A DNA stretch of 49,763 nucleotides. It comes from Nitrosomonas sp. (GTDB taxonomy: Bacteria; Pseudomonadota; Gammaproteobacteria; Burkholderiales; Nitrosomonadaceae). Under the pieces are notes generated by a model, which did no database searches, was not told the DNA's origin, and saw only the letters and a list, made by a program, of their open reading frames with translations. Of this stretch, positions 1 to 49,763 are shown piece by piece. The translations under genes were made by a program, and so were the position numbers. The stretch lies in NCBI GenBank assembly GCA_021774265.1, contig JAJFJG010000036.1:1-49763 (forward strand), read 5' to 3'. How positions within the stretch are numbered: position 1 is the stretch's first letter; every line of letters begins with the position of its first letter.

Positions 1-131
1 TTAGATTAACTGAGGTGATAATCCCATTTTCTATGTTGGTTCATTCGTTTCGTTGAATGATAACTTTACTATACTAGCCTAAACTTGGCATCTTCGCGTA
101 TTTGTTAAAAATAAGCATAAGACTTAAGTCG

Positions 132-698
132 CTATCTCAACGCATAACGCTCACGCACCTCATAACGAACCCCACCCTCAATCGAAATAGACTCAACTAA
201 AACAAACGTTTTCACCTGCCAGAAAATCGGTTTGGTTTTTTCAAATGCTTCTGGTTGAGCCGGTTTTCTCATTAACGTCATATGCGGCGCATAGGGTCGA
301 CGTTCAACTTGAAAATCGCACTCGGCTAATGACTCCCCCAAGGTTTTATGCAGCGTTTCTAGTGCTTCGGGTGTCTGTTTCAAACCCATCCACAATATTT
401 TGGGTTTATTGAAATAACCATAATGATCCAAATCAAGATTAAAACCGTCCGCTTGCACTTTCTGAGCCGCACGATGTAAACAGTCCCATTTTTGCTGATT
501 AACATTACCAACAAAGTGCAGGGTGATGTGTACATTATCGAAATTTACAATACGGCCTTGTGTTTTATCAATCGACAACTGTTTGAATGATTCAACGATT
601 TTAATGCGCGTTGCGTCGTCCGGCCATAATGCAAAAAAGATACGGTGGATCTTGTCGTCGTTTTTATGACACGGCTGTTTATCGGGTGAAATAATCAT
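132..698 (-). CDS. thpR: RNA 2',3'-cyclic phosphodiesterase (ThpR/LigT family)
   Basis: The 188-aa protein belongs to the 2H phosphoesterase superfamily, soluble cytoplasmic enzymes that open 2',3'-cyclic phosphate ends of RNA and can ligate tRNA halves in vitro. Both signature motifs are visible: His57-Ile-Thr-Leu and His139-Met-Thr-Leu, about 80 residues apart, as expected for the two-lobed fold. The N-terminal segment around residues 19-26 (RIFFALWP) is typical of the family. The start at 698 is supported by a GAGGT ribosome site about seven bases upstream. Length is normal for the family. The gene lies just outside the cassette array and shows no operon partner in the window. Confidence 0.9.
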   Translation of the reverse strand: MIISPDKQPCHKNDDKIHRIFFALWPDDATRIKIVESFKQLSIDKTQGRIVNFDNVHITLHFVGNVNQQKWDCLHRAAQKVQADGFNLDLDHYGYFNKPKILWMGLKQTPEALETLHKTLGESLAECDFQVERRPYAPHMTLMRKPAQPEAFEKTKPIFWQVKTFVLVESISIEGGVRYEVRERYALR

Positions 699-1324
699 AC
701 GGGTACCTCATGATACAAAAAAAGAATCACCAATAATGTCTGATTATGATGGAACTGGACACGTGACGCTGGGTCGCCAAATAGGTTAAAAAAGTCTCCA
801 CCTTAACAGCATCTATATCAGTAGGATGACGCTTGCTATAAAAAATAATATATTGTTTAATCCATGAAATATAGGTTTTTCTGTGCTTAGACTATAGTGT
901 TTATAGCGGATTTTATCGCGCACTTGGTCCAGACATTTTTTAGCGGGAAGTGATGTCGTATTTGTTTACACTAATTGTCTGCTTTACTTTAAAGGTCTAC
1001 TTATAATTAATGGATTGAATGACTATGGACGAGATTATGCGACACAATATTGTTATTATTGGACAAAAATGTCGTATATATCACGCTCCCTAACACTGAG
1101 CGCTACGTATGACAAAATTCTTCCAGTTTATAAAAAATGCAGGTGGTTTATACAACGCCGAAAAACTGCTAATGTGCGGAGCGCAATTTGTGCGCACGCA
1201 TAATACCGCAGGTATTGATACGGACACACAAGCCGCGCTCCGGAGAAAAAGTAAGATATTTCGAGTTGATTGCCCGATGTTTGTGTTGAACAATGATTTG
1301 AATATTGCCTCGCACTCAATATCA
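699..1324. other. Intergenic stretch before the cassette array, no recognisable gene
   Basis: About 620 bases without a gene I can support. Short open frames exist on both strands between 1015 and 1440, but they overlap each other, match no family I recognise, and the longest plus-strand one runs through the candidate attC. A degraded cassette is possible because an attC-like site follows directly. Confidence 0.5.
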
Positions 1325-1407
1325 GAGAACGCTGCATTGGAGGGAACACCGCTCACTTCGTTCACGGCTTTGCCCCTACGGGGTGTCCCTCAATTTAAAC
1401 GTTATAA
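1325..1407 (+). other. Candidate attC site (first of the array)
   Basis: Arms ATTGGAGGGAACACC (1336-1350) and GGGGTGTCCCTCAAT (1380-1394) are complementary apart from an extra G and an extra A in the left arm, the kind of extrahelical base found in attC stems. The outer boxes are weak: GAGAACG on the left and CGTTATA on the right. The next coding sequence starts 17 bases after it, as expected for a cassette. The outer boxes deviate from consensus, so this call is less secure than the later sites. Confidence 0.55.
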
Positions 1408-1424
1408 AGCTCAAAGAGGTACAG

Positions 1425-2543
1425 GTGAAATTAGGTAGAAACAAACCTTGCTGGTGTGGCTCTGGTAAAAAATACAAAAAATGTCACCTTGATAGAGAGC
1501 AACAAGAACCCATTAACCAAGGAGTGATACATAAACAGATCAATGGTTTTTATTCACAGAAATACTGTAGTGTTCCTAGCTCTATGAGTCCCGAATGCTC
1601 TGGAAAAATAATCAAAGCTCACTCCATTTCAAAAAGTTCATCCCTTAAAGAAATAGCGCATAATGGACACGTACTAACTACATTTGAAGGTTCTATACGC
1701 TTTGACAAAGGTTTTCAAATTACTCCTAAAAAAATAGGAATACAAAAAGCCTCAACATTTACAGGTTTTTGCGCTCACCACGACAAAACATTATTTCAGC
1801 CAATTGAAGATACGGATTTCGTTATATCTAAAGAAAACTGTTTTCTAATCGCCTACAGAGCCATTTCTAGAGAAATCTTTGTTAAAGAAAGAGCTTCAGG
1901 TACCTTTGATTTATTGAAAGACTTAGATAAAGGGAAAAAGTTAGAGCAGCAATTATCAATGCAATCAGAGCATAAAAGGCTTACTGAGAACAACGTTCTT
2001 AGTGCAAGTGACTTAAGGAGTATCAAAAACAAATTAGATAGTATGCTAATCGCAGGCGAGCAAGGGAAGCTAAATCACATTGTATTCATCCTATCAGAGC
2101 CGCCTAACATCATGACAAGTACTGCAGTAGGCCCCACATTTGATTTCCAAGGAAATAAACTACAGAGTATCTCTCAGGACCCTGAAGTCATTCCTAGCTA
2201 TATAATGATCAATTCCTTCTCCAGTAATGGAGTTGGTTATATCTGCTTGTCCTGGATCCAAGAGCACGACTCCGTTGTCTCAGCCTTTATAGGTAGTTTA
2301 AAACAGACAAGTTCGGTTTCGGCATCAATACTTGCCTTTATATTTACATCAATAGAAAACAACTACATATCAGAAATTTGGTGGTCATCTTTAGACTCTT
2401 CAAGTAAGGAATATCTCATGAATTTATACTCGCAAGGAGTTATGATGCCAACAAATAGTGATGCACTTGTTAATACTAAAGATTTGCTAGCTTTCAAAAT
2501 TAAAGACACTATAAGTTTAAATGCCTGCGCAGCCGCTTTATAA
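1425..2543 (+). CDS. Cassette-encoded SEC-C motif protein
   Basis: A 372-aa protein whose N-terminus carries a SEC-C metal-binding motif: Cys-Trp-Cys at residues 9-11, then Gly-Ser-Gly-Lys-Lys and a Cys-His pair, which together bind zinc. The rest has no catalytic motif I recognise; similar long SEC-C proteins are common cassette or island cargo of unknown role. I chose the GTG at 1425 because it has a good AAAGAGGT ribosome site and starts the protein just before the SEC-C motif; the open frame extends 40 codons upstream, but that part lies in the preceding attC. The TAA stop falls inside the first box of the next attC, a typical compact cassette arrangement. Confidence 0.75.
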   Translation: MKLGRNKPCWCGSGKKYKKCHLDREQQEPINQGVIHKQINGFYSQKYCSVPSSMSPECSGKIIKAHSISKSSSLKEIAHNGHVLTTFEGSIRFDKGFQITPKKIGIQKASTFTGFCAHHDKTLFQPIEDTDFVISKENCFLIAYRAISREIFVKERASGTFDLLKDLDKGKKLEQQLSMQSEHKRLTENNVLSASDLRSIKNKLDSMLIAGEQGKLNHIVFILSEPPNIMTSTAVGPTFDFQGNKLQSISQDPEVIPSYIMINSFSSNGVGYICLSWIQEHDSVVSAFIGSLKQTSSVSASILAFIFTSIENNYISEIWWSSLDSSSKEYLMNLYSQGVMMPTNSDALVNTKDLLAFKIKDTISLNACAAAL

Positions 2544-2612
2544 CAAGTTTGGCAAGCGGGACAAATTAATGCGTGGCTTCGCCACAATTTGCCCCTTCCA
2601 AAGGCGTTAGGC
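2538..2612 (+). other. attC recombination site (SEC-C cassette)
   Basis: A 75-bp imperfect palindrome starting with TTATAAC and ending with the classical GTTAGGC box at 2606-2612. The stem pairs GCGGGACAAATT with AATTTGCCCC, and a GTGGC-TTC-GCCAC hairpin sits in the centre. The upstream gene's stop codon lies in the left box and the downstream gene begins about 22 bases after the right box. This is the clearest attC of the array. Confidence 0.88.
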
Positions 2613-2634
2613 TAAATCGAACATTAGGGTGTAC

Positions 2635-3726
2635 ATGGCATCGAATAAAAATCAACATTATGTTCCTCAATGTTATCTTCGACAGTTTGCTGCTAACAAC
2701 TCAACGTCTGCTATTAATCTGTATAATATTGATAGAGAGAAATTTATTAATTGTGCGCCGTTGAAGAAGCAGTGCTCAAAAAGTTACTTTTATGGTGATG
2801 ATCTTGAGCTAGAGAAAGCACTTCAACCCATTGAGGGCCTTTATGCTGGCATAGTTAGAGAAATTATAAACCAGAATTATCAATTAACAGATGAGCATCG
2901 CAAGTTTTTAATATTCTTTTGGCGTTTACAGTATATGAGGACTGAAGCCGCCTCACGTCGCAGTATTGAAATGACAGATGGCATGGGTGAGGTCGCAGGT
3001 CTTGAACCTAAAGACTTTAAAATGGAGATGAAAGAAGCGGTCCAGCTTTCCATGAGAAATTTTGTACAAGAAAAATTTTTAATGGATGATCTTAAAGTCT
3101 GCCTAATCAAGAATAAAACTAAAATCGACTTTATCTCTTCTGATGATCCTGCTGTTTTAACTAATAAATGGCATTTCCTAGACAAGAGAACCTCAGGGAG
3201 TAATTTTGGATTAGGATCTGCAGGAGTAATTATTCTTCTTCCTATAACTCCTCGGATTTTATGCGTTGGGTTTGATCCTAATGTTTATAGTATCCCTCAC
3301 AAGAAAGGGTGGGTTGATGTGAAGAATGAACGTGAGATAAATCTAATCAATGAACACCAGTATCTAAATAGTCGAGCGAATATATTCTACCAAGACAAGA
3401 ATTCAGAAGATCAGATCTTGGCTTCATTCACTCCAGTAAAAAGTAGTCGGCCTAAAGCAAGACATAAATTTCATTATGCAATTTTAGATGAAAAATCTGA
3501 TGGGTATGAAAGATATAAAGTGGTTGATCGGCGTGAGGCAGAAAAACATCAAAAAGCTATGATTCATACTGAAATGATTAATCCAGCTCCATCGGGATGG
3601 CCACACACTATAGGGTGGAAGCGAAAAGGTTTTGTGTATACTAATGGCTCTGGGGTTGGATACATACGAGAAAGCAGGATAAATCCAGTAACAGATCATG
3701 ACTTTATAAAAGAAAGCGCAAGGTAA
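2635..3726 (+). CDS. Cassette-encoded DUF4238 domain protein
   Basis: A 363-aa cytoplasmic protein. The N-terminal signature NQHYVPQCYLRQFA (about residues 5-18) is characteristic of DUF4238, a family with no established biochemical role that recurs in mobile and accessory regions. No signal peptide or membrane segment is visible. The ATG at 2635 is preferred over the in-frame GTG at 2629 because an AGGGT ribosome site lies upstream and the family signature follows at once. The gene fills one cassette between the attC at 2538-2612 and an attC box at about 3731, where a group II intron remnant begins. Confidence 0.75.
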   Translation: MASNKNQHYVPQCYLRQFAANNSTSAINLYNIDREKFINCAPLKKQCSKSYFYGDDLELEKALQPIEGLYAGIVREIINQNYQLTDEHRKFLIFFWRLQYMRTEAASRRSIEMTDGMGEVAGLEPKDFKMEMKEAVQLSMRNFVQEKFLMDDLKVCLIKNKTKIDFISSDDPAVLTNKWHFLDKRTSGSNFGLGSAGVIILLPITPRILCVGFDPNVYSIPHKKGWVDVKNEREINLINEHQYLNSRANIFYQDKNSEDQILASFTPVKSSRPKARHKFHYAILDEKSDGYERYKVVDRREAEKHQKAMIHTEMINPAPSGWPHTIGWKRKGFVYTNGSGVGYIRESRINPVTDHDFIKESAR

Positions 3727-3735
3727 ATTAGCCTA

Positions 3736-4390
3736 ATCGGGTAGCCGAGGGTCTCTAACCCCCAGTTCCCACAACACCCTGCATACGGCTCCACACAGGG
3801 CGTTTAACTTGGAATGGTGACTTGATCCATCCATCGCGTAGCGCATAAAGCCCCTGATATTTTAGATAAGCATTGGATAATGCCTGCTGTATTCCTGGAG
3901 TTTTCGAGCTACGCCATGGGCCTTTGCTGGTAATGCCACACGCAACTGCTGATTGAACTCTAACACCTAGTTTCATCAGATTCTTACTTTGGTTCGCGGT
4001 TTGCGCCACTGACGCCAATACGCCATTCTCACCCTGCGTCGAATCCAATGATCCAGATCGACACAAAGTTGGTAGCAGTTGGCAATACCAAAGTAATTGA
4101 TCCAGCCTCGTATAAACTGACTGGTTTTGAAGAGTTGATATTTCATCGACACTCCCCAGTTGCGGTTCGTTAAGCGCCGAACTTTCTGCTTAAACTTCAG
4201 CAGTGTTTTCGGATGCCATAGAATGCGTCCCGCTCGGAATGTAAATCCCAAGAATTTGCTTTCATTGATTTTAACGACATGACTTTTGGTCGCATTAACG
4301 ACCAATTTTAAGCGGTTTTGCAAGTACTGACCGACACTATGGAGCACACGTTCACCAGCTCGCTGACTTTTCACTAAAATCGGGGTCACA
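3736..4390 (-). mobile_element. 3' part of a group II intron inserted in an attC site
   Basis: Minus-strand sequence after the maturase frame has the shape of a group II intron 3' end: a GAGCCGTATGCAGGG segment, an internal hairpin (GGGTTAGAGACCC), then CTACCCGAT. The next bases on that strand are TAGGC, the second half of an attC GTTAGGC box; on the plus strand this is GCCTAA at 3731-3736, right after the DUF4238 stop. Group IIC-attC introns are known to insert in the bottom strand of attC in this opposite orientation. The intron 5' half and the first half of the reverse transcriptase are missing, and the break coincides with a REP-like palindrome at 4391. Confidence 0.65.
3755..4389 (-). 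pseudogene. ltrA: Group II intron reverse transcriptase/maturase, truncated and frameshifted
   Basis: Only the C-terminal half remains: end of the RT domain (LVKSQRAGERV), the maturase X domain (FLGFTF, then WINYFG) and the C-terminal segment with NLMKLGV and SSKTPGI. The reading frame shifts near 3982: one frame ends KPRTKVRI-stop and the other continues KNLMKLGVRV, which a single restored A would join as KVRNLMKLGV. The catalytic YADD motif is lost upstream at 4390. The product therefore cannot act as a reverse transcriptase. Confidence 0.8.
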
Positions 4391-4433
4391 GGGTCGTGTC
4401 TAGATTCGTAGCCTACATATCTAGACGCGACCC
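4391..4433. repeat. REP-like palindrome, copy 1
   Basis: Arms GGGTCGTGTCTAGAT (4391-4405) and ATCTAGACGCGACCC (4419-4433) pair at 14 of 15 positions around a 13-base loop. A related palindrome lies at 5254-5298. Copy 1 sits exactly at the truncated end of the intron maturase. Confidence 0.75.
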
Positions 4434-4624
4434 TCTAGCGCATACAAATCTCGGTCACCAAAGAAAAACACAATACAAGGCCGCCGACTCGGAGTCAAAT
4501 CAGCCGATTCCAAATGTAGAATTTCCCTTTACGGTGCCCCGGCTGTAATTTCTGCTTTTGCAAATTTTGAGCGCCTCGGCGCGGCAATGAATACCAACGA
4601 ACAGTGATGAGACTTATCGTTGAT

Positions 4625-4647
4625 ATAGTACCGTTATATGGTACTAT
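4625..4647. promoter_or_regulatory. Candidate HicAB operator
   Basis: A perfect inverted repeat ATAGTACC ... GGTACTAT with a 7-base spacer ends seven bases before the hicA start. HicB antitoxins commonly autorepress through such a palindrome in the promoter, so an operator is the natural reading. The 4434-4624 stretch before it holds nothing else I recognise. Confidence 0.55.
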
Positions 4648-4653
4648 TAGTCA

Positions 4654-4898
4654 ATGAACAAAAAGCATAAAAGAACCCTTGAACGAATTCATGCGCGACC
4701 CATCAGCGGTAATATTCCATGGTCGCACTGTTTAAGGTTCTTGGTGCAGAAGTTTCTGAACGCGCTGGTTCACGTGTGGCCGTAGTTTTATTCGGCGAAG
4801 TCCGTGTTTTCCATAGACCACACCCTTCTCCCAATACAGACAAAGGGGCAATAACCAGTATTAGAAAATGGTTTGAGATATATGAGGTGAGACCATGA
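4654..4898 (+). pseudogene. hicA: HicA-family toxin, frameshifted
   Basis: The first 23 codons read as a HicA N-terminus (MNKKHKRTLERI ... PISGNIPW). After that Trp the frame runs out of register, while another frame gives the expected remainder: ALFKVLGAEV, then RVFHRPHP with the catalytic-type His, ending at a TGA that overlaps the hicB ATG. Compared with the usual W-x4-ALF spacing, only two bases separate the two parts instead of twelve, so about ten bases seem deleted. HicA toxins are small mRNA interferases with a double-stranded RNA-binding fold. This copy should be inactive unless the sequence is wrong here. Confidence 0.75.
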
Positions 4899-5227
4899 AC
4901 ATGATGGAACTTAATGGTTACAAAGCAAAAATAGAATACGACCCTGAATTAGATCAGTTTCGTGGCGAAATTCTGGGTTTGAATGGAAGTGCTGATTTTT
5001 ACGGCAAAAGCCCGAGCGCTCTTCGAAAGGAGTTCAAAAATTCACTCAAGGTTTTTCTGCAAGTGTGCGAAGAAAAGGACATCGCTCCAACTAAGGAATA
5101 TTCAGGTAAATTCAACCTTCGAATAGCTCCTAGCCTGCATAGTGAAATTTCGGCACGGGCAACTGTTGCAAATAAGAGCCTAAACCAGTGGGTATCCGAA
5201 ATATTGAAACGTTCTGTAAATGAGTAG
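4895..5227 (+). CDS. hicB: HicB-family antitoxin
   Basis: A 110-aa protein with the two-part HicB layout: an N-terminal partly degraded RNase H-like domain (residues 8-60, opening YKAKIEYDPELDQFRGEI) and a C-terminal ribbon-helix-helix DNA-binding segment (about residues 72-106, FNLRIAPSLHSEI ... SLNQWVSEIL). HicB neutralises HicA and represses the operon. Its ATG overlaps the hicA stop in an ATGA arrangement, so the two were translationally coupled. Here the toxin gene is frameshifted, leaving an apparently intact orphan antitoxin between two REP-like palindromes. Confidence 0.85.
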   Translation: MNMMELNGYKAKIEYDPELDQFRGEILGLNGSADFYGKSPSALRKEFKNSLKVFLQVCEEKDIAPTKEYSGKFNLRIAPSLHSEISARATVANKSLNQWVSEILKRSVNE

Positions 5228-5253
5228 TTGAGCCGCAACCCTGCATGCGTATT

Positions 5254-5298
5254 GGGGTCGAATCTATATTTGTAACCTATGAATCTAGACCCGACCCC
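5254..5298. repeat. REP-like palindrome, copy 2
   Basis: The right arm GAATCTAGACCCGACCCC (5281-5298) pairs imperfectly with the left arm starting GGGGTCG at 5254, with a loop containing GTAACCTAT. Arms and loop resemble copy 1 at 4391-4433. The two copies bracket hicAB. Copy 2 fuses directly to a truncated coding sequence and supplies its apparent ATG. Confidence 0.7.
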
Positions 5299-5704
5299 GT
5301 TTTCCACGGTTGACTACATTTCAATTCTGGTAGTTTTAGGCTCGCTTGCCGCCGCAGGTTTTGAGTTTTATCGCACGAACGCAATAGAGAGCTCTTGGCC
5401 TTTTGGTATCCCTGCAGTGATTGCATTTTTCATTCTAAATCGCTAGAAAAAACCGAAAGACAAATCGTTTTATTGCTCGCGTTACAGAAAGGTAGCGGAG
5501 CACGACGCACGAACAATTCAAGCTTGGAATAATGGGTTCATAAATCTTTACTGTAGAGCTTGCCACGTTCAGTGGTTGAAGGATAACCCGCGGCAAGAAC
5601 ATGCCTCGATGCAAAGTCAGGGAGGTGGTTGCCTAGGTGTGCTAACGCTTATGCTCGTTATTCCGGCTTTAGGTGGCATGGGTTTATACCATTGGTTAGC
5701 ATGA
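5279..5704 (+). pseudogene. Cassette-encoded small membrane protein with an in-frame amber stop
   Basis: One frame runs from an ATG inside the REP-like palindrome (5279) to a TGA at 5702-5704 and is broken only by a TAG at 5444-5446. Before the stop is a hydrophobic segment (ISILVVLGSLAAAGFEF) and a second one (PFGIPAVIAFFILNR). After it come Cys-containing residues (YCSRY, LYCRACHVQWLKDNP) and a C-terminal membrane segment (CLGVLTLMLVIPALGGM). The two parts fit one ancestral protein with a small Cys-rich centre. The N-terminus looks replaced by repeat sequence. I know no function. It ends seven bases before the next attC, confirming it as cassette cargo. Confidence 0.6.
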
Positions 5705-5710
5705 ATAGCC

Positions 5711-5800
5711 ATTTAACAAGCCAATCAACGACCGCCAGAAAGCTGACTCTAACCTCCAAAACGCTACGCGTTTTTCCGCCCCGTTATTGAAGCGTTAAGC
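5711..5800 (+). other. attC recombination site
   Basis: Left box ATTTAAC (5711-5717) and right box GTTAAGC (5794-5800) both fit the RYYYAAC/GTTRRRY consensus at 90-bp spacing. The interior is partly palindromic, with AAAACGC-TAC-GCGTTTTT. It closes the small-membrane-protein cassette. Confidence 0.75.
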
Positions 5801-5881
5801 ATCCATAATGGGAATACACAAAAAAACAGTCAAGGCGATGCCAAAAAGCAGCGCACTTGCTGTTAACATTAGGCAATAATG

Positions 5882-5913
5882 CGCAGCACCCCTTAGTGAA
5901 TTGAGGTGCTGCG
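5882..5913 (-). terminator. Hairpin downstream of the thioredoxin-fold gene
   Basis: CGCAGCACC (5882-5890) and GGTGCTGCG (5905-5913) form a perfect 9-bp stem with a 14-base loop, 17 bases past the stop of the minus-strand gene. There is no strong U-tract, so termination is inferred from position and stem strength. Confidence 0.45.
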
Positions 5914-5930
5914 TATATTGATTGTGCCTG

Positions 5931-6167
5931 TTATTTTAGGTCGGAAAGACTCGCCCCAAAATTAATATGGAACGGCGCACCGTCCAGAACCAATGCAGGC
6001 ACCGACTTCACACCCGCAGCTTCAGCTTCACCAATGCGAGATTTGTCGTTGCCGAGATGCACAATTTCTACAGCGTAGCGAGAACTGTCAATTGCTTTTG
6101 CGACACTGTCCTCAGCGGCAACACATACTGGACATCCGGCATGGTAAAAAATAGCTTTTGCTGTCAT
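5931..6167 (-). CDS. Small thioredoxin-fold (glutaredoxin-like) protein
   Basis: A 78-aa single-domain protein with a Cys12-Pro-Val-Cys15 active site near the N-terminus and the Val56-Pro57 cis-proline expected in thioredoxin folds (SVPALVL). No signal peptide, so it is probably a cytoplasmic thiol-disulfide protein. It is transcribed against the cassette direction and divergently from the HxlR-type regulator at 6316, with a 148-bp shared control region; such pairs are usually regulator and target. An AGGAGT ribosome site precedes the start. Confidence 0.8.
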   Translation of the reverse strand: MTAKAIFYHAGCPVCVAAEDSVAKAIDSSRYAVEIVHLGNDKSRIGEAEAAGVKSVPALVLDGAPFHINFGASLSDLK

Positions 6168-6199
6168 GGTAAACTCCTAGTTTTGGGTTAAAGTATTGA

Positions 6200-6324
6200 T
6201 GTGCGCACTCTCAAATGGTAATGGTTTGTCCGACACAAAAAAAGCGGGAACCGGTAAGTTCAGTAGGCACTTATTGGTGTATAACATTGAAAATAATAAT
6301 GAAAATTAATTAATAGTGCGTACT
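6200..6324. promoter_or_regulatory. Divergent control region with two similar short dyads
   Basis: TGTGCGCACT at 6200-6209 and AGTGCGTACT at 6315-6324 are near-identical short dyads lying at the two ends of the region between the divergent genes. The second covers the regulator's own GTG start codon. They are candidate binding sites for the HxlR-family protein, by analogy with its family's autoregulation. Confidence 0.35.
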
Positions 6325-6630
6325 GTAAACACGTATCGAAAACTCGAAGAAGTAGTCGGCTGCAAATGGTCGGTATCCGTGTTGCTCGCGATCGGCAACG
6401 GTATTAACCGCCCTGGCGCGCTTGAAAAGCACATTGATGGCATATCTACTAAAGTCCTATCCGAACGGCTTCGTAAACTTACTGCATATAGGCTTCTCGA
6501 AAAGCAAAGTTACCCAGAAGTTCCACCGCGCACAGAGTATGCCTTAACCCCTTCTGGTAAAGAGCTGTTAAAAATAATTCTTCAGATACAGAATCTTGAT
6601 GCGGAAATTGAACATGGGAAAACAGAATAA
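6316..6630 (+). CDS. HxlR-family winged-helix regulator
   Basis: A 104-aa protein with the HxlR core: Gly15-Cys-Lys-Trp near the N-terminus, the recognition region GISTKVLSERLRKL (about residues 43-56) and the wing PRTEYALTPSG. In this family the conserved N-proximal Cys often senses thiol-reactive compounds. The GTG start is the first possible one, since an in-frame TAA lies seven bases upstream. It is divergent to the CPVC thioredoxin-fold gene and probably regulates it and itself. Together they form a two-gene cassette ended by the attC at 6625-6696. Confidence 0.85.
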   Translation: MRTVNTYRKLEEVVGCKWSVSVLLAIGNGINRPGALEKHIDGISTKVLSERLRKLTAYRLLEKQSYPEVPPRTEYALTPSGKELLKIILQIQNLDAEIEHGKTE

Positions 6631-6696
6631 CTCATACATTAAGGGATTATTACCTAATAACTACATGCCGCCGCGCAAATGAGCAAGGCGTTAGAT
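6625..6696 (+). other. Probable attC site (HxlR cassette)
   Basis: It ends with a consensus GTTAGAT box (6690-6696) preceded by GGC, and CTCAT on the left pairs with ATGAG on the right. The left box GAATAAC overlaps the HxlR stop codon. Internal pairing is weak, so confidence rests on the boxes and on position between two complete cassette genes. Confidence 0.6.
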
Positions 6697-6713
6697 CGAT
6701 CTAAAGTGAAACA

Positions 6714-7043
6714 ATGACATACTTATATTTAGCTATAGCCATTATTGCCGAAGTTGCTGCAACCAGTGCTTTGAAAGCATCAGAAGAATTTACCAATTTA
6801 ATCCCAAGTATAATTGTAGTCGCCGGGTACGGAATCGCATTCTATTTTTTAACGCTGGTTTTAAGAGTAATGCCAGTAGGCATTACTTATGCGGTTTGGT
6901 CTGGGTTTGGTATCGTTTTGATATCGGTTGTCGGAGTTCTCTTGTACAAACAAACGCCAGATGTACCCGCAATGATTGGTATGGGTTTAATAGTTTTAGG
7001 CGTGATAGTAATACATGTATTTTCTAAGACTGTTAGCCACTAA
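6714..7043 (+). CDS. Small multidrug resistance (SMR) family transporter
   Basis: A 109-aa, four-helix inner-membrane protein of the EmrE/QacE type that exchanges cationic compounds (quaternary ammonium, guanidinium or polyamine-like) for protons. The essential Glu13 lies in the first helix (AIIAEVAATSALK), and the GITYAVWSGFGIVLISVVG signature occupies helix 3. Length matches the family exactly. SMR genes are among the commonest cassette cargo. The ATG at 6714 follows the attC by 17 bases; no strong ribosome site is visible, as often seen in cassettes. The substrate cannot be read from sequence. Confidence 0.9.
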   Translation: MTYLYLAIAIIAEVAATSALKASEEFTNLIPSIIVVAGYGIAFYFLTLVLRVMPVGITYAVWSGFGIVLISVVGVLLYKQTPDVPAMIGMGLIVLGVIVIHVFSKTVSH

Positions 7044-7105
7044 ATTTAACCAGTCTTCATGCGTGACTTCGGTTTCGTTACAGTCACTTAACTCGAACGT
7101 TAGGC
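7044..7105 (+). other. attC recombination site (SMR cassette)
   Basis: Left box ATTTAAC (7044-7050) starts one base after the SMR stop codon; right box GTTAGGC is at 7099-7105. GTGACT and AGTCAC form the inner stem around a TC-rich loop. At 62 bp this is a short, typical attC. Confidence 0.8.
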
Positions 7106-7353
7106 ATCAACAATAAAGAACACCCATGAAATAGTTTCTGCCCAATGCGAAGACTCAACGGGTACTTAGTTTTTCAACTAGAGCCGTATTACTCATGCAG
7201 AATTTGACTGTCTCAGCGAAGTAAGAGTCATGGCGATATAAACAGAAAGGCGATAGCAGTTTCGTTACCGCTAGAAGGCAAGTCCATGACTAATAAATAT
7301 CGAGTAAATCAAGCAAGCGGACGGCTTCACCGCCGCCGCTTTCAACGTTAGCC
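7106..7353 (+). other. Cassette without an evident ORF
   Basis: About 200 bases separate the SMR attC from the next attC-like stem. The possible ATG starts hit stops within a few codons (ATGAAATAG; ATG plus seven codons). No coding sequence of useful length is present on either strand. It could carry a promoter, a small RNA, or simply be decayed. Confidence 0.5.
7304..7353 (+). other. attC-like site before the chromate transporter
   Basis: AGCGGACGGC and GCCGCCGCT flank a TTCACC loop and pair fully except for one extra A in the left arm, an attC-like bulge. The right end is AACGTTAGCC, close to but not exactly GTTRRRY. The left box is poor (GAGTAAATC). Confidence 0.6.
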
Positions 7354-7374
7354 AGCAACAGCAAAACACCACGG

Positions 7375-8586
7375 ATGAGGGAAGCACAGGAAAACACACG
7401 AAAGCATAAAGCACTAATTGAAGTATTCTCTGCGTTTCTCAAACTCGGCTTAACATCATTTGGTGGGCCTGTCGCGCATTTGGGTTATTTCAGGACGGAG
7501 TTCGTAGAGCGGCGTCGCTGGCTTAATGATGAACAGTTCAGTCAACTCCTTGCAATCTGCCAATTTCTACCAGGACCAGCGAGCAGTCAACTAGGATTCA
7601 GCCTTGGTTTGCTTCGTGCTGGTTGGCTCGGGGCGCTTGCAGCTTTTGTGGCATTTACGCTTCCTTCTGCTCTACTGCTGGTTGCATTCGCGGCGACATT
7701 ACCGAACCTATCCGGCCCTGTTGGTCTGGCTACTGTACACGGTTTGAAACTAGTGGCTTGTGCCGTCGTAGCCGATGCGGTTTTGAGTATGTCCCGAAAA
7801 CTCTGCCCCGATGCTCCAAGGCGAATCTTCGCTGTTTTCGCCGCCGCAATGTTGCTCACTGTAAGTTCGGTATGGGCTCAACTACTCGTTGTGGTGTTTT
7901 CTGCGATTGCAGGCGCTCTCTTGCTTCGCGGCAATTTTCCAGTGGACAGCCCATGCGGATTTCAAGTTCCCTATGACGCAAGAATCGGCGGACTTCTCAT
8001 TTTAACTTTTACAGCCCTGCTGATCGGCTTGCCGTTCTTTTCGTCTGATAATGCGAACTTACTCTCTGTCGCCAATGCGTTTTACCAAGCTGGCGCGTTT
8101 GTCTTTGGTGGCGGTCACGTCGTTCTACCATTACTGCAGGATTCAGTGGTTGTCACAGGTTGGGTTTCGCCTGATCAGTTTCTCGCGGGCTATGGTGCAT
8201 CCCAGGCAATCCCGGGGCCAATGTTCGCATTCTCAGCCTATCTTGGGGCCGTGCTATCACCGGAAGAACATTCATTACTTACGGCGGCTACCGCATTGAT
8301 ATTCATTTTTCTTCCGGGGTTCTTGCTGGTTGCTGGTATTCTTCCTTTTTGGTGTGCTGTATCGCACAGTCTTGCCGCACAAAGCGCCATAGCCGGAGTC
8401 AACGCGGCCGTTGTTGGTTTGCTGGGCGCGGCGTTGTATGACCCTATTTTTACGTCGGGGATATCTGGTCCCAATGACTTCGCCATTGTCCTTGTCGCTT
8501 TTGCAATGCTTGTCGTGTGGCGGCTTCCCTCTTTTTTCGTAGTGCTATGGTGTGTTCTTACTAGCGTTGTACAAGTAGTGATCTAG
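7375..8586 (+). CDS. chrA: Chromate transporter ChrA
   Basis: A 403-aa inner-membrane protein of the long-chain CHR family, which exports chromate by a proton-linked mechanism. The N-terminal half carries FGGPVAHLGYF (residues 29-39) and FLPGPASSQLG (64-74); the second half repeats the pattern with FGGGHVVLPLL and AIPGPMFAFSAYLG, so both homologous CHR domains are present. About ten hydrophobic segments are visible. The ATG follows the attC-like site by 21 bases. It is the last intact cassette gene. The higher GC of this gene than its surroundings fits a separate origin. Confidence 0.92.
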   Translation: MREAQENTRKHKALIEVFSAFLKLGLTSFGGPVAHLGYFRTEFVERRRWLNDEQFSQLLAICQFLPGPASSQLGFSLGLLRAGWLGALAAFVAFTLPSALLLVAFAATLPNLSGPVGLATVHGLKLVACAVVADAVLSMSRKLCPDAPRRIFAVFAAAMLLTVSSVWAQLLVVVFSAIAGALLLRGNFPVDSPCGFQVPYDARIGGLLILTFTALLIGLPFFSSDNANLLSVANAFYQAGAFVFGGGHVVLPLLQDSVVVTGWVSPDQFLAGYGASQAIPGPMFAFSAYLGAVLSPEEHSLLTAATALIFIFLPGFLLVAGILPFWCAVSHSLAAQSAIAGVNAAVVGLLGAALYDPIFTSGISGPNDFAIVLVAFAMLVVWRLPSFFVVLWCVLTSVVQVVI

Positions 8587-8608
8587 CGTTAAAGATCCCA
8601 AGGTTGGT

Positions 8609-8636
8609 GGCTAACAAGTCGTTTTTGGCGACGTAA
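8609..8636 (+). other. Truncated attC, end of the cassette array
   Basis: GGCTAACAAGTCG followed by TTTTTGGCGAC looks like the left end of an attC for the chrA cassette, with no matching right box in the following 200 bases. It marks where the array breaks off. The 8637-8848 stretch shows no gene. Confidence 0.5.
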
Positions 8637-8848
8637 TGAAAGTAATAGAAATTGTTTTTGACCAGGATCGGCCTAATATCTGTTTCATCAGTCCCATTCC
8701 ACCCTAAACAGTGATCTCTTTCTCAGTAAATCGCAGCGTAAACTCCATCAAAATATCACGGAATGAATATATACATTCTGAGGGTTACACTGCTTTCTTA
8801 CGCCAGCCAGTTCAAATACAACCAACGGTTAAAAATCGCCTGATTCTT

Positions 8849-9295
8849 TCATGTATTCTTAACCAAAAAACTATCTAGTTGATTTGCAAAAGCACTACGA
8901 TCACCCTGACTTAATGGGGATAGGCCACCGGTATCTATACCGCTTGACCGCAAGCTATCCATAAAATCTCGCATCGTTAAGCGTGCTTTAATATCGTCTG
9001 CGGTATAACGCTCGCCTCGTGGCGTCAGTATATGCCCGCCTTTCTCTATTACTTCAGCAGCCAATGGGATATCGCTTGTAATTACCAAATCTCCAGAGCT
9101 TAACCGTTGAACAATTTCATTATCGGCCACATCAAAACCAGCGGTAACCTGGAGAAATTGTATGTAAGGAGAAGGAGAAATACGCATTGAGTGGTTTGCA
9201 ACTAGGGTAAGTTGCACCTTGGTACGTATTGCCGCTTTAAATAAAATATCCTTAATCACCGCTGGACAAGCATCTGCATCGACCCATATCTTCAT
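8849..9295 (-). CDS. yaiI: YaiI/YqxD family protein (DUF188, PIN-like)
   Basis: A 148-aa cytoplasmic protein with the family N-terminus [11 protein letters not shown], in which the Asp residues form the start of a PIN-like, potentially metal-binding site. The central [11 protein letters not shown] and [13 protein letters not shown] segments are also typical. Family members are conserved but biochemically undefined; a nuclease role is suggested only by fold. Length is normal. It stands alone on the minus strand just outside the cassette array. Confidence 0.9.
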
Positions 9296-9406
9296 TTGAA
9301 TTCAAACCAACCTTTTTATGATGAATGATTAATAACCAAGCAAAAACCGCCCTAATAATAAGGATTATTTCTGGACTGATGCATATGAAAGATCCTAATT
9401 CGATGA

Positions 9407-9423
9407 TGACAGTATAACTGTCA
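9407..9423. promoter_or_regulatory. Short perfect dyad between yaiI and tetR
   Basis: TGACAGT-ATA-ACTGTCA is a perfect 7-bp inverted repeat with a 3-base spacer, 112 bases upstream of the yaiI start on the other strand. It could be an operator or a small hairpin; no regulator is assigned. Confidence 0.3.
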
Positions 9424-9573
9424 CATTAGCTAGGGAAACACCGAATAATTCTGGGCCAAACGGATGACGCGATAAAACCTTTCAAAATGAGGTGTAAAAT
9501 GCAAATAAGAATGCTGGAATTATGAGCCTGGACAAATTATTCGTTTTCTTTTCTACACTGTATTTTACAGCTC

Positions 9574-9602
9574 TTGACAAATAAGACAACCGGTCGTATT
9601 AT
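9574..9602 (+). promoter_or_regulatory. tetR promoter with the operator in the spacer
   Basis: TTGACA (9574-9579) and TATTAT (9597-9602) are 17 bases apart, a near-consensus sigma-70 promoter. The spacer holds ACAACCGGTCGT, a near-palindrome whose GGTCGTAT half matches the perfect operator at 10270-10285. Binding by the encoded TetR protein would block RNA polymerase. The predicted transcription start falls at about 9609, on the start codon itself. Confidence 0.7.
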
Positions 9603-9608
9603 TCTTAC

Positions 9609-10205
9609 ATGAATAAGATTAATAAGAAAGAATTAAATAAAGAAAATATTTTGGATCATGGAGTTACCTTGCTAATGGAGCAGGGTTATCATGGTACGGG
9701 ACTACAGGAAATTCTTGATGCGGCGAAAGTGCCAAAAGGGTCTTTTTATAATTACTTTGGTAGCAAGGAGAATTTTGGCGCAGAAGTAATTCGGCATTAT
9801 ATTGATCCATTTATTACGCAGCTAGCCAATCATCTACAATCTACGGAGACTGATGCACTTGGCGCGATACATTGCTACTTTAATGTGCTTATAGCAGCGC
9901 TTGAACAAAACCAATTTAACGGTGGTTGTCTGTTGGGTAATTTGATGGGCGAGATTGGTGATACCAGTAATATTTGCCAGGAATCACTTCAATCCGCCGT
10001 GAGCCGCTACCGGGATCTACTAGAATCTGGCTTGGCGAAGGCCCAACAACAAGGCACTATCCGATCAGATAAATCAGCCAGAGACATGGCCGATTTACTA
10101 ATGAATACATGGCAGGGAGCTTTGCTAAGAACAAAGATAGAAAAATCATCCATGCCGGTTAAACAATGCTGCCAAGATCTGCTTGGCGATTATTTTAAAC
10201 CGTGA
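9609..10205 (+). CDS. TetR/AcrR-family transcriptional regulator
   Basis: A 198-aa repressor with an N-terminal helix-turn-helix (residues 11-56: ENILDHGVTLL ... GTGLQEILDAAKVPKGSFYNYFGSKENF) and a C-terminal ligand domain containing three Cys near positions 96, 116 and 187. The overall pattern resembles the AcuR/NemR group, which respond to electrophiles, but the ligand cannot be assigned. No ribosome site precedes the ATG, and the promoter places transcription start at or next to it, suggesting a leaderless mRNA. Matching palindromes before this gene and before the DUF4242 gene indicate autoregulation and control of the downstream pair. Confidence 0.88.
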   Translation: MNKINKKELNKENILDHGVTLLMEQGYHGTGLQEILDAAKVPKGSFYNYFGSKENFGAEVIRHYIDPFITQLANHLQSTETDALGAIHCYFNVLIAALEQNQFNGGCLLGNLMGEIGDTSNICQESLQSAVSRYRDLLESGLAKAQQQGTIRSDKSARDMADLLMNTWQGALLRTKIEKSSMPVKQCCQDLLGDYFKP

Positions 10206-10269
10206 TTATTATTAATGTTAATAGGAGAAACAGTTAACACACTGTAAACAATATTTTTATTATTTTTTA

Positions 10270-10305
10270 ATACGACCAGTCGTATGTCAAAACTAGTTGT
10301 ATAAT
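10270..10305 (+). promoter_or_regulatory. Operator and promoter of the DUF4242-TPR operon
   Basis: ATACGAC-CA-GTCGTAT (10270-10285) is a perfect palindrome with the same core as the tetR promoter site. A TATAAT -10 box follows at 10300-10305, so the palindrome covers the -35 position, where no good hexamer is seen. A ribosome site AGGAGA precedes the ATG at 10322. Confidence 0.75.
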
Positions 10306-10321
10306 CATTAGGAGATTTAAA

Positions 10322-10597
10322 ATGCCAAAATATATTATTGAACGTGAAATTCCGGAAGCAGGTACTTTAACTGCACAAGACTTACAAGCAATTTCACAGA
10401 AATCATGCGGTGTTTTGAACAATATGGGACCGCGGGTTCAGTGGTTGGAAAGTTTCGTAACGGACGATAAAGTCTATTGTGTTTATATCGCACCTGATGA
10501 AGCAACCATTAAAGCGCATGCCGAGCAAGGCGGGTTTCCTGCTAATCGCATTTCTCGTGTCAAGTCTATTATTGATCCGACGACAGCGGAAATTTAA
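10322..10597 (+). CDS. DUF4242 domain protein
   Basis: A 91-aa single-domain protein with the family's features: N-terminal strand KYIIEREIP, central VQWLESFVTDDKVYCVY, and the terminal NRISRVKSIIDPTTAE. Members have a ferredoxin-like fold, and a Streptomyces member has been described as nickel-binding, but no general function is established. No signal peptide. It is the first gene of a TetR-controlled operon, 30 bases before the TPR gene. Confidence 0.82.
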   Translation: MPKYIIEREIPEAGTLTAQDLQAISQKSCGVLNNMGPRVQWLESFVTDDKVYCVYIAPDEATIKAHAEQGGFPANRISRVKSIIDPTTAEI

Positions 10598-10627
10598 TTA
10601 ATTTCGTATACTTATGAGGACATACTA

Positions 10628-12316
10628 ATGAAGAAGATACTTAAGCTCGTAATAGCAGGACTTGCACTGACGGTCGCAAGTATCCCGTATTCATTTGCTC
10701 AGACCGACGAGCAAAACGAATCCACGGAGAGAACGAATTTGTCTGAGGCAGACAGTCCGCATACGTCGAAATTTATGGATCTAGGGTCGCACACTTTTGC
10801 GGTCAGTACGCGAAACAAAGAAGCCCAGTTATATATTAACCAAGGGATAAATCTCGCTTACGCATTCAATCATGCTGAGTCCCGCCAGGCGTTTCAGCAA
10901 GCTGCAAAGCTCGACCCAACACTGGCAATGGCGTATTGGGGTCAGGCGCTAGTATTGGGTCCAAACATAAACGCAATGATGGAACCTAATGAGGAGCCAC
11001 AGGCCTTAGTTCTGATAAAAAAAGCCAAGTCGCTCATGACGCAGGCTTCAACAAAGGAACAAGCGCTAATTAACGCCTTAGAGAAACGATATTCGGGCGA
11101 TAACAAACAACGCTCGGCAAACGATCAGGCGTATGCAGATGCAATGCGGTCTGTTCATCAGCGTTTCCCAGATGATCCTGATATTACGATGTTTTATGTG
11201 GAGTCGATGATGGACCTCCGCCCTTGGGGTTACTGGATGTCTGACGGTCGACCGTATGCCGGGACTGCGGAAATTGTGGCCCTGACTGAAGCGGTACTGC
11301 ATCAACACCCCACCCATCCTGGGGCTCTGCACATGTATATTCACCTTATTGAACCGACAGCAACGCCGGAGCGTGCTGAAAAGGCGGCAGATACTTTGCT
11401 CACACTGATGCCTGCTGCGGGACACATGGTGCACATGCCATCGCATATTTATCAACGGGTCGGACGATATGCAGACGCAATGAAGAGTAATCAGCTAGCA
11501 ATTGAAGCTGACGAACAATACATCAGCCATAATCACGCGCAGGGAATATACCCAATGGCGTACTATCCACATAATATCCATTTTATGTGGTTCGCCGCGA
11601 CGGCCAGCGGCCAAAGTAAGATCGCCATTGAGTCTGCGCTAAAATTAGCCGGTAAAGTTGACAATAAAATGCTCCAGGAAATTCCATTAACCGCAGTATT
11701 TCGTATGGTGCCTTATTGGACGTTTGCTCGATTCGGTCTTTGGGAAGAAAGTCTTGACGAACCTGCGCCACCAGCAACGATTGCCTTACTAAAAGGCAGC
11801 TGGCACTACGTACGTGGTTTGGCGTTTGTCGCAACGGGTAAACTACAATCGGCCGAACAAGAATTAAATACCCTGCGAGAAATTATGACTAACCCGTCAC
11901 TGGATGGGGCGTTGTTCTCAAAAAATACGCCACGTACCGTGCTGAAAATCGCGCCTGAAGTGCTGGCGGGTGAAATTGCTGCTGCACAAGGGGAATTCGG
12001 TACCGCCATTGCGCATTTTGAGCGTGCGGTTCGGTTCGAGGATACATTGGTCTATACAGAACCAGCGGAATGGCACTATCCGCCACGCCTAGCTCTCGGC
12101 GCGATCTTACTAGAATCTGGACGTCCGGCAGAAGCGGAAACCGTGTACTGGGAAGACCTGCGAAAAAACCGTGATAATGGTTGGGCACTTTACGGGCTGC
12201 TGTTGGCACTGAAAGCACAAGACAAGACATCTGAAGCGACGGTTATTGAAGCACGCTTTAAAAAGGCCTGGGCCGACGCAGATGTGAAACTTACGGCATC
12301 ACGTTTTGGACGCTAA
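10628..12316 (+). CDS. Exported tetratricopeptide-repeat protein
   Basis: A 562-aa protein with a Sec signal peptide (KKILKLVIAGLALTV, likely cleaved after SFA near residue 24), so it should be periplasmic or surface-exposed. The mature part is built of TPR-like helical pairs; the first is clear (YINQGINLAYAFNHAESRQAFQQAAKLDPTLAMAYWGQ split across two helices, about residues 69-106). HMPSHIYQRVGRYADA and HNIHFMWFAA in the middle are typical of a widespread uncharacterised TPR family. Downstream of DUF4242 in one operon under the TetR operator, it may answer the same inducer. No enzyme motif is visible. Confidence 0.8.
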   Translation: MKKILKLVIAGLALTVASIPYSFAQTDEQNESTERTNLSEADSPHTSKFMDLGSHTFAVSTRNKEAQLYINQGINLAYAFNHAESRQAFQQAAKLDPTLAMAYWGQALVLGPNINAMMEPNEEPQALVLIKKAKSLMTQASTKEQALINALEKRYSGDNKQRSANDQAYADAMRSVHQRFPDDPDITMFYVESMMDLRPWGYWMSDGRPYAGTAEIVALTEAVLHQHPTHPGALHMYIHLIEPTATPERAEKAADTLLTLMPAAGHMVHMPSHIYQRVGRYADAMKSNQLAIEADEQYISHNHAQGIYPMAYYPHNIHFMWFAATASGQSKIAIESALKLAGKVDNKMLQEIPLTAVFRMVPYWTFARFGLWEESLDEPAPPATIALLKGSWHYVRGLAFVATGKLQSAEQELNTLREIMTNPSLDGALFSKNTPRTVLKIAPEVLAGEIAAAQGEFGTAIAHFERAVRFEDTLVYTEPAEWHYPPRLALGAILLESGRPAEAETVYWEDLRKNRDNGWALYGLLLALKAQDKTSEATVIEARFKKAWADADVKLTASRFGR

Positions 12317-12584
12317 ATAAAAGAATATCGATAATTCTGAATTCTTTAGCTGAATCTATCAAAGCATGTGATCCTTGGGCTGTTTGGCAAAACACAACGT
12401 GGCGTAGATTGTTGTTCCCTACAAAATGGAACAACGCAGCCAGGCAGTCCCACACCGATAATTTTGAGAAGGTATCGGATTTCAGCCATACATCCGGACT
12501 TTAATTGAGGTACATTTGCATTCCAAAACAGTATTACCAAATTAACTTTCAAACAGCATAAAAATTTCTGGGATCTCCACCTTC

Positions 12585-12803
12585 ATGCTAACGAAATATC
12601 TTTCTAAGACACAAAAACCCCTTGTCTATGTTCTGGATAATAACTGGTCTATACTAGATGGCGGTCAAGACAATATCATGTCGCTGTACTACCTATTCAG
12701 CTATTGCCGCTTAGAAGCGGTTAATTTAGATACACCCAATAATTCTTACAAACTATATGTGCAAGCAGAAAAATTGCTAAAAGGAGCTTCTTATGAAAGT
12801 TGA
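12585..12803 (+). CDS. Small hypothetical protein (72 aa)
   Basis: I do not recognise this protein. It is soluble, with a hydrophobic core pattern (PLVYVLDNNWSILDGG) and no signal peptide. The last 11 bases overlap the next small gene, which has a strong AAGGAGC ribosome site inside this one. That coupling supports both as real. No ribosome site is obvious before its own start, so the true start may differ. The 12317-12584 gap before it has nothing else I can identify. Confidence 0.4.
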   Translation: MLTKYLSKTQKPLVYVLDNNWSILDGGQDNIMSLYYLFSYCRLEAVNLDTPNNSYKLYVQAEKLLKGASYES

Positions 12804-12942
12804 AGTGAAAGTTGAGATAGACATAAATCTATCTAAAGCCAGCATCGCAGATATAAAAACATTACTAGAAGAAATGATGAACCCCAAAAAATTCGATGCT
12901 TTGGAATCGATAAGTATAAAAGATATAAAAATAGTGAAATAG
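12793..12942 (+). CDS. Small hypothetical protein (49 aa), overlapping the previous gene
   Basis: A 49-aa lysine- and isoleucine-rich protein starting MKVEVKVEIDINLSKASI, followed by an amphipathic helix (DIKTLLEEMM) and a final KDIKIVK. The alternation of charged and hydrophobic residues suggests a short strand-helix-strand fold. Its AAGGAG ribosome site is well placed eight bases upstream. The start lies 11 bases inside the preceding frame. Two tiny overlapping genes recall a toxin-antitoxin layout, but neither matches a family I know. Confidence 0.45.
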   Translation: MKVEVKVEIDINLSKASIADIKTLLEEMMNPKKFDALESISIKDIKIVK

Positions 12943-13175
12943 GGTTCTGTCGCATTCAACAAGATCATCAGAACATTCATACAGACTGCTAAAGGAATGC
13001 AATTTCCTACTAGTTGCAGCTTACGAGTAGAAATTCGCGCACGGTAGGCTTAGGAAAATCTGTGTCTATAAAAACCTAAAACTATTGATGAATGAGTAAC
13101 TACAACCTATTTTCTACCATTTATTTTTGCTTTTCGAACATCTTTACCTAGACTTAGAAATGCGTGGAGTTTTTT

Positions 13176-14759
13176 TTACTTACCACGCCAGTGCAATGAA
13201 TATAAATCATGGCGGCGATCTTTCAGATTTTGTACTGTGCCGCTGTTGCGTGCAATACGCAGCGTATCAGGACGCAAATCAGCGATTGCAACAGTTTCTA
13301 CATTGGGTGTTGTATCTGCGGCAATACCATCGCGTGCAAATGGAAAATCACATGGGGTTAGGATACAACTTTGAGCATATTGAATATCCATATTAGCAAC
13401 GTTGGGCAGATTCCCTACGTTGCCAGACATAACGACATACACTTGATTCTCAACGGCACGTGATTGACAACAGTATCGAACACGTAAATAGCCTTGGCGT
13501 TCATCCGTACAAAACGGCACAAAAATAATATTCACGCCTTGATCAGCCAAATGCCGCGATAATTCTGGAAACTCGGAATCGTAACAAATGAGTACACCAA
13601 TGGGACCACAATCCGTTTCAATCGCATTCAGTGTTTCACCACCCTCCATGTTCCACCAGAACTCTTCACTTGGCGTGGGATGAATTTTGGTTTGTTCATG
13701 AACCGTACCGTCACGTAGAAACACATAGGAAACATTTTCTACACGGCCTGATGGCACACGCGTCGGATGTGACCCGCCGATAATGTTAATATTGTAGCGT
13801 AAAGCTAATTCACGCATTGATTCAGTAAAGCGTGGCGTATATTTGGTGAGCATTTCAATCGACTCAATGGGGGATAGTTCTTGATCCTCAATTGAAAGCA
13901 ATTGCAGGGTAAACAGCTCAGGGAATACAACAAAATCACTCTTGTAGTCAGCGACGACACCGACAAAATATTCAACGAATTTTATGAATTCTTCAAAAGA
14001 ATGAACCCTGCGCAACATATATTGCACAGTACCCACGCGCACAGTTTCTTGCAGGCGTCCACCATAGGTTTTATGACGTTTCATCTCTTGTTCCTCAGGT
14101 ACCATCGGGTTATGCCAGATGAGATGTACGCCATTGCCCAGTGAAGCACTATCTTCTGGCAAATAATTTTTTATGACACCAAGAACCTCAAAACCATTAA
14201 GTAATTGGAAAGAAAGCACTGCGTCACGTTGTTTTTTATGGACAATCTCATCTACATACTGTTCCACATCAGGAAATTGACGTGACTTACGTGCATAGCT
14301 GGGTAGTCTTCCAGCAAATACAATGCCTTTTAAGCCATACTTTTGACACAATTGCTTGCGTGCATTGTAAAAACGCTGGCCAATACGATAGCCCCGATAA
14401 GCCGAATCGACACATACTTCCATACCATACAAATAATCACCGTGAGGATCATGGCGCGAGGCAAAACCATTGCCGGTAATCTCAACCCAAGAATGGGATT
14501 TGAGTGCAATTCGCTCGGAAATAATAAATGAAACGCAATAACCGACCACTTCATTGTCATAAGTGGCGACAAATTGACCATCATGAAAATTATTAATTTG
14601 CCCCGTTAACGCGCTGTTCGAATACCCTGCAATTCCAGTGCCAGCATAGGTCCGACTAGTTAAATCTTTTAATACAGGCACATCTTTAAGTGTTGCGTTA
14701 CGAAGTGTAAGCCGTTTAGCTTTCTTTTTGACAATCGGTTTCGAGGCTCCGGATTCCAT
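13176..14759 (-). CDS. GNAT N-acetyltransferase / carbon-nitrogen hydrolase fusion
   Basis: A 527-aa two-domain cytoplasmic protein. Residues about 17-215 form a GNAT domain (YGMEVCVDSAYRGYRIGQRFY is the acetyl-CoA loop region). Residues about 238-525 form a nitrilase-superfamily amidohydrolase whose triad is in place: Glu281 (VVFPELF), Lys358 (TKIHPTPSE) and Cys392 (ICYDSEFPE). This fusion is a known bacterial architecture with unknown substrate; amide or carbamoyl hydrolysis linked to acyl transfer is plausible. The ornithine-type decarboxylase 2 kb away hints at amine or polyamine metabolism. Length and motifs look intact. Confidence 0.87.
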   Translation of the reverse strand: MESGASKPIVKKKAKRLTLRNATLKDVPVLKDLTSRTYAGTGIAGYSNSALTGQINNFHDGQFVATYDNEVVGYCVSFIISERIALKSHSWVEITGNGFASRHDPHGDYLYGMEVCVDSAYRGYRIGQRFYNARKQLCQKYGLKGIVFAGRLPSYARKSRQFPDVEQYVDEIVHKKQRDAVLSFQLLNGFEVLGVIKNYLPEDSASLGNGVHLIWHNPMVPEEQEMKRHKTYGGRLQETVRVGTVQYMLRRVHSFEEFIKFVEYFVGVVADYKSDFVVFPELFTLQLLSIEDQELSPIESIEMLTKYTPRFTESMRELALRYNINIIGGSHPTRVPSGRVENVSYVFLRDGTVHEQTKIHPTPSEEFWWNMEGGETLNAIETDCGPIGVLICYDSEFPELSRHLADQGVNIIFVPFCTDERQGYLRVRYCCQSRAVENQVYVVMSGNVGNLPNVANMDIQYAQSCILTPCDFPFARDGIAADTTPNVETVAIADLRPDTLRIARNSGTVQNLKDRRHDLYSLHWRGK

Positions 14760-15512
14760 ATAAAAACCTTATATTAACTTAAGAAACTATTATTTAAGTA
14801 AATTCAGGTTCAGATTAAAATCCTTCTTCCCCTTAGCGTCAAATTACTTGCCTATTTCTATTACTGACTTTTGCTGCCCAAGTAATTCTACCAACAGTTG
14901 TGAAATACATGTTAAAGAACGCAGCAATATCTGAGTAACTATATTCACCAAACGCTTGCATTCCCTCAAAGGCTTCATTTCATTAACCTGTATATTGTGC
15001 AGCTTATTTGACTATTGCCAACCATGGCGGCATTAAAACTTCCCTTATCGTTGCATTATAGCTGTTCCCTGATCACTCCTCGGGATGAACCCCCTCCTCG
15101 CTCTTACCAAATTATTGGGGATAACGTAGCGTATTAATCCATTAAATAAATATCCGCATTAACCAAATTCTTCCTTTCGCTATTATCGCGCAGTACAGTT
15201 AACTTGGCAGTACATTTGCAGAACAGAGTACTGGGCTATGCCGATAAGAATATTTAGACCACGTACTATTTTGGAAAGCAAAAGATCTGGCTAAAAATTG
15301 GATCATTATCAGAACTACGATAACGTATAAAGAACCCATTCCACAGGACTTTTGCGTATTGGAGAAGGTTACGTTAGTATAAAAATCTGACAATTGTAGT
15401 CTAGGAGTTCTCTATGTAAGTTAATTTAGCGATACTCGAGACACTACCTTTTATGAACAAGCGCACTAACAAGAGTAAACTTAACTAAAACACTTACAAA
15501 AGAACCTCTCAT
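14760..15512. other. Long intergenic stretch, no gene recognised
   Basis: About 750 AT-rich bases with no convincing ORF. The segment CTATTATCGCGCAGTACAG near 15179 resembles one near 26662. A promoter-like repeat at 15353-15392 is listed separately. Confidence 0.5.
15353..15392 (+). repeat. Promoter-like repeat, copy 1
   Basis: The core CTTTTGCGTATTGGAGAAGG then TTACGTTAGTATAAA recurs with few changes at 16468-16507. Each copy lies 120-190 bases before a plus-strand gene. TTGCGT and TAGTAT are 17 bases apart, so the repeat may hold a weak sigma-70-type promoter. Confidence 0.45.
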
Positions 15513-16163
15513 ATGCACTGGACCCATGTATTGCTGATCGTTTTAATCACCATTGTAGTTACAATAACTGGTACCTACTGGATACTCAAAAATTATATTT
15601 TCACCACATCCTTCACGCCTATTTCATTAAATGAAAAAGAGGAAAAAACACTCCAAGCTAAGCTTCAAGCGCTTGGTTACGACTCTCAGTTTTCATCACG
15701 CGCCATGAATAATAATGTTATCGATGAAAACGGTTTCTTAAAACCAGAAAAATATTCCGAAAAGAATGCGCGGCGTGAAATTAGTTTTACAGAACGGGAA
15801 ATGAATGCGTTACTCGCTAAAAATACCGATCTTGCACAAAAACTGGCTATCGATCTTGCAGAAGGTCTTGTCAGTGCAAAACTACTCATTCCACTTGAAA
15901 AGGAATTTCCAGTACTTGGCGGAAAAACACTCAGATTTAATACCGGCATCGAAATAGCCTATCAGAATAACCAACCTGTCATTATCCTAAAAGGGGTAAG
16001 TATTATGGGCATTCCCGTGCCTAACGCTTGGCTGGGTGGACTGAAAAATATCGATCTGGTCAGAGAATTTGGTGTCGACCCAGGTTTTTGGAAATCTTTT
16101 TCGGAGGGCGTAGAGGACATTAAAGTCACAGATGGTCAAATCAATATTACGTTCAAAGAATAA
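15513..16163 (+). CDS. Membrane-anchored protein of unknown function
   Basis: A 216-aa protein with one N-terminal transmembrane helix (VLLIVLITIVVTITGTYWIL, residues 6-25) and a soluble, mostly beta-predicted domain outside the membrane. The region ISFTEREMNALLAKN and the segment GKTLRFNTGIEIAYQNNQPVIILKGVSIMG (in two strands) suggest a lipid-binding-like or secretin-accessory-like fold, but I cannot name a family with confidence. The start at 15513 has an AGAACCTC ribosome-like site upstream. It lies between the GNAT/nitrilase fusion and the decarboxylase, and a promoter-like repeat precedes it and the decarboxylase alike. Confidence 0.7.
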   Translation: MHWTHVLLIVLITIVVTITGTYWILKNYIFTTSFTPISLNEKEEKTLQAKLQALGYDSQFSSRAMNNNVIDENGFLKPEKYSEKNARREISFTEREMNALLAKNTDLAQKLAIDLAEGLVSAKLLIPLEKEFPVLGGKTLRFNTGIEIAYQNNQPVIILKGVSIMGIPVPNAWLGGLKNIDLVREFGVDPGFWKSFSEGVEDIKVTDGQINITFKE

Positions 16164-16691
16164 TCTAACATTGTAAAGTTAATTGTATCTGAGCGATAAT
16201 AAAAGAATGGAAGATTCGATCTTTACACGGCATAATCAAAGAAAAGACATCAAAAAATTGGTTTTGTCTGCCACTATTTTTACAATAGAGTCAGCAATCG
16301 CGCCGTGCTTTCACGCCAACAAAATCGGGTGAGAGAACGACGTATGCGCAGGTTTAAGTCGATAAGGCAAGCTCGACGATTGCTATGTGGTCATGCTACT
16401 GTATCAACCTATTTAGTTTTGACCGCCATCTGGTATCTGCTAGAAATTAACGGGATCTGAAATAACAAGCTTTTGCGTCTTGGAAAATGTTACGTTAGCA
16501 TAAATACGATAATTACAGCGTTGAGCGCTCTGCGAAACTTAACATGACAGTACCCACAAAACTCATAACCATTCACCCACTGATTATATGATAAACAATG
16601 CTCTCACAAAAACTGGTACTAAACCAACAGCAGCTCAAGGTCAATTTACCCCTTTCCGCAATATATATATCTTATTGGAGTCGTCCTGTTC
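16164..16691. other. Intergenic stretch with promoter-like repeat copy 2
   Basis: No ORF of note. CTTTTGCGTCTTGGAAAATG then TTACGTTAGCATAAA at 16468-16507 repeats the segment before the previous gene. TTATTGGAG just before the decarboxylase start contains its ribosome site. Confidence 0.45.
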
Positions 16692-17891
16692 ATGACTAAA
16701 CAAACCATTGTTGAGAGTTTTGCTGAATTATCTCATCCTGATGTGCTCGAAGAGTTTGACCGTGCCAGTTTAGAAGAACTAGTAGCTAAGCATGAAACGC
16801 CCTTTATGGTACTTGATTTAAGTGAAGCTGAATATCAGTATAAATCTCTACAAGCGGCACTTCCCGGAGTAAAACTTTTTTACGCTTTAAAGTCTTTTTC
16901 CCATCCAGAGCTAGTTAAACGGCTGAAAATGCTGGGTAGTTTTTTTGATCTAGCAACCATTGGTGAAATAGACTTGGTTGAGTCACTGGGTATTCTCGGC
17001 GAACAATGTATTCATACCCACCCAATAAAAAAAGACAAAGAAATTAAACGTTCACTTGAGTTCGGTTGTAAACGGATGGTAGTTGATAATATAGAAGAAC
17101 TGAAAAAATTTATACCCTATGCTGGACAGGTAGAACTCATTATCCGCATGAGTTTCCGCAGTAAACAGGCGGTGGTAGATCTGTCACGTAAATTTGGCTG
17201 TGCACTAGAAGAATTACCCTTGATAACAGATATGGCAAAGCAACATGGCATTGAAGTAGTAGGCCTTTCGTTTCATGTGGGCTCACAATCACTGTCCCCC
17301 ATGACACAAGCTAATGCAATTCGCTCAAGTGCAGCCGCAATGAGAATCATGAACAATGTAAACTGGAAATTCTTGGACATTGGCGGCAGCTTCCCTGTTT
17401 CCTACCAGGAAGCCGTTTTACCCATCGATGACTTCTGTATCCCTATTATGGAAGCTCTAAGTGAATTACCCGAGGGTATTGAAGTATTTGCTGAGCCAGG
17501 GCGCTTTATATCTGGACCATCCATGATTGAAGTAGTGTCTATAGTGGGCAAAGCAAAACGTAGCGCTAAAATATGGTATTACCTAGATGATGGCGTGTAT
17601 GGAGGATTTAGTGGGCAGATGTTTGATCATGCAAATTATCCTCTAGCACCATTAAAGCCATTTGATGCCACTGGTGAGTTTTTACCCAGTGTATTAGCAG
17701 GCCCAACCTGCGATAGCATTGACGTAGTCGCTGAAGATATAGAATTACCTGAAATGGAAATTGGTGACATACTAATAGGAAAAAAAATGGGGGCCTATAC
17801 CATTGCTTCTGCTACGGAATTTAATCATTACCCAAAACCCAAAATAGTGGTAGTAGAAGATATTTTTGATCCTGATACTGAGGGTCTTTAA
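16692..17891 (+). CDS. Type III PLP-dependent ornithine/lysine decarboxylase
   Basis: A 399-aa alanine-racemase-fold decarboxylase that would make putrescine (or cadaverine) in the cytoplasm. Key residues are present: the PLP lysine Lys67 (FYALKSFSHPEL), His195-Val-Gly-Ser, the phosphate-binding Glu268-Pro-Gly-Arg, and the active-site Cys340-Asp341 (GPTCDSIDV) contributed across the dimer. The pattern is the ornithine decarboxylase type rather than diaminopimelate decarboxylase; ornithine versus lysine cannot be settled here. The TATTGGAG ribosome site supports the start. A transposase pseudogene begins 44 bases after the stop. Confidence 0.88.
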   Translation: MTKQTIVESFAELSHPDVLEEFDRASLEELVAKHETPFMVLDLSEAEYQYKSLQAALPGVKLFYALKSFSHPELVKRLKMLGSFFDLATIGEIDLVESLGILGEQCIHTHPIKKDKEIKRSLEFGCKRMVVDNIEELKKFIPYAGQVELIIRMSFRSKQAVVDLSRKFGCALEELPLITDMAKQHGIEVVGLSFHVGSQSLSPMTQANAIRSSAAAMRIMNNVNWKFLDIGGSFPVSYQEAVLPIDDFCIPIMEALSELPEGIEVFAEPGRFISGPSMIEVVSIVGKAKRSAKIWYYLDDGVYGGFSGQMFDHANYPLAPLKPFDATGEFLPSVLAGPTCDSIDVVAEDIELPEMEIGDILIGKKMGAYTIASATEFNHYPKPKIVVVEDIFDPDTEGL

Positions 17892-17934
17892 AACTTAAAG
17901 TAATGGAATCAGCAATTAAAGCTTATCAATTTAA

Positions 17935-19101
17935 CTCTTGACGAGCGCCGAATTCAACCGACTTGTTTGCTTTGCCACGAATAATGTGACGTACATGTGG
18001 CTGATGGATGCTGACGATACGATCATCGCAACATTTGCATTCCAACGGTACATTGCTTCTTGTTGCGCGTATACGTGCTGGATGATCCAATACTTGCACA
18101 GCAAGGAATAAGCCAGTGAAATCGCTCTGCCTGGTTAAGCATCCAGTAGTGCTTCGATATGTTGAAGGTTTCTTCGCAGATACTGTAGTTGTTTCCTAGG
18201 ACCTTTACGTAACTTCTTACCTTTAGGTTGACGTCCGCTTCACAATGCTCACGTAATCTTTGTCTGCCGTTTAACGGTAGGTGCGCGGCTTGGCTTTTGC
18301 GCCAGATAGACAATGCAGAATATCAATAGTCTGCTCACTTATTTCGCGGCTCTCATTCAATAAACTCTGATCAGTAGGAAAACAAATAACTTGCTCTGCA
18401 ACTGTCGCATCTAAAATCAATTTGCCCTGATCGGTTGATATTTTTTCAACGACATGTTGGTCTTGTGCAATAACCTCTTCATCGCCAGTTAACGCCGCTT
18501 CGTTTTGGCTTGGAGGATCGTCATCATCGTGGTGATTACATTTTGCGTTGTCTTTCTCTGGCCGCAGAGTCGGGCGTTTCTCCAGCACATTAATGATCGA
18601 CTGATGGAAATGTACAAAGGTTCGTTCGCCCATGAACCGACAGATCTCTACAAACAGTGAGGGTACGAAAGGCTGTTTATCTTGAAAGGCCAGAAAACCA
18701 ATAAAGGGTCTGTCGGAAAATAGCAAAAATGACAGTTTTTAGAATATTTATTCAATTAAAAACAGAAGGTTAATAATTCAGTTCTTGCGAAAAAAGCTAT
18801 TACCCGACAGACCCATAAAGTATTGCAGATAGAAGTTCTCTCGGGTTTTCTAAACAGTCTCTTCATCACTTAAGCGTAGCTTATGTTTGATAATGACCAC
18901 GCCAATTATTAAGCGTGCGTCTTTTGCAGGCCGGCCGTGTGCTAATGATAGATTCTGATAAAAACCATCCGCTAGTTCATCCTAGGGGATACATTGACTA
19001 ATGTTTTACCCAACGATTGTTTGCATCTAGTCTACTTCAAAGGGTATTTCGAAACCTTCCAGGGTGAGTTGCTTTTGGTTTTGGATTTTGGATGTGATCA
19101 T
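17935..19101 (-). pseudogene. IS1182-family transposase, decayed and interrupted by a MITE
   Basis: Fragments of one transposase can be followed from MITSKIQNQKQLTLEGFEIP at 19101, through LADGFYQNLSLAHGRPAKD, KLRLSDEETV, YLQYF | IGFLAFQDKQPFVPSLFVEI, LILDATVAEQ and KPRTYR, to RGKANKSVEFGAR near 17940. Several in-frame stops and frameshifts are present. Between YF and IG the frame is split by a 109-bp insertion (18706-18814). The C-terminal part of the family's catalytic domain is missing. The remnant is inactive. Confidence 0.85.
18706..18814. mobile_element. 109-bp MITE with terminal inverted repeats and 5-bp target duplication
   Basis: The element begins GGGTCTGTCGG and ends CCGACAGACCC, an 11-bp perfect terminal inverted repeat. 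It is flanked on both sides by ATAAA (18701-18705 and 18815-18819). Removing the element and one ATAAA restores the transposase reading frame. No ORF fits inside. A longer relative lies at 40816-40955. Confidence 0.88.
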
Positions 19102-19745
19102 ATGCAAGATTTTTTTGGGATATCTCGTTGTCTTATTTGCATTATTACACCATAAAACAATAAATATTTTTTTAATCAACGGGTTATTGTTTTTTAGTAA
19201 ACTCTAATTAATTCTAGTTTCTCAAGAAATGCCTTTCCCTGAAGAGATTTGCGAAAATTGGGTGCTTTTACATCATTGGATACTCAGTCACGTTATGCTA
19301 GTTGACTCTTTCAAACGGCCGCTTATGTATAAAACAGAAGGACTGGCAAGCGAAGAGCTGCTCTTGAGAAACAACCGTAAAACTGTTGTTCAACAACGTC
19401 GCCTCGTCGAGAAACATAAATAAAACATATTTTATTTCAGCCCGTTACCTGAGTCTTACTATACTTTACTTTAGCGTTCGATGGAAAAAACCGCTCGCGT
19501 TACCCAACAAAAGAACAAAGGGGCTTATTTCGAAGTTTCGTTACCTGCTCCAAAGTTGGCGTCACTACAAGCGCGGAATTATAGGATTAAAACAATATTT
19601 GTATAACACAGAAATTTAAATGATCAGCTTCAAAAATATATCTTTAAATCCAACACAACGTCCTTTACCTGAACATAAAGAATCAAAACGATTTAAAATT
19701 CACTCTGACAATTCAAAAACCTTTGGCACTACAAACTCAACATAA
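19102..19745. other. Intergenic stretch, no gene assigned
   Basis: Short plus-strand frames at 19229-19423 (64 codons) and from ATG 19481 (about 40 codons) exist, but neither matches anything I know and both lack a clear ribosome site. I leave them unannotated. Confidence 0.45.
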
Positions 19746-19765
19746 CCGTAGTTTGCAAACTACGG
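19746..19765. promoter_or_regulatory. Perfect 20-bp palindrome upstream of the flavoprotein operon
   Basis: CCGTAGTTTGCAAACTACGG is a fully symmetric 20-mer, 104 bases before the first start codon of the operon. With no U-tract it is a better operator than terminator. The binding protein is unknown. Confidence 0.55.
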
Positions 19766-19814
19766 CTCAAAATCTGTTCGGTATATAAACACATGAAAAT
19801 GGAGAGAAGGCTGA

Positions 19815-19848
19815 CACCATTAATTAAGTTCTGCTTACATTAATGGTG
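19815..19848 (+). promoter_or_regulatory. Leader hairpin before the flavoprotein operon
   Basis: CACCATTAAT and ATTAATGGTG pair perfectly over 10 bp, and the stem extends inside through TAAG/CTTA past one extra C to a short TTCTG loop. It ends 21 bases before the ATG at 19870 and close to the AAGGA ribosome site, so it may affect translation or mRNA stability. Confidence 0.5.
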
Positions 19849-19869
19849 CGATGCTTCGAAAGGAAATAC

Positions 19870-20988
19870 ATGATTGAATATTTTAATACGGTAGAAAAGA
19901 TTGCTACAGAGATTGTTGCTAAAAATGCAGCTAAAGTGGATAAAGCAGGTGCATTTCCACAAGAAGCAATGGATGCACTGCGTGATGCAGGTTTGCTTGG
20001 ACTCATTAGTGCAAAGAGTGTCGGTGGTATGGGAGAAGGTCCGCGTGCTGCTGCCATCGTTATTGAACGCTTCGCTCGTGAGTGTGGGTCGACAGCGATG
20101 GTACTTTGTATGCACTATTCCGCTACAACGGTTATAGAAAAATATGCATCTGAGGAAGTTCGTAAACAGCTTGCGCAGGGCAAACATCTGGGTAGCCTGG
20201 CCTTCTCGGAGGCTGGGTCGCGTAGTCACTTCTGGACACCTGTAAGTACGGCGACAAGAGACCAGAATGGCATTCGTTTGAATGGCAAGAAAAGCTGGGT
20301 CACTTCGGCCCACCATGCAACGCTTCATGTGTGGTCAAGCAAGCCAGTTACTGCTGAGGGTGTTAGCACAATCTGGCTGGTACCGAGCAGCAGCAGCGGG
20401 ATTTCAATAGCCAATAATTTTGATGGTCTAGGATTGCGTGGCAACGACTCTACGCCAATTACCGCCGACAACACATTGATTCCAGAGCATCATATGCTCG
20501 GTGAAGATGGCAACGGTCTTGCGATCATGCTTGAAACTGTATTACCTCTATTTAGCGTCTTAACAGCCGCCACCGGAATCGGACTTATGGAGGGTGCAAC
20601 AACGGCTGCTTGTAATCACGCAGTTGAAACTCGCCATGAGCATCTTGATTCAGCGTTGTGCAATCTCCCAACTATCAGGGCTTATCTAGCACGGATGCGA
20701 ATTACAACTGATCAAGCGCGCTGTCTATGGCTCGATACGCTTCGCGCAATGGAAACTGATCGCGAAGATGCAATACTGCGCGTACTGGAATGCAAGGCTT
20801 CTTCGGGAGAGTCTGCAACCCAGGTGCTGGATACCGCGATGCGTGTTTGCGGCGGCGCTGCGTTCCGCCGTGAAGTTGGCGTGGAGAGACGGTTTCGCGA
20901 TGCCCGTGCAGGTACGGTCATGGCACCAACAACGGATCAATTGTATGACTTCATTGGTAAGGCCATTTGTGGCTTGCCAATATTTTGA
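19870..20988 (+). CDS. Acyl-CoA-dehydrogenase-fold flavoprotein
   Basis: A 372-aa member of the acyl-CoA dehydrogenase superfamily with all three regions: N-terminal helices, the middle barrel (GSLAFSEAGSRSHFW and LNGKKSWVTSA) and the C-terminal helical bundle (GGAAFRREVGVERRFRDARAGTVMAP in two parts). In true dehydrogenases the last region carries a catalytic Glu in a YEGT-like loop; here the loop reads MAPTTDQLY without it. That suggests a relative using FAD or FMN differently, such as a monooxygenase-type member. The ATG at 19870 has AAGGA upstream. The gene is followed after 11 bases by the PhnD-like gene. Confidence 0.8.
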   Translation: MIEYFNTVEKIATEIVAKNAAKVDKAGAFPQEAMDALRDAGLLGLISAKSVGGMGEGPRAAAIVIERFARECGSTAMVLCMHYSATTVIEKYASEEVRKQLAQGKHLGSLAFSEAGSRSHFWTPVSTATRDQNGIRLNGKKSWVTSAHHATLHVWSSKPVTAEGVSTIWLVPSSSSGISIANNFDGLGLRGNDSTPITADNTLIPEHHMLGEDGNGLAIMLETVLPLFSVLTAATGIGLMEGATTAACNHAVETRHEHLDSALCNLPTIRAYLARMRITTDQARCLWLDTLRAMETDREDAILRVLECKASSGESATQVLDTAMRVCGGAAFRREVGVERRFRDARAGTVMAPTTDQLYDFIGKAICGLPIF

Positions 20989-20999
20989 GAAAACAAGCC

Positions 21000-21854
21000 A
21001 TGTCTGAGACATTATTAATAGGTGCCGTCGTCTACGACCCGAAAGTTGTCACCATCTGGGATGGTTTCCAAAAATGGTTTGCACAGCACGATTTTTATTT
21101 CGACTATATCCTGTATTCAAATTATGAACAGCAAGTGGAGGGGCAGTTTGCCGGTCACTTTCATATTGCGTGGAACTCCCCGCTAGCGTGGTTACAGACC
21201 GAGCGTATTGCCACTAAAACAGGGCGTAAGACCCAGGCAATTGCCATGCGCGACACCGATTGCAATCTCACCAGCGTAATTGTCGTGAGCAGTGGTTCTT
21301 CGATTCAGTCGATCGAAGATTTGCGCGGCAAGACCGTTGCTGTAGGAGCTTCTGACTCGCCACAGGCTACATTAATACCACTTCTACACTTAGCAGAGGC
21401 GGGGCTTGAGCCGGAAAAGGATTTTTTTGTAAGACCGTTTGATGTGCTCGTAGGTAAGCACGGTGACCATATCGGGGGTGAACGTCATGCAGCCAAGGCA
21501 TTGATTGAAGGAGAAGTAGATGCGGCATGCATGATCGACGGCAATCACCTGCTGTTTTCACGGGAAGGTACGCTTCCATCAAATAGCACACGCATTCTTG
21601 CACAGACCGATGAATATGATCATTGTAATTTCACGATGCTGGATGGTATGCCTGAAGACGCTGTCGCACGTTTTTGTGAACTCTTGCTGTCAATGTCTTA
21701 CGACGACCCACAGGTAAGACCGTTGCTAGATCTTGAAGGATTAAAAATGTGGAAGTCAGGCCGTACTGAGAAATACGCACTTTTAGCCAGGGCCATCGAT
21801 CGATTTAAAACAATTGATGCATTCGTCGACAAAGTGAGCAAGTCGTGCCCATGA
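21000..21854 (+). CDS. PhnD-like substrate-binding protein without a signal peptide
   Basis: A 284-aa protein with the fold of phosphonate/phosphite ABC-transporter binding proteins: SIQSIEDLRGKTVAVGASDSPQA (in two parts, about residues 102-124) and GERHAAKALIEGEVDAACMID are typical. Such proteins are normally exported, but the start MSETLLIGAVVYDPK leads straight into the first strand with no signal peptide or lipobox. It therefore probably acts in the cytoplasm as a ligand-binding partner. The last codons overlap the next start (ATGA at 21851-21854), indicating translational coupling. No ABC permease or ATPase is nearby. Confidence 0.78.
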   Translation: MSETLLIGAVVYDPKVVTIWDGFQKWFAQHDFYFDYILYSNYEQQVEGQFAGHFHIAWNSPLAWLQTERIATKTGRKTQAIAMRDTDCNLTSVIVVSSGSSIQSIEDLRGKTVAVGASDSPQATLIPLLHLAEAGLEPEKDFFVRPFDVLVGKHGDHIGGERHAAKALIEGEVDAACMIDGNHLLFSREGTLPSNSTRILAQTDEYDHCNFTMLDGMPEDAVARFCELLLSMSYDDPQVRPLLDLEGLKMWKSGRTEKYALLARAIDRFKTIDAFVDKVSKSCP

Positions 21855-23051
21855 GCGGGCATGGCATGTGCATAGTCGAACTTGGTGACTTGGGGCTGGA
21901 TCCAAGGTGGGCATTTGCTGGTGAAACGAGTGCTGCACACAATAGCCGTGAACACTCCCGTCGCTGTTTATGGCAACGCACCTGAACTTGCTATTCATCT
22001 TCGCGCTTGGTGTCGTACGCAAGGTCACGCCATCGAAATTGCAAAAACCACAGGTGGCCCTGTCGCGGTGATACACCGTGGTAGCGCTGAAGTTGGGCGC
22101 TGGCGCGGTGCCGAATCTACTGGTGACGCCACCATTCCAGAAGAACAAGCGCACGCCTATTGGGGACTAGCGGGCCGCAGTGCGACTGTTGAAGCTGGCG
22201 CGCCAACTTTTAATTTTCCACTCGATACGCGCGTTGAAGTATGGGCCAAGGAAGTCGCAAAACTATATGCTCAGGCTGCGGCAGCTCAGTGGAACCCTGC
22301 CACAGCGATTCCGTGGGAAGAGCCTTTTGATTTGCATGATGAAGTAGAAGATGCGGTTGTACAAGTAATGACTTACTTGATCGAAAACGAAACGGCAGCA
22401 CTGGTGATTCCAGCACGGTTTGCATCACAGATACATCCACATTTTCGCGAAGTAATGCAGCTGCTCGCTATTCAAGCTGCCGACGAGGCGCGTCATATTG
22501 ATGTATTCACACGGCGCGCACTATTGCGACGCCCGAAGCTTGGCTTGTCGACTGCGGGTGGTCAGTCATCACTCAAAACATTGATTGACGAAACGGATTT
22601 CGCGCTATCAGCAATGCTGCTATCGGTACTTGGGGAAGGTAGCTTTTTGACGCTGTTATGGTTTCTACAACAGTATGCACCAGATCCAGTCACGCGACAA
22701 ATCGCGCGCCTAGTCGGGCAAGATGAAGCACGGCACGTTACATTTGGCATTGCCCATCTCACGCAACATGTACAAAAAGATCCAATGTTACTTGGACGGT
22801 TGGCGGATGCCATTGAACGCCGCCACGATATACTCGCCAATACCGCCGGACTCAATGAAGAAGTGTTCGATGCTCTCGTGTTAATCGCCGCTGGGTCATG
22901 GGAACCAGAGGCGCTACGTATTGGGTGGAATAAGGTTCAAATACTGATTGCGGATATGAACCAGGGGCGCATACATCGCTTATGCAAAGTAGGTTTTGAT
23001 GAGGCCTCTGCACAGGTATTGTCGGCGTTGCACACCAGAAATTTCATGTAA
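21851..23051 (+). CDS. TusA-like / ferritin-like diiron fusion protein (apparent frameshift near the start)
   Basis: The main frame gives an N-terminal TusA/SirA-like region (LLVKRVLHTIAVNTPVAVYG ... HLRAWCRTQGH) and then a helical ferritin-like domain with two DEARH motifs (AADEARHIDVF and GQDEARHVTFG) plus Glu in ENETAALV and LGEGSF, a plausible four-Glu/two-His diiron site. The ATG at 21851, coupled to the preceding stop, opens MSGHGMCIVELGDLGLDP in another frame; dropping one A in CCAAGG (21902-21907) joins it to GGHLLVKRV. Without this, translation must start internally, for example TTG 21882. The TusA CPxP cysteine is absent. Role unknown; probably an oxidase or oxygenase in this operon. 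Confidence 0.72.
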
Positions 23052-23246
23052 CCTTTTATTTTAACAAATCCCTATAAAGACTCTCTTCCGATACTTCAGT
23101 GTCCATACAATATAATACTTATAATCCCACGCAGTATAACTTAAGCTATGCCTATTCATTGGTTGTTTCCACATCCATTAAACTTTAGACGGTTCACAGA
23201 TAAGTAAGGCTTCCAATAAATCCCTGAATTGTCAAATTTTTATAGT

Positions 23247-23275
23247 CCACCGGCAAAGCCGGTGGTTTACTTTTT
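23247..23275 (+). terminator. Rho-independent terminator
   Basis: CCACCGGC-AAA-GCCGGTGG (23247-23265) is a perfect 8-bp GC-rich hairpin followed on the plus strand by TTTACTTTTT. It lies about 200 bases after the ferritin-like gene and just beyond the PII-like stop on the other strand, so it could serve both directions. Confidence 0.75.
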
Positions 23276-23280
23276 ATTCT

Positions 23281-23598
23281 TTAATAAGAAACTTTCGACC
23301 CTTCTAGCCAGAGGCAATCAGAAATCAAGCACATACCGCCCAACTCTTTCATTATCAGTTGCATCTCTGCAAGCACTTTTTTTGCTTTCTCCTCTTGACA
23401 GGCAAGAATAACAACGACATTTCCATTTCTAAGAGTTATATCATTAGAATCTATAACCCCACGATTTCCTAAACCACCAGCCTGATTAATAACGGTATAG
23501 CCATGCACTTCAGTTTTCGACAACAAACTAGCTATTCTAGAGAATTTATCTTTACCTATGACTATCTCGAGTCTTTTCATTGCGATTGTATTATTCAT
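23281..23598 (-). CDS. PII-like nitrogen-regulatory-family protein
   Basis: A 105-aa protein with a PII-like trimeric fold pattern: N-terminal strand MKRLEIVIGKDKFSRIASLL, a glycine-rich T-loop area (GYTVINQAGGLGNRG) and a C-terminal NVVVILACQEEKAKKVLAEM. It lacks the Tyr51 region and C-terminal signature of GlnB/GlnK, so it belongs to the looser PII-like group that bind nucleotides or metals near transporters. I chose the ATG at 23598 because of its AGGAGA ribosome site; the open frame extends 12 codons further. The tiny lipoprotein gene lies 80 bases upstream on the same strand. Confidence 0.75.
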   Translation of the reverse strand: MNNTIAMKRLEIVIGKDKFSRIASLLSKTEVHGYTVINQAGGLGNRGVIDSNDITLRNGNVVVILACQEEKAKKVLAEMQLIMKELGGMCLISDCLWLEGSKVSY

Positions 23599-23677
23599 AA
23601 TAATTTCTCCTAAAGTTGGTTTCAGCCGCCACAAATTTTTGTGGCAGTGTATTCCAAACTACTAAAACCACACTAAA

Positions 23678-23809
23678 CTATTTTTCTTGATTCACGCTAT
23701 CACGATCTTCCAGAATATTTTGGCTTGGAGGATACTGACCTGGCTTTGGATCACCACAAGCTGATAAATAAAGCGCTAGAAAAATTGAAACAAAAAGAGA
23801 ATATTTCAT
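23678..23809 (-). CDS. Very small lipoprotein (43 aa)
   Basis: The frame starts MKYSLFVSIFLALYLSACGD: a Lys, a hydrophobic core and the lipobox Leu-Ser-Ala-Cys at residues 15-18, followed by Gly-Asp, which may favour inner-membrane retention through the +2 rule only weakly. The remaining 25 residues are polar (PKPGQYPPSQNILEDRD). An AGGA ribosome site precedes the ATG. It lies directly upstream of the PII-like gene on the same strand, so the two may be co-transcribed. Both may be the leftover of a larger transport locus. I do not recognise the family. Confidence 0.65.
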   Translation of the reverse strand: MKYSLFVSIFLALYLSACGDPKPGQYPPSQNILEDRDSVNQEK

Positions 23810-24034
23810 GGTATCAATGTCCTATATTTGAATTTATGTCAGTTATTAAATATGGTCCCTTCGAAAAAATCGAAAAACTGATTTTTACTTTGCCAGGTTG
23901 TAGTTTTCACATTTTTTTTTGAAGCAATTTTTTATATCATAATTAATGTTAAACTTTAGTTAACTACTAAGAATTACCAGTGATAGCCTGGAATCAACAT
24001 TGAAAAGCTTTCGGAGTATCGATGGGAAGGGGTC

Positions 24035-25140
24035 AGCCTGGAATGGCACTAAGTTAAGGATGATTAGCATTCTATCTACTTCTATGTTTTGCCTCTTGTA
24101 TTTCATGTCGTAGGGTGGTTAATAATTAATACGGCTTGGGCGTTTCAGTGCCATAGGTTCACTTCTACCCTATCGTTCTGACGCGATATAATCGGCGATA
24201 GACTTATACAGCAATTAGATTAAATGGCGCTGCTCTTGCTGCCTGATGTTATTCTTTTTGAGATGCGGCTCCCACTACCGAAGTGCCTGGATACTCCCCT
24301 TAGAACTGATTCGTCTTACCTGTTCACGTGACTGTTCTGCTGTCTCAACCATGAGATAACGAATACAGTTATAGGCGATCAAGTGCATCACGATTTCCTT
24401 GCGTACCATGTACGGTGTTTTGCAACGCTAAATGTCTATGCTCATAGTAGTTTTTATATCCCGAAAGAACATCCCAACATCCCAGCGTTGGGTATAAAGA
24501 TCAGCCAGATCGTCGGCTGTCTACGCCTTTTCATTCAACAATGTAGTGATGATATAGAAGTCTTGGGCTCTGAATCCTGGCTGATTAACGCTTAATTTTA
24601 TTTGCCTCGAAAGAAGGCTTTTGGCAGCGCTTCCCAATCGGCTTGGAAAAACTCGACGCCTTGTTTCTGACCAGCTTTTTCCAGTGAGTTAACAAATCAC
24701 CATTGCCAAGCACCTCGACTGCTTCGACTTCGGTAACAGGAATACACCTAGCCAATGTAATGACTGAATCAACGCCCTGTCTTTAAAGACAGACAGGTCA
24801 TAATAGTTACAAAATCCCTTATCTCCGAGGAATATATCACCGGGTTTGAAAGTGTCCCATTGCTCGCGTAGCATAGGCAGTTCATGGCTTTTTTGTTGTC
24901 AATTTTGTGATGTTGATCAAACGATACAGAATCATTGGCAGGCACAGTCGCCACTGCTCCAGGCGAGCAGATTGTTTACCTAAGCCAGCCAAAAACAGGG
25001 CTTGGTTTGTCTATCGAAATCCGCATCAGCATGAAATCGACAAGGTTCGTGTACAGCAAGGAAGCAGGACTTTTGTCGATAAGATCGATATTGTGCAAAT
25101 AGACGATCAAAGGATTATTCGATGAAGCCTAACAGTTTCA
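24035..25140 (-). pseudogene. IS4-family transposase remnant
   Basis: Minus-strand fragments in several frames match an IS4-type transposase: SVSFDQHHKIDN, PGDIFLGDKGFCNYYDL (catalytic Asp region), DLADLYTQRWDVGMFFRDIKTTM (with the YREK-like area), RCKTPYMVRKEIVMHLIAYNCIR and a C-terminal segment ending near 24105. Frameshifts and stops (for example right after MSIDI) kill the gene. A plus-strand GGAATGGCACTAAGTTAAGG at about 24040 looks like one element end. The other end was not found. A shorter copy of the same 3' region lies at 28509-28738. Confidence 0.75.
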
Positions 25141-25517
25141 TCAATTACGACGTGCCAGTTACTGGGGGGGGGTACAGAAAGTATCGATTAAGGTTTAATG
25201 ACCGCAATAGCCCATGACATTAAGCCAATCGTCAGTCAATCGCTAGGTATTTATTGACTTTTGAGAAAAATCTTGTCTACCTGTAATGAAATATAGTAAA
25301 CACAAAATTATCTAAATTACTTTAGACGCATTCAATATTTTATTCTACATGAGGCATGTCTCAGCATAAAACTAACTTTTTCAAAAGGCCGTCTGAGTTA
25401 GTACACTTAAATTTACACTTTTCTAATACCCGATGGTCTTATCACGGGGCTGTTTATTGTCATCAGTCTACACGAATGTTTCAACAACCTCGCTTAATGC
25501 AACAAAACCACACTTTC
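25141..25517. other. Intergenic stretch, no gene recognised
   Basis: AT-rich sequence with a run of nine G at about 25165 and no ORF or clear repeat. Probably debris from the IS4 remnant next to it. Confidence 0.4.
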
Positions 25518-26249
25518 TTATTCCGATAAAAACTTAATTTTTTTTATAAATGCCTCTGAACCACCTTTTGTATTGTTTGCATTCTTCTGGAAAGCAACAG
25601 CAGTTATTGGGGGGGTTCTTGTCTGATCGAAAGTTCTCTTAAATCTTTCATCAATTTCAAACTCTGTAGTAATAGTTTTACCGGATTGATCACCCGACAC
25701 AACACAAAAGTACCGCCCACCTTCCTGCCATAGTCTACCGACATACATTTTATCTAACTCTTCTTTTTCTCCAATAAATGGACTTAAGAAATAAGGCGCT
25801 GCTTTAACTCCAAAAGGTAACCCACTTGAAAATCTTTTAGTTCCAAATGACAACATTACTGCAATTGGCACTCTGTTATTACCACTTTCCCAGTCTGCTC
25901 CTTCCGGATACCGATTCACTCCCCAAATAATTCTTACTCTTTTGGCATTATGAACAAAATCCTTTTGTTTAAACCTAAGTACAATTAACCCCGCCACTTT
26001 ATCTTTCGTACTAATTACTAAAGCGTCATTTTCAAACCTTGGGTTCAATTCATTTGCGTCTAACTCAAATTCAAAACCTTTCTTTTCTAACCAGGGGATT
26101 GCACTACCATTTTTCTGTCCGGTGAAATCAATTGCAAGAATAACTTTGTCATTTGCGAGCAGAATAGTTATCTGAGTCAAATATACAACTAAGAATATAA
26201 TGATTGAATTCACACATTGTTTATATTTTTTCTGCAAAATAAGTGCCAT
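25518..26249 (-). CDS. Exported protein resembling DUF3047
   Basis: A 243-aa protein with an N-terminal hydrophobic stretch (NSIIIFLVVYLTQITILLA) acting as signal peptide or anchor. The mature part is beta-rich: AIPWLEKKGFEFELD, a segment like RVRIIWGVNRYPEGADW in the middle, and EAFIKKIKFLSE at the end. The pattern of a Trp-ending central strand followed by charged residues resembles DUF3047, an envelope family of unknown role, but I hold this only moderately. The ATG at 26249 has GGGAAG upstream and is preferred over the GTG or ATG four codons earlier. An IS-end repeat begins 20 bases before the start. Confidence 0.55.
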   Translation of the reverse strand: MALILQKKYKQCVNSIIIFLVVYLTQITILLANDKVILAIDFTGQKNGSAIPWLEKKGFEFELDANELNPRFENDALVISTKDKVAGLIVLRFKQKDFVHNAKRVRIIWGVNRYPEGADWESGNNRVPIAVMLSFGTKRFSSGLPFGVKAAPYFLSPFIGEKEELDKMYVGRLWQEGGRYFCVVSGDQSGKTITTEFEIDERFKRTFDQTRTPPITAVAFQKNANNTKGGSEAFIKKIKFLSE

Positions 26250-26268
26250 GAATCTTCCCAATTATACT

Positions 26269-26394
26269 GCCGTATGCGAAATACTATTCTAAACGACAAC
26301 CGGGAAATTGAGTAGTCTATGACAGTATGATACCCGGAGATGATTTCTCAAGGGTAGAATTTCATTTGGAGTATCATCATTTGGCGCCTTTCTA
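26269..26394. repeat. IS-end remnant, copy 1
   Basis: The stretch TATGCGAAATACTATTCTAA then ACGACAACCGGG ... TTTCATTTGGAGTATCATCA is a degenerate copy of segments at 28366-28486 and 32860-32985. Copy 3 runs on into a transposase C-terminus, so all three are probably one end of the same IS. Confidence 0.6.
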
Positions 26395-26784
26395 CTTGGC
26401 GCTTCTGGTATTGCCAAGTTAAGTCAGATTAGACTAATTTTCCACCTTGAATCAGTACAAGTCAGTATGATGAATACTGAACAATCAATAAATTATAAAC
26501 TCTTGTATTGACTACCCTTATGAGAATTTACTTAACTTTTCGATACCTTTAGGTGTCACGATAACTTAAGTTAAATCGATAATACAGCCACACCGCATGT
26601 TGCATGATTTCGGATGGAAATCAATGGGTTTTTTTATAGGGTCGCTGAATTATTCATACTGCTATTATCACGCAGATAGATACAGTTAATTTGGCAATAC
26701 CATGATAGTTTCTCCTGGGGGTATTTAGGTTCAGCATGTGCCTTATATTTGAGAAAACCTGATTTAACTGAAGAATCTTTCTAA
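26395..26784. other. Intergenic stretch, no gene recognised
   Basis: About 390 AT-rich bases. A segment near 26662 (CTATTATCACGCAG ... ACAGTTAATTTGGC) resembles one near 15179. Nothing coding was seen. Confidence 0.4.
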
Positions 26785-27684
26785 TCAGGTTATCAATTCA
26801 TTCACTTCAGTATGCCAACAGCAATCGCTATAAGGCTTACGCTGTAACAGCTGTCTATAATTATCGGGCAAATCGCGCACAATTGCCCGAAACTCTTGTT
26901 TGTCTTGTTCCGTGACAATAGTCGGGCCGATAAATGGAGTTTTGTTGCGGTGTAAATCCATATTGAAGACCGACCGATGCGGTAATTCAAAAAAATTGAT
27001 CATGTTTTTTAACACCTCTTCCCGTTTGAGGTCCGCGTCAACATCGATAAAAAATACTCGATCTTGCCAGTGATTGTCACGGATCAATTTCATGGCTCGA
27101 TGTTCTATTTCCATCCATTGCAATACATAAAACTGAAAGCGGTTGAATACGCATGGATAATACTGAAACAGGTCCTCGTGGCCTGTTAACGCCCAGCGAA
27201 ACAAATACTCTCCAGTATCGCTTTGATAATCGACAAATGGAATACGCGCTTTGCGTATAGCCTGTTCACGGACAAATTCACTTTTTGCCACCAGCAGAGG
27301 ATTGCGCACCAGGTGAATGAAACCAGGATTGTGCAACAGCGTTCCGGCATGGCGATTAAAGGCCTTGAGAAAAGCATGATTAGACTCAAAATAAAAAGGC
27401 TCCATGCGGCTGGCGATAAAATGGCATTTGCGCTCCAACACCGATAGTAATGCATTGTCGTTATACCGCGCATTCCACTCAATCGGCTTGCCGAACAAAG
27501 TGGGATTGTTCGGAATAAAATAAGGCTCGTGGGTGCTGTAACACTGCGTGATATTTTTGGTAAAAAAATCAGCGAGATAACGAGTACCCGAGCGGCCGCT
27601 AGCAAGAGTAAATAGGACAAGTCGCGCGCTACTTAATTCTCTTCCTACAGCCTCGCCTTTATACTCTTGATCGTATTTATTCAT
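26785..27684 (-). CDS. Sulfotransferase-family protein
   Basis: A 299-aa P-loop protein. The 5'-phosphosulfate loop is clear at residues 28-35 (ASGRSGTR) and the 3'-phosphate site around Arg127-Asn-Pro (FIHLVRNPL). Such enzymes move sulfate from PAPS to hydroxyl or amino groups of small molecules or glycans; the acceptor cannot be predicted. No signal peptide, so cytoplasmic. A GGAG ribosome site precedes the start. It is a single gene among IS debris; it could serve surface polysaccharide modification with the exosortase-associated locus 14 kb away, but that is inference. Confidence 0.82.
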   Translation of the reverse strand: MNKYDQEYKGEAVGRELSSARLVLFTLASGRSGTRYLADFFTKNITQCYSTHEPYFIPNNPTLFGKPIEWNARYNDNALLSVLERKCHFIASRMEPFYFESNHAFLKAFNRHAGTLLHNPGFIHLVRNPLLVAKSEFVREQAIRKARIPFVDYQSDTGEYLFRWALTGHEDLFQYYPCVFNRFQFYVLQWMEIEHRAMKLIRDNHWQDRVFFIDVDADLKREEVLKNMINFFELPHRSVFNMDLHRNKTPFIGPTIVTEQDKQEFRAIVRDLPDNYRQLLQRKPYSDCCWHTEVNELIT

Positions 27685-27868
27685 TCTTGAAGCTCCTTCG
27701 TTTTAAGTAAAAAGAACTCCGCTAACATAAGCGAACATCATTTTGACCGAGGCACTATCGCGCATTGTTACTTGGAACAAAACCCAATTTGCGTAGTCAT
27801 AGAATTGATGAGCCGCAACCTATTACAGCCAATTTGACACCAACCAAAATCAATATGGAGAAGATACC

Positions 27869-28342
27869 ATGAGTTCTCATACAGCCAGATTATCTATCAA
27901 GCATTTATTCATATATGCATCCACATCTACTCTCCTTATAGCCAGTGCAAATGCGCTATCATATGGCAGTGGCGGTTATGCAACGAACCCTAGTTATGCA
28001 GCGGAACCCGACCAGGCTGTGTATTTTATTGAACCCAAAAACAATGCCATTGTTGACCAGGAGTTCAAAATTAAAATGGGAATCACCGGCATGACGATCA
28101 AACCCGCCGGAGACATGACGCCCAACACTGGTCATCATCACTTGATGGTTGATGAAGATCCAATTAGAACAAATGATGTCATTCCAAATTCTCCTACGCA
28201 TTTGCATTTTGGCAAGGGGCAAACTGAGACCACACTAACACTTACTCCAGGAAAACATACACTAACGTTGCAATTTGCAGACGGAGCACATCAGTCATAT
28301 GGCTTCGCCATGCGACAAAGCATTACAGTGCATGTAAAATAA
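27869..28342 (+). CDS. Periplasmic DUF4399 protein
   Basis: A 157-aa exported protein with a signal peptide (FIYASTSTLLIASANALS, cleavage probably around residue 30). The mature domain carries the family signature GHHHLMVDEDPI, then THLHFGKGQTETTLTLTPGK and FADGAHQSYGF. The His-rich motifs could bind metal, but no activity is established for DUF4399. A GGAGAAG ribosome site precedes the ATG at 27869. It lies alone between a divergent sulfotransferase gene and an IS remnant. Confidence 0.85.
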   Translation: MSSHTARLSIKHLFIYASTSTLLIASANALSYGSGGYATNPSYAAEPDQAVYFIEPKNNAIVDQEFKIKMGITGMTIKPAGDMTPNTGHHHLMVDEDPIRTNDVIPNSPTHLHFGKGQTETTLTLTPGKHTLTLQFADGAHQSYGFAMRQSITVHVK

Positions 28343-28365
28343 AAAATTTTGCATGCATGAATATA

Positions 28366-28486
28366 GTGTCGTGTGCGAAATGCTAATTAAGCGACAACTG
28401 GTAAATTGAATAGAGCATGACAGTGTGATTCTCAGCAATAATTCCTCAAGGATAGCATTTCGTTTGGAATAATATCATTTGCTGTT
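28366..28486. repeat. IS-end remnant, copy 2
   Basis: TGTCGTGTGCGAAATGCTAA, AAGCGACAACTGG, GGATAGCATTTCGTTTGGAA and ATATCATTTGCTG match copies 1 and 3. It begins 24 bases after the DUF4399 stop. Confidence 0.65.
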
Positions 28487-28508
28487 TTTTTATGCCCATG
28501 TAACACTT

Positions 28509-28738
28509 AATTGTGGGTCTGAGTGGAAGGCACTAAGTTAAAGATATTAGCATTCTATCTACTTGTTCTCCTGTCTCAACCATGAGATAATGAATGCAGT
28601 TATAGGCGATCAAGTACATCACGATTTCCTTGCGTACCATGTACGGTGTTTTGCAACGCTAAATGTCTATGCTCATAGTAGTTTTATATCCCGAAAGAAC
28701 AGCTCAACATCCCAGCGTTGGATATAAAAATCGGCCAA
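28509..28738 (-). mobile_element. IS4 3'-end remnant, second copy
   Basis: GAAGGCACTAAGTTAAAG and the stretch from TCTCAACCATGAGATAA to CGTTGGATATAAA nearly repeat 24040-24500 in the same orientation, with an internal deletion of roughly 270 bases after ATTCTATCTACTT. The right side runs directly into a truncated IS110 transposase. Confidence 0.7.
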
Positions 28739-29066
28739 ATATAGCTGTCCGCATGTTGGGACGGCTCACTGCTTCACAAATCGCTTCTGCATCTGCCATG
28801 TCATGTTTGTTTGTCTTCACGTAGGGTTTGACAAATTGGGGTGGCATGAGCTTGATGGTGTGACCAAATCCTCCTAACTCTCTCGCCCAGTGATGTGAAC
28901 TACCACATGCTTCCATACCGATCAGGCAGGGTTCTATCTTGGCGAAGAACTTTGTAATCTTGTTCCGGCGTAGCTGCTTACGCAGCACCACTTTGCCATG
29001 GTCATCAACTCCGTGAACCTGAAATATTTCTTTTGCTAAATCAATACCTATTGTTGTAATCTTCAT
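28739..29066 (-). pseudogene. IS110-family transposase, 3'-truncated
   Basis: The N-terminal about 107 residues are intact: MKITTIGIDLAKEIFQVHGV with the first catalytic Asp, FFAKIEPCLIGMEACGSSHHWARE (split here for length at CLIG), LMPPQFVKPYVKTNKHDMADAEAICEA with the Asp-Asp/Glu area of the DEDD site. The frame then passes into reversed IS4 sequence and stops at 28704. The C-terminal Ser-containing domain is lost, so the element is dead. The start has GGAG upstream. Confidence 0.85.
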
Positions 29067-29300
29067 GTTGGAGGCTCCTCTCTAGTTTAGTGGGCTTTAT
29101 GCAACACTACTTTGGCACGTTGATGCCGTTTAGGGTAGTAGACGTCCATTTCGTTATTTTTATTTGTTAAGCTCCATCACCTAGTCGAGAATCAGGACTC
29201 ACGCTGACCGCAGCATTGGCCAAACCTTTGCAAGTCCCTCGTCAAAGCTCGGGGGATTACCTCAAATGCCATTAATTTCCATCTGAAATCATTCACCGTA
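29067..29300. other. Probable IS110 left end, non-coding
   Basis: The region upstream of the truncated transposase contains no ORF. In IS110 elements this flank encodes the bridge RNA that guides recombination. Stems can be drawn, but the true element boundary is not visible, so this is position-based inference. Confidence 0.35.
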
Positions 29301-29387
29301 CTGTGTGAAGTTTAAAATAAAGTGTGACAAAAATGACGGTTATTTGCGAGCAATGGCGGGTGTAATAGTTATAGGATACGTAGCTGA

Positions 29388-29900
29388 CTAGAAATTTTTC
29401 AATGGAAGGATGTTATGGTCATATTGATGGTCGTTGTGGTCATGGCCGACAACTGAAAGCGCACCATAATCCTCAGCAGTCATGCCATGCAACTGGTGAA
29501 CAAATACGGCCATTATCCAAATAGATTCATCATCATGTGTTGATCCCCAAGCCGGCATGGCAGTCATTTTAATGCCATTTTTAATCACCCAGAAATACTC
29601 TTTAATTATCTTTAGTTTTTCTTCTTGATTTGTGGCGGGCGCTCTTTTAAAAAATAACGGAGCTTGTGGATAAAGACCAACCGATAGATCGGATGGCTTC
29701 AATCCCGGCGCTAAATGACATATGATACAAATGGCATTATAATGCCTCACACCAGCTGAAAATGTCTCTGAAGCTTCATCAATTGCCAGCACTTTCAGAT
29801 TTTTTGAGTGTGCTGTTATTGAGCTTATCCTTGCCCAGGCAATCAGTTCATACAATATTTTTCTAAGACGAAAGCCACACAGGAATCGATCGAGAACCAT
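29388..29900 (-). CDS. c-type cytochrome with an abnormal N-terminus
   Basis: A 170-aa protein with one haem-binding motif Cys58-Ile-Ile-Cys61-His62 and a distal Met in GIKMTAMPAWG, the usual class I cytochrome c pair. The C-terminus is His-rich (GHDHNDHQYDHN). Relatives have a signal peptide or membrane anchor before a YNVAA-like region; here the first 16 residues (MVLDRFLCGFRLRKIL) look unrelated and no export signal is present. Without export, haem cannot be attached, so the gene may be a 5'-damaged pseudogene or have an undetected upstream start across a frameshift. Confidence 0.7.
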   Translation of the reverse strand: MVLDRFLCGFRLRKILYELIAWARISSITAHSKNLKVLAIDEASETFSAGVRHYNAICIICHLAPGLKPSDLSVGLYPQAPLFFKRAPATNQEEKLKIIKEYFWVIKNGIKMTAMPAWGSTHDDESIWIMAVFVHQLHGMTAEDYGALSVVGHDHNDHQYDHNILPLKNF

Positions 29901-30300
29901 TATGTTAAGAAGCCTTCGCCAGAATTAATAGACTATCTGCCATAACGACCCCTGCACCATCCGTGCCTCACTAGTTTTACGAGTGTGGTAAGAAAATCTA
30001 CAGCAAGTAAAAATACCGTTCTTATCGAACTCGATGTTGCGCATGTTCGAGATATTTCAAAATCGGAAACAGGCTAGTTTTTGGCGAGAATTAGTAATTA
30101 GCCATACACAGGAGTACATTTGCCAACCTATTGAAATTTACGTTCATTTCTTTTTATAATAAGAAAAAATGTTAAACTTACACTGTAGTATATTTCTGAA
30201 GCATTCTGATAAATAAAAACAACAAAGGGCTTTATAAGCCTAGGATTGTGGGAGTTTGATCTGATATTGAAGTAAAAAAACCATTTATGGAGAAACTAAC
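29901..30300. other. Intergenic stretch, no gene recognised
   Basis: AT-rich, 400 bases. GGAGAAACTAAC just before 30301 is the ribosome site of the next gene; no ORF or repeat was recognised. Confidence 0.4.
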
Positions 30301-30810
30301 ATGAAAAAAATTAGTCTGGTTTTAACATTATTTTTACTGTATTCCATTCCTATGACAGTATTTGCCGCTGGATATGGCGCAGCTGGTTGTGGACTAGGTT
30401 CATTAGTTTTTGGATCAAAATCAGGTCCTCGACAGATTCTCGCTGCGACAACAAATGGAACCTTTGGATCCCAAACTTTCGGCATTACTTTTGGAACGTC
30501 AAACTGTGGTGACCATGGCTTGGTGAACTTAAGCAAAGAGCGTGAAATCTTTGCACATATGAATTATACAGGTCTGGTTAAAGAGATGGCGCAAGGAGAA
30601 GGCGAAATTTTACACACGCTAGCTAGTTTGTACCAATGCCCTAAAGATTCTCATCAAACATTCGGTTCTATGACTCAGGAAAAATTTGAGCACTTGGTAG
30701 TGAACGATCAAACCACCTCGACAGAACTACTCAGTCAGCTTGAAAATGAACTGACTCAGCACCCTAAGCTTGCCAGTTCTTGCAATATTAAGCTATCTGC
30801 ACTGAATTAA
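30301..30810 (+). CDS. Exported DUF3015 protein
   Basis: A 169-aa protein with a clean signal peptide (KKISLVLTLFLLYSIPMTVFA, cleaved before AGYGAAGCGLGS at about residue 22). The glycine-rich start with GCGLGSLVFGSKSG and the later TFGITFGTSNCGDHG are the DUF3015 signature; two conserved Cys suggest a disulfide. It is thought to be periplasmic or outer-membrane associated, function unknown. The DUF4105 gene follows after 81 bases; the two commonly neighbour each other. A weak hairpin (CGGATAC/GTATCCG, 30829-30856) lies between them. Confidence 0.87.
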   Translation: MKKISLVLTLFLLYSIPMTVFAAGYGAAGCGLGSLVFGSKSGPRQILAATTNGTFGSQTFGITFGTSNCGDHGLVNLSKEREIFAHMNYTGLVKEMAQGEGEILHTLASLYQCPKDSHQTFGSMTQEKFEHLVVNDQTTSTELLSQLENELTQHPKLASSCNIKLSALN

Positions 30811-30891
30811 GTACAATTTGATTGCAAACGGATACGGGCGAGTCTAGCTGTATCCGCCCCCCCTTCCATCTTCTTGATATTTTACGCCTAG

Positions 30892-32814
30892 GTGTCACCT
30901 AATTACCTTGTCATTGGATTGCTTCTTTGGTCTTGCCTGTTTTCTGGACTAAGTAATTCACAGGATAATGTGCCAAACAATGTAAATTACTTAGCCAAAT
31001 TGCAGCAACTTGCCAGTGCAAAAAAACTCAGTGATCAACGAACTTGGCACTTACTTCTTAAATATGGCAAGAAAACCTTTGGCGGTGTAATCAGTGAAGC
31101 CGATGGCATGGATTTTTTTAATTCGCCATACGGAAAAACTGATCCTGACGCTGAATTAGCTGAAACACTCGTTAGTTTTTTTATGCCATTATCTGATATC
31201 GCTGAAGGCAAAGAGCATCCACAATGTCATTTCCCTGCTCGTTTCAAATGGTTAAGCCAACAACTTGAATTTGATACTAATCAATTAGCACTACAAAAAT
31301 GTGACCGCTTGGATCGTTGGATTGAAACTTTAGATCCTGTAGGCATAACATTGGTGTTTGCATCTTATTTTATGAATAACCCTGCCTCAATGTTTGGCCA
31401 CACACTGGTTCGTATTGACAGCAGAAGAGCTGGGAGCGATAAAAAATTAATGAATTATGGCGCAAATTATGCAGCCATTCCAGATACAGAAAACATGATT
31501 CTGTATGCTTTAAAGGGCTTGAGCGGTTCATTTAAAGGGCGTTTCGAGATTTTCCCCTATTACACTAAAGTACAAGAATACAATAATTGGGAAAGCCGAG
31601 ATCTTTGGGAATACGAACTTAATTTCACTGAAGATCAGCTAAACACGATGCTCTTACATTTGTGGGAACTGGGCGGCACATATTTTGACTATTACTATTT
31701 CCAGGAAAATTGTTCCTATCATGTACTATCTCTTCTTGAAGTTGCCAATCCAGACCTGCAATTAAAAAATCAGTTCTTCTTCAGTGTTATCCCGTCTGAT
31801 ACAGTAAAAATTGTTATGGCCCAGGAGGATTTAGTTAAACAGGTAGTGTATCGACCTGCAGTTCTAAACCAAATGAACCACAAACGGTTAAAAATGAATG
31901 ATGAAGAAGAGAAGATTCTTAAAAGCCTAGTCGAGGAAAAAATTACTCTACAAGATGCAGTATTCACAAACTTACTTGATCAATCACAAGCATATTTATT
32001 AGACGCTTATATGGACCTTCTTCAGTATAAAAGTATGCAAGAAGAGATCAGCAATGAAGTGAAAATTCCGCATTCGATTCTTTTAACTAGGAGTCGGTTG
32101 CAAGTATCTGGTGAAGAACAGAATTCAATCACTCATTTTTCCAGCCCACCTGACCTGGGTCATGGCGCTGATCGATTTCGAGTAGGCATGGGGCACAATG
32201 ATCACGAGCCTTTTCTAGAGTTCGCCTACCGCCCAGCGTATCATGACTTGATGGCTAAAGATATTGGATATGACAAAGACTCCGAAATCATTTTCCTAGA
32301 TTTTAAATTGCGTTATTTTCTTGAATCCGAAAAGGCTAGGCTGGATCAAGCGAAAATTCTATCCATCACATCTTTTAATGCCTACGATATATTATTTTTC
32401 AAACCGTCCTGGCGCGGAACACTAGAAATTGATACGCTTCGAGACCATGACTGTAATTATTGCAATTCTTATAAGGCTTATTATGGGCAAGGGATTTCTT
32501 ATCGCCCCGCATTTTTTTCACCACTATTGCTATTTTCTTTTGTAGACTTTAAAACCGAGCTTTCCGATCATTTAAAGCAAAATTATCGCCTTGGAGGTAA
32601 TTTTGAAATTGGTGTTTACTATGACATCACTGAGAACTTAAAAGTCAAAATGGCTGGTAGTTACCAGGCTTTTATATTTGGTGATAATAAGCGCTTCTTT
32701 ACGTCCCAATTTGAAACTAGATATGCGCTATCACAAGATCTTGATTTACGTTTGGAACTCAACCGCTATGATCAAAACAATGAAGGAGTATTGGCAGTAA
32801 ACATTTATTTCTAG
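30892..32814 (+). CDS. DUF4105 (Lnb N-terminal periplasmic domain) protein
   Basis: A 640-aa exported protein with a short signal peptide (LVIGLLLWSCLFSGLSNS). The DUF4105 core spans about residues 130-320 and includes NNPASMFGHTLVRID, LMNYGANYAA, LKGLSGSFKGRFE and FQENCSYHVLSLLE; His in FGHT and Cys in NCSYH look like a papain-like catalytic pair. The C-terminal half is beta-rich, consistent with an outer-membrane or surface domain. A cysteine peptidase or amidase role is inferred. The GTG start lacks a strong ribosome site but is the first possible one. It probably forms a unit with DUF3015 upstream. Confidence 0.85.
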   Translation: MSPNYLVIGLLLWSCLFSGLSNSQDNVPNNVNYLAKLQQLASAKKLSDQRTWHLLLKYGKKTFGGVISEADGMDFFNSPYGKTDPDAELAETLVSFFMPLSDIAEGKEHPQCHFPARFKWLSQQLEFDTNQLALQKCDRLDRWIETLDPVGITLVFASYFMNNPASMFGHTLVRIDSRRAGSDKKLMNYGANYAAIPDTENMILYALKGLSGSFKGRFEIFPYYTKVQEYNNWESRDLWEYELNFTEDQLNTMLLHLWELGGTYFDYYYFQENCSYHVLSLLEVANPDLQLKNQFFFSVIPSDTVKIVMAQEDLVKQVVYRPAVLNQMNHKRLKMNDEEEKILKSLVEEKITLQDAVFTNLLDQSQAYLLDAYMDLLQYKSMQEEISNEVKIPHSILLTRSRLQVSGEEQNSITHFSSPPDLGHGADRFRVGMGHNDHEPFLEFAYRPAYHDLMAKDIGYDKDSEIIFLDFKLRYFLESEKARLDQAKILSITSFNAYDILFFKPSWRGTLEIDTLRDHDCNYCNSYKAYYGQGISYRPAFFSPLLLFSFVDFKTELSDHLKQNYRLGGNFEIGVYYDITENLKVKMAGSYQAFIFGDNKRFFTSQFETRYALSQDLDLRLELNRYDQNNEGVLAVNIYF

Positions 32815-32859
32815 CTCACATGAGAAAAATGAAATTTGTTTAAGACTTAGAGACTTGTC

Positions 32860-33060
32860 CTGTAGCGTGCGAATTACTATTTTTAAGCTGCAACTGGAAA
32901 ATTGAACAATTAACAACAATTAGATTTCCAACGGATATTTTCCAAGGACACTGTTTCATTTGGAATAACATCATTTATTGCTTTTTGATTCGGCATTTTC
33001 TTATTCAAAGATGAATGCACTCTCGTTTCGTTATGGTAGTTTTGATATGGACCCAGTTTT
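32860..33060 (-). mobile_element. Integrase-type transposase C-terminus with IS end (copy 3)
   Basis: On the minus strand the frame reads LGPYQNYHNETRVHSSLNKK then MPNQKAINDVIPNE, typical of the C-terminal end of IS3/IS481-type DDE transposases. It continues into TTTCATTTGGAATAACATCA and GTGCGAATTACTATTTTTAA, the end shared with the repeats at 26269 and 28366. The rest of the transposase is gone. Confidence 0.7.
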
Positions 33061-33717
33061 TAGTCAAATCTTCAGCATTTCAAAACATACATGATCCAAG
33101 AATTCTTGTCGACAGAGCCTAATATTCCGTTCTATAAATGGATGTGATGTTGGGACAACCAGTGATTGCCCTGATTTCAGCGACTCCCAATATCCTCAAG
33201 TTTGCTTGCCAACGATGGAACTCAAATAATGAGTTTTTATCCGAGCTCAAACATTTCGGCAATAATTTTCTGGTTATGATTTTGTTAAACATACAACAAA
33301 CCGCGACCCCATCAGAGACATTTTCTGCTGTGTCAGTAATGACATTATTATCCCCATGAAAGCGTTTGAGGGTAATAAGATATATTGAAAATATTTAGAT
33401 GGTCGCGTTGGTCGCTTATTTTATTTCTGCAATTAATGTGTCCCCGAAACTCCCCATCTGAAGACTCAACACTATAAGACGGTCATTTAGTCGAGACAGT
33501 AATCATCGCATGGTTCCTGGTAAGCCATTTTCAGCATTTCATAGAATGTTAGTTAGGCATCCGTTTGCTAACCGAACGCATCTCTTGTGGGTAACAATAC
33601 AATACCGAGTTCATAAAGTAAGCCACGTATCTAATTTGCTTGCGCGATTTATGCTTTTTCCAAATCTTTTCTAACACGATGTATTGACCGTATATCGCTT
33701 TGTTGCACCTAATGTTA
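33061..33717. other. Decayed stretch between IS remnants
   Basis: About 650 bases with short overlapping frames (one from 33138 to 33359) that I cannot match. Given IS remnants on both sides, degraded transposon sequence is the likeliest content. Confidence 0.4.
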
Positions 33718-33825
33718 TGACTTCACGAATTGCGGTAAGATGAGCTTGATCACATATCCAAATTCACGCAGCCTTCCCACCCAGTGAAGTGAGCTAGCGC
33801 AAGCTTTCAAGCCGAAGTGAACAGC
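33718..33825 (-). mobile_element. Small IS110 transposase fragment
   Basis: Minus-strand translation gives FGLKACASSLHWVGRLREFG then YVIKLILPQFVKS, aligning with GMEACGSSHHWARELGGFGH and IKLMPPQFVKP of the IS110 remnant at 28739. Only about 35 codons survive. It is divergent, so it comes from a different IS110 member. Confidence 0.7.
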
Positions 33826-33954
33826 TGAATTATCCCTGGATAATGAAGAATTACTTGTGCTGGATTTTGAAAAGCCTAATATATTAGAAGGAGATACTCG
33901 ATCACTACAATATCTTAAATTTTACATTTTTAATTATTAAAATAGACTATACAC

Positions 33955-34569
33955 ATGCTTGCGAATTATCAAAAATATCTTGTAGGACTGTCTCTGATGC
34001 TTTCTGTGTGCAATATTGGGTTAGCCAATGACCTTAATGACCAACCATTTGGTTTTGGGGAAAAATTTATTGGTTTACAGCTTGGTTACGGGGATGGTAT
34101 TGGGTTTGACTTTATGGGTGATGGAGATGGTAGGCTAGCGTCCTATCTAGCTATTTTTCCACATTTCGGCATTGGAGTTTCTAACCTCATTGGTAGAGAT
34201 TCTTGGTATCAGGGAAATTTTGATGTTGTGCTCGAAGGCGAGTTTATTAGGAATTTTAGACCTGATGGTGGATACTCAGCTGGAGTGGCCACATTGGTAC
34301 GCTATAATTTTCGTAGCTTGCGCACCGTGACTCCCTATATTGAAGCTGGTGGTGGTATCGGTTATCTAAATTTTGATCTGCGAGACCAGTCGGATGGCGT
34401 TATCTTTTATCCACAGTTTGGCGCGGGTTTACGTTTACCTATAAGCGATCGTATGTCTTTAAATCTAGGCTACCGATTACATCATATGTCGAATGCCGGA
34501 ATTCACGATAGAAACAATAGTATTAACGCAAACCTATTCTTACTTGGTTTCAGTTATTCTCTTGATTGA
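33955..34569 (+). CDS. Acyloxyacyl hydrolase (PagL-like lipid A 3-O-deacylase family)
   Basis: A 204-aa outer-membrane beta-barrel protein with signal peptide (YLVGLSLMLSVCNIGLA, cleaved near residue 24). Alternating hydrophobic strands and a C-terminal Phe-Ser-Tyr-Ser strand suit an eight-stranded barrel. The PagL active-site stretch is present as His177-Met-Ser179-Asn-Ala-Gly-Ile; the third residue of the classical triad (Glu, 12 after the Ser) is Asn191 here. Many family members share that change, so activity is uncertain. PagL enzymes remove the 3-O acyl chain from lipid A. No operon partner is close. Confidence 0.8.
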   Translation: MLANYQKYLVGLSLMLSVCNIGLANDLNDQPFGFGEKFIGLQLGYGDGIGFDFMGDGDGRLASYLAIFPHFGIGVSNLIGRDSWYQGNFDVVLEGEFIRNFRPDGGYSAGVATLVRYNFRSLRTVTPYIEAGGGIGYLNFDLRDQSDGVIFYPQFGAGLRLPISDRMSLNLGYRLHHMSNAGIHDRNNSINANLFLLGFSYSLD

Positions 34570-34767
34570 TTAAAATTACTCTCAAGTGTCTAAAGGATTG
34601 CTTTATATGGCACTTCATTTCGATGCGAGTTCAGAGTTCAGGAGACGTAAACGCTTAACTGTCTTCTAATTTGGTGATTTATTACATTTCATCAGAAATA
34701 AATTTTCTCTGCGCGCCCTGCACCTATCCCTGCGGCAAGACCACGGGGAATCGCAAGTTAAAACCGG

Positions 34768-37491
34768 CTAATGCGCCTGTTCCCAATTACTCCCCAACCC
34801 CATTTCGACTAACAATGGTACATCGAGTTTAACAACACCTTCCATCAACTCCGGCAATTTAGTTTTCACTTGTTCGACTTCTTTATCGGGCACTTCCAAC
34901 ACCAATTCATCATGCACTTGCATAATCAGTTTACTCTGCATTTTTTCCTTGACCAGCCAGTTGCTTACTGCGATCATCGCTAACTTTATGATATCTGCTG
35001 CAGTGCCCTGCATGGGAGCATTAATAGCCGCACGTTCTGCGCCTTTTCGGCGGTTGCCATTGGTACTTTTAATTTCAGGCAACCACAGTCTACGACCCAT
35101 CACGGTCTCTACATAGCCTCTATTTTTCGCGTTCTCACGAGTATGTTGCATATAGTCTGCTACACCAGGATAGCGCATAAAATAACGATCCATGTAAGCG
35201 CGGGCAGCGCTGCGTTCTATACCTAGCTGTCCTGCCAAACCAAACTCTGACATGCCATAGATCAGGCCGAAATTAATCACTTTAGCGTAACGGCGCTTTT
35301 CAGTATCCACCTCATCTAATGACAGACCAAATATCTCGGCGGCAGTTGCACTGTGAATATCTTCCCCATTGGAAAATGCTTTAAGAAGACCCGCATCTTG
35401 TGAAATATGTGCCATGATACGTAGCTCTATTTGCGAGTAATCAGCGGAAATAATGCAGCATTCTGGCGGCGCAATAAACGCTTCACGGACGCGTCGTCCC
35501 TCTGCTGTACGTACCGGAATATTTTGCAGATTAGGATCATTGCTTGACAGTCGCCCTGTCACAGCCACGGCTTGCGCATAGTTGGTATGCACTCGCCCTG
35601 TCCGGTCATTCACCATCAGGGGTAGCTTGTCTGTGTAAGTAGATTTCAATTTGGCAAGGCCGCGATAATCCAGCAAGACCTTTGGCAGCGGGTAATCTAG
35701 TGCCAGTTGTTGCAACACATCCTCGTTGGTTGACGGGGCACCTTTGGGTGTTTTTTTAATCACCGGCAGCCTTAGTTGATTAAATAAAATTTCTTGTATT
35801 TGCTTGGGTGAATTGAGGTTAAACGGTTGGCCTGCAATCGTATAGGCTTGCTGCTCCAATGCCAACAATTTTTCACCTAATTCACGGCTTTGCGCTTCCA
35901 ACAATTTAATATCCAATAAAACACCATTACGTTCCATTTCAAATAGCACCTCAAGCACAGGAATCTCCAGCTGGCTATATACCTGCACTAGACGAGTGTC
36001 GTTTTCGATTGCTGGATAAAAGTATTCGTGCAACTGCAATGTGATGTCGGCATCCTCCGCCGCGTATTCTGTCGCCTGCTCGATAGCTACCTGGTCAAAA
36101 CCGATACGATTGATGCCCTTGCCCGTGATGTCGTCATAGCTAATCGTCTCGATGTCCAAATGACGCCGAGCCAAGCTATCCATATTATGCGGAAGATGAG
36201 ATTCCAAAATATAGGATTGCAACATCGTGTCATGTACGATGCCATTCAGGTTGACACCATGATTCGCAAAAATATGTTTATCATATTTGAGATTTTGCCC
36301 TACTTTACATTTCGCGGGATCTTCCAGCCAAGGCCTGAGCATATTCAGTGCGACATCGAAACCGATTTGTTGTTCAACGCCAGCATAATGATGCTCCAGT
36401 GGTAGGTAGGCCGCATGACCTGCTTCTATACAAAATGAAATGCCAACAAGCTGAGCAGTCAAGGGATTCAAACCTGTAGTCTCGGTGTCAATTGACACCA
36501 AGGGTGCTTTATCAAACCGCGCTATCCATTCGTCAAGTTCGTCTTCTGTATTTATGGTTTGATAATTAATCGGATTAACATCCTCAGGTGCTACTATCTT
36601 TTTCGCTTGCTCTTTATTATCTGGTGTTTGTGGCGTTACATTTGACTGTTGTTGTAGCTCCCGCAATGCTGTTTTCATGCCCAACTGTTCGTATAATTCG
36701 GTCAGCTTTTCCGTGTCTTGCGGTTTCAGTTGCAATGCGCTAATGCTAGCAGGCAAAGTCACATCACATTTAATGGCCAGCAGCTCTCGCGTCATGCCAA
36801 ATTGTCCCAACGCGCTACGCAAATTATTACCCACAACCCCTTTAATCTCAGATGCGTGCGTAATGATATTGTCCAGTGATTCATACTTTGTCAGCCATTT
36901 CACTGCTGTTTTGGGACCGACTTTGTCTACACCGGGAATATTGTCGGAGCTATCGCCAATTAGGGCCAAATAATCCAATATTCTTTCGGGTGGAACGCCA
37001 AACTTAGCACTCACCCCTTTCTCATCCAGCACTTCATTGTTCATAGTGTTAACCAACGTAACTTGTGAATTGACCAGCTGCGCGATGTCTTTATCACCCG
37101 TGGAAATAATACATTTCATATTTTTACCGGTTGCCTGTGCTGCCAACGTACCAATGACATCATCTGCTTCAACATCATCAATCATCATAATGGGCCAACC
37201 CATGGCATCAATACACTCGTGCAACGGCTTAATCTGTGTCGCCAAATCGGCCGGCATTGACGGACGATTAGCCTTATATTCTGAATATATCCGGTTACGA
37301 AAAGTTTTACCTTTTGCATCAAACACGCACACGCTATAATCAGCATGGTAATCCTTGTGCAAGCGGCGTAACATATTAAGCACCCCATGAATGGCACCAG
37401 TAGGTTCATTTTTTCGATTTCGCAAATCAGGTAGCGCATGAAAAGCGCGGTATAAGTACGATGAGCCATCAACCAGTAACAATGTTTTCAT
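34768..37491 (-). CDS. polA: DNA polymerase I
   Basis: A complete 907-aa PolA for Okazaki fragment processing and repair. The N-terminal 5' nuclease domain (1-290) carries DDVEADDVIGTL and YLALIGDSSDNIPGV; the proofreading exonuclease has the intact Asp335-x-Glu337 (SIDTETTGL); the polymerase domain shows motif A DYSQIELR, motif B RRYAKVINFGLIYG and motif C Val-His-Asp-Glu at 859-862. All catalytic residues are in place. Its start codon is only 15 bases from the start of the divergent LOG gene. AGGGAA upstream is the likely ribosome site. Confidence 0.97.
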   Translation of the reverse strand: MKTLLLVDGSSYLYRAFHALPDLRNRKNEPTGAIHGVLNMLRRLHKDYHADYSVCVFDAKGKTFRNRIYSEYKANRPSMPADLATQIKPLHECIDAMGWPIMMIDDVEADDVIGTLAAQATGKNMKCIISTGDKDIAQLVNSQVTLVNTMNNEVLDEKGVSAKFGVPPERILDYLALIGDSSDNIPGVDKVGPKTAVKWLTKYESLDNIITHASEIKGVVGNNLRSALGQFGMTRELLAIKCDVTLPASISALQLKPQDTEKLTELYEQLGMKTALRELQQQSNVTPQTPDNKEQAKKIVAPEDVNPINYQTINTEDELDEWIARFDKAPLVSIDTETTGLNPLTAQLVGISFCIEAGHAAYLPLEHHYAGVEQQIGFDVALNMLRPWLEDPAKCKVGQNLKYDKHIFANHGVNLNGIVHDTMLQSYILESHLPHNMDSLARRHLDIETISYDDITGKGINRIGFDQVAIEQATEYAAEDADITLQLHEYFYPAIENDTRLVQVYSQLEIPVLEVLFEMERNGVLLDIKLLEAQSRELGEKLLALEQQAYTIAGQPFNLNSPKQIQEILFNQLRLPVIKKTPKGAPSTNEDVLQQLALDYPLPKVLLDYRGLAKLKSTYTDKLPLMVNDRTGRVHTNYAQAVAVTGRLSSNDPNLQNIPVRTAEGRRVREAFIAPPECCIISADYSQIELRIMAHISQDAGLLKAFSNGEDIHSATAAEIFGLSLDEVDTEKRRYAKVINFGLIYGMSEFGLAGQLGIERSAARAYMDRYFMRYPGVADYMQHTRENAKNRGYVETVMGRRLWLPEIKSTNGNRRKGAERAAINAPMQGTAADIIKLAMIAVSNWLVKEKMQSKLIMQVHDELVLEVPDKEVEQVKTKLPELMEGVVKLDVPLLVEMGLGSNWEQAH

Positions 37492-37506
37492 TTACAAAGA
37501 TTCCCT

Positions 37507-38226
37507 ATGAGCCTGCAATATAAATTAGCCACCACGTTATCGACAGAAAAAACCTGGTCCGAGAAAGAGTCATGGCGCTTGTTTGGGATTATGGCAGAAT
37601 TTGTGGAGGGAACGGAACGACTTGATCCCATTCGTCCGGCTGTAAGTATTTTTGGCAGTGCGCGAACACATCCTAATCACCCACACTTTTTATTAGCCGA
37701 AAAAATAGCTAGGCAGTTGTCTGATGCTGGATTTTCAGTCATTTCTGGTGGCGGGCCAGGAATCATGGAGGCGGCGAACAAAGGTGCTTATTTTGGCAAA
37801 TCACCTAGTGTTGGACTGAATATTCAATTACCCCATGAACAGCACAACAACACTTACCAAGACATCAGCCAGACATTCCGTCATTTCTTCGCACGCAAAT
37901 ATATGTTTGTAAAATTTGCCACGGCCTACGTTGTCTTACCCGGCGGGTTTGGTACATTGGATGAACTGATGGAAGCATTAACATTGATCCAAACTGGAAA
38001 AACAAGAAAAATGCCCATAGTTTTGGTTTGTTCTGAATACTGGGGTGGTTTACTTGATTGGTTCAATAATACACTCATAACTGAAGGCTTTATTTCTTCT
38101 GAAGACATGAATTTAATGAAAGTTATTGATGAACCTAGTGAAGTTGTTAATGCCATCTTCCAGTATTATGAAACCAGTGGATTTGAACCGACAGATGCTG
38201 AGCGTGAAATTCAACTCAATCTATAA
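37507..38226 (+). CDS. LOG-family (TIGR00730) nucleoside-monophosphate phosphoribohydrolase-like protein
   Basis: A 239-aa Rossmann-like cytoplasmic protein with the two LOG signatures: SGGGPGIMEAANKGAY (about residues 82-97) and LPGGFGTLDELMEALTLIQT (about 145-164), which form the nucleotide site; Arg and Glu of the catalytic pair are in these blocks. LOG proteins hydrolyse nucleoside 5'-monophosphates, in some bacteria yielding cytokinin bases; the exact substrate here is unknown. Length matches the long bacterial group. The neighbouring divergent polA shares an extremely short intergenic region. Confidence 0.9.
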   Translation: MSLQYKLATTLSTEKTWSEKESWRLFGIMAEFVEGTERLDPIRPAVSIFGSARTHPNHPHFLLAEKIARQLSDAGFSVISGGGPGIMEAANKGAYFGKSPSVGLNIQLPHEQHNNTYQDISQTFRHFFARKYMFVKFATAYVVLPGGFGTLDELMEALTLIQTGKTRKMPIVLVCSEYWGGLLDWFNNTLITEGFISSEDMNLMKVIDEPSEVVNAIFQYYETSGFEPTDAEREIQLNL

Positions 38227-38288
38227 CCGATGCCCGACAATTCAGATAAAATAGAACATATGATCCGTCTGAACCACCGGGAACTAAC

Positions 38289-38666
38289 ATGCGCCGAATA
38301 ATTTATATAATCTTATTAATTTATACCTTACCGGTGACGGCGCAATTAGATCAGCCCGATGATTTAATTCCCATCCCAGAGTATTCCGATCTTCCTGAGT
38401 TAGACGACCCCCCACCGTTACCACCGGAGGTTATGCAAGAACTTGAGCTTGATCCAGAGCTGGAACCTCAAATTACTATTATCAAGCGCGGCGACGATAC
38501 GATTGAAGAACATCGAATTAATGGTGAATTACATATGATTAAAGTTATTCCACGCATTGGTTTACCCTATTATCTCGTTAAAAACCGCCGTGGCGAAATA
38601 GACAGCCACCCTGGAGATGCAGGAACTAATGTCAGCGCCCCAATGTGGCGTATTCTTGAATTTTAA
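38289..38666 (+). CDS. DUF2782 domain protein
   Basis: A 125-aa exported protein with signal peptide (RRIIYIILLIYTLPVTA). A Pro- and acid-rich linker (YSDLPELDDPPPLPPEVMQE) precedes the conserved domain (EPQITIIKRGDDTIEEHRIN ... IPRIGLPYYLVKN). Function is unknown; the family regularly sits between polA and homoserine kinase in beta- and gammaproteobacteria, as here. It starts 62 bases after the LOG gene and is followed after 84 bases by thrB, so it may be part of one transcription unit. Confidence 0.88.
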   Translation: MRRIIYIILLIYTLPVTAQLDQPDDLIPIPEYSDLPELDDPPPLPPEVMQELELDPELEPQITIIKRGDDTIEEHRINGELHMIKVIPRIGLPYYLVKNRRGEIDSHPGDAGTNVSAPMWRILEF

Positions 38667-38750
38667 TACTACAGTTGAGAAAATGAATATAAAGTCTATT
38701 TTATCCATTTGATAATATTAATTTTCACCCATCTTCTTTTTTCATAACTC

Positions 38751-39701
38751 ATGTCAGTATTTACAACAGTCACCCCAGAACAGCTTTCACTATGGCTTAA
38801 AAATTACGCATTGGGTCAATTAATCGACCTACAGGGTATTTCTTCTGGTATAGAGAATACCAACTATTTTGTCACCACAGCACAGGGCAAATATGTTCTC
38901 ACCTTATTTGAAAAACTAACTGTCGCTGAATTGCCATTCTATCTCGATCTGATGGCATATTTATCCGCTAACAATCTACCTTGTCCCAAACCAATAACCA
39001 ATTTAAACAATAAATTATTCGGCGAATTAAATGGCAAGCCTGCTAGCATTATCACTTGTCTTCCCGGTGCGTCACTAGAACAACCAACCGCGAATCATTG
39101 CGCAGAAGTGGGAGAAATATTAGCCCGAATACATATATCAGGGCAATCCTACAAAGCACAAATGGATAACCCTCGTGGGTTAACATGGTGGAAAGAGAAA
39201 GCTCCTCATATATCGTCATTCATTGATACAAGTGAGCAAAAATTGCTTAATGAAGCCTTAGCATTTCAAACGTCACAAGATATTAGCACATTACCAACAG
39301 GCATCATACATGCCGATTTATTCCGAGATAACGTTCTATTTAATGATGATAAAGTTGGCGGTTTCATTGACTTTTACTTTGCATGTACTGATGTATTATT
39401 ATACGACTTAGCAATTGTTGCTAATGATTGGTGCATGACTGAGAATGCAACATTAGATGAATCACGAGCACTATCACTCATTGAAGCGTATCATCGCATT
39501 CGTCCACTATCTCCGGAAGAACATGCCGCTTGGCCAGCGATGTTACACGCAGGCGCACTACGTTTCTGGATATCACGATTATATGATTACCATCTACCAC
39601 GCCCTGGAGAACTTACTCATGCAAAAGACCCTTCACACTTCAAAAAAATATTAAAGAATCACATAACTGATAAATCAAAATTACTTGAAATTTGGGTTTA
39701 G
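38751..39701 (+). CDS. thrB: Homoserine kinase (choline-kinase-like type)
   Basis: A 316-aa kinase that phosphorylates L-homoserine on the way to threonine. It is the protein-kinase-like type (TIGR00938), not the GHMP type: the Brenner motif is [14 protein letters not shown] (about residues 184-197), the metal-binding Asp follows in GGFIDFYFA, and [11 protein letters not shown] marks the N-terminal lobe. Length is normal. Placed after DUF2782 and near polA, as in many relatives. No thrC is visible in the window. No strong ribosome site precedes the ATG. Confidence 0.92.
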
Positions 39702-39798
39702 CCATATGTAGTAATGTTAATATAATCAGATATTATTTATATAATAATCATTAAGAATTAGCTGTAAGCTGTAGCGAATCAATTTGGAGAACATAGCA

Positions 39799-40716
39799 AT
39801 GGAAGTACATCAGGTAAAAGCAAGGCAAGGCTTGCAATGGATAATGAGTGGATTTTATCTGTTTCGCATGGCCCCGGCAGCATGGATACTATTAACATTC
39901 ACTTTAATTTTAATTGCCATGTCACTTGCGCTTGTCCCTCTTCTAGGTCAATTTGTTTTCACGTTGATTTCACCTGTATTTTTAGCAGGGCTAATGCTCG
40001 GATGTAAAGCTCTTGAACAAGGCGAGAAACTTGACTTGCCTTATTTATTCATAGCCTTCAAGGACAATTCAGCACCGTTAATAACGATTGGTGGGATTTA
40101 CCTGATTGGGCAAGTCTTAATTGTCGGCATCGTCATGCTGATTGGCGGTACTGTCATGGTCGACATGCTTCTTTATGGAAAAAGAGTTGATGAAAGTGAA
40201 TTAATGGGCGTCATGAGCAGCATGATGACAGCCTCGTTAATTGCCATATCTTTATCTGTCCCATTGATCATGGCAGCTTGGTTCTCACCGCTGTTGGTTA
40301 TATTTCATAATGTTCCACCCATCCAAGCCATGAAAAAAAGCTTTTCTGCATGCCTTAGGAACTTCATTCCATTCCAACTTTATGGCGTCGTCATAATTAT
40401 ATTAGCAATCATTGCAATTATTCCTTATGGTTTAGGACTTTTTATCCTCACCCCAACATTCTTTGCCTCGATTTATGTCAGTTATAAAGACATTTTCCTT
40501 ACTGAACCCATTATGATGAAAAGTTCGAAAATTAAACCTATTAAAGAAAAGGTTTCTTGGGAAAGTACTGAGGAAATAGCCAATCAATCAGAGGAAGACA
40601 TTGTCAAATGCGCACAATGTGACATATACATTCCTAGAAATGAAGCCATTAATGTTGATGATAAGTTTTTCTGTAGTGACGAGCATCGTCGTCAATATCA
40701 AGAAGAAAAAAACTAA
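39799..40716 (+). CDS. BPSS1780-family membrane protein with a C-terminal zinc-ribbon-like tail
   Basis: A 305-aa inner-membrane protein with about five to six helices (WILLTFTLILIAMSLALVPL; LIGQVLIVGIVMLIGG; LIAISLSVPLIMAAW; VVIILAIIAIIPYG). The N-terminus EVHQVKARQGLQWIMSGFYL marks the BPSS1780 family of unknown function. The last about 40 residues are soluble and carry CAQCDIYIP and FFCSDEHRRQY, resembling the Cys-rich PP0621-type motif normally found as a separate small protein. I chose the ATG at 39799, which has GGAG upstream, over an in-frame TTG five codons earlier. Confidence 0.8.
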   Translation: MEVHQVKARQGLQWIMSGFYLFRMAPAAWILLTFTLILIAMSLALVPLLGQFVFTLISPVFLAGLMLGCKALEQGEKLDLPYLFIAFKDNSAPLITIGGIYLIGQVLIVGIVMLIGGTVMVDMLLYGKRVDESELMGVMSSMMTASLIAISLSVPLIMAAWFSPLLVIFHNVPPIQAMKKSFSACLRNFIPFQLYGVVIIILAIIAIIPYGLGLFILTPTFFASIYVSYKDIFLTEPIMMKSSKIKPIKEKVSWESTEEIANQSEEDIVKCAQCDIYIPRNEAINVDDKFFCSDEHRRQYQEEKN

Positions 40717-40815
40717 TGTTTGGCCTGTTGTCACCTGATAGATAGTGAACTGCTTAACAGCATTTTTTCTGGTGTTAATGCCACCGCTATTGAAAATTAT
40801 CAACACCCTTAAGGT

Positions 40816-40955
40816 ATGCCTGTCAAATTAGGTTAAGTGACGAATAGATTGATATAATCTTGCCGTTTAATTTCCAATGAACTTTTTAACAATTAATTTA
40901 AATACAAAGTTTATAAAATTTTTTTGCAAAAAAATAACTATTATCCGACAGGCCC
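40816..40955. mobile_element. Divergent relative of the 109-bp MITE
   Basis: The right end TATTATCCGACAGGCCC and the preceding A-rich TTTTGCAAAAAAATAAC match the MITE at 18706-18814 closely. The left end GCCTGTCAAATTAGG is a weaker inverted match. No target duplication was found. It lies about 250 bases upstream of the acyl carrier protein gene; 40717-41203 otherwise holds no gene. Confidence 0.55.
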
Positions 40956-41203
40956 ATAATATAAAAGATTGTCCTGTGTAAAATAAAATAACCCGTCACT
41001 ATTTCAATAACAACGACCACCCAGAAAATATAATAGTTGTTAACCTCATGAATTTCGTTTACTTTATCTATTAATACATATTTGAACAATACCTTATACT
41101 GACTGACTATAATCGAAATAAATTACCTTATTAAAGGGGAAGTTGCGATTAATTTAACCCATTAAAAAATTATATTTGTAACATGACAAAAACGGAGTGA
41201 CGC

Positions 41204-41455
41204 ATGGAGTTACAGGAAGAAATAATTAAAATAATACGTGATGTACTAGTATTAGAAAATCGAGCTGATAACTTTGGGGCATCAACGGCTTTAGTTGGAG
41301 ATATCCCAGAATTTGATTCGATGTCAGTGGTAGCCATAATCACCGCATTGGAAGAAGAATATGGATGCACCTTCGAGGATGAAGAAATTACTGAAGAGAC
41401 ATTTGCAACAATTGGTAGCTTGACTAAAGTAGTTGAATCAAAATTACAACAGTGA
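41204..41455 (+). CDS. Acyl carrier protein of the exosortase A-associated locus
   Basis: An 83-aa carrier protein whose Asp38-Ser39-Met40 (EFDSMSVV) marks the serine that receives phosphopantetheine. It is acidic and helical like other ACPs. An ACP standing directly before two alpha/beta hydrolases and an AMP ligase is the standard exosortase A-associated arrangement, so it probably carries the acyl or amino-acyl group that the ligase activates. GGAG seven bases upstream supports the start. Its TGA overlaps the next gene's GTG (GTGA at 41452-41455). Confidence 0.88.
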   Translation: MELQEEIIKIIRDVLVLENRADNFGASTALVGDIPEFDSMSVVAIITALEEEYGCTFEDEEITEETFATIGSLTKVVESKLQQ

Positions 41456-42294
41456 ATCCAACTAATTACATTACCCCAAAATTTATTGAGGGAAATGCAG
41501 GGAAATTATTTTCACTACATTATGCACCACAAAATATTACCGACAATTCAGAGTGCTTTGTTATAGCGCCATCATTTGCTGAAGAAATGAATAGATGTCG
41601 TTATATGGGCACTATGTTAGCACAGTTACTATCAAGAAATGGATTTGGGTATTTAATTGTAGACACATATGGTACGGGAGATAGTGAGGGTGACTCTAAG
41701 GATGTTGGCTGGAATCAGAGTTGCCAAGATTTGAAGACTGCGTTTGATTATGCACATACACTTGGTTATTTGCATGTTTCTCTACTAGGTGTGAGATTAG
41801 GCGCTTTACAAGTAATGCAAATTCTTTCTAAACTGGAAAACATCAATCGATTAGTCTTTTGGCAGCCTGTAATTAATGGGCAAGCTGCTCTCACACAATT
41901 TTTAAGAATTAAAATTGCAGCCTCAATTGGTCGTAATGAGAAAGCTGAAACTATCGGAGATTTTGAGAGACAAATTGAAGAGGGTAATTTTTTAAGCGTT
42001 GCTGGCTATAATATGAGTCCTGAACTTTTCAAAGCTATGAAAGAAGCAAAATTTCTAGGTAACATTGAGTCTTGCCCAATCCCTGTTGCTTGGTTTACTA
42101 CCCTTACATCAGTTAATAGAAAAACACCGCGTAGTGAACTAGCCTTAATTGACCAATGGCGAGCACAAGGAGCAAAGATTGACCATATGGAAATAATAGG
42201 ACCGCCCTTCTGGCAAGCACATGAACGCACATTAATACCAGAATTAGTTGATGCCACAGTAAAATATATTACGGGTAGCAAGTATGAATATTGA
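41452..42294 (+). CDS. Exosortase A system-associated hydrolase 2
   Basis: A 280-aa alpha/beta-hydrolase-fold protein of the TIGR03101 type. The strand-turn before the first helix is intact (VIAPSFAEEMNRCR), and DTYGTGDSEGD is conserved. At the nucleophile elbow the usual GxSxG reads Gly113-Val-Arg115-Leu-Gly, so the serine nucleophile is replaced; this family characteristically has GxRLGA there. It may therefore bind rather than hydrolyse acyl groups. It is translationally coupled to the ACP upstream (GTGA overlap) and overlaps hydrolase 1 by 11 bases. Confidence 0.85.
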   Translation: MNPTNYITPKFIEGNAGKLFSLHYAPQNITDNSECFVIAPSFAEEMNRCRYMGTMLAQLLSRNGFGYLIVDTYGTGDSEGDSKDVGWNQSCQDLKTAFDYAHTLGYLHVSLLGVRLGALQVMQILSKLENINRLVFWQPVINGQAALTQFLRIKIAASIGRNEKAETIGDFERQIEEGNFLSVAGYNMSPELFKAMKEAKFLGNIESCPIPVAWFTTLTSVNRKTPRSELALIDQWRAQGAKIDHMEIIGPPFWQAHERTLIPELVDATVKYITGSKYEY

Positions 42295-43147
42295 GATTCC
42301 GATACTTATTCCATGTAACGATGATTCGCTAGTGGGAATTGTGCATAAGCCTGAAAATGAAGCCAAGGTGGGTGTTGTCATTGTTGTTGCAGGTGGGCCG
42401 CAATATCGTGTTGGCGCACACAGGCAATTTGTAACACTTGCCAGAAAACTGGCCAAGAAGGGTATTGCTGCCATTCGATTTGATCATCGAGGAACAGGTG
42501 ATAGCACCGGCGAATTGCGTGGTTTCATGGATATGAACGAGGACATACAAAATGCAATTCATACTCTATGCATGCATGTACCTACAATTGAACATGTTGT
42601 ATTATGGGGAGAGTGTGTTTCAGCAACAGCCTGTACTTTTTATAGTTATACTGATACACGCGTGAAAGGGATTCTTTTAACCAACCCGTGGATTAGGACT
42701 GAACAGGGCCAGGCAAAAACATTCTTAAAACATTATTATTGGGATCGTTTATTTGATAAATCTTTCTGGTTAAAAGTTAGATCTGGGAAATTTTCTATTT
42801 TACGCTCAATAACTTCATATTTTAAGCTATATCAATCATCCAAATCAAAAACTGAAATTCCAATAAATATTGAACAAAGTCTAGTAACACTACCTTTACC
42901 AGAGCGGCTAGTTAAAAGTTGCGAACACTTTCATGGAAAGATACTCGTGGTAACCAGCGGTAAGGATCTAATTGCACAGGAATATAAAGACTACGTAGAA
43001 TTCTCTACTTCTTGGCAAAATATGATTCAAAATGACAAAATTACAACTTATGACATTCCAGACTCAGACCATACGTTTTCTCGCGAAACTTGGAGGGATG
43101 CATTGTTTGATTATACAGAAAACTGGATAATTCAAAATTATAGGTAA
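42284..43147 (+). CDS. Exosortase A system-associated hydrolase 1
   Basis: A 287-aa alpha/beta hydrolase of the TIGR03100 type. The oxyanion region is VVAGGPQYRVGAHRQF, FDHRGTGDSTG follows, and the nucleophile elbow is Gly109-Glu-Cys111-Val-Ser, so cysteine is the probable nucleophile. A His near the C-terminus (DSDHTF) completes a possible triad. It overlaps hydrolase 2 by 11 bases and is 75 bases before the ligase gene. In other genomes both hydrolases accompany the exosortase A/PEP-CTERM exopolysaccharide system; their substrates are unproven. Confidence 0.87.
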   Translation: MNIEIPILIPCNDDSLVGIVHKPENEAKVGVVIVVAGGPQYRVGAHRQFVTLARKLAKKGIAAIRFDHRGTGDSTGELRGFMDMNEDIQNAIHTLCMHVPTIEHVVLWGECVSATACTFYSYTDTRVKGILLTNPWIRTEQGQAKTFLKHYYWDRLFDKSFWLKVRSGKFSILRSITSYFKLYQSSKSKTEIPINIEQSLVTLPLPERLVKSCEHFHGKILVVTSGKDLIAQEYKDYVEFSTSWQNMIQNDKITTYDIPDSDHTFSRETWRDALFDYTENWIIQNYR

Positions 43148-43221
43148 GTTGCAATGCAAAACCTAATACTTCTAGTAAAATCAGCATTTTAATATTATTA
43201 ATTAACTTAAAAGAGGGAATT

Positions 43222-44808
43222 TTGAGTGCTCCGATTCTAATACATGATTTTATCTTTGCTAACGCTCAGCGAATTCCCAATCATCCTGCAATATATTTTA
43301 AAGATGCAACGCTTACTTTTTCCCAGCTATGGAGCCAAATAGATTGCTTCGCAGGCATTATCTGTGGACTTGGTCTTGCACCGAGTGAAAGAGTGGCCAT
43401 TTACTTACCGAAACAATTTGAGACGGTGATCGGTATTTTTTGTGTTTCTGCTGCAGGCGGAACATTTGTACCAATAAACCCATTACTGAAACCAAACCAA
43501 GTGAAATATATCCTGCAGAATTGTAATGTGCGCATCTTGATTACTTCAGGTGAACGTGCCGATCAATTGGCCAATATTCTTGATGAATGCCGTGATTTAA
43601 ATACGTTAATACTAACTTCAGATGCGAAGCAACTTCCTACTTCAATAACAAGTAAATCTGTTATGTGGAATGATTTACTAATGACCAACAATTCTGCCAA
43701 ACCACATAGACGTATTGATACGGACATGGCAGCCATTCTTTATACTTCTGGAAGCACGGGACAACCTAAAGGCGTTATTTTGTCGCACCGTAATATGGTA
43801 GCCGCAGCAATAAGTTCAGCGGAATTCCTTAGCTTAACAATGGAAGATAAGTTGCTTGCTGTTCTACCATTGAGTTTTGATTACGGCTTAAGTCAATTAA
43901 CCACTGTCTTTTCTGTCGGCGGTTCTGTCGCATTAATTAATTACTTGTTCCCACGCGATATTATTCACTCAGCTGTGAAATACAAAATCACTGGGATTTC
44001 AGCTGTTCCACCGATTTGGAATCAACTTGCCACTCTTGATTGGCCAAAAGAAACAATTAAAACATTGCGTTATATAACTAGTTCGGGTGGCGCATCTCAA
44101 CGTGCAACCTTGAATAAGTTACAGGACAAATTATCTCAAACCAGAATATTTCTCATGTATGGTTTAACTGAAGCTTTTAGATCGTCATTTTTGTCACCAG
44201 AGGAAATTAATGAAAAACCTGGCTCTGTTGGAAAGGCTGTACCAAATGCCGAATTGATGATAGTTCGTGAAGATGGTACAGAGTGCGCACCGGGAGAACC
44301 AGGAGAATTAGTTCATCGCGGCTCTTTAGTTTCACTTGGCTATTGGAATGATCCTGTCACTACAAAAAAAAGATTTCGCCCAGCCCCAAATCAGCCTCAG
44401 GGATTGCCAAATCCTGAATTAGCCGTTTGGTCTGGAGACCAGATGCACAAAGACAAAGACGGCTATTTGTATTTTGAAAGCCGCAGTGATGAAATGATTA
44501 AAACATCTGGGTATCGTGTTAGTCCCACCGAAATTGAGGAGGTAGTCTTTGCTTCCGGCTTAGTTACAGAAGCAGTTGTTATCGGCATCCCTGATATAGA
44601 ATTAGGGCAACTGATAGTTTTAATTGTACATTGTATTGATGCAGAAAATACTGTTGAAGATACCATTCGTTCATACTGTCGGCGAATGCTGCCTAACTAT
44701 ATGGTGCCATCCCATATAGTATTACGTGATGAACTACCTCGCAATCAGAATGGGAAAATTGACCGATCAGCATTAACCCTAGAGTATAAGGAAAACTTCA
44801 GTGCTTAA
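43222..44808 (+). CDS. AMP-forming acyl-CoA ligase, exosortase A system-associated
   Basis: A 528-aa adenylate-forming enzyme (TIGR03098 type). The P-loop-like motif YTSGSTGQPKG is at residues 174-184, followed by YGLTEAFRS, a WSGDQ Asp motif and the final-lysine region NQNGKIDRSAL near the C-terminus. It should activate a carboxylate with ATP and load it on the neighbouring ACP or CoA. The start is TTG at 43222, supported by GAGGG four bases upstream; no nearer ATG fits. It ends the ACP-hydrolase-ligase operon and faces the convergent GNAT-like gene. Confidence 0.9.
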   Translation: MSAPILIHDFIFANAQRIPNHPAIYFKDATLTFSQLWSQIDCFAGIICGLGLAPSERVAIYLPKQFETVIGIFCVSAAGGTFVPINPLLKPNQVKYILQNCNVRILITSGERADQLANILDECRDLNTLILTSDAKQLPTSITSKSVMWNDLLMTNNSAKPHRRIDTDMAAILYTSGSTGQPKGVILSHRNMVAAAISSAEFLSLTMEDKLLAVLPLSFDYGLSQLTTVFSVGGSVALINYLFPRDIIHSAVKYKITGISAVPPIWNQLATLDWPKETIKTLRYITSSGGASQRATLNKLQDKLSQTRIFLMYGLTEAFRSSFLSPEEINEKPGSVGKAVPNAELMIVREDGTECAPGEPGELVHRGSLVSLGYWNDPVTTKKRFRPAPNQPQGLPNPELAVWSGDQMHKDKDGYLYFESRSDEMIKTSGYRVSPTEIEEVVFASGLVTEAVVIGIPDIELGQLIVLIVHCIDAENTVEDTIRSYCRRMLPNYMVPSHIVLRDELPRNQNGKIDRSALTLEYKENFSA

Positions 44809-44858
44809 TATATTTGAGTCCAGTAGCAAAAATCATCGCACTTACTATCAGTACAGTA

Positions 44859-45752
44859 TTACAAGTCTAATGCCACTAGTTCACTGTAAATATTCTGGAT
44901 ACAATCAGCCGATAAACCTTCACTAAGGAAAAACTTCTGACTACCAACCTCCTGTTTATATAAAAACAAAGGCTTAATTATCTGACCTAACAAACGAGAT
45001 TCGATCTTACTACTAAATATACCGTACCTAAATAACAGATGTGTTCTTAAAGCAGGCCAGCATTGCTGAAATAGCAGCATATCACTCACGTACATAATTG
45101 ATGCACAGGCTAACCGTTTATACTTTATTCGTTTAAAAATCATAAACTCATATTGGTCGTCCACACTAAATATTAAAAAATTAAGCCAGGGAAATTCTGT
45201 GTGATCAACAAAACTTTTTGCAGTATGCTTTGACAGGAGACTCTTTGCTTTGGACTTGTCAGTCACTATTTTAACACGTTCTGGAAAACTCAGTGATGGC
45301 ACATTCAGCAAGATAGATATGCGATTGTCTAAAGGCTTAAACTTTAAGAAACTAAATATCTTAATACCTTCTTTATTCGGTGAAAACATGGTAAAGCTAT
45401 AGCCTTTTTGCCTTATCACTGCTAATACTAGTTCAATACTTTGTGATCGGTAACCAGGCAATACGCACCAACTATGAGGATTACAAAAACGTTCCAAATG
45501 ACCCGAAACATATTGTTCAGAATAAATGGCACATAAAACCCCTACAACTTGATCGTCGCTTATTAACATGAAGCCGTGATTTGGTGCTTCTGCTAGCCAT
45601 GATTTACTAATACCCTGCTGCCATGCCTGTGGGGTAAACTGGTTATTCATGTGACAATATAAAAAATTAGCTACCTTTTCGATATCAATAGCAGTAATTG
45701 CCGTTAATATTGTCTTTTTTCTTGTCTTTTTTCTTGTCATTTTATCACTCAT
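44859..45752 (-). CDS. GNAT-fold acyltransferase-like protein
   Basis: A 297-aa soluble protein. The N-terminal half follows a GNAT pattern (IDIEKVANFLYCHM ... FMLISDDQVVGVLCAIYSEQ ... WCVLPGYRSQSIELVLAVIRQ), with the acetyl-CoA loop partly degenerate. The C-terminal half is not recognisable. An unusual Lys-rich start, MTRKKTRKKT, comes from a short tandem repeat, so the true start may be at 45740. Convergent with the acyl-CoA ligase 50 bases away and next to an fkbH remnant, it fits a role in modifying polysaccharide or amino-sugar side groups, by context only. Confidence 0.65.
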   Translation of the reverse strand: MSDKMTRKKTRKKTILTAITAIDIEKVANFLYCHMNNQFTPQAWQQGISKSWLAEAPNHGFMLISDDQVVGVLCAIYSEQYVSGHLERFCNPHSWCVLPGYRSQSIELVLAVIRQKGYSFTMFSPNKEGIKIFSFLKFKPLDNRISILLNVPSLSFPERVKIVTDKSKAKSLLSKHTAKSFVDHTEFPWLNFLIFSVDDQYEFMIFKRIKYKRLACASIMYVSDMLLFQQCWPALRTHLLFRYGIFSSKIESRLLGQIIKPLFLYKQEVGSQKFFLSEGLSADCIQNIYSELVALDL

Positions 45753-46026
45753 TGCACTTTAAATTATATTAGTAACCGTTCCATTAGCACTTTCAACATA
45801 GTCTCAATCGTTTTTAAAGGCTTCTGCAGTGACCACACCACCGGCCTAGTCCGTCAACATTTTAGATGACACGCCATAAAAAAATTAAGATGCAAAGGAT
45901 AACAGCAGATACTTTAGTAAATTGATGGTTTACAGCTTGACTGACTTATTCTAAGTGGTGATTTTCTTGGCTTGTATGTATCACAAAAAACTCCCATACT
46001 TCTTGCGCTTCATTAGCGTTCACTAG

Positions 46027-46393
46027 TTAAAAACCCAACAGCTGATAATGAGACTGAACTAATTTATTTCTCGCAGTCGGACGATAAAACTCACGTAATA
46101 AGAATATTATGTAAAAGGGTAAGCATAACCAATTCGTCACAAACAGCCTCTTCTACTCTACGTTAGATTACTCGGCAACTCATTAACCACGTATCAATTT
46201 TCCAACAGTCCTTTTTTTCTTTACAGATCACAACGCTGATCGTTTCATTATCACCAAATCGATCCTGCAAATATATCTGCCATGTAGCACCATCATTTGC
46301 TTACTCGAATTGCAATAACACTGTTTCTGTATATCGCTGTGTAGTTAAATGAAATTGATTAGTTTTATTAATAAGTTGTAGAATCCGCGTTAA
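46027..46393 (-). pseudogene. fkbH: FkbH-family HAD protein, C-terminal remnant
   Basis: The minus strand reads RILQLINKTNQFHLTTQRYT, then WQIYLQDRFGDNETISVVIC, WKIDTWLMSCRVI-stop-RRVEEAV and, after a frame change, FYRPTARNKLVQSHYQLLGF, all diagnostic of the GNAT-like C-terminal half of FkbH-type proteins. Two in-frame stops and at least one frameshift are present. The 5' end stops exactly at the IS256 inverted repeat at 46394, and no N-terminal HAD domain is found beyond the IS. fkbH is a usual partner of exosortase A loci. The 45753-46026 gap shows nothing else. Confidence 0.85.
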
Positions 46394-47777
46394 GAGTTAT
46401 TGTTAAATCTGGTGTTTGAGTATTAAATCAAGCGGCGACCTGATCGTCCGATATTACTTCAACACCGTCTATAAATTGAACACCTTTGATGACCTTACTC
46501 AGGAAATCAAAGCGTCTTAATTTTCTCCATTTTCCTTCAGAACATTGACTCAGTTTAAACATCATATGCAACATGCCGTCACGTGACAGGCAACTTTTTG
46601 CTCGCTTTGTTCTGTGGCGTATGGTGCCAAAAGTTGATTCTATTGGGTTGCTGGTTCTTATGCTTTGCCAATGTTGAACTGGATAATCATAAAAAGCTAG
46701 CAACTCTTCTCTGTCTTTCTGTAGGCACAGAGTTGATTTTGGGAATTTGGCATCGTAGGTTGTTATAAATAAATCAAAGGACTTTTCAGCATTCTCTTTC
46801 GTCTCTGCTTGCCAGATTTCATGCAATGCCTGCTTGACTTTGGGCTGCGATGACTTGGGCAGCTTATTCAATATATTAGCCGTCTTATGTACCCAGCAAC
46901 GTTGATGGCGTGTCGTGCTATACACTTCATCTAAGGCTTTCCAAAACCCCAAGGCGCCATCACCGATTGCTAGCTGTAGGGCGTTCATCCCTCGGTGTTT
47001 GAGTTTCAATAAAACTTCTCGCCAGCTTTGCGTTGATTCTCGCATACCATCTTCAATGGCCAGAAAGTGCTTTTGTCCTCGCTCGTTAACACCAATAATG
47101 ACCAGCGCACAAAGTTTAGTGTCTTCTGATCTTAATCCTGAGTAAATGCCGTCAGCCCAGATATCAACCCATTGATCTTTGTTTAACGGCTTATGTTGCC
47201 ACTGCTGATATTCTTGCCCCCATCCTTGCTTCAAGCGGGATATTGTGCCGGCCGACAAACCTTTTGCGTCATCACCAACCAGTACTTTCAGTGCCTCACC
47301 CATCTCACCAGTTGAAATACCTTTGAGATATAACCATGGCAAGCTGGCTTCTACCGATTTTGCTTTTCTAACGTAAGGCGGCACCAGTGCAGAATGAAAA
47401 GTTATTGGCTTTCCTTCTTTAGAGCGTACTTTGGGCATCTTCACAAAAACTGAACCAATGCCAGTCAATATCTCTCGCTCTGGGTGATAACCATTGCGCA
47501 CTACTGATGCTCTATCGTCATCAGTCGATTGGTTGCTGTATTGCTCCATAAATACAGTCAATTCAGCTTGTACTGCTTGATGAATTAATTTCTGCGCCCC
47601 AGTTTTTAACATCTCCGTCAGTGCGTCTGCGGTTGCGTCTCGATTTTTTATTTCAACAACGTTACTATTGCACATGGTGGCGTATCCCTTTAGGTTGGTT
47701 TAATGTTTGGCTACATCAAACTTAACCAGATACGCCGCTTTTTTCAATCCTCTAAACACCAGATTCAACTATAACTC
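46394..47777 (-). mobile_element. Intact IS256-family insertion sequence
   Basis: GAGTTATTGTTAAATCTGG (46394 onward) and its near-complement CCAGATTCAACTATAACTC ending at 47777 form imperfect terminal inverted repeats of about 26 bp (with GTGTTT-type inner ends). The 1384-bp size suits IS256. A full transposase lies inside. No perfect 8-9-bp target duplication was found, which suggests a later rearrangement at one side. Confidence 0.85.
46428..47675 (-). CDS. IS256-family transposase
   Basis: A full-length 415-aa mutator-type transposase. The DDE residues can be placed: Asp in VDIWADGIYSGLR, Asp in LAIGDGALGFWKA and Glu in NPIESTFGTIRHRTK, with the characteristic RCWVHKTANILNKLP between the latter two. 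The N-terminal DNA-binding part has RNGYHPEREILTGIG. No internal stop or frameshift, so the element may still move. The transcription direction is out of the IS toward the fkbH remnant. The coding range leaves about 34 and 102 bases to the two inverted repeats. Confidence 0.95.
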   Translation of the reverse strand: MCNSNVVEIKNRDATADALTEMLKTGAQKLIHQAVQAELTVFMEQYSNQSTDDDRASVVRNGYHPEREILTGIGSVFVKMPKVRSKEGKPITFHSALVPPYVRKAKSVEASLPWLYLKGISTGEMGEALKVLVGDDAKGLSAGTISRLKQGWGQEYQQWQHKPLNKDQWVDIWADGIYSGLRSEDTKLCALVIIGVNERGQKHFLAIEDGMRESTQSWREVLLKLKHRGMNALQLAIGDGALGFWKALDEVYSTTRHQRCWVHKTANILNKLPKSSQPKVKQALHEIWQAETKENAEKSFDLFITTYDAKFPKSTLCLQKDREELLAFYDYPVQHWQSIRTSNPIESTFGTIRHRTKRAKSCLSRDGMLHMMFKLSQCSEGKWRKLRRFDFLSKVIKGVQFIDGVEVISDDQVAA

Positions 47778-47816
47778 CTGCGGCTGGAACAAATAGTTAT
47801 GCATTTTGTACGCAAT

Positions 47817-48602
47817 TCATGCGTCTTCATGTGTTATTGGTCGCCGAAGCGACTCTAACCACTTAGCGGCAATATCTCGAACAAAAGTTTCAGCCTCATC
47901 CTTTGTCATGGGGTTTAAAGTCTTCGGCTCTGTGTGGTACGCGTGCCGAGCCCAATCACCAGTAACTGAAGGGTTGTGTACCGCGTCACTAAAACGTCTA
48001 AATTGATCTGGGGATATGCTAAACAGCGAATGGAATTCAGCTCTGTTACTCTGATTCTTAGCTCTGGTCCCTTCTGCAAGCTCATATATCTTATAGATGA
48101 TCTCCGCAGACGGCTTATCTACGGCGAGGAGCTTCAGTATCTTAGCCGCTATAGGACTTATGTATGCAGGTTCGAGCTTTGAGCGCTGACGTTCCAATTT
48201 GGCCTGATACTCTTGCTCTTCGTGACTTGCTGTCCAGCGCTCTAATTCAGCTTGTGATAGCCCTTTCGGTGGAGAAATTGTTATAGCTGCGCTGATCGAC
48301 GACGAAGACATGAGGCACGAATCGCCTTCAAGGAATGCATGTCGGAGAGGTGGATTCTTAGAGTAATCTATGACAGAACCGAGCACGAATTCTGGGTCTA
48401 TTTGTGAAGGGCCTTTAAACGCCGATCTAACGACTTTGGCTTTTTCAAACACATCTGCTGCAGTCACGCACGCATCGATTTTCGGTGATGTTAAAGCTGG
48501 ATTCTTTATCCCTTCAACTAGTTTGTATCCCAAGCCGGAAAGCAAGTCAGCGAGATTTCTTTTCTCCAAACCTGTCTTTTGAATTTCAATTGCCCATTTC
48601 AC
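47817..48602 (-). CDS. Unrecognised protein next to a TIR gene (261 aa)
   Basis: I do not recognise this protein. It is soluble with no signal peptide or membrane segment. Visible features: a mixed N-terminal part (KRNLADLLSGLGYKLVEG), a Ser-rich stretch (LMSSSSISAAITIS) near residue 100, a charged helix about residues 125-145 (HEEQEYQAKLERQRSKLE), and a C-terminal helical domain with FSISPDQFRRFSDAVHN. Start is GTG at 48602 with GGAG eight bases upstream. The TIR-domain gene lies about 105 bases upstream on the same strand, so the two may be one unit. It may act as sensor or adaptor. Confidence 0.6.
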   Translation of the reverse strand: MKWAIEIQKTGLEKRNLADLLSGLGYKLVEGIKNPALTSPKIDACVTAADVFEKAKVVRSAFKGPSQIDPEFVLGSVIDYSKNPPLRHAFLEGDSCLMSSSSISAAITISPPKGLSQAELERWTASHEEQEYQAKLERQRSKLEPAYISPIAAKILKLLAVDKPSAEIIYKIYELAEGTRAKNQSNRAEFHSLFSISPDQFRRFSDAVHNPSVTGDWARHAYHTEPKTLNPMTKDEAETFVRDIAAKWLESLRRPITHEDA

Positions 48603-48707
48603 GTCTGTGGCTCCATTTTTGACAAGGTAACGGACGATAGCTTCACAACGATGCTAATCAGAAACACGGTTTTTTTCGTCGGCTCGAATGATCTTTTAGG
48701 TGTCGTA

Positions 48708-49196
48708 TTACTCAAATTGTTCTGCAAGTTTGTCTACAAAATTTTGAACCACCTCTTCTTCAATGGGCTTATTTCGCAGATCTATGAAGTCCCTGAATTG
48801 CAACTTTTGCAGAGTCTTTGAGGCCTTGTTCAACTGGATGTTTGTATTTTTGTCATGCCCGTCTTCTTTAAAACTACTCTCTAACTTTTGGCATCGTCTA
48901 AAATATATTGGATAAATCTTCTTCCTATCAATAGCCATCTTTAGTTCATAGATGCATGCTCTGCTATTAAAAAATGAAGGCGAAATTGTTACCACTAACC
49001 CATCACAATTTTCGATTCGCCGTTCAATTTCCTCTTGCCAGACTGCACCCCACGTAATTGAATCTGTATCAAAGAAAACTTTGCATTTTTTGCCAATTAC
49101 TTGTGATAAAGATGCCGCAAAAGCAGCCTTAAGATGAGAAATCTTTTCGGCTGTCTTTTGGTTATCATTTCGAGCGTAGCTCCAGAATACTTGCAT
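48708..49196 (-). CDS. TIR-domain protein
   Basis: A 162-aa protein that is essentially one TIR domain: box 1 VFWSYARND at residues 3-11, the second region FFDTDSITWGAVWQEEIERR, and ISPSFFNSRACIYELKMA with Glu84 at the position of the catalytic glutamate of TIR NADases. Bacterial TIR proteins often deplete NAD+ or make signalling nucleotides during phage defence. The ATG at 49196 is preferred over one 14 codons earlier because GAGGAAAA precedes it and box 1 starts at once. The C-terminus after residue 110 is charged and may bind a partner. An unrecognised gene follows on the same strand. Confidence 0.82.
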   Translation of the reverse strand: MQVFWSYARNDNQKTAEKISHLKAAFAASLSQVIGKKCKVFFDTDSITWGAVWQEEIERRIENCDGLVVTISPSFFNSRACIYELKMAIDRKKIYPIYFRRCQKLESSFKEDGHDKNTNIQLNKASKTLQKLQFRDFIDLRNKPIEEEVVQNFVDKLAEQFE

Positions 49197-49340
49197 TTTT
49201 CCTCGTTTCGTAAATGCTGAAGTCGTACAGGCAGCCAATTGGCACCTAACAAATGACTATAAAGTTTCCGTATATCATCTCTAACTTGGACTCTAAAATC
49301 AAACCAATTTATGATATTAGTCAAGTTAGCTAACTGTATA

Positions 49341-49562
49341 TCATCCTAGATAACACGATATTTTTTTCTGAAGATCATGACGATGATAGTTATTGTCTTT
49401 AGTTGTATTCAAAGTTCGTTTTCTGCCCAACAAATCGAGTTGATCCCACGGAATCGACTGTCCGTTCTCCGTAGGTATGTTGTCATTTGGCAATATGGAG
49501 CGAGCAGCCTCTATGGGTCGTAACTGTCCTTTGACATCAACCCAGCCAATACTCTGACCAGC
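49341..49562 (-). pseudogene. Unidentified ORF remnant upstream of the TIR gene
   Basis: A 74-codon minus-strand frame without a start codon reads AGQSIGWVDVKGQLRPIEAA, then PTENGQSIPWDQLDLLGRKR, ending at a TGA at 49341-49343. A TAA precedes it, and another frame just upstream (LTQEKIIEECHRKVVCSLVS) could be its earlier part across a frameshift. I cannot name the family. The remaining bases from 49197 to 49340 and after 49563 show nothing else I can support. Confidence 0.35.
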
Positions 49563-49763
49563 TTAACACCACGGGCTGTTTACGAGCTGGCACTGAAACA
49601 AGGGAGCAGACCACCTTTCTATGGCATTCTTCGATAATTTTTTCTTGAGTCAATTCGTATCTTAGAATTCGCTAGACTTTCAGTCACAATCAGAGTAAAA
49701 GATCTTAATATATTTGTTTCAAAGCTTTTGCAGTACTGGTATTCCATGTGCAATCTTCGATTC

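Follow-up and report, generated by a model that had tools for sequence, protein, structure and literature searches.

A conserved gene cassette of an acyl-CoA-dehydrogenase-like flavoprotein, a cytosolic PhnD-like protein and a TusA-like/diiron fusion, possibly involved in bacterial selenium utilisation

According to a 2022 review, no high-affinity selenium transport system has been identified so far (PMC9312934, in the text available), and in our reading the supply of selenide to the selenophosphate synthetase SelD in aerobic bacteria is poorly known. In anaerobes, the type 1 mlp clusters have been proposed to salvage methyl selenide or methyl sulfide (PMC10418091, in the text available). For the families of Rv1678-Rv1681 of M. 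tuberculosis, NCBIfam has the models NF049986, NF049984, NF049985, and NF049973. Rv1680 has been modelled on PhnD (PMC8562490, in the text available), and our literature search found no published function for these families. Here, we analyse a three-gene locus, A-B-C, in a stretch of 49,763 nucleotides of Nitrosomonas sp. (contig JAJFJG010000036.1 of assembly GCA_021774265.1), hereafter the window.

A previous reading of the window made without database searches, the sequence-only reading, had described three tightly spaced plus-strand genes, the first two separated by 11 bp and the last two overlapping at an ATGA. The spacing was borne out (Table 1). Gene A starts at the ATG at 19870, after AAGGAAAT; the earliest ATG of its frame is at 19843, and no listed open reading frame (ORF) starts at position 19746. 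The overlap is present in relatives, not in the window, where the ATGA at 21851-21854 opens a different frame from that of C, whose earliest start is a TTG at 21882. The ATGA is out of frame because the window carries one surplus base relative to its relatives, at about 21902-21903. In eight loci of the same genus (L002-L009), C is unbroken and reads in frame from the ATGA; it is also unbroken in the nearest relative (L050), and L010 has an in-frame ATG of C and a longer overlap with B. Substitutions relative to L050 accumulate mostly at the third codon position: 16/5/53 at positions 1/2/3 in A, 16/5/43 in B, and 23/12/57 in C past the frame change. This pattern and a gene order kept across phyla are more than chance would give and, judged by these two comparisons, the three-gene operon is real and conserved.

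Table 1. Positions in the window of the three genes and of the main features of gene C.
Feature	Position	Strand	Description
Gene A	19870..20988	+	Acyl-CoA-dehydrogenase-fold protein, 372 aa, Rv1679/FadE16-like
Gene B	21000..21854	+	Cytosolic PhnD-like protein, type-2 periplasmic-binding-protein fold, 284 aa, Rv1680-like
Gene C	21851..23051	+	TusA-like domain fused to ferritin-like diiron domain (predicted)
Open frame of gene C in the window	21882..23051		5' part, 21851 to ~21901, in another frame
Extra base, frame change within C	21902..21903	+	Seen against the DNA of L050 and of loci of the same genus
ENE motif, C helix	22383..22391	+	Glu178/Glu180 (L050 numbering), candidate diiron ligand
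First DEARH motif of C	22482..22496	+	ExxH, putative metal ligands; sequence and conservation
Second DEARH motif of C	22722..22736	+	ExxH, putative metal ligands; sequence and conservation
HTRNFM tail, C-terminus of C	23031..23048	+	Nearly invariant across phyla

Each of the three folds is as the sequence-only reading had named it. The N, M, and C domains of acyl-CoA dehydrogenases (ACADs) are all over cut-off in A (Pfam PF02771, PF02770, PF00441), which scores 414 bits with NF049984 (Rv1679/FadE16), under the cut-off of 600 of this model. The flavoprotein was said to lack the catalytic Glu, and alignment to solved ACADs agrees: the residue aligned with the Glu of the canonical YEGT loop is Ala352 (in MAPTTD), with at least 90% conservation across 39 rows. 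By this alignment, A is an ACAD-fold protein in which the catalytic Glu is missing at the YEGT-loop position.

Gene B matches PF12974 (E 2.5e-30, 106 bits for a cut-off of 27) and reaches 230 bits with NF049985 (Rv1680 SBP-like), under its cut-off of 400. In its AF2 model (pLDDT 96.7), the closest solved folds given by Foldseek are PhnD and PtxB, with AioX lower in the list; phosphite and methylphosphonate are ligands of solved relatives. The score with the PhnD equivalog (43.8 bits) is below the cut-off of 261, and the broad TIGR01098 and the selenate-type TIGR04553 models give 67.9 and 46.1 bits, respectively. The lack of an export signal, already proposed for B, is supported by the predicted fold, which has no leader before a first strand beginning at residue 5, and by a start position shared by 7 aligned rows. 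Among the six other ORFs scanned within 15513-28342, none matched a permease or ATPase family.

In C, the two DEARH motifs reported previously are present, and the TusA-like region expected ahead of them rests on weak profile matches and on the fold predicted for its relative in L050. The N-terminus of C matches PDB 1dcj and 3lvj with E of about 0.009. In its homologues the Pfam TusA family gives E from 0.00014 to 0.057, the best match at 22.1 bits and none over the gathering score of 28.6; Pfam reported no such match for L117 or for the window's own frame of C. The AF2 model of C from L050 (pLDDT 94.4) has the TusA-like beta-alpha-beta-alpha-beta-beta order, and in the alignment of N-termini the CPxP cysteine of TusA is absent, with DQGGH or similar in its place. 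Positions E178/E180, E212, H215, E262, E292, and H295 are at least 95% conserved in 84 rows, as are the ENE motif, the first DEARH, the D, E, R, and H of the second, and H394, T395, N397, and M399 of the tail; the ENE region aligns with VlmB (6d9f) and the first DEARH with the DEARH of this VlmB homologue. The Glu and His positions on these helices fit the ligands of ferritin-like diiron oxygenases, and are candidates for this role. With the AurF family (PF11583, gathering score 29.6), the window C scores 19.8 bits; its homologues in L109 (34.0) and L117 (29.8) pass and those in L051 (12.7) and L246 (15.2) are below. The R2-like ligand-binding oxidase equivalog gives 29.3 bits, under its cut-off of 194. 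Conservation was counted on long unbroken rows alone, 112 for A, 121 for B, and 84 for C, with nine loci omitted as overlaps with larger regions; some duplicates remain, and a few genes are possibly doubled.

The genes are in the order A-B-C on one strand in 68 of the 80 loci, and A is found together with B in 72. Hence, the possibility that the three families do not co-occur elsewhere, raised previously, falls away. The count takes all 80 loci: within the 68, C is truncated by a contig end in five and a gap exceeds 100 bases in four, and contig ends also remove C from three more loci and A from one. The hosts include Nitrosomonas, Myxococcota, Planctomycetota, Acidobacteriota, Variovorax, and others. 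Among 200 genomes of Caulobacterales, C was present only in the centre genome. Plasmid records gave no match to the window C and three matches to B, all actinobacterial. Matches to the Rv1680 model under 120 bits, of the periplasmic PhnD type, were excluded as members of the B family. In a tree of B with 67 rows left by an 80% identity cut, which removed the Variovorax rows, and one outgroup, on a branch too long to trust, the B of an actinomycete (L253) forms a deep branch apart from the main group. In a literature search with subscription papers outside its scope, we recognised no published description of the A-B-C set and found none of a TusA-diiron fusion.

The cassette is associated with selenium genes. 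All six Variovorax loci have the order selA-A-B-C-selB, followed by selD and a selenate-type ABC transporter (solute-binding protein, SBP, and permease), and the distant actinomycete L253 (genome G913) has the order selD-selA-selB-A-B-C; the sel genes of L109 and L253 are over curated cut-offs. A neighbourhood in such an operon was found in 6 of the 80 loci; in 74 of them the fetched stretch showed none of selA, selB, selD, and mnmH, nor did the ORFs scanned in the window. At the genome level, 70 of the 73 genomes behind cassette loci have a SelD over cut-off (48/50 and 22/23), one of the positives resting on a fragment (G796). The three without it are G420 (L090), G428 (L099, Ideonella azotifigens), and G794 (L079). 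In the Nitrosomonas-like genus, a SelD fusion of about 730 aa is present in 13 of 61 genomes. All 11 genomes with C have it and none of the 48 genomes lacking this form of SelD has C (Fisher 1.9e-10); 19 of the 61 carry an ordinary SelD without C. This pattern could reflect one inherited event, related species not being independent. The genome of the window has its SelD on another contig, at 280 for a SelD cut-off of 125. Because this cut-off is exceeded and the CGAK motif is kept, we counted it as SelD; with TIGR04369 ('fusion_not_SelD') it scores 465 bits for a cut-off of 700. In Caulobacterales, SelD is found in 6 of 6 cassette genomes versus 72 of 200 in the background, whereas in Planctomycetota the difference is weak (9/9 versus 106/149, p 0.06). 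The SelD evidence for Actinomycetota comes from G439 and from the cassette-adjacent SelD of L253. Overall, the selenium link of the C-bearing cassettes is well supported, by counts that ignore shared descent. Two further observations concern regulators and transporters. The LysR gene adjoining the cassette of L246 scores 234 bits with a selenium-metabolism LysR family (cut-off 250), and 13 fetched loci (L024-L036) of the 14 NF049985 matches at 86-117 bits encode proteins close to the Variovorax selenate-type SBP, with a permease alongside and, in three, SelD within the fetched stretch.

These results suggest that the cassette occurs mostly in genomes able to use selenium, where it may carry out an undescribed step of selenium acquisition or handling by oxygen-using bacteria. 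We thus tentatively read A-B-C as a selenium-utilisation module, probably of such bacteria, a reading to which we give a little less than even weight. It would act upstream of or at SelD, irrespective of how the selenium is used afterwards: Variovorax has selenocysteine genes, and Caulobacterales and at least one genome of the Nitrosomonas-like genus (G020, locus L186, of the same genus as the window, where the enzyme was confirmed) have MnmH, the 2-selenouridine tRNA enzyme. The most likely role would be selenium salvage, in which a small organic compound or an oxyanion, for instance a methylated selenium species, would give up its selenium for SelD in an O2-dependent reaction. Flavoprotein A would oxidise the selenium compound, B would hold a phosphonate-like oxyanion in the cytosol, and in C the TusA-like domain would position the substrate and the diiron domain would use O2 to cleave the C-Se bond. 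The ligand, cofactors, chemistry, and direction of flow are those that we infer.

SelD would be needed just as much if the cassette served biosynthesis, with selenophosphate used to build an undescribed small molecule or cofactor that contains selenium, B binding selenophosphate as a phosphonate mimic, and A and C oxidising the scaffold. The likeness of B to phosphite and methylphosphonate binders and of C to the diiron enzymes VlmB and AurF, which act in natural-product pathways, would suit this, and an orphan SelD with an unknown selenium trait is discussed in the available text of PMC5029168. However, the placement between selA and selB and the co-occurrence with either Sec or SeU genes fit a shared upstream role better, and none of A, B, and C matches a selenium-transfer family; we consider biosynthesis unlikely. 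The sequence-only reading had proposed a soluble oxidative pathway for a small phosphorus- or sulfur-containing molecule, which would make the association with selenium indirect. Indeed, A-B also occur without C, some near phosphorylase-like, methionine-synthase-like, or OsmC-like genes, and two Bradyrhizobium-like loci (L133, L134) have a TusA-like/radical-SAM protein in place of C. Both of these genomes lack SelD over cut-off, so the tie of A and B to selenium is not universal; the plasmid records of L131 and L132 gave no SelD either. Yet the association of C-bearing cassettes with SelD holds in several groups, and the cassette has two separate placements in sel operons. A phosphorus or sulfur pathway with an indirect selenium association is quite improbable; for the C-bearing cassettes a selenium compound is the better candidate, and a sulfur or other role is possible for the variants without C. 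Still less probable is protection, in which the cassette would oxidise and clear toxic surplus selenide or methylselenol: oxidative folds, co-occurrence with selenium genes, and the spontaneous methylation of selenide cited in the available text of PMC10418091 agree with it, but the position of the cassette beside Sec synthesis genes, as in Variovorax and in L253, does not, and a binding protein would rather suggest the capture of a scarce compound.

Salvage of selenium, the reading we prefer, can be set against known systems. The senABC cluster of selenoneine synthesis, also found in Variovorax, is dedicated to selenium and includes the Se-glycosyltransferase SenB. It uses a SelD homologue and an EgtB-like enzyme; A, B, and C match neither the SenB nor the EgtB-like families. 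C shares the ferritin-like fold of the R2-like ligand-binding oxidase, the azoxy synthase VlmB, the aldehyde-deformylating oxygenase, and, by profile, AurF. Its Glu/His ligand positions are conserved as well, identity in the fold comparison is 13-21%, and we know of no relative of these four types with a TusA-like domain. The N-terminus of C follows the strand and helix order of TusA and of YedF of selenium metabolism (PMC5322559, in the text available), but lacks their CPxP cysteine and is fused to a diiron domain instead of DsrE.

By the Rv1680 model, the nearest outside relatives of B are the putative selenate SBPs of TIGR04553, which adjoin selD in the six Variovorax loci and in L025, L032, and L033. 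These have a leader and a neighbouring permease, whereas B has no leader and is nearer to TIGR01098 by forward score. The type 1 mlp clusters resemble the cassette in their strong co-occurrence with selenium genes and in having minority variants without selenium trait and links to methionine salvage; they differ in using corrinoid methyltransferases and occurring only in anaerobes (PMC10418091, in the text available), whereas C has an O2-type diiron fold, and neither A, B, nor C matches the corrinoid protein or Mlp methyltransferase families. In a bolder version, which we hold to be unlikely as a whole, A-B-C would be the O2-dependent counterpart of these anaerobic methyl-selenide salvage clusters and the first dedicated aerobic route, combining cytosolic capture of a selenium oxyanion by a binding protein with TusA-diiron C-Se cleavage feeding SelD; the third slot would be interchangeable (diiron, radical SAM, or methionine-synthase-like plus OsmC) and the A-B core would serve selenium or sulfur depending on the lineage. 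Located between selA and selB in Variovorax and found with SelD in several phyla, the cassette offers a concrete and testable protein set for the gap in selenium supply.

Finally, A and B fall into the broad families of Rv1679 and Rv1680, with window scores below the curated cut-offs, and a mycobacterial plasmid (L131) has the order A, B, Rv1681-type protein. Homologues of A and B are thus catalogued by NCBIfam, but we saw no assignment to a known pathway, the second case that the sequence-only reading had raised. The third slot is a radical SAM protein in the Rv1681 type, versus a diiron protein in C, and in L133 the N-terminus of the Rv1681-type protein gives a weak TusA match (E 0.0042), as in the C homologues. 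The cassette may also guide the search for what the Rv1679-Rv1681 families do.

The three plus-strand genes described by the sequence-only reading are present in the window: A, with an acyl-CoA-dehydrogenase fold; B, a cytosolic PhnD-like protein; and C, a TusA-like domain joined to a ferritin-like diiron domain. The ATGA overlap of B and C, also part of that reading, holds for the same-genus loci L002-L009, where C is read from it in a single unbroken frame, but not for the window, where the ATG at 21851 overlaps the stop of B and is out of the frame of C. Another relative, L010, has an in-frame ATG of C and a larger overlap with B. The extra base found in the window near 21902 may be either an assembly error or a real change. 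Compared with the closest relative, L050, each gene has its substitutions mainly at third codon positions, which shows that A, B, and C have been under selection. The B protein is 94% identical to that of a MAG named Nitrosomonas, and the window's genome probably belongs to that genus. Downstream of the operon and convergent with it lies a gene for a small P-II-like/PG0541-family-like protein (23281-23604, minus strand).

Coordinates of the cassette genes and of features of C in the window
Feature	Position	Strand	Remark
Gene A	19870-20988	+	ORF in window
Gene B	21000-21854	+	ORF in window
Gene C, open frame	21882-23051	+	ORF in window
Extra base relative to relatives	21902-21903	+	DNA comparison with relatives; start of C thereby out of frame
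C-terminal tail of C, HTRNFM or close	23031-23048	+	nearly invariant across phyla, last Met included

In profile searches, the best named families were Rv1679/FadE16 for A (414 bits, below the cut-off of 600) and Rv1680 SBP-like for B (230 bits, below the cut-off of 400), while C had weak matches only. The flavoprotein indeed lacks the usual catalytic Glu, as first proposed from the sequence: at the place of this YEGT-loop residue, at least 90% of the rows in a 39-row alignment of A have Ala352, within MAPTTD. The solved structures nearest to the predicted fold of B (mean pLDDT 96.7) are PhnD and PtxB, several of them holding phosphite, methylphosphonate, or phosphate, and AioX is also among the matches. 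B scores 67.9 bits against the broad TIGR01098 model and 46.1 bits against the selenate-type TIGR04553; by forward score the selenate-type link is less clear than by the NF049985 matches. There were 14 NF049985 matches of 86-117 bits; all 13 with a fetched locus are selenate-type binding proteins adjoining a permease, and three have SelD in the fetched stretch. The predicted fold of C from L050 (pLDDT 94.4) consists of a beta-alpha-beta-alpha-beta-beta domain followed by ferritin-like helices. The first domain weakly resembles TusA (1dcj and 3lvj, profile E ~0.009; Pfam TusA, E 0.00014 in L246, with the gathering score reached in no C) and is missing its CPxP cysteine. For the second domain, identity is 13-21% to its structural matches, which are R2-like ligand-binding oxidase, VlmB, and aldehyde-deformylating oxygenase; its metal-ligand positions are at least 95% conserved across 84 rows.

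Using B as a query against named genomes, we obtained 423 stretches encoding relatives, from which the 80 best loci were retained. Among these 80, A, B, and C are in order on one strand in 68 (four with a gap above 100 bases), 7 have B and C without A (five in Caulobacterales), one has A and B without C, and 4 are cut by a contig end that removes C or A. Measured on alignments, A and B are separated by a median of 14.5 bases, and B and C overlap by a median of 4. Among the groups represented are Nitrosomonas, Myxococcota, Planctomycetota, Acidobacteriota, Binatota, Variovorax and relatives, Caulobacterales, and Acidimicrobiia. Within the genus, C occurs in 11 of 61 genomes. One of these (G053, locus L137) has A in several pieces, a short B match, and a SelD fusion; its cassette looks broken or misassembled. 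Elsewhere in the order C was found in genomes G096 and G293, further matches of the order-wide scan being weak.

SelD exceeds the cut-off in 70 of the 73 genomes behind cassette loci (48/50 and 22/23); G420, G428, and G794 are negative, and G796 was counted positive on a fragment. A SelD fusion of ~730 residues is present in 13 of the 61 Nitrosomonas genomes. C accompanies it in 11 of these; for the two without C, genome completeness is 75% and 87%. C is absent from the remaining 48, of which 19 have an ordinary SelD (C versus fusion, Fisher 1.9e-10, relatedness ignored). The window's own genome encodes a 729-residue oxidoreductase-SelD fusion (contig 193, L185, 8206-10392), the form found in C-carrying Nitrosomonas-like genomes. 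Relatedness also being ignored, SelD is present in 9/9 B-positive Planctomycetota against a background of 106/149 (p 0.06), and in 6/6 cassette genomes of Caulobacterales against 72/200. Many SelD genes of cassette genomes (L161-L164, L166-L184) have one in-frame TGA, which fits the expectation for SelD selenoproteins.

Neighbourhoods were also searched for selenium genes, and selA, selB, selD, or mnmH were not detected in the fetched stretch of 74 of the 80 loci. All six Variovorax loci have FdhE, selA, A, B, C, and selB in this order, followed by selD, which is on the opposite strand, and by a selenate-type binding protein and a permease. In five of them formate dehydrogenase alpha comes first; the sixth, L110, starts within FdhE. 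The actinomycete L253, whose B is a deep branch apart from the main group, has selD, selA, selB, A, B, and C along the strand. The sel genes of L253 and of locus L109 exceed curated cut-offs. A Miltoncostaea plasmid has A-B, no C, and selA and selD ~6 kb away. The LysR adjoining one cassette scores 234 bits against the selenium-metabolism LysR family (cut-off 250). MnmH adjoins SelD in L190, L193, and L200, and was confirmed in L193 and L186.

The third position is occupied by diiron C, by an Rv1681-family radical-SAM protein (L131 and L133 exceed the cut-off, L134, L249, and L252 were assigned by similarity, and L132 has a fragment at the record edge), by methionine-synthase-like and OsmC-like genes (L244 and L256, one an actinomycete and the other a planctomycete), or by DUF2515 with another radical-SAM protein (L130). 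The radical-SAM protein of L133 has a weak TusA match. SelD over the cut-off was absent from both Bradyrhizobium-like radical-SAM genomes. Among 13 A-B loci without C, GT2-like and DUF2064-like genes are found in L130, L133, L134, and L244, and L252 has a GT2-like and a weaker DUF2064-like gene. These five loci are also near radical-SAM or phosphorylase-like genes, a setting that resembles clusters annotated for arsenosugars. Across the variants, A-B looks like a common core with exchangeable chemistry.

Considering the presence of SelD with the cassette both in genomes with Sec genes (Variovorax and L253) and at the loci with MnmH beside SelD, we place the cassette at SelD or upstream of it. 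Given that B has an oxyanion-binding fold, A an acyl-CoA-dehydrogenase fold, and C a diiron fold, the proteins may capture a small organoselenium compound and cleave it oxidatively. Selenophosphate-dependent biosynthesis is a less likely alternative, and detoxification a less likely one again. As a selenium-linked system, the cassette is apparently new. The families themselves are not, since NCBIfam models without assigned function exist for A and B. We recognised no published description of the A-B-C set in the literature searched. Selenium surveys name YedE, YedF, DUF3343, and LysR_Se (passages of PMC5322559, PMC9312934), and isochorismatase-like, ABC ATPase, and cysteine-desulfurase-like genes are described near orphan SelD (sections of PMC5029168); the text examined of the three names none of the cassette families, nor does "acyl-CoA" occur in their main texts. 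A parallel exists with the type 1 mlp clusters, found only in anaerobes according to their authors, which share a similar genomic signature with the cassette and were proposed, in PMC10418091, to salvage methyl-selenide.
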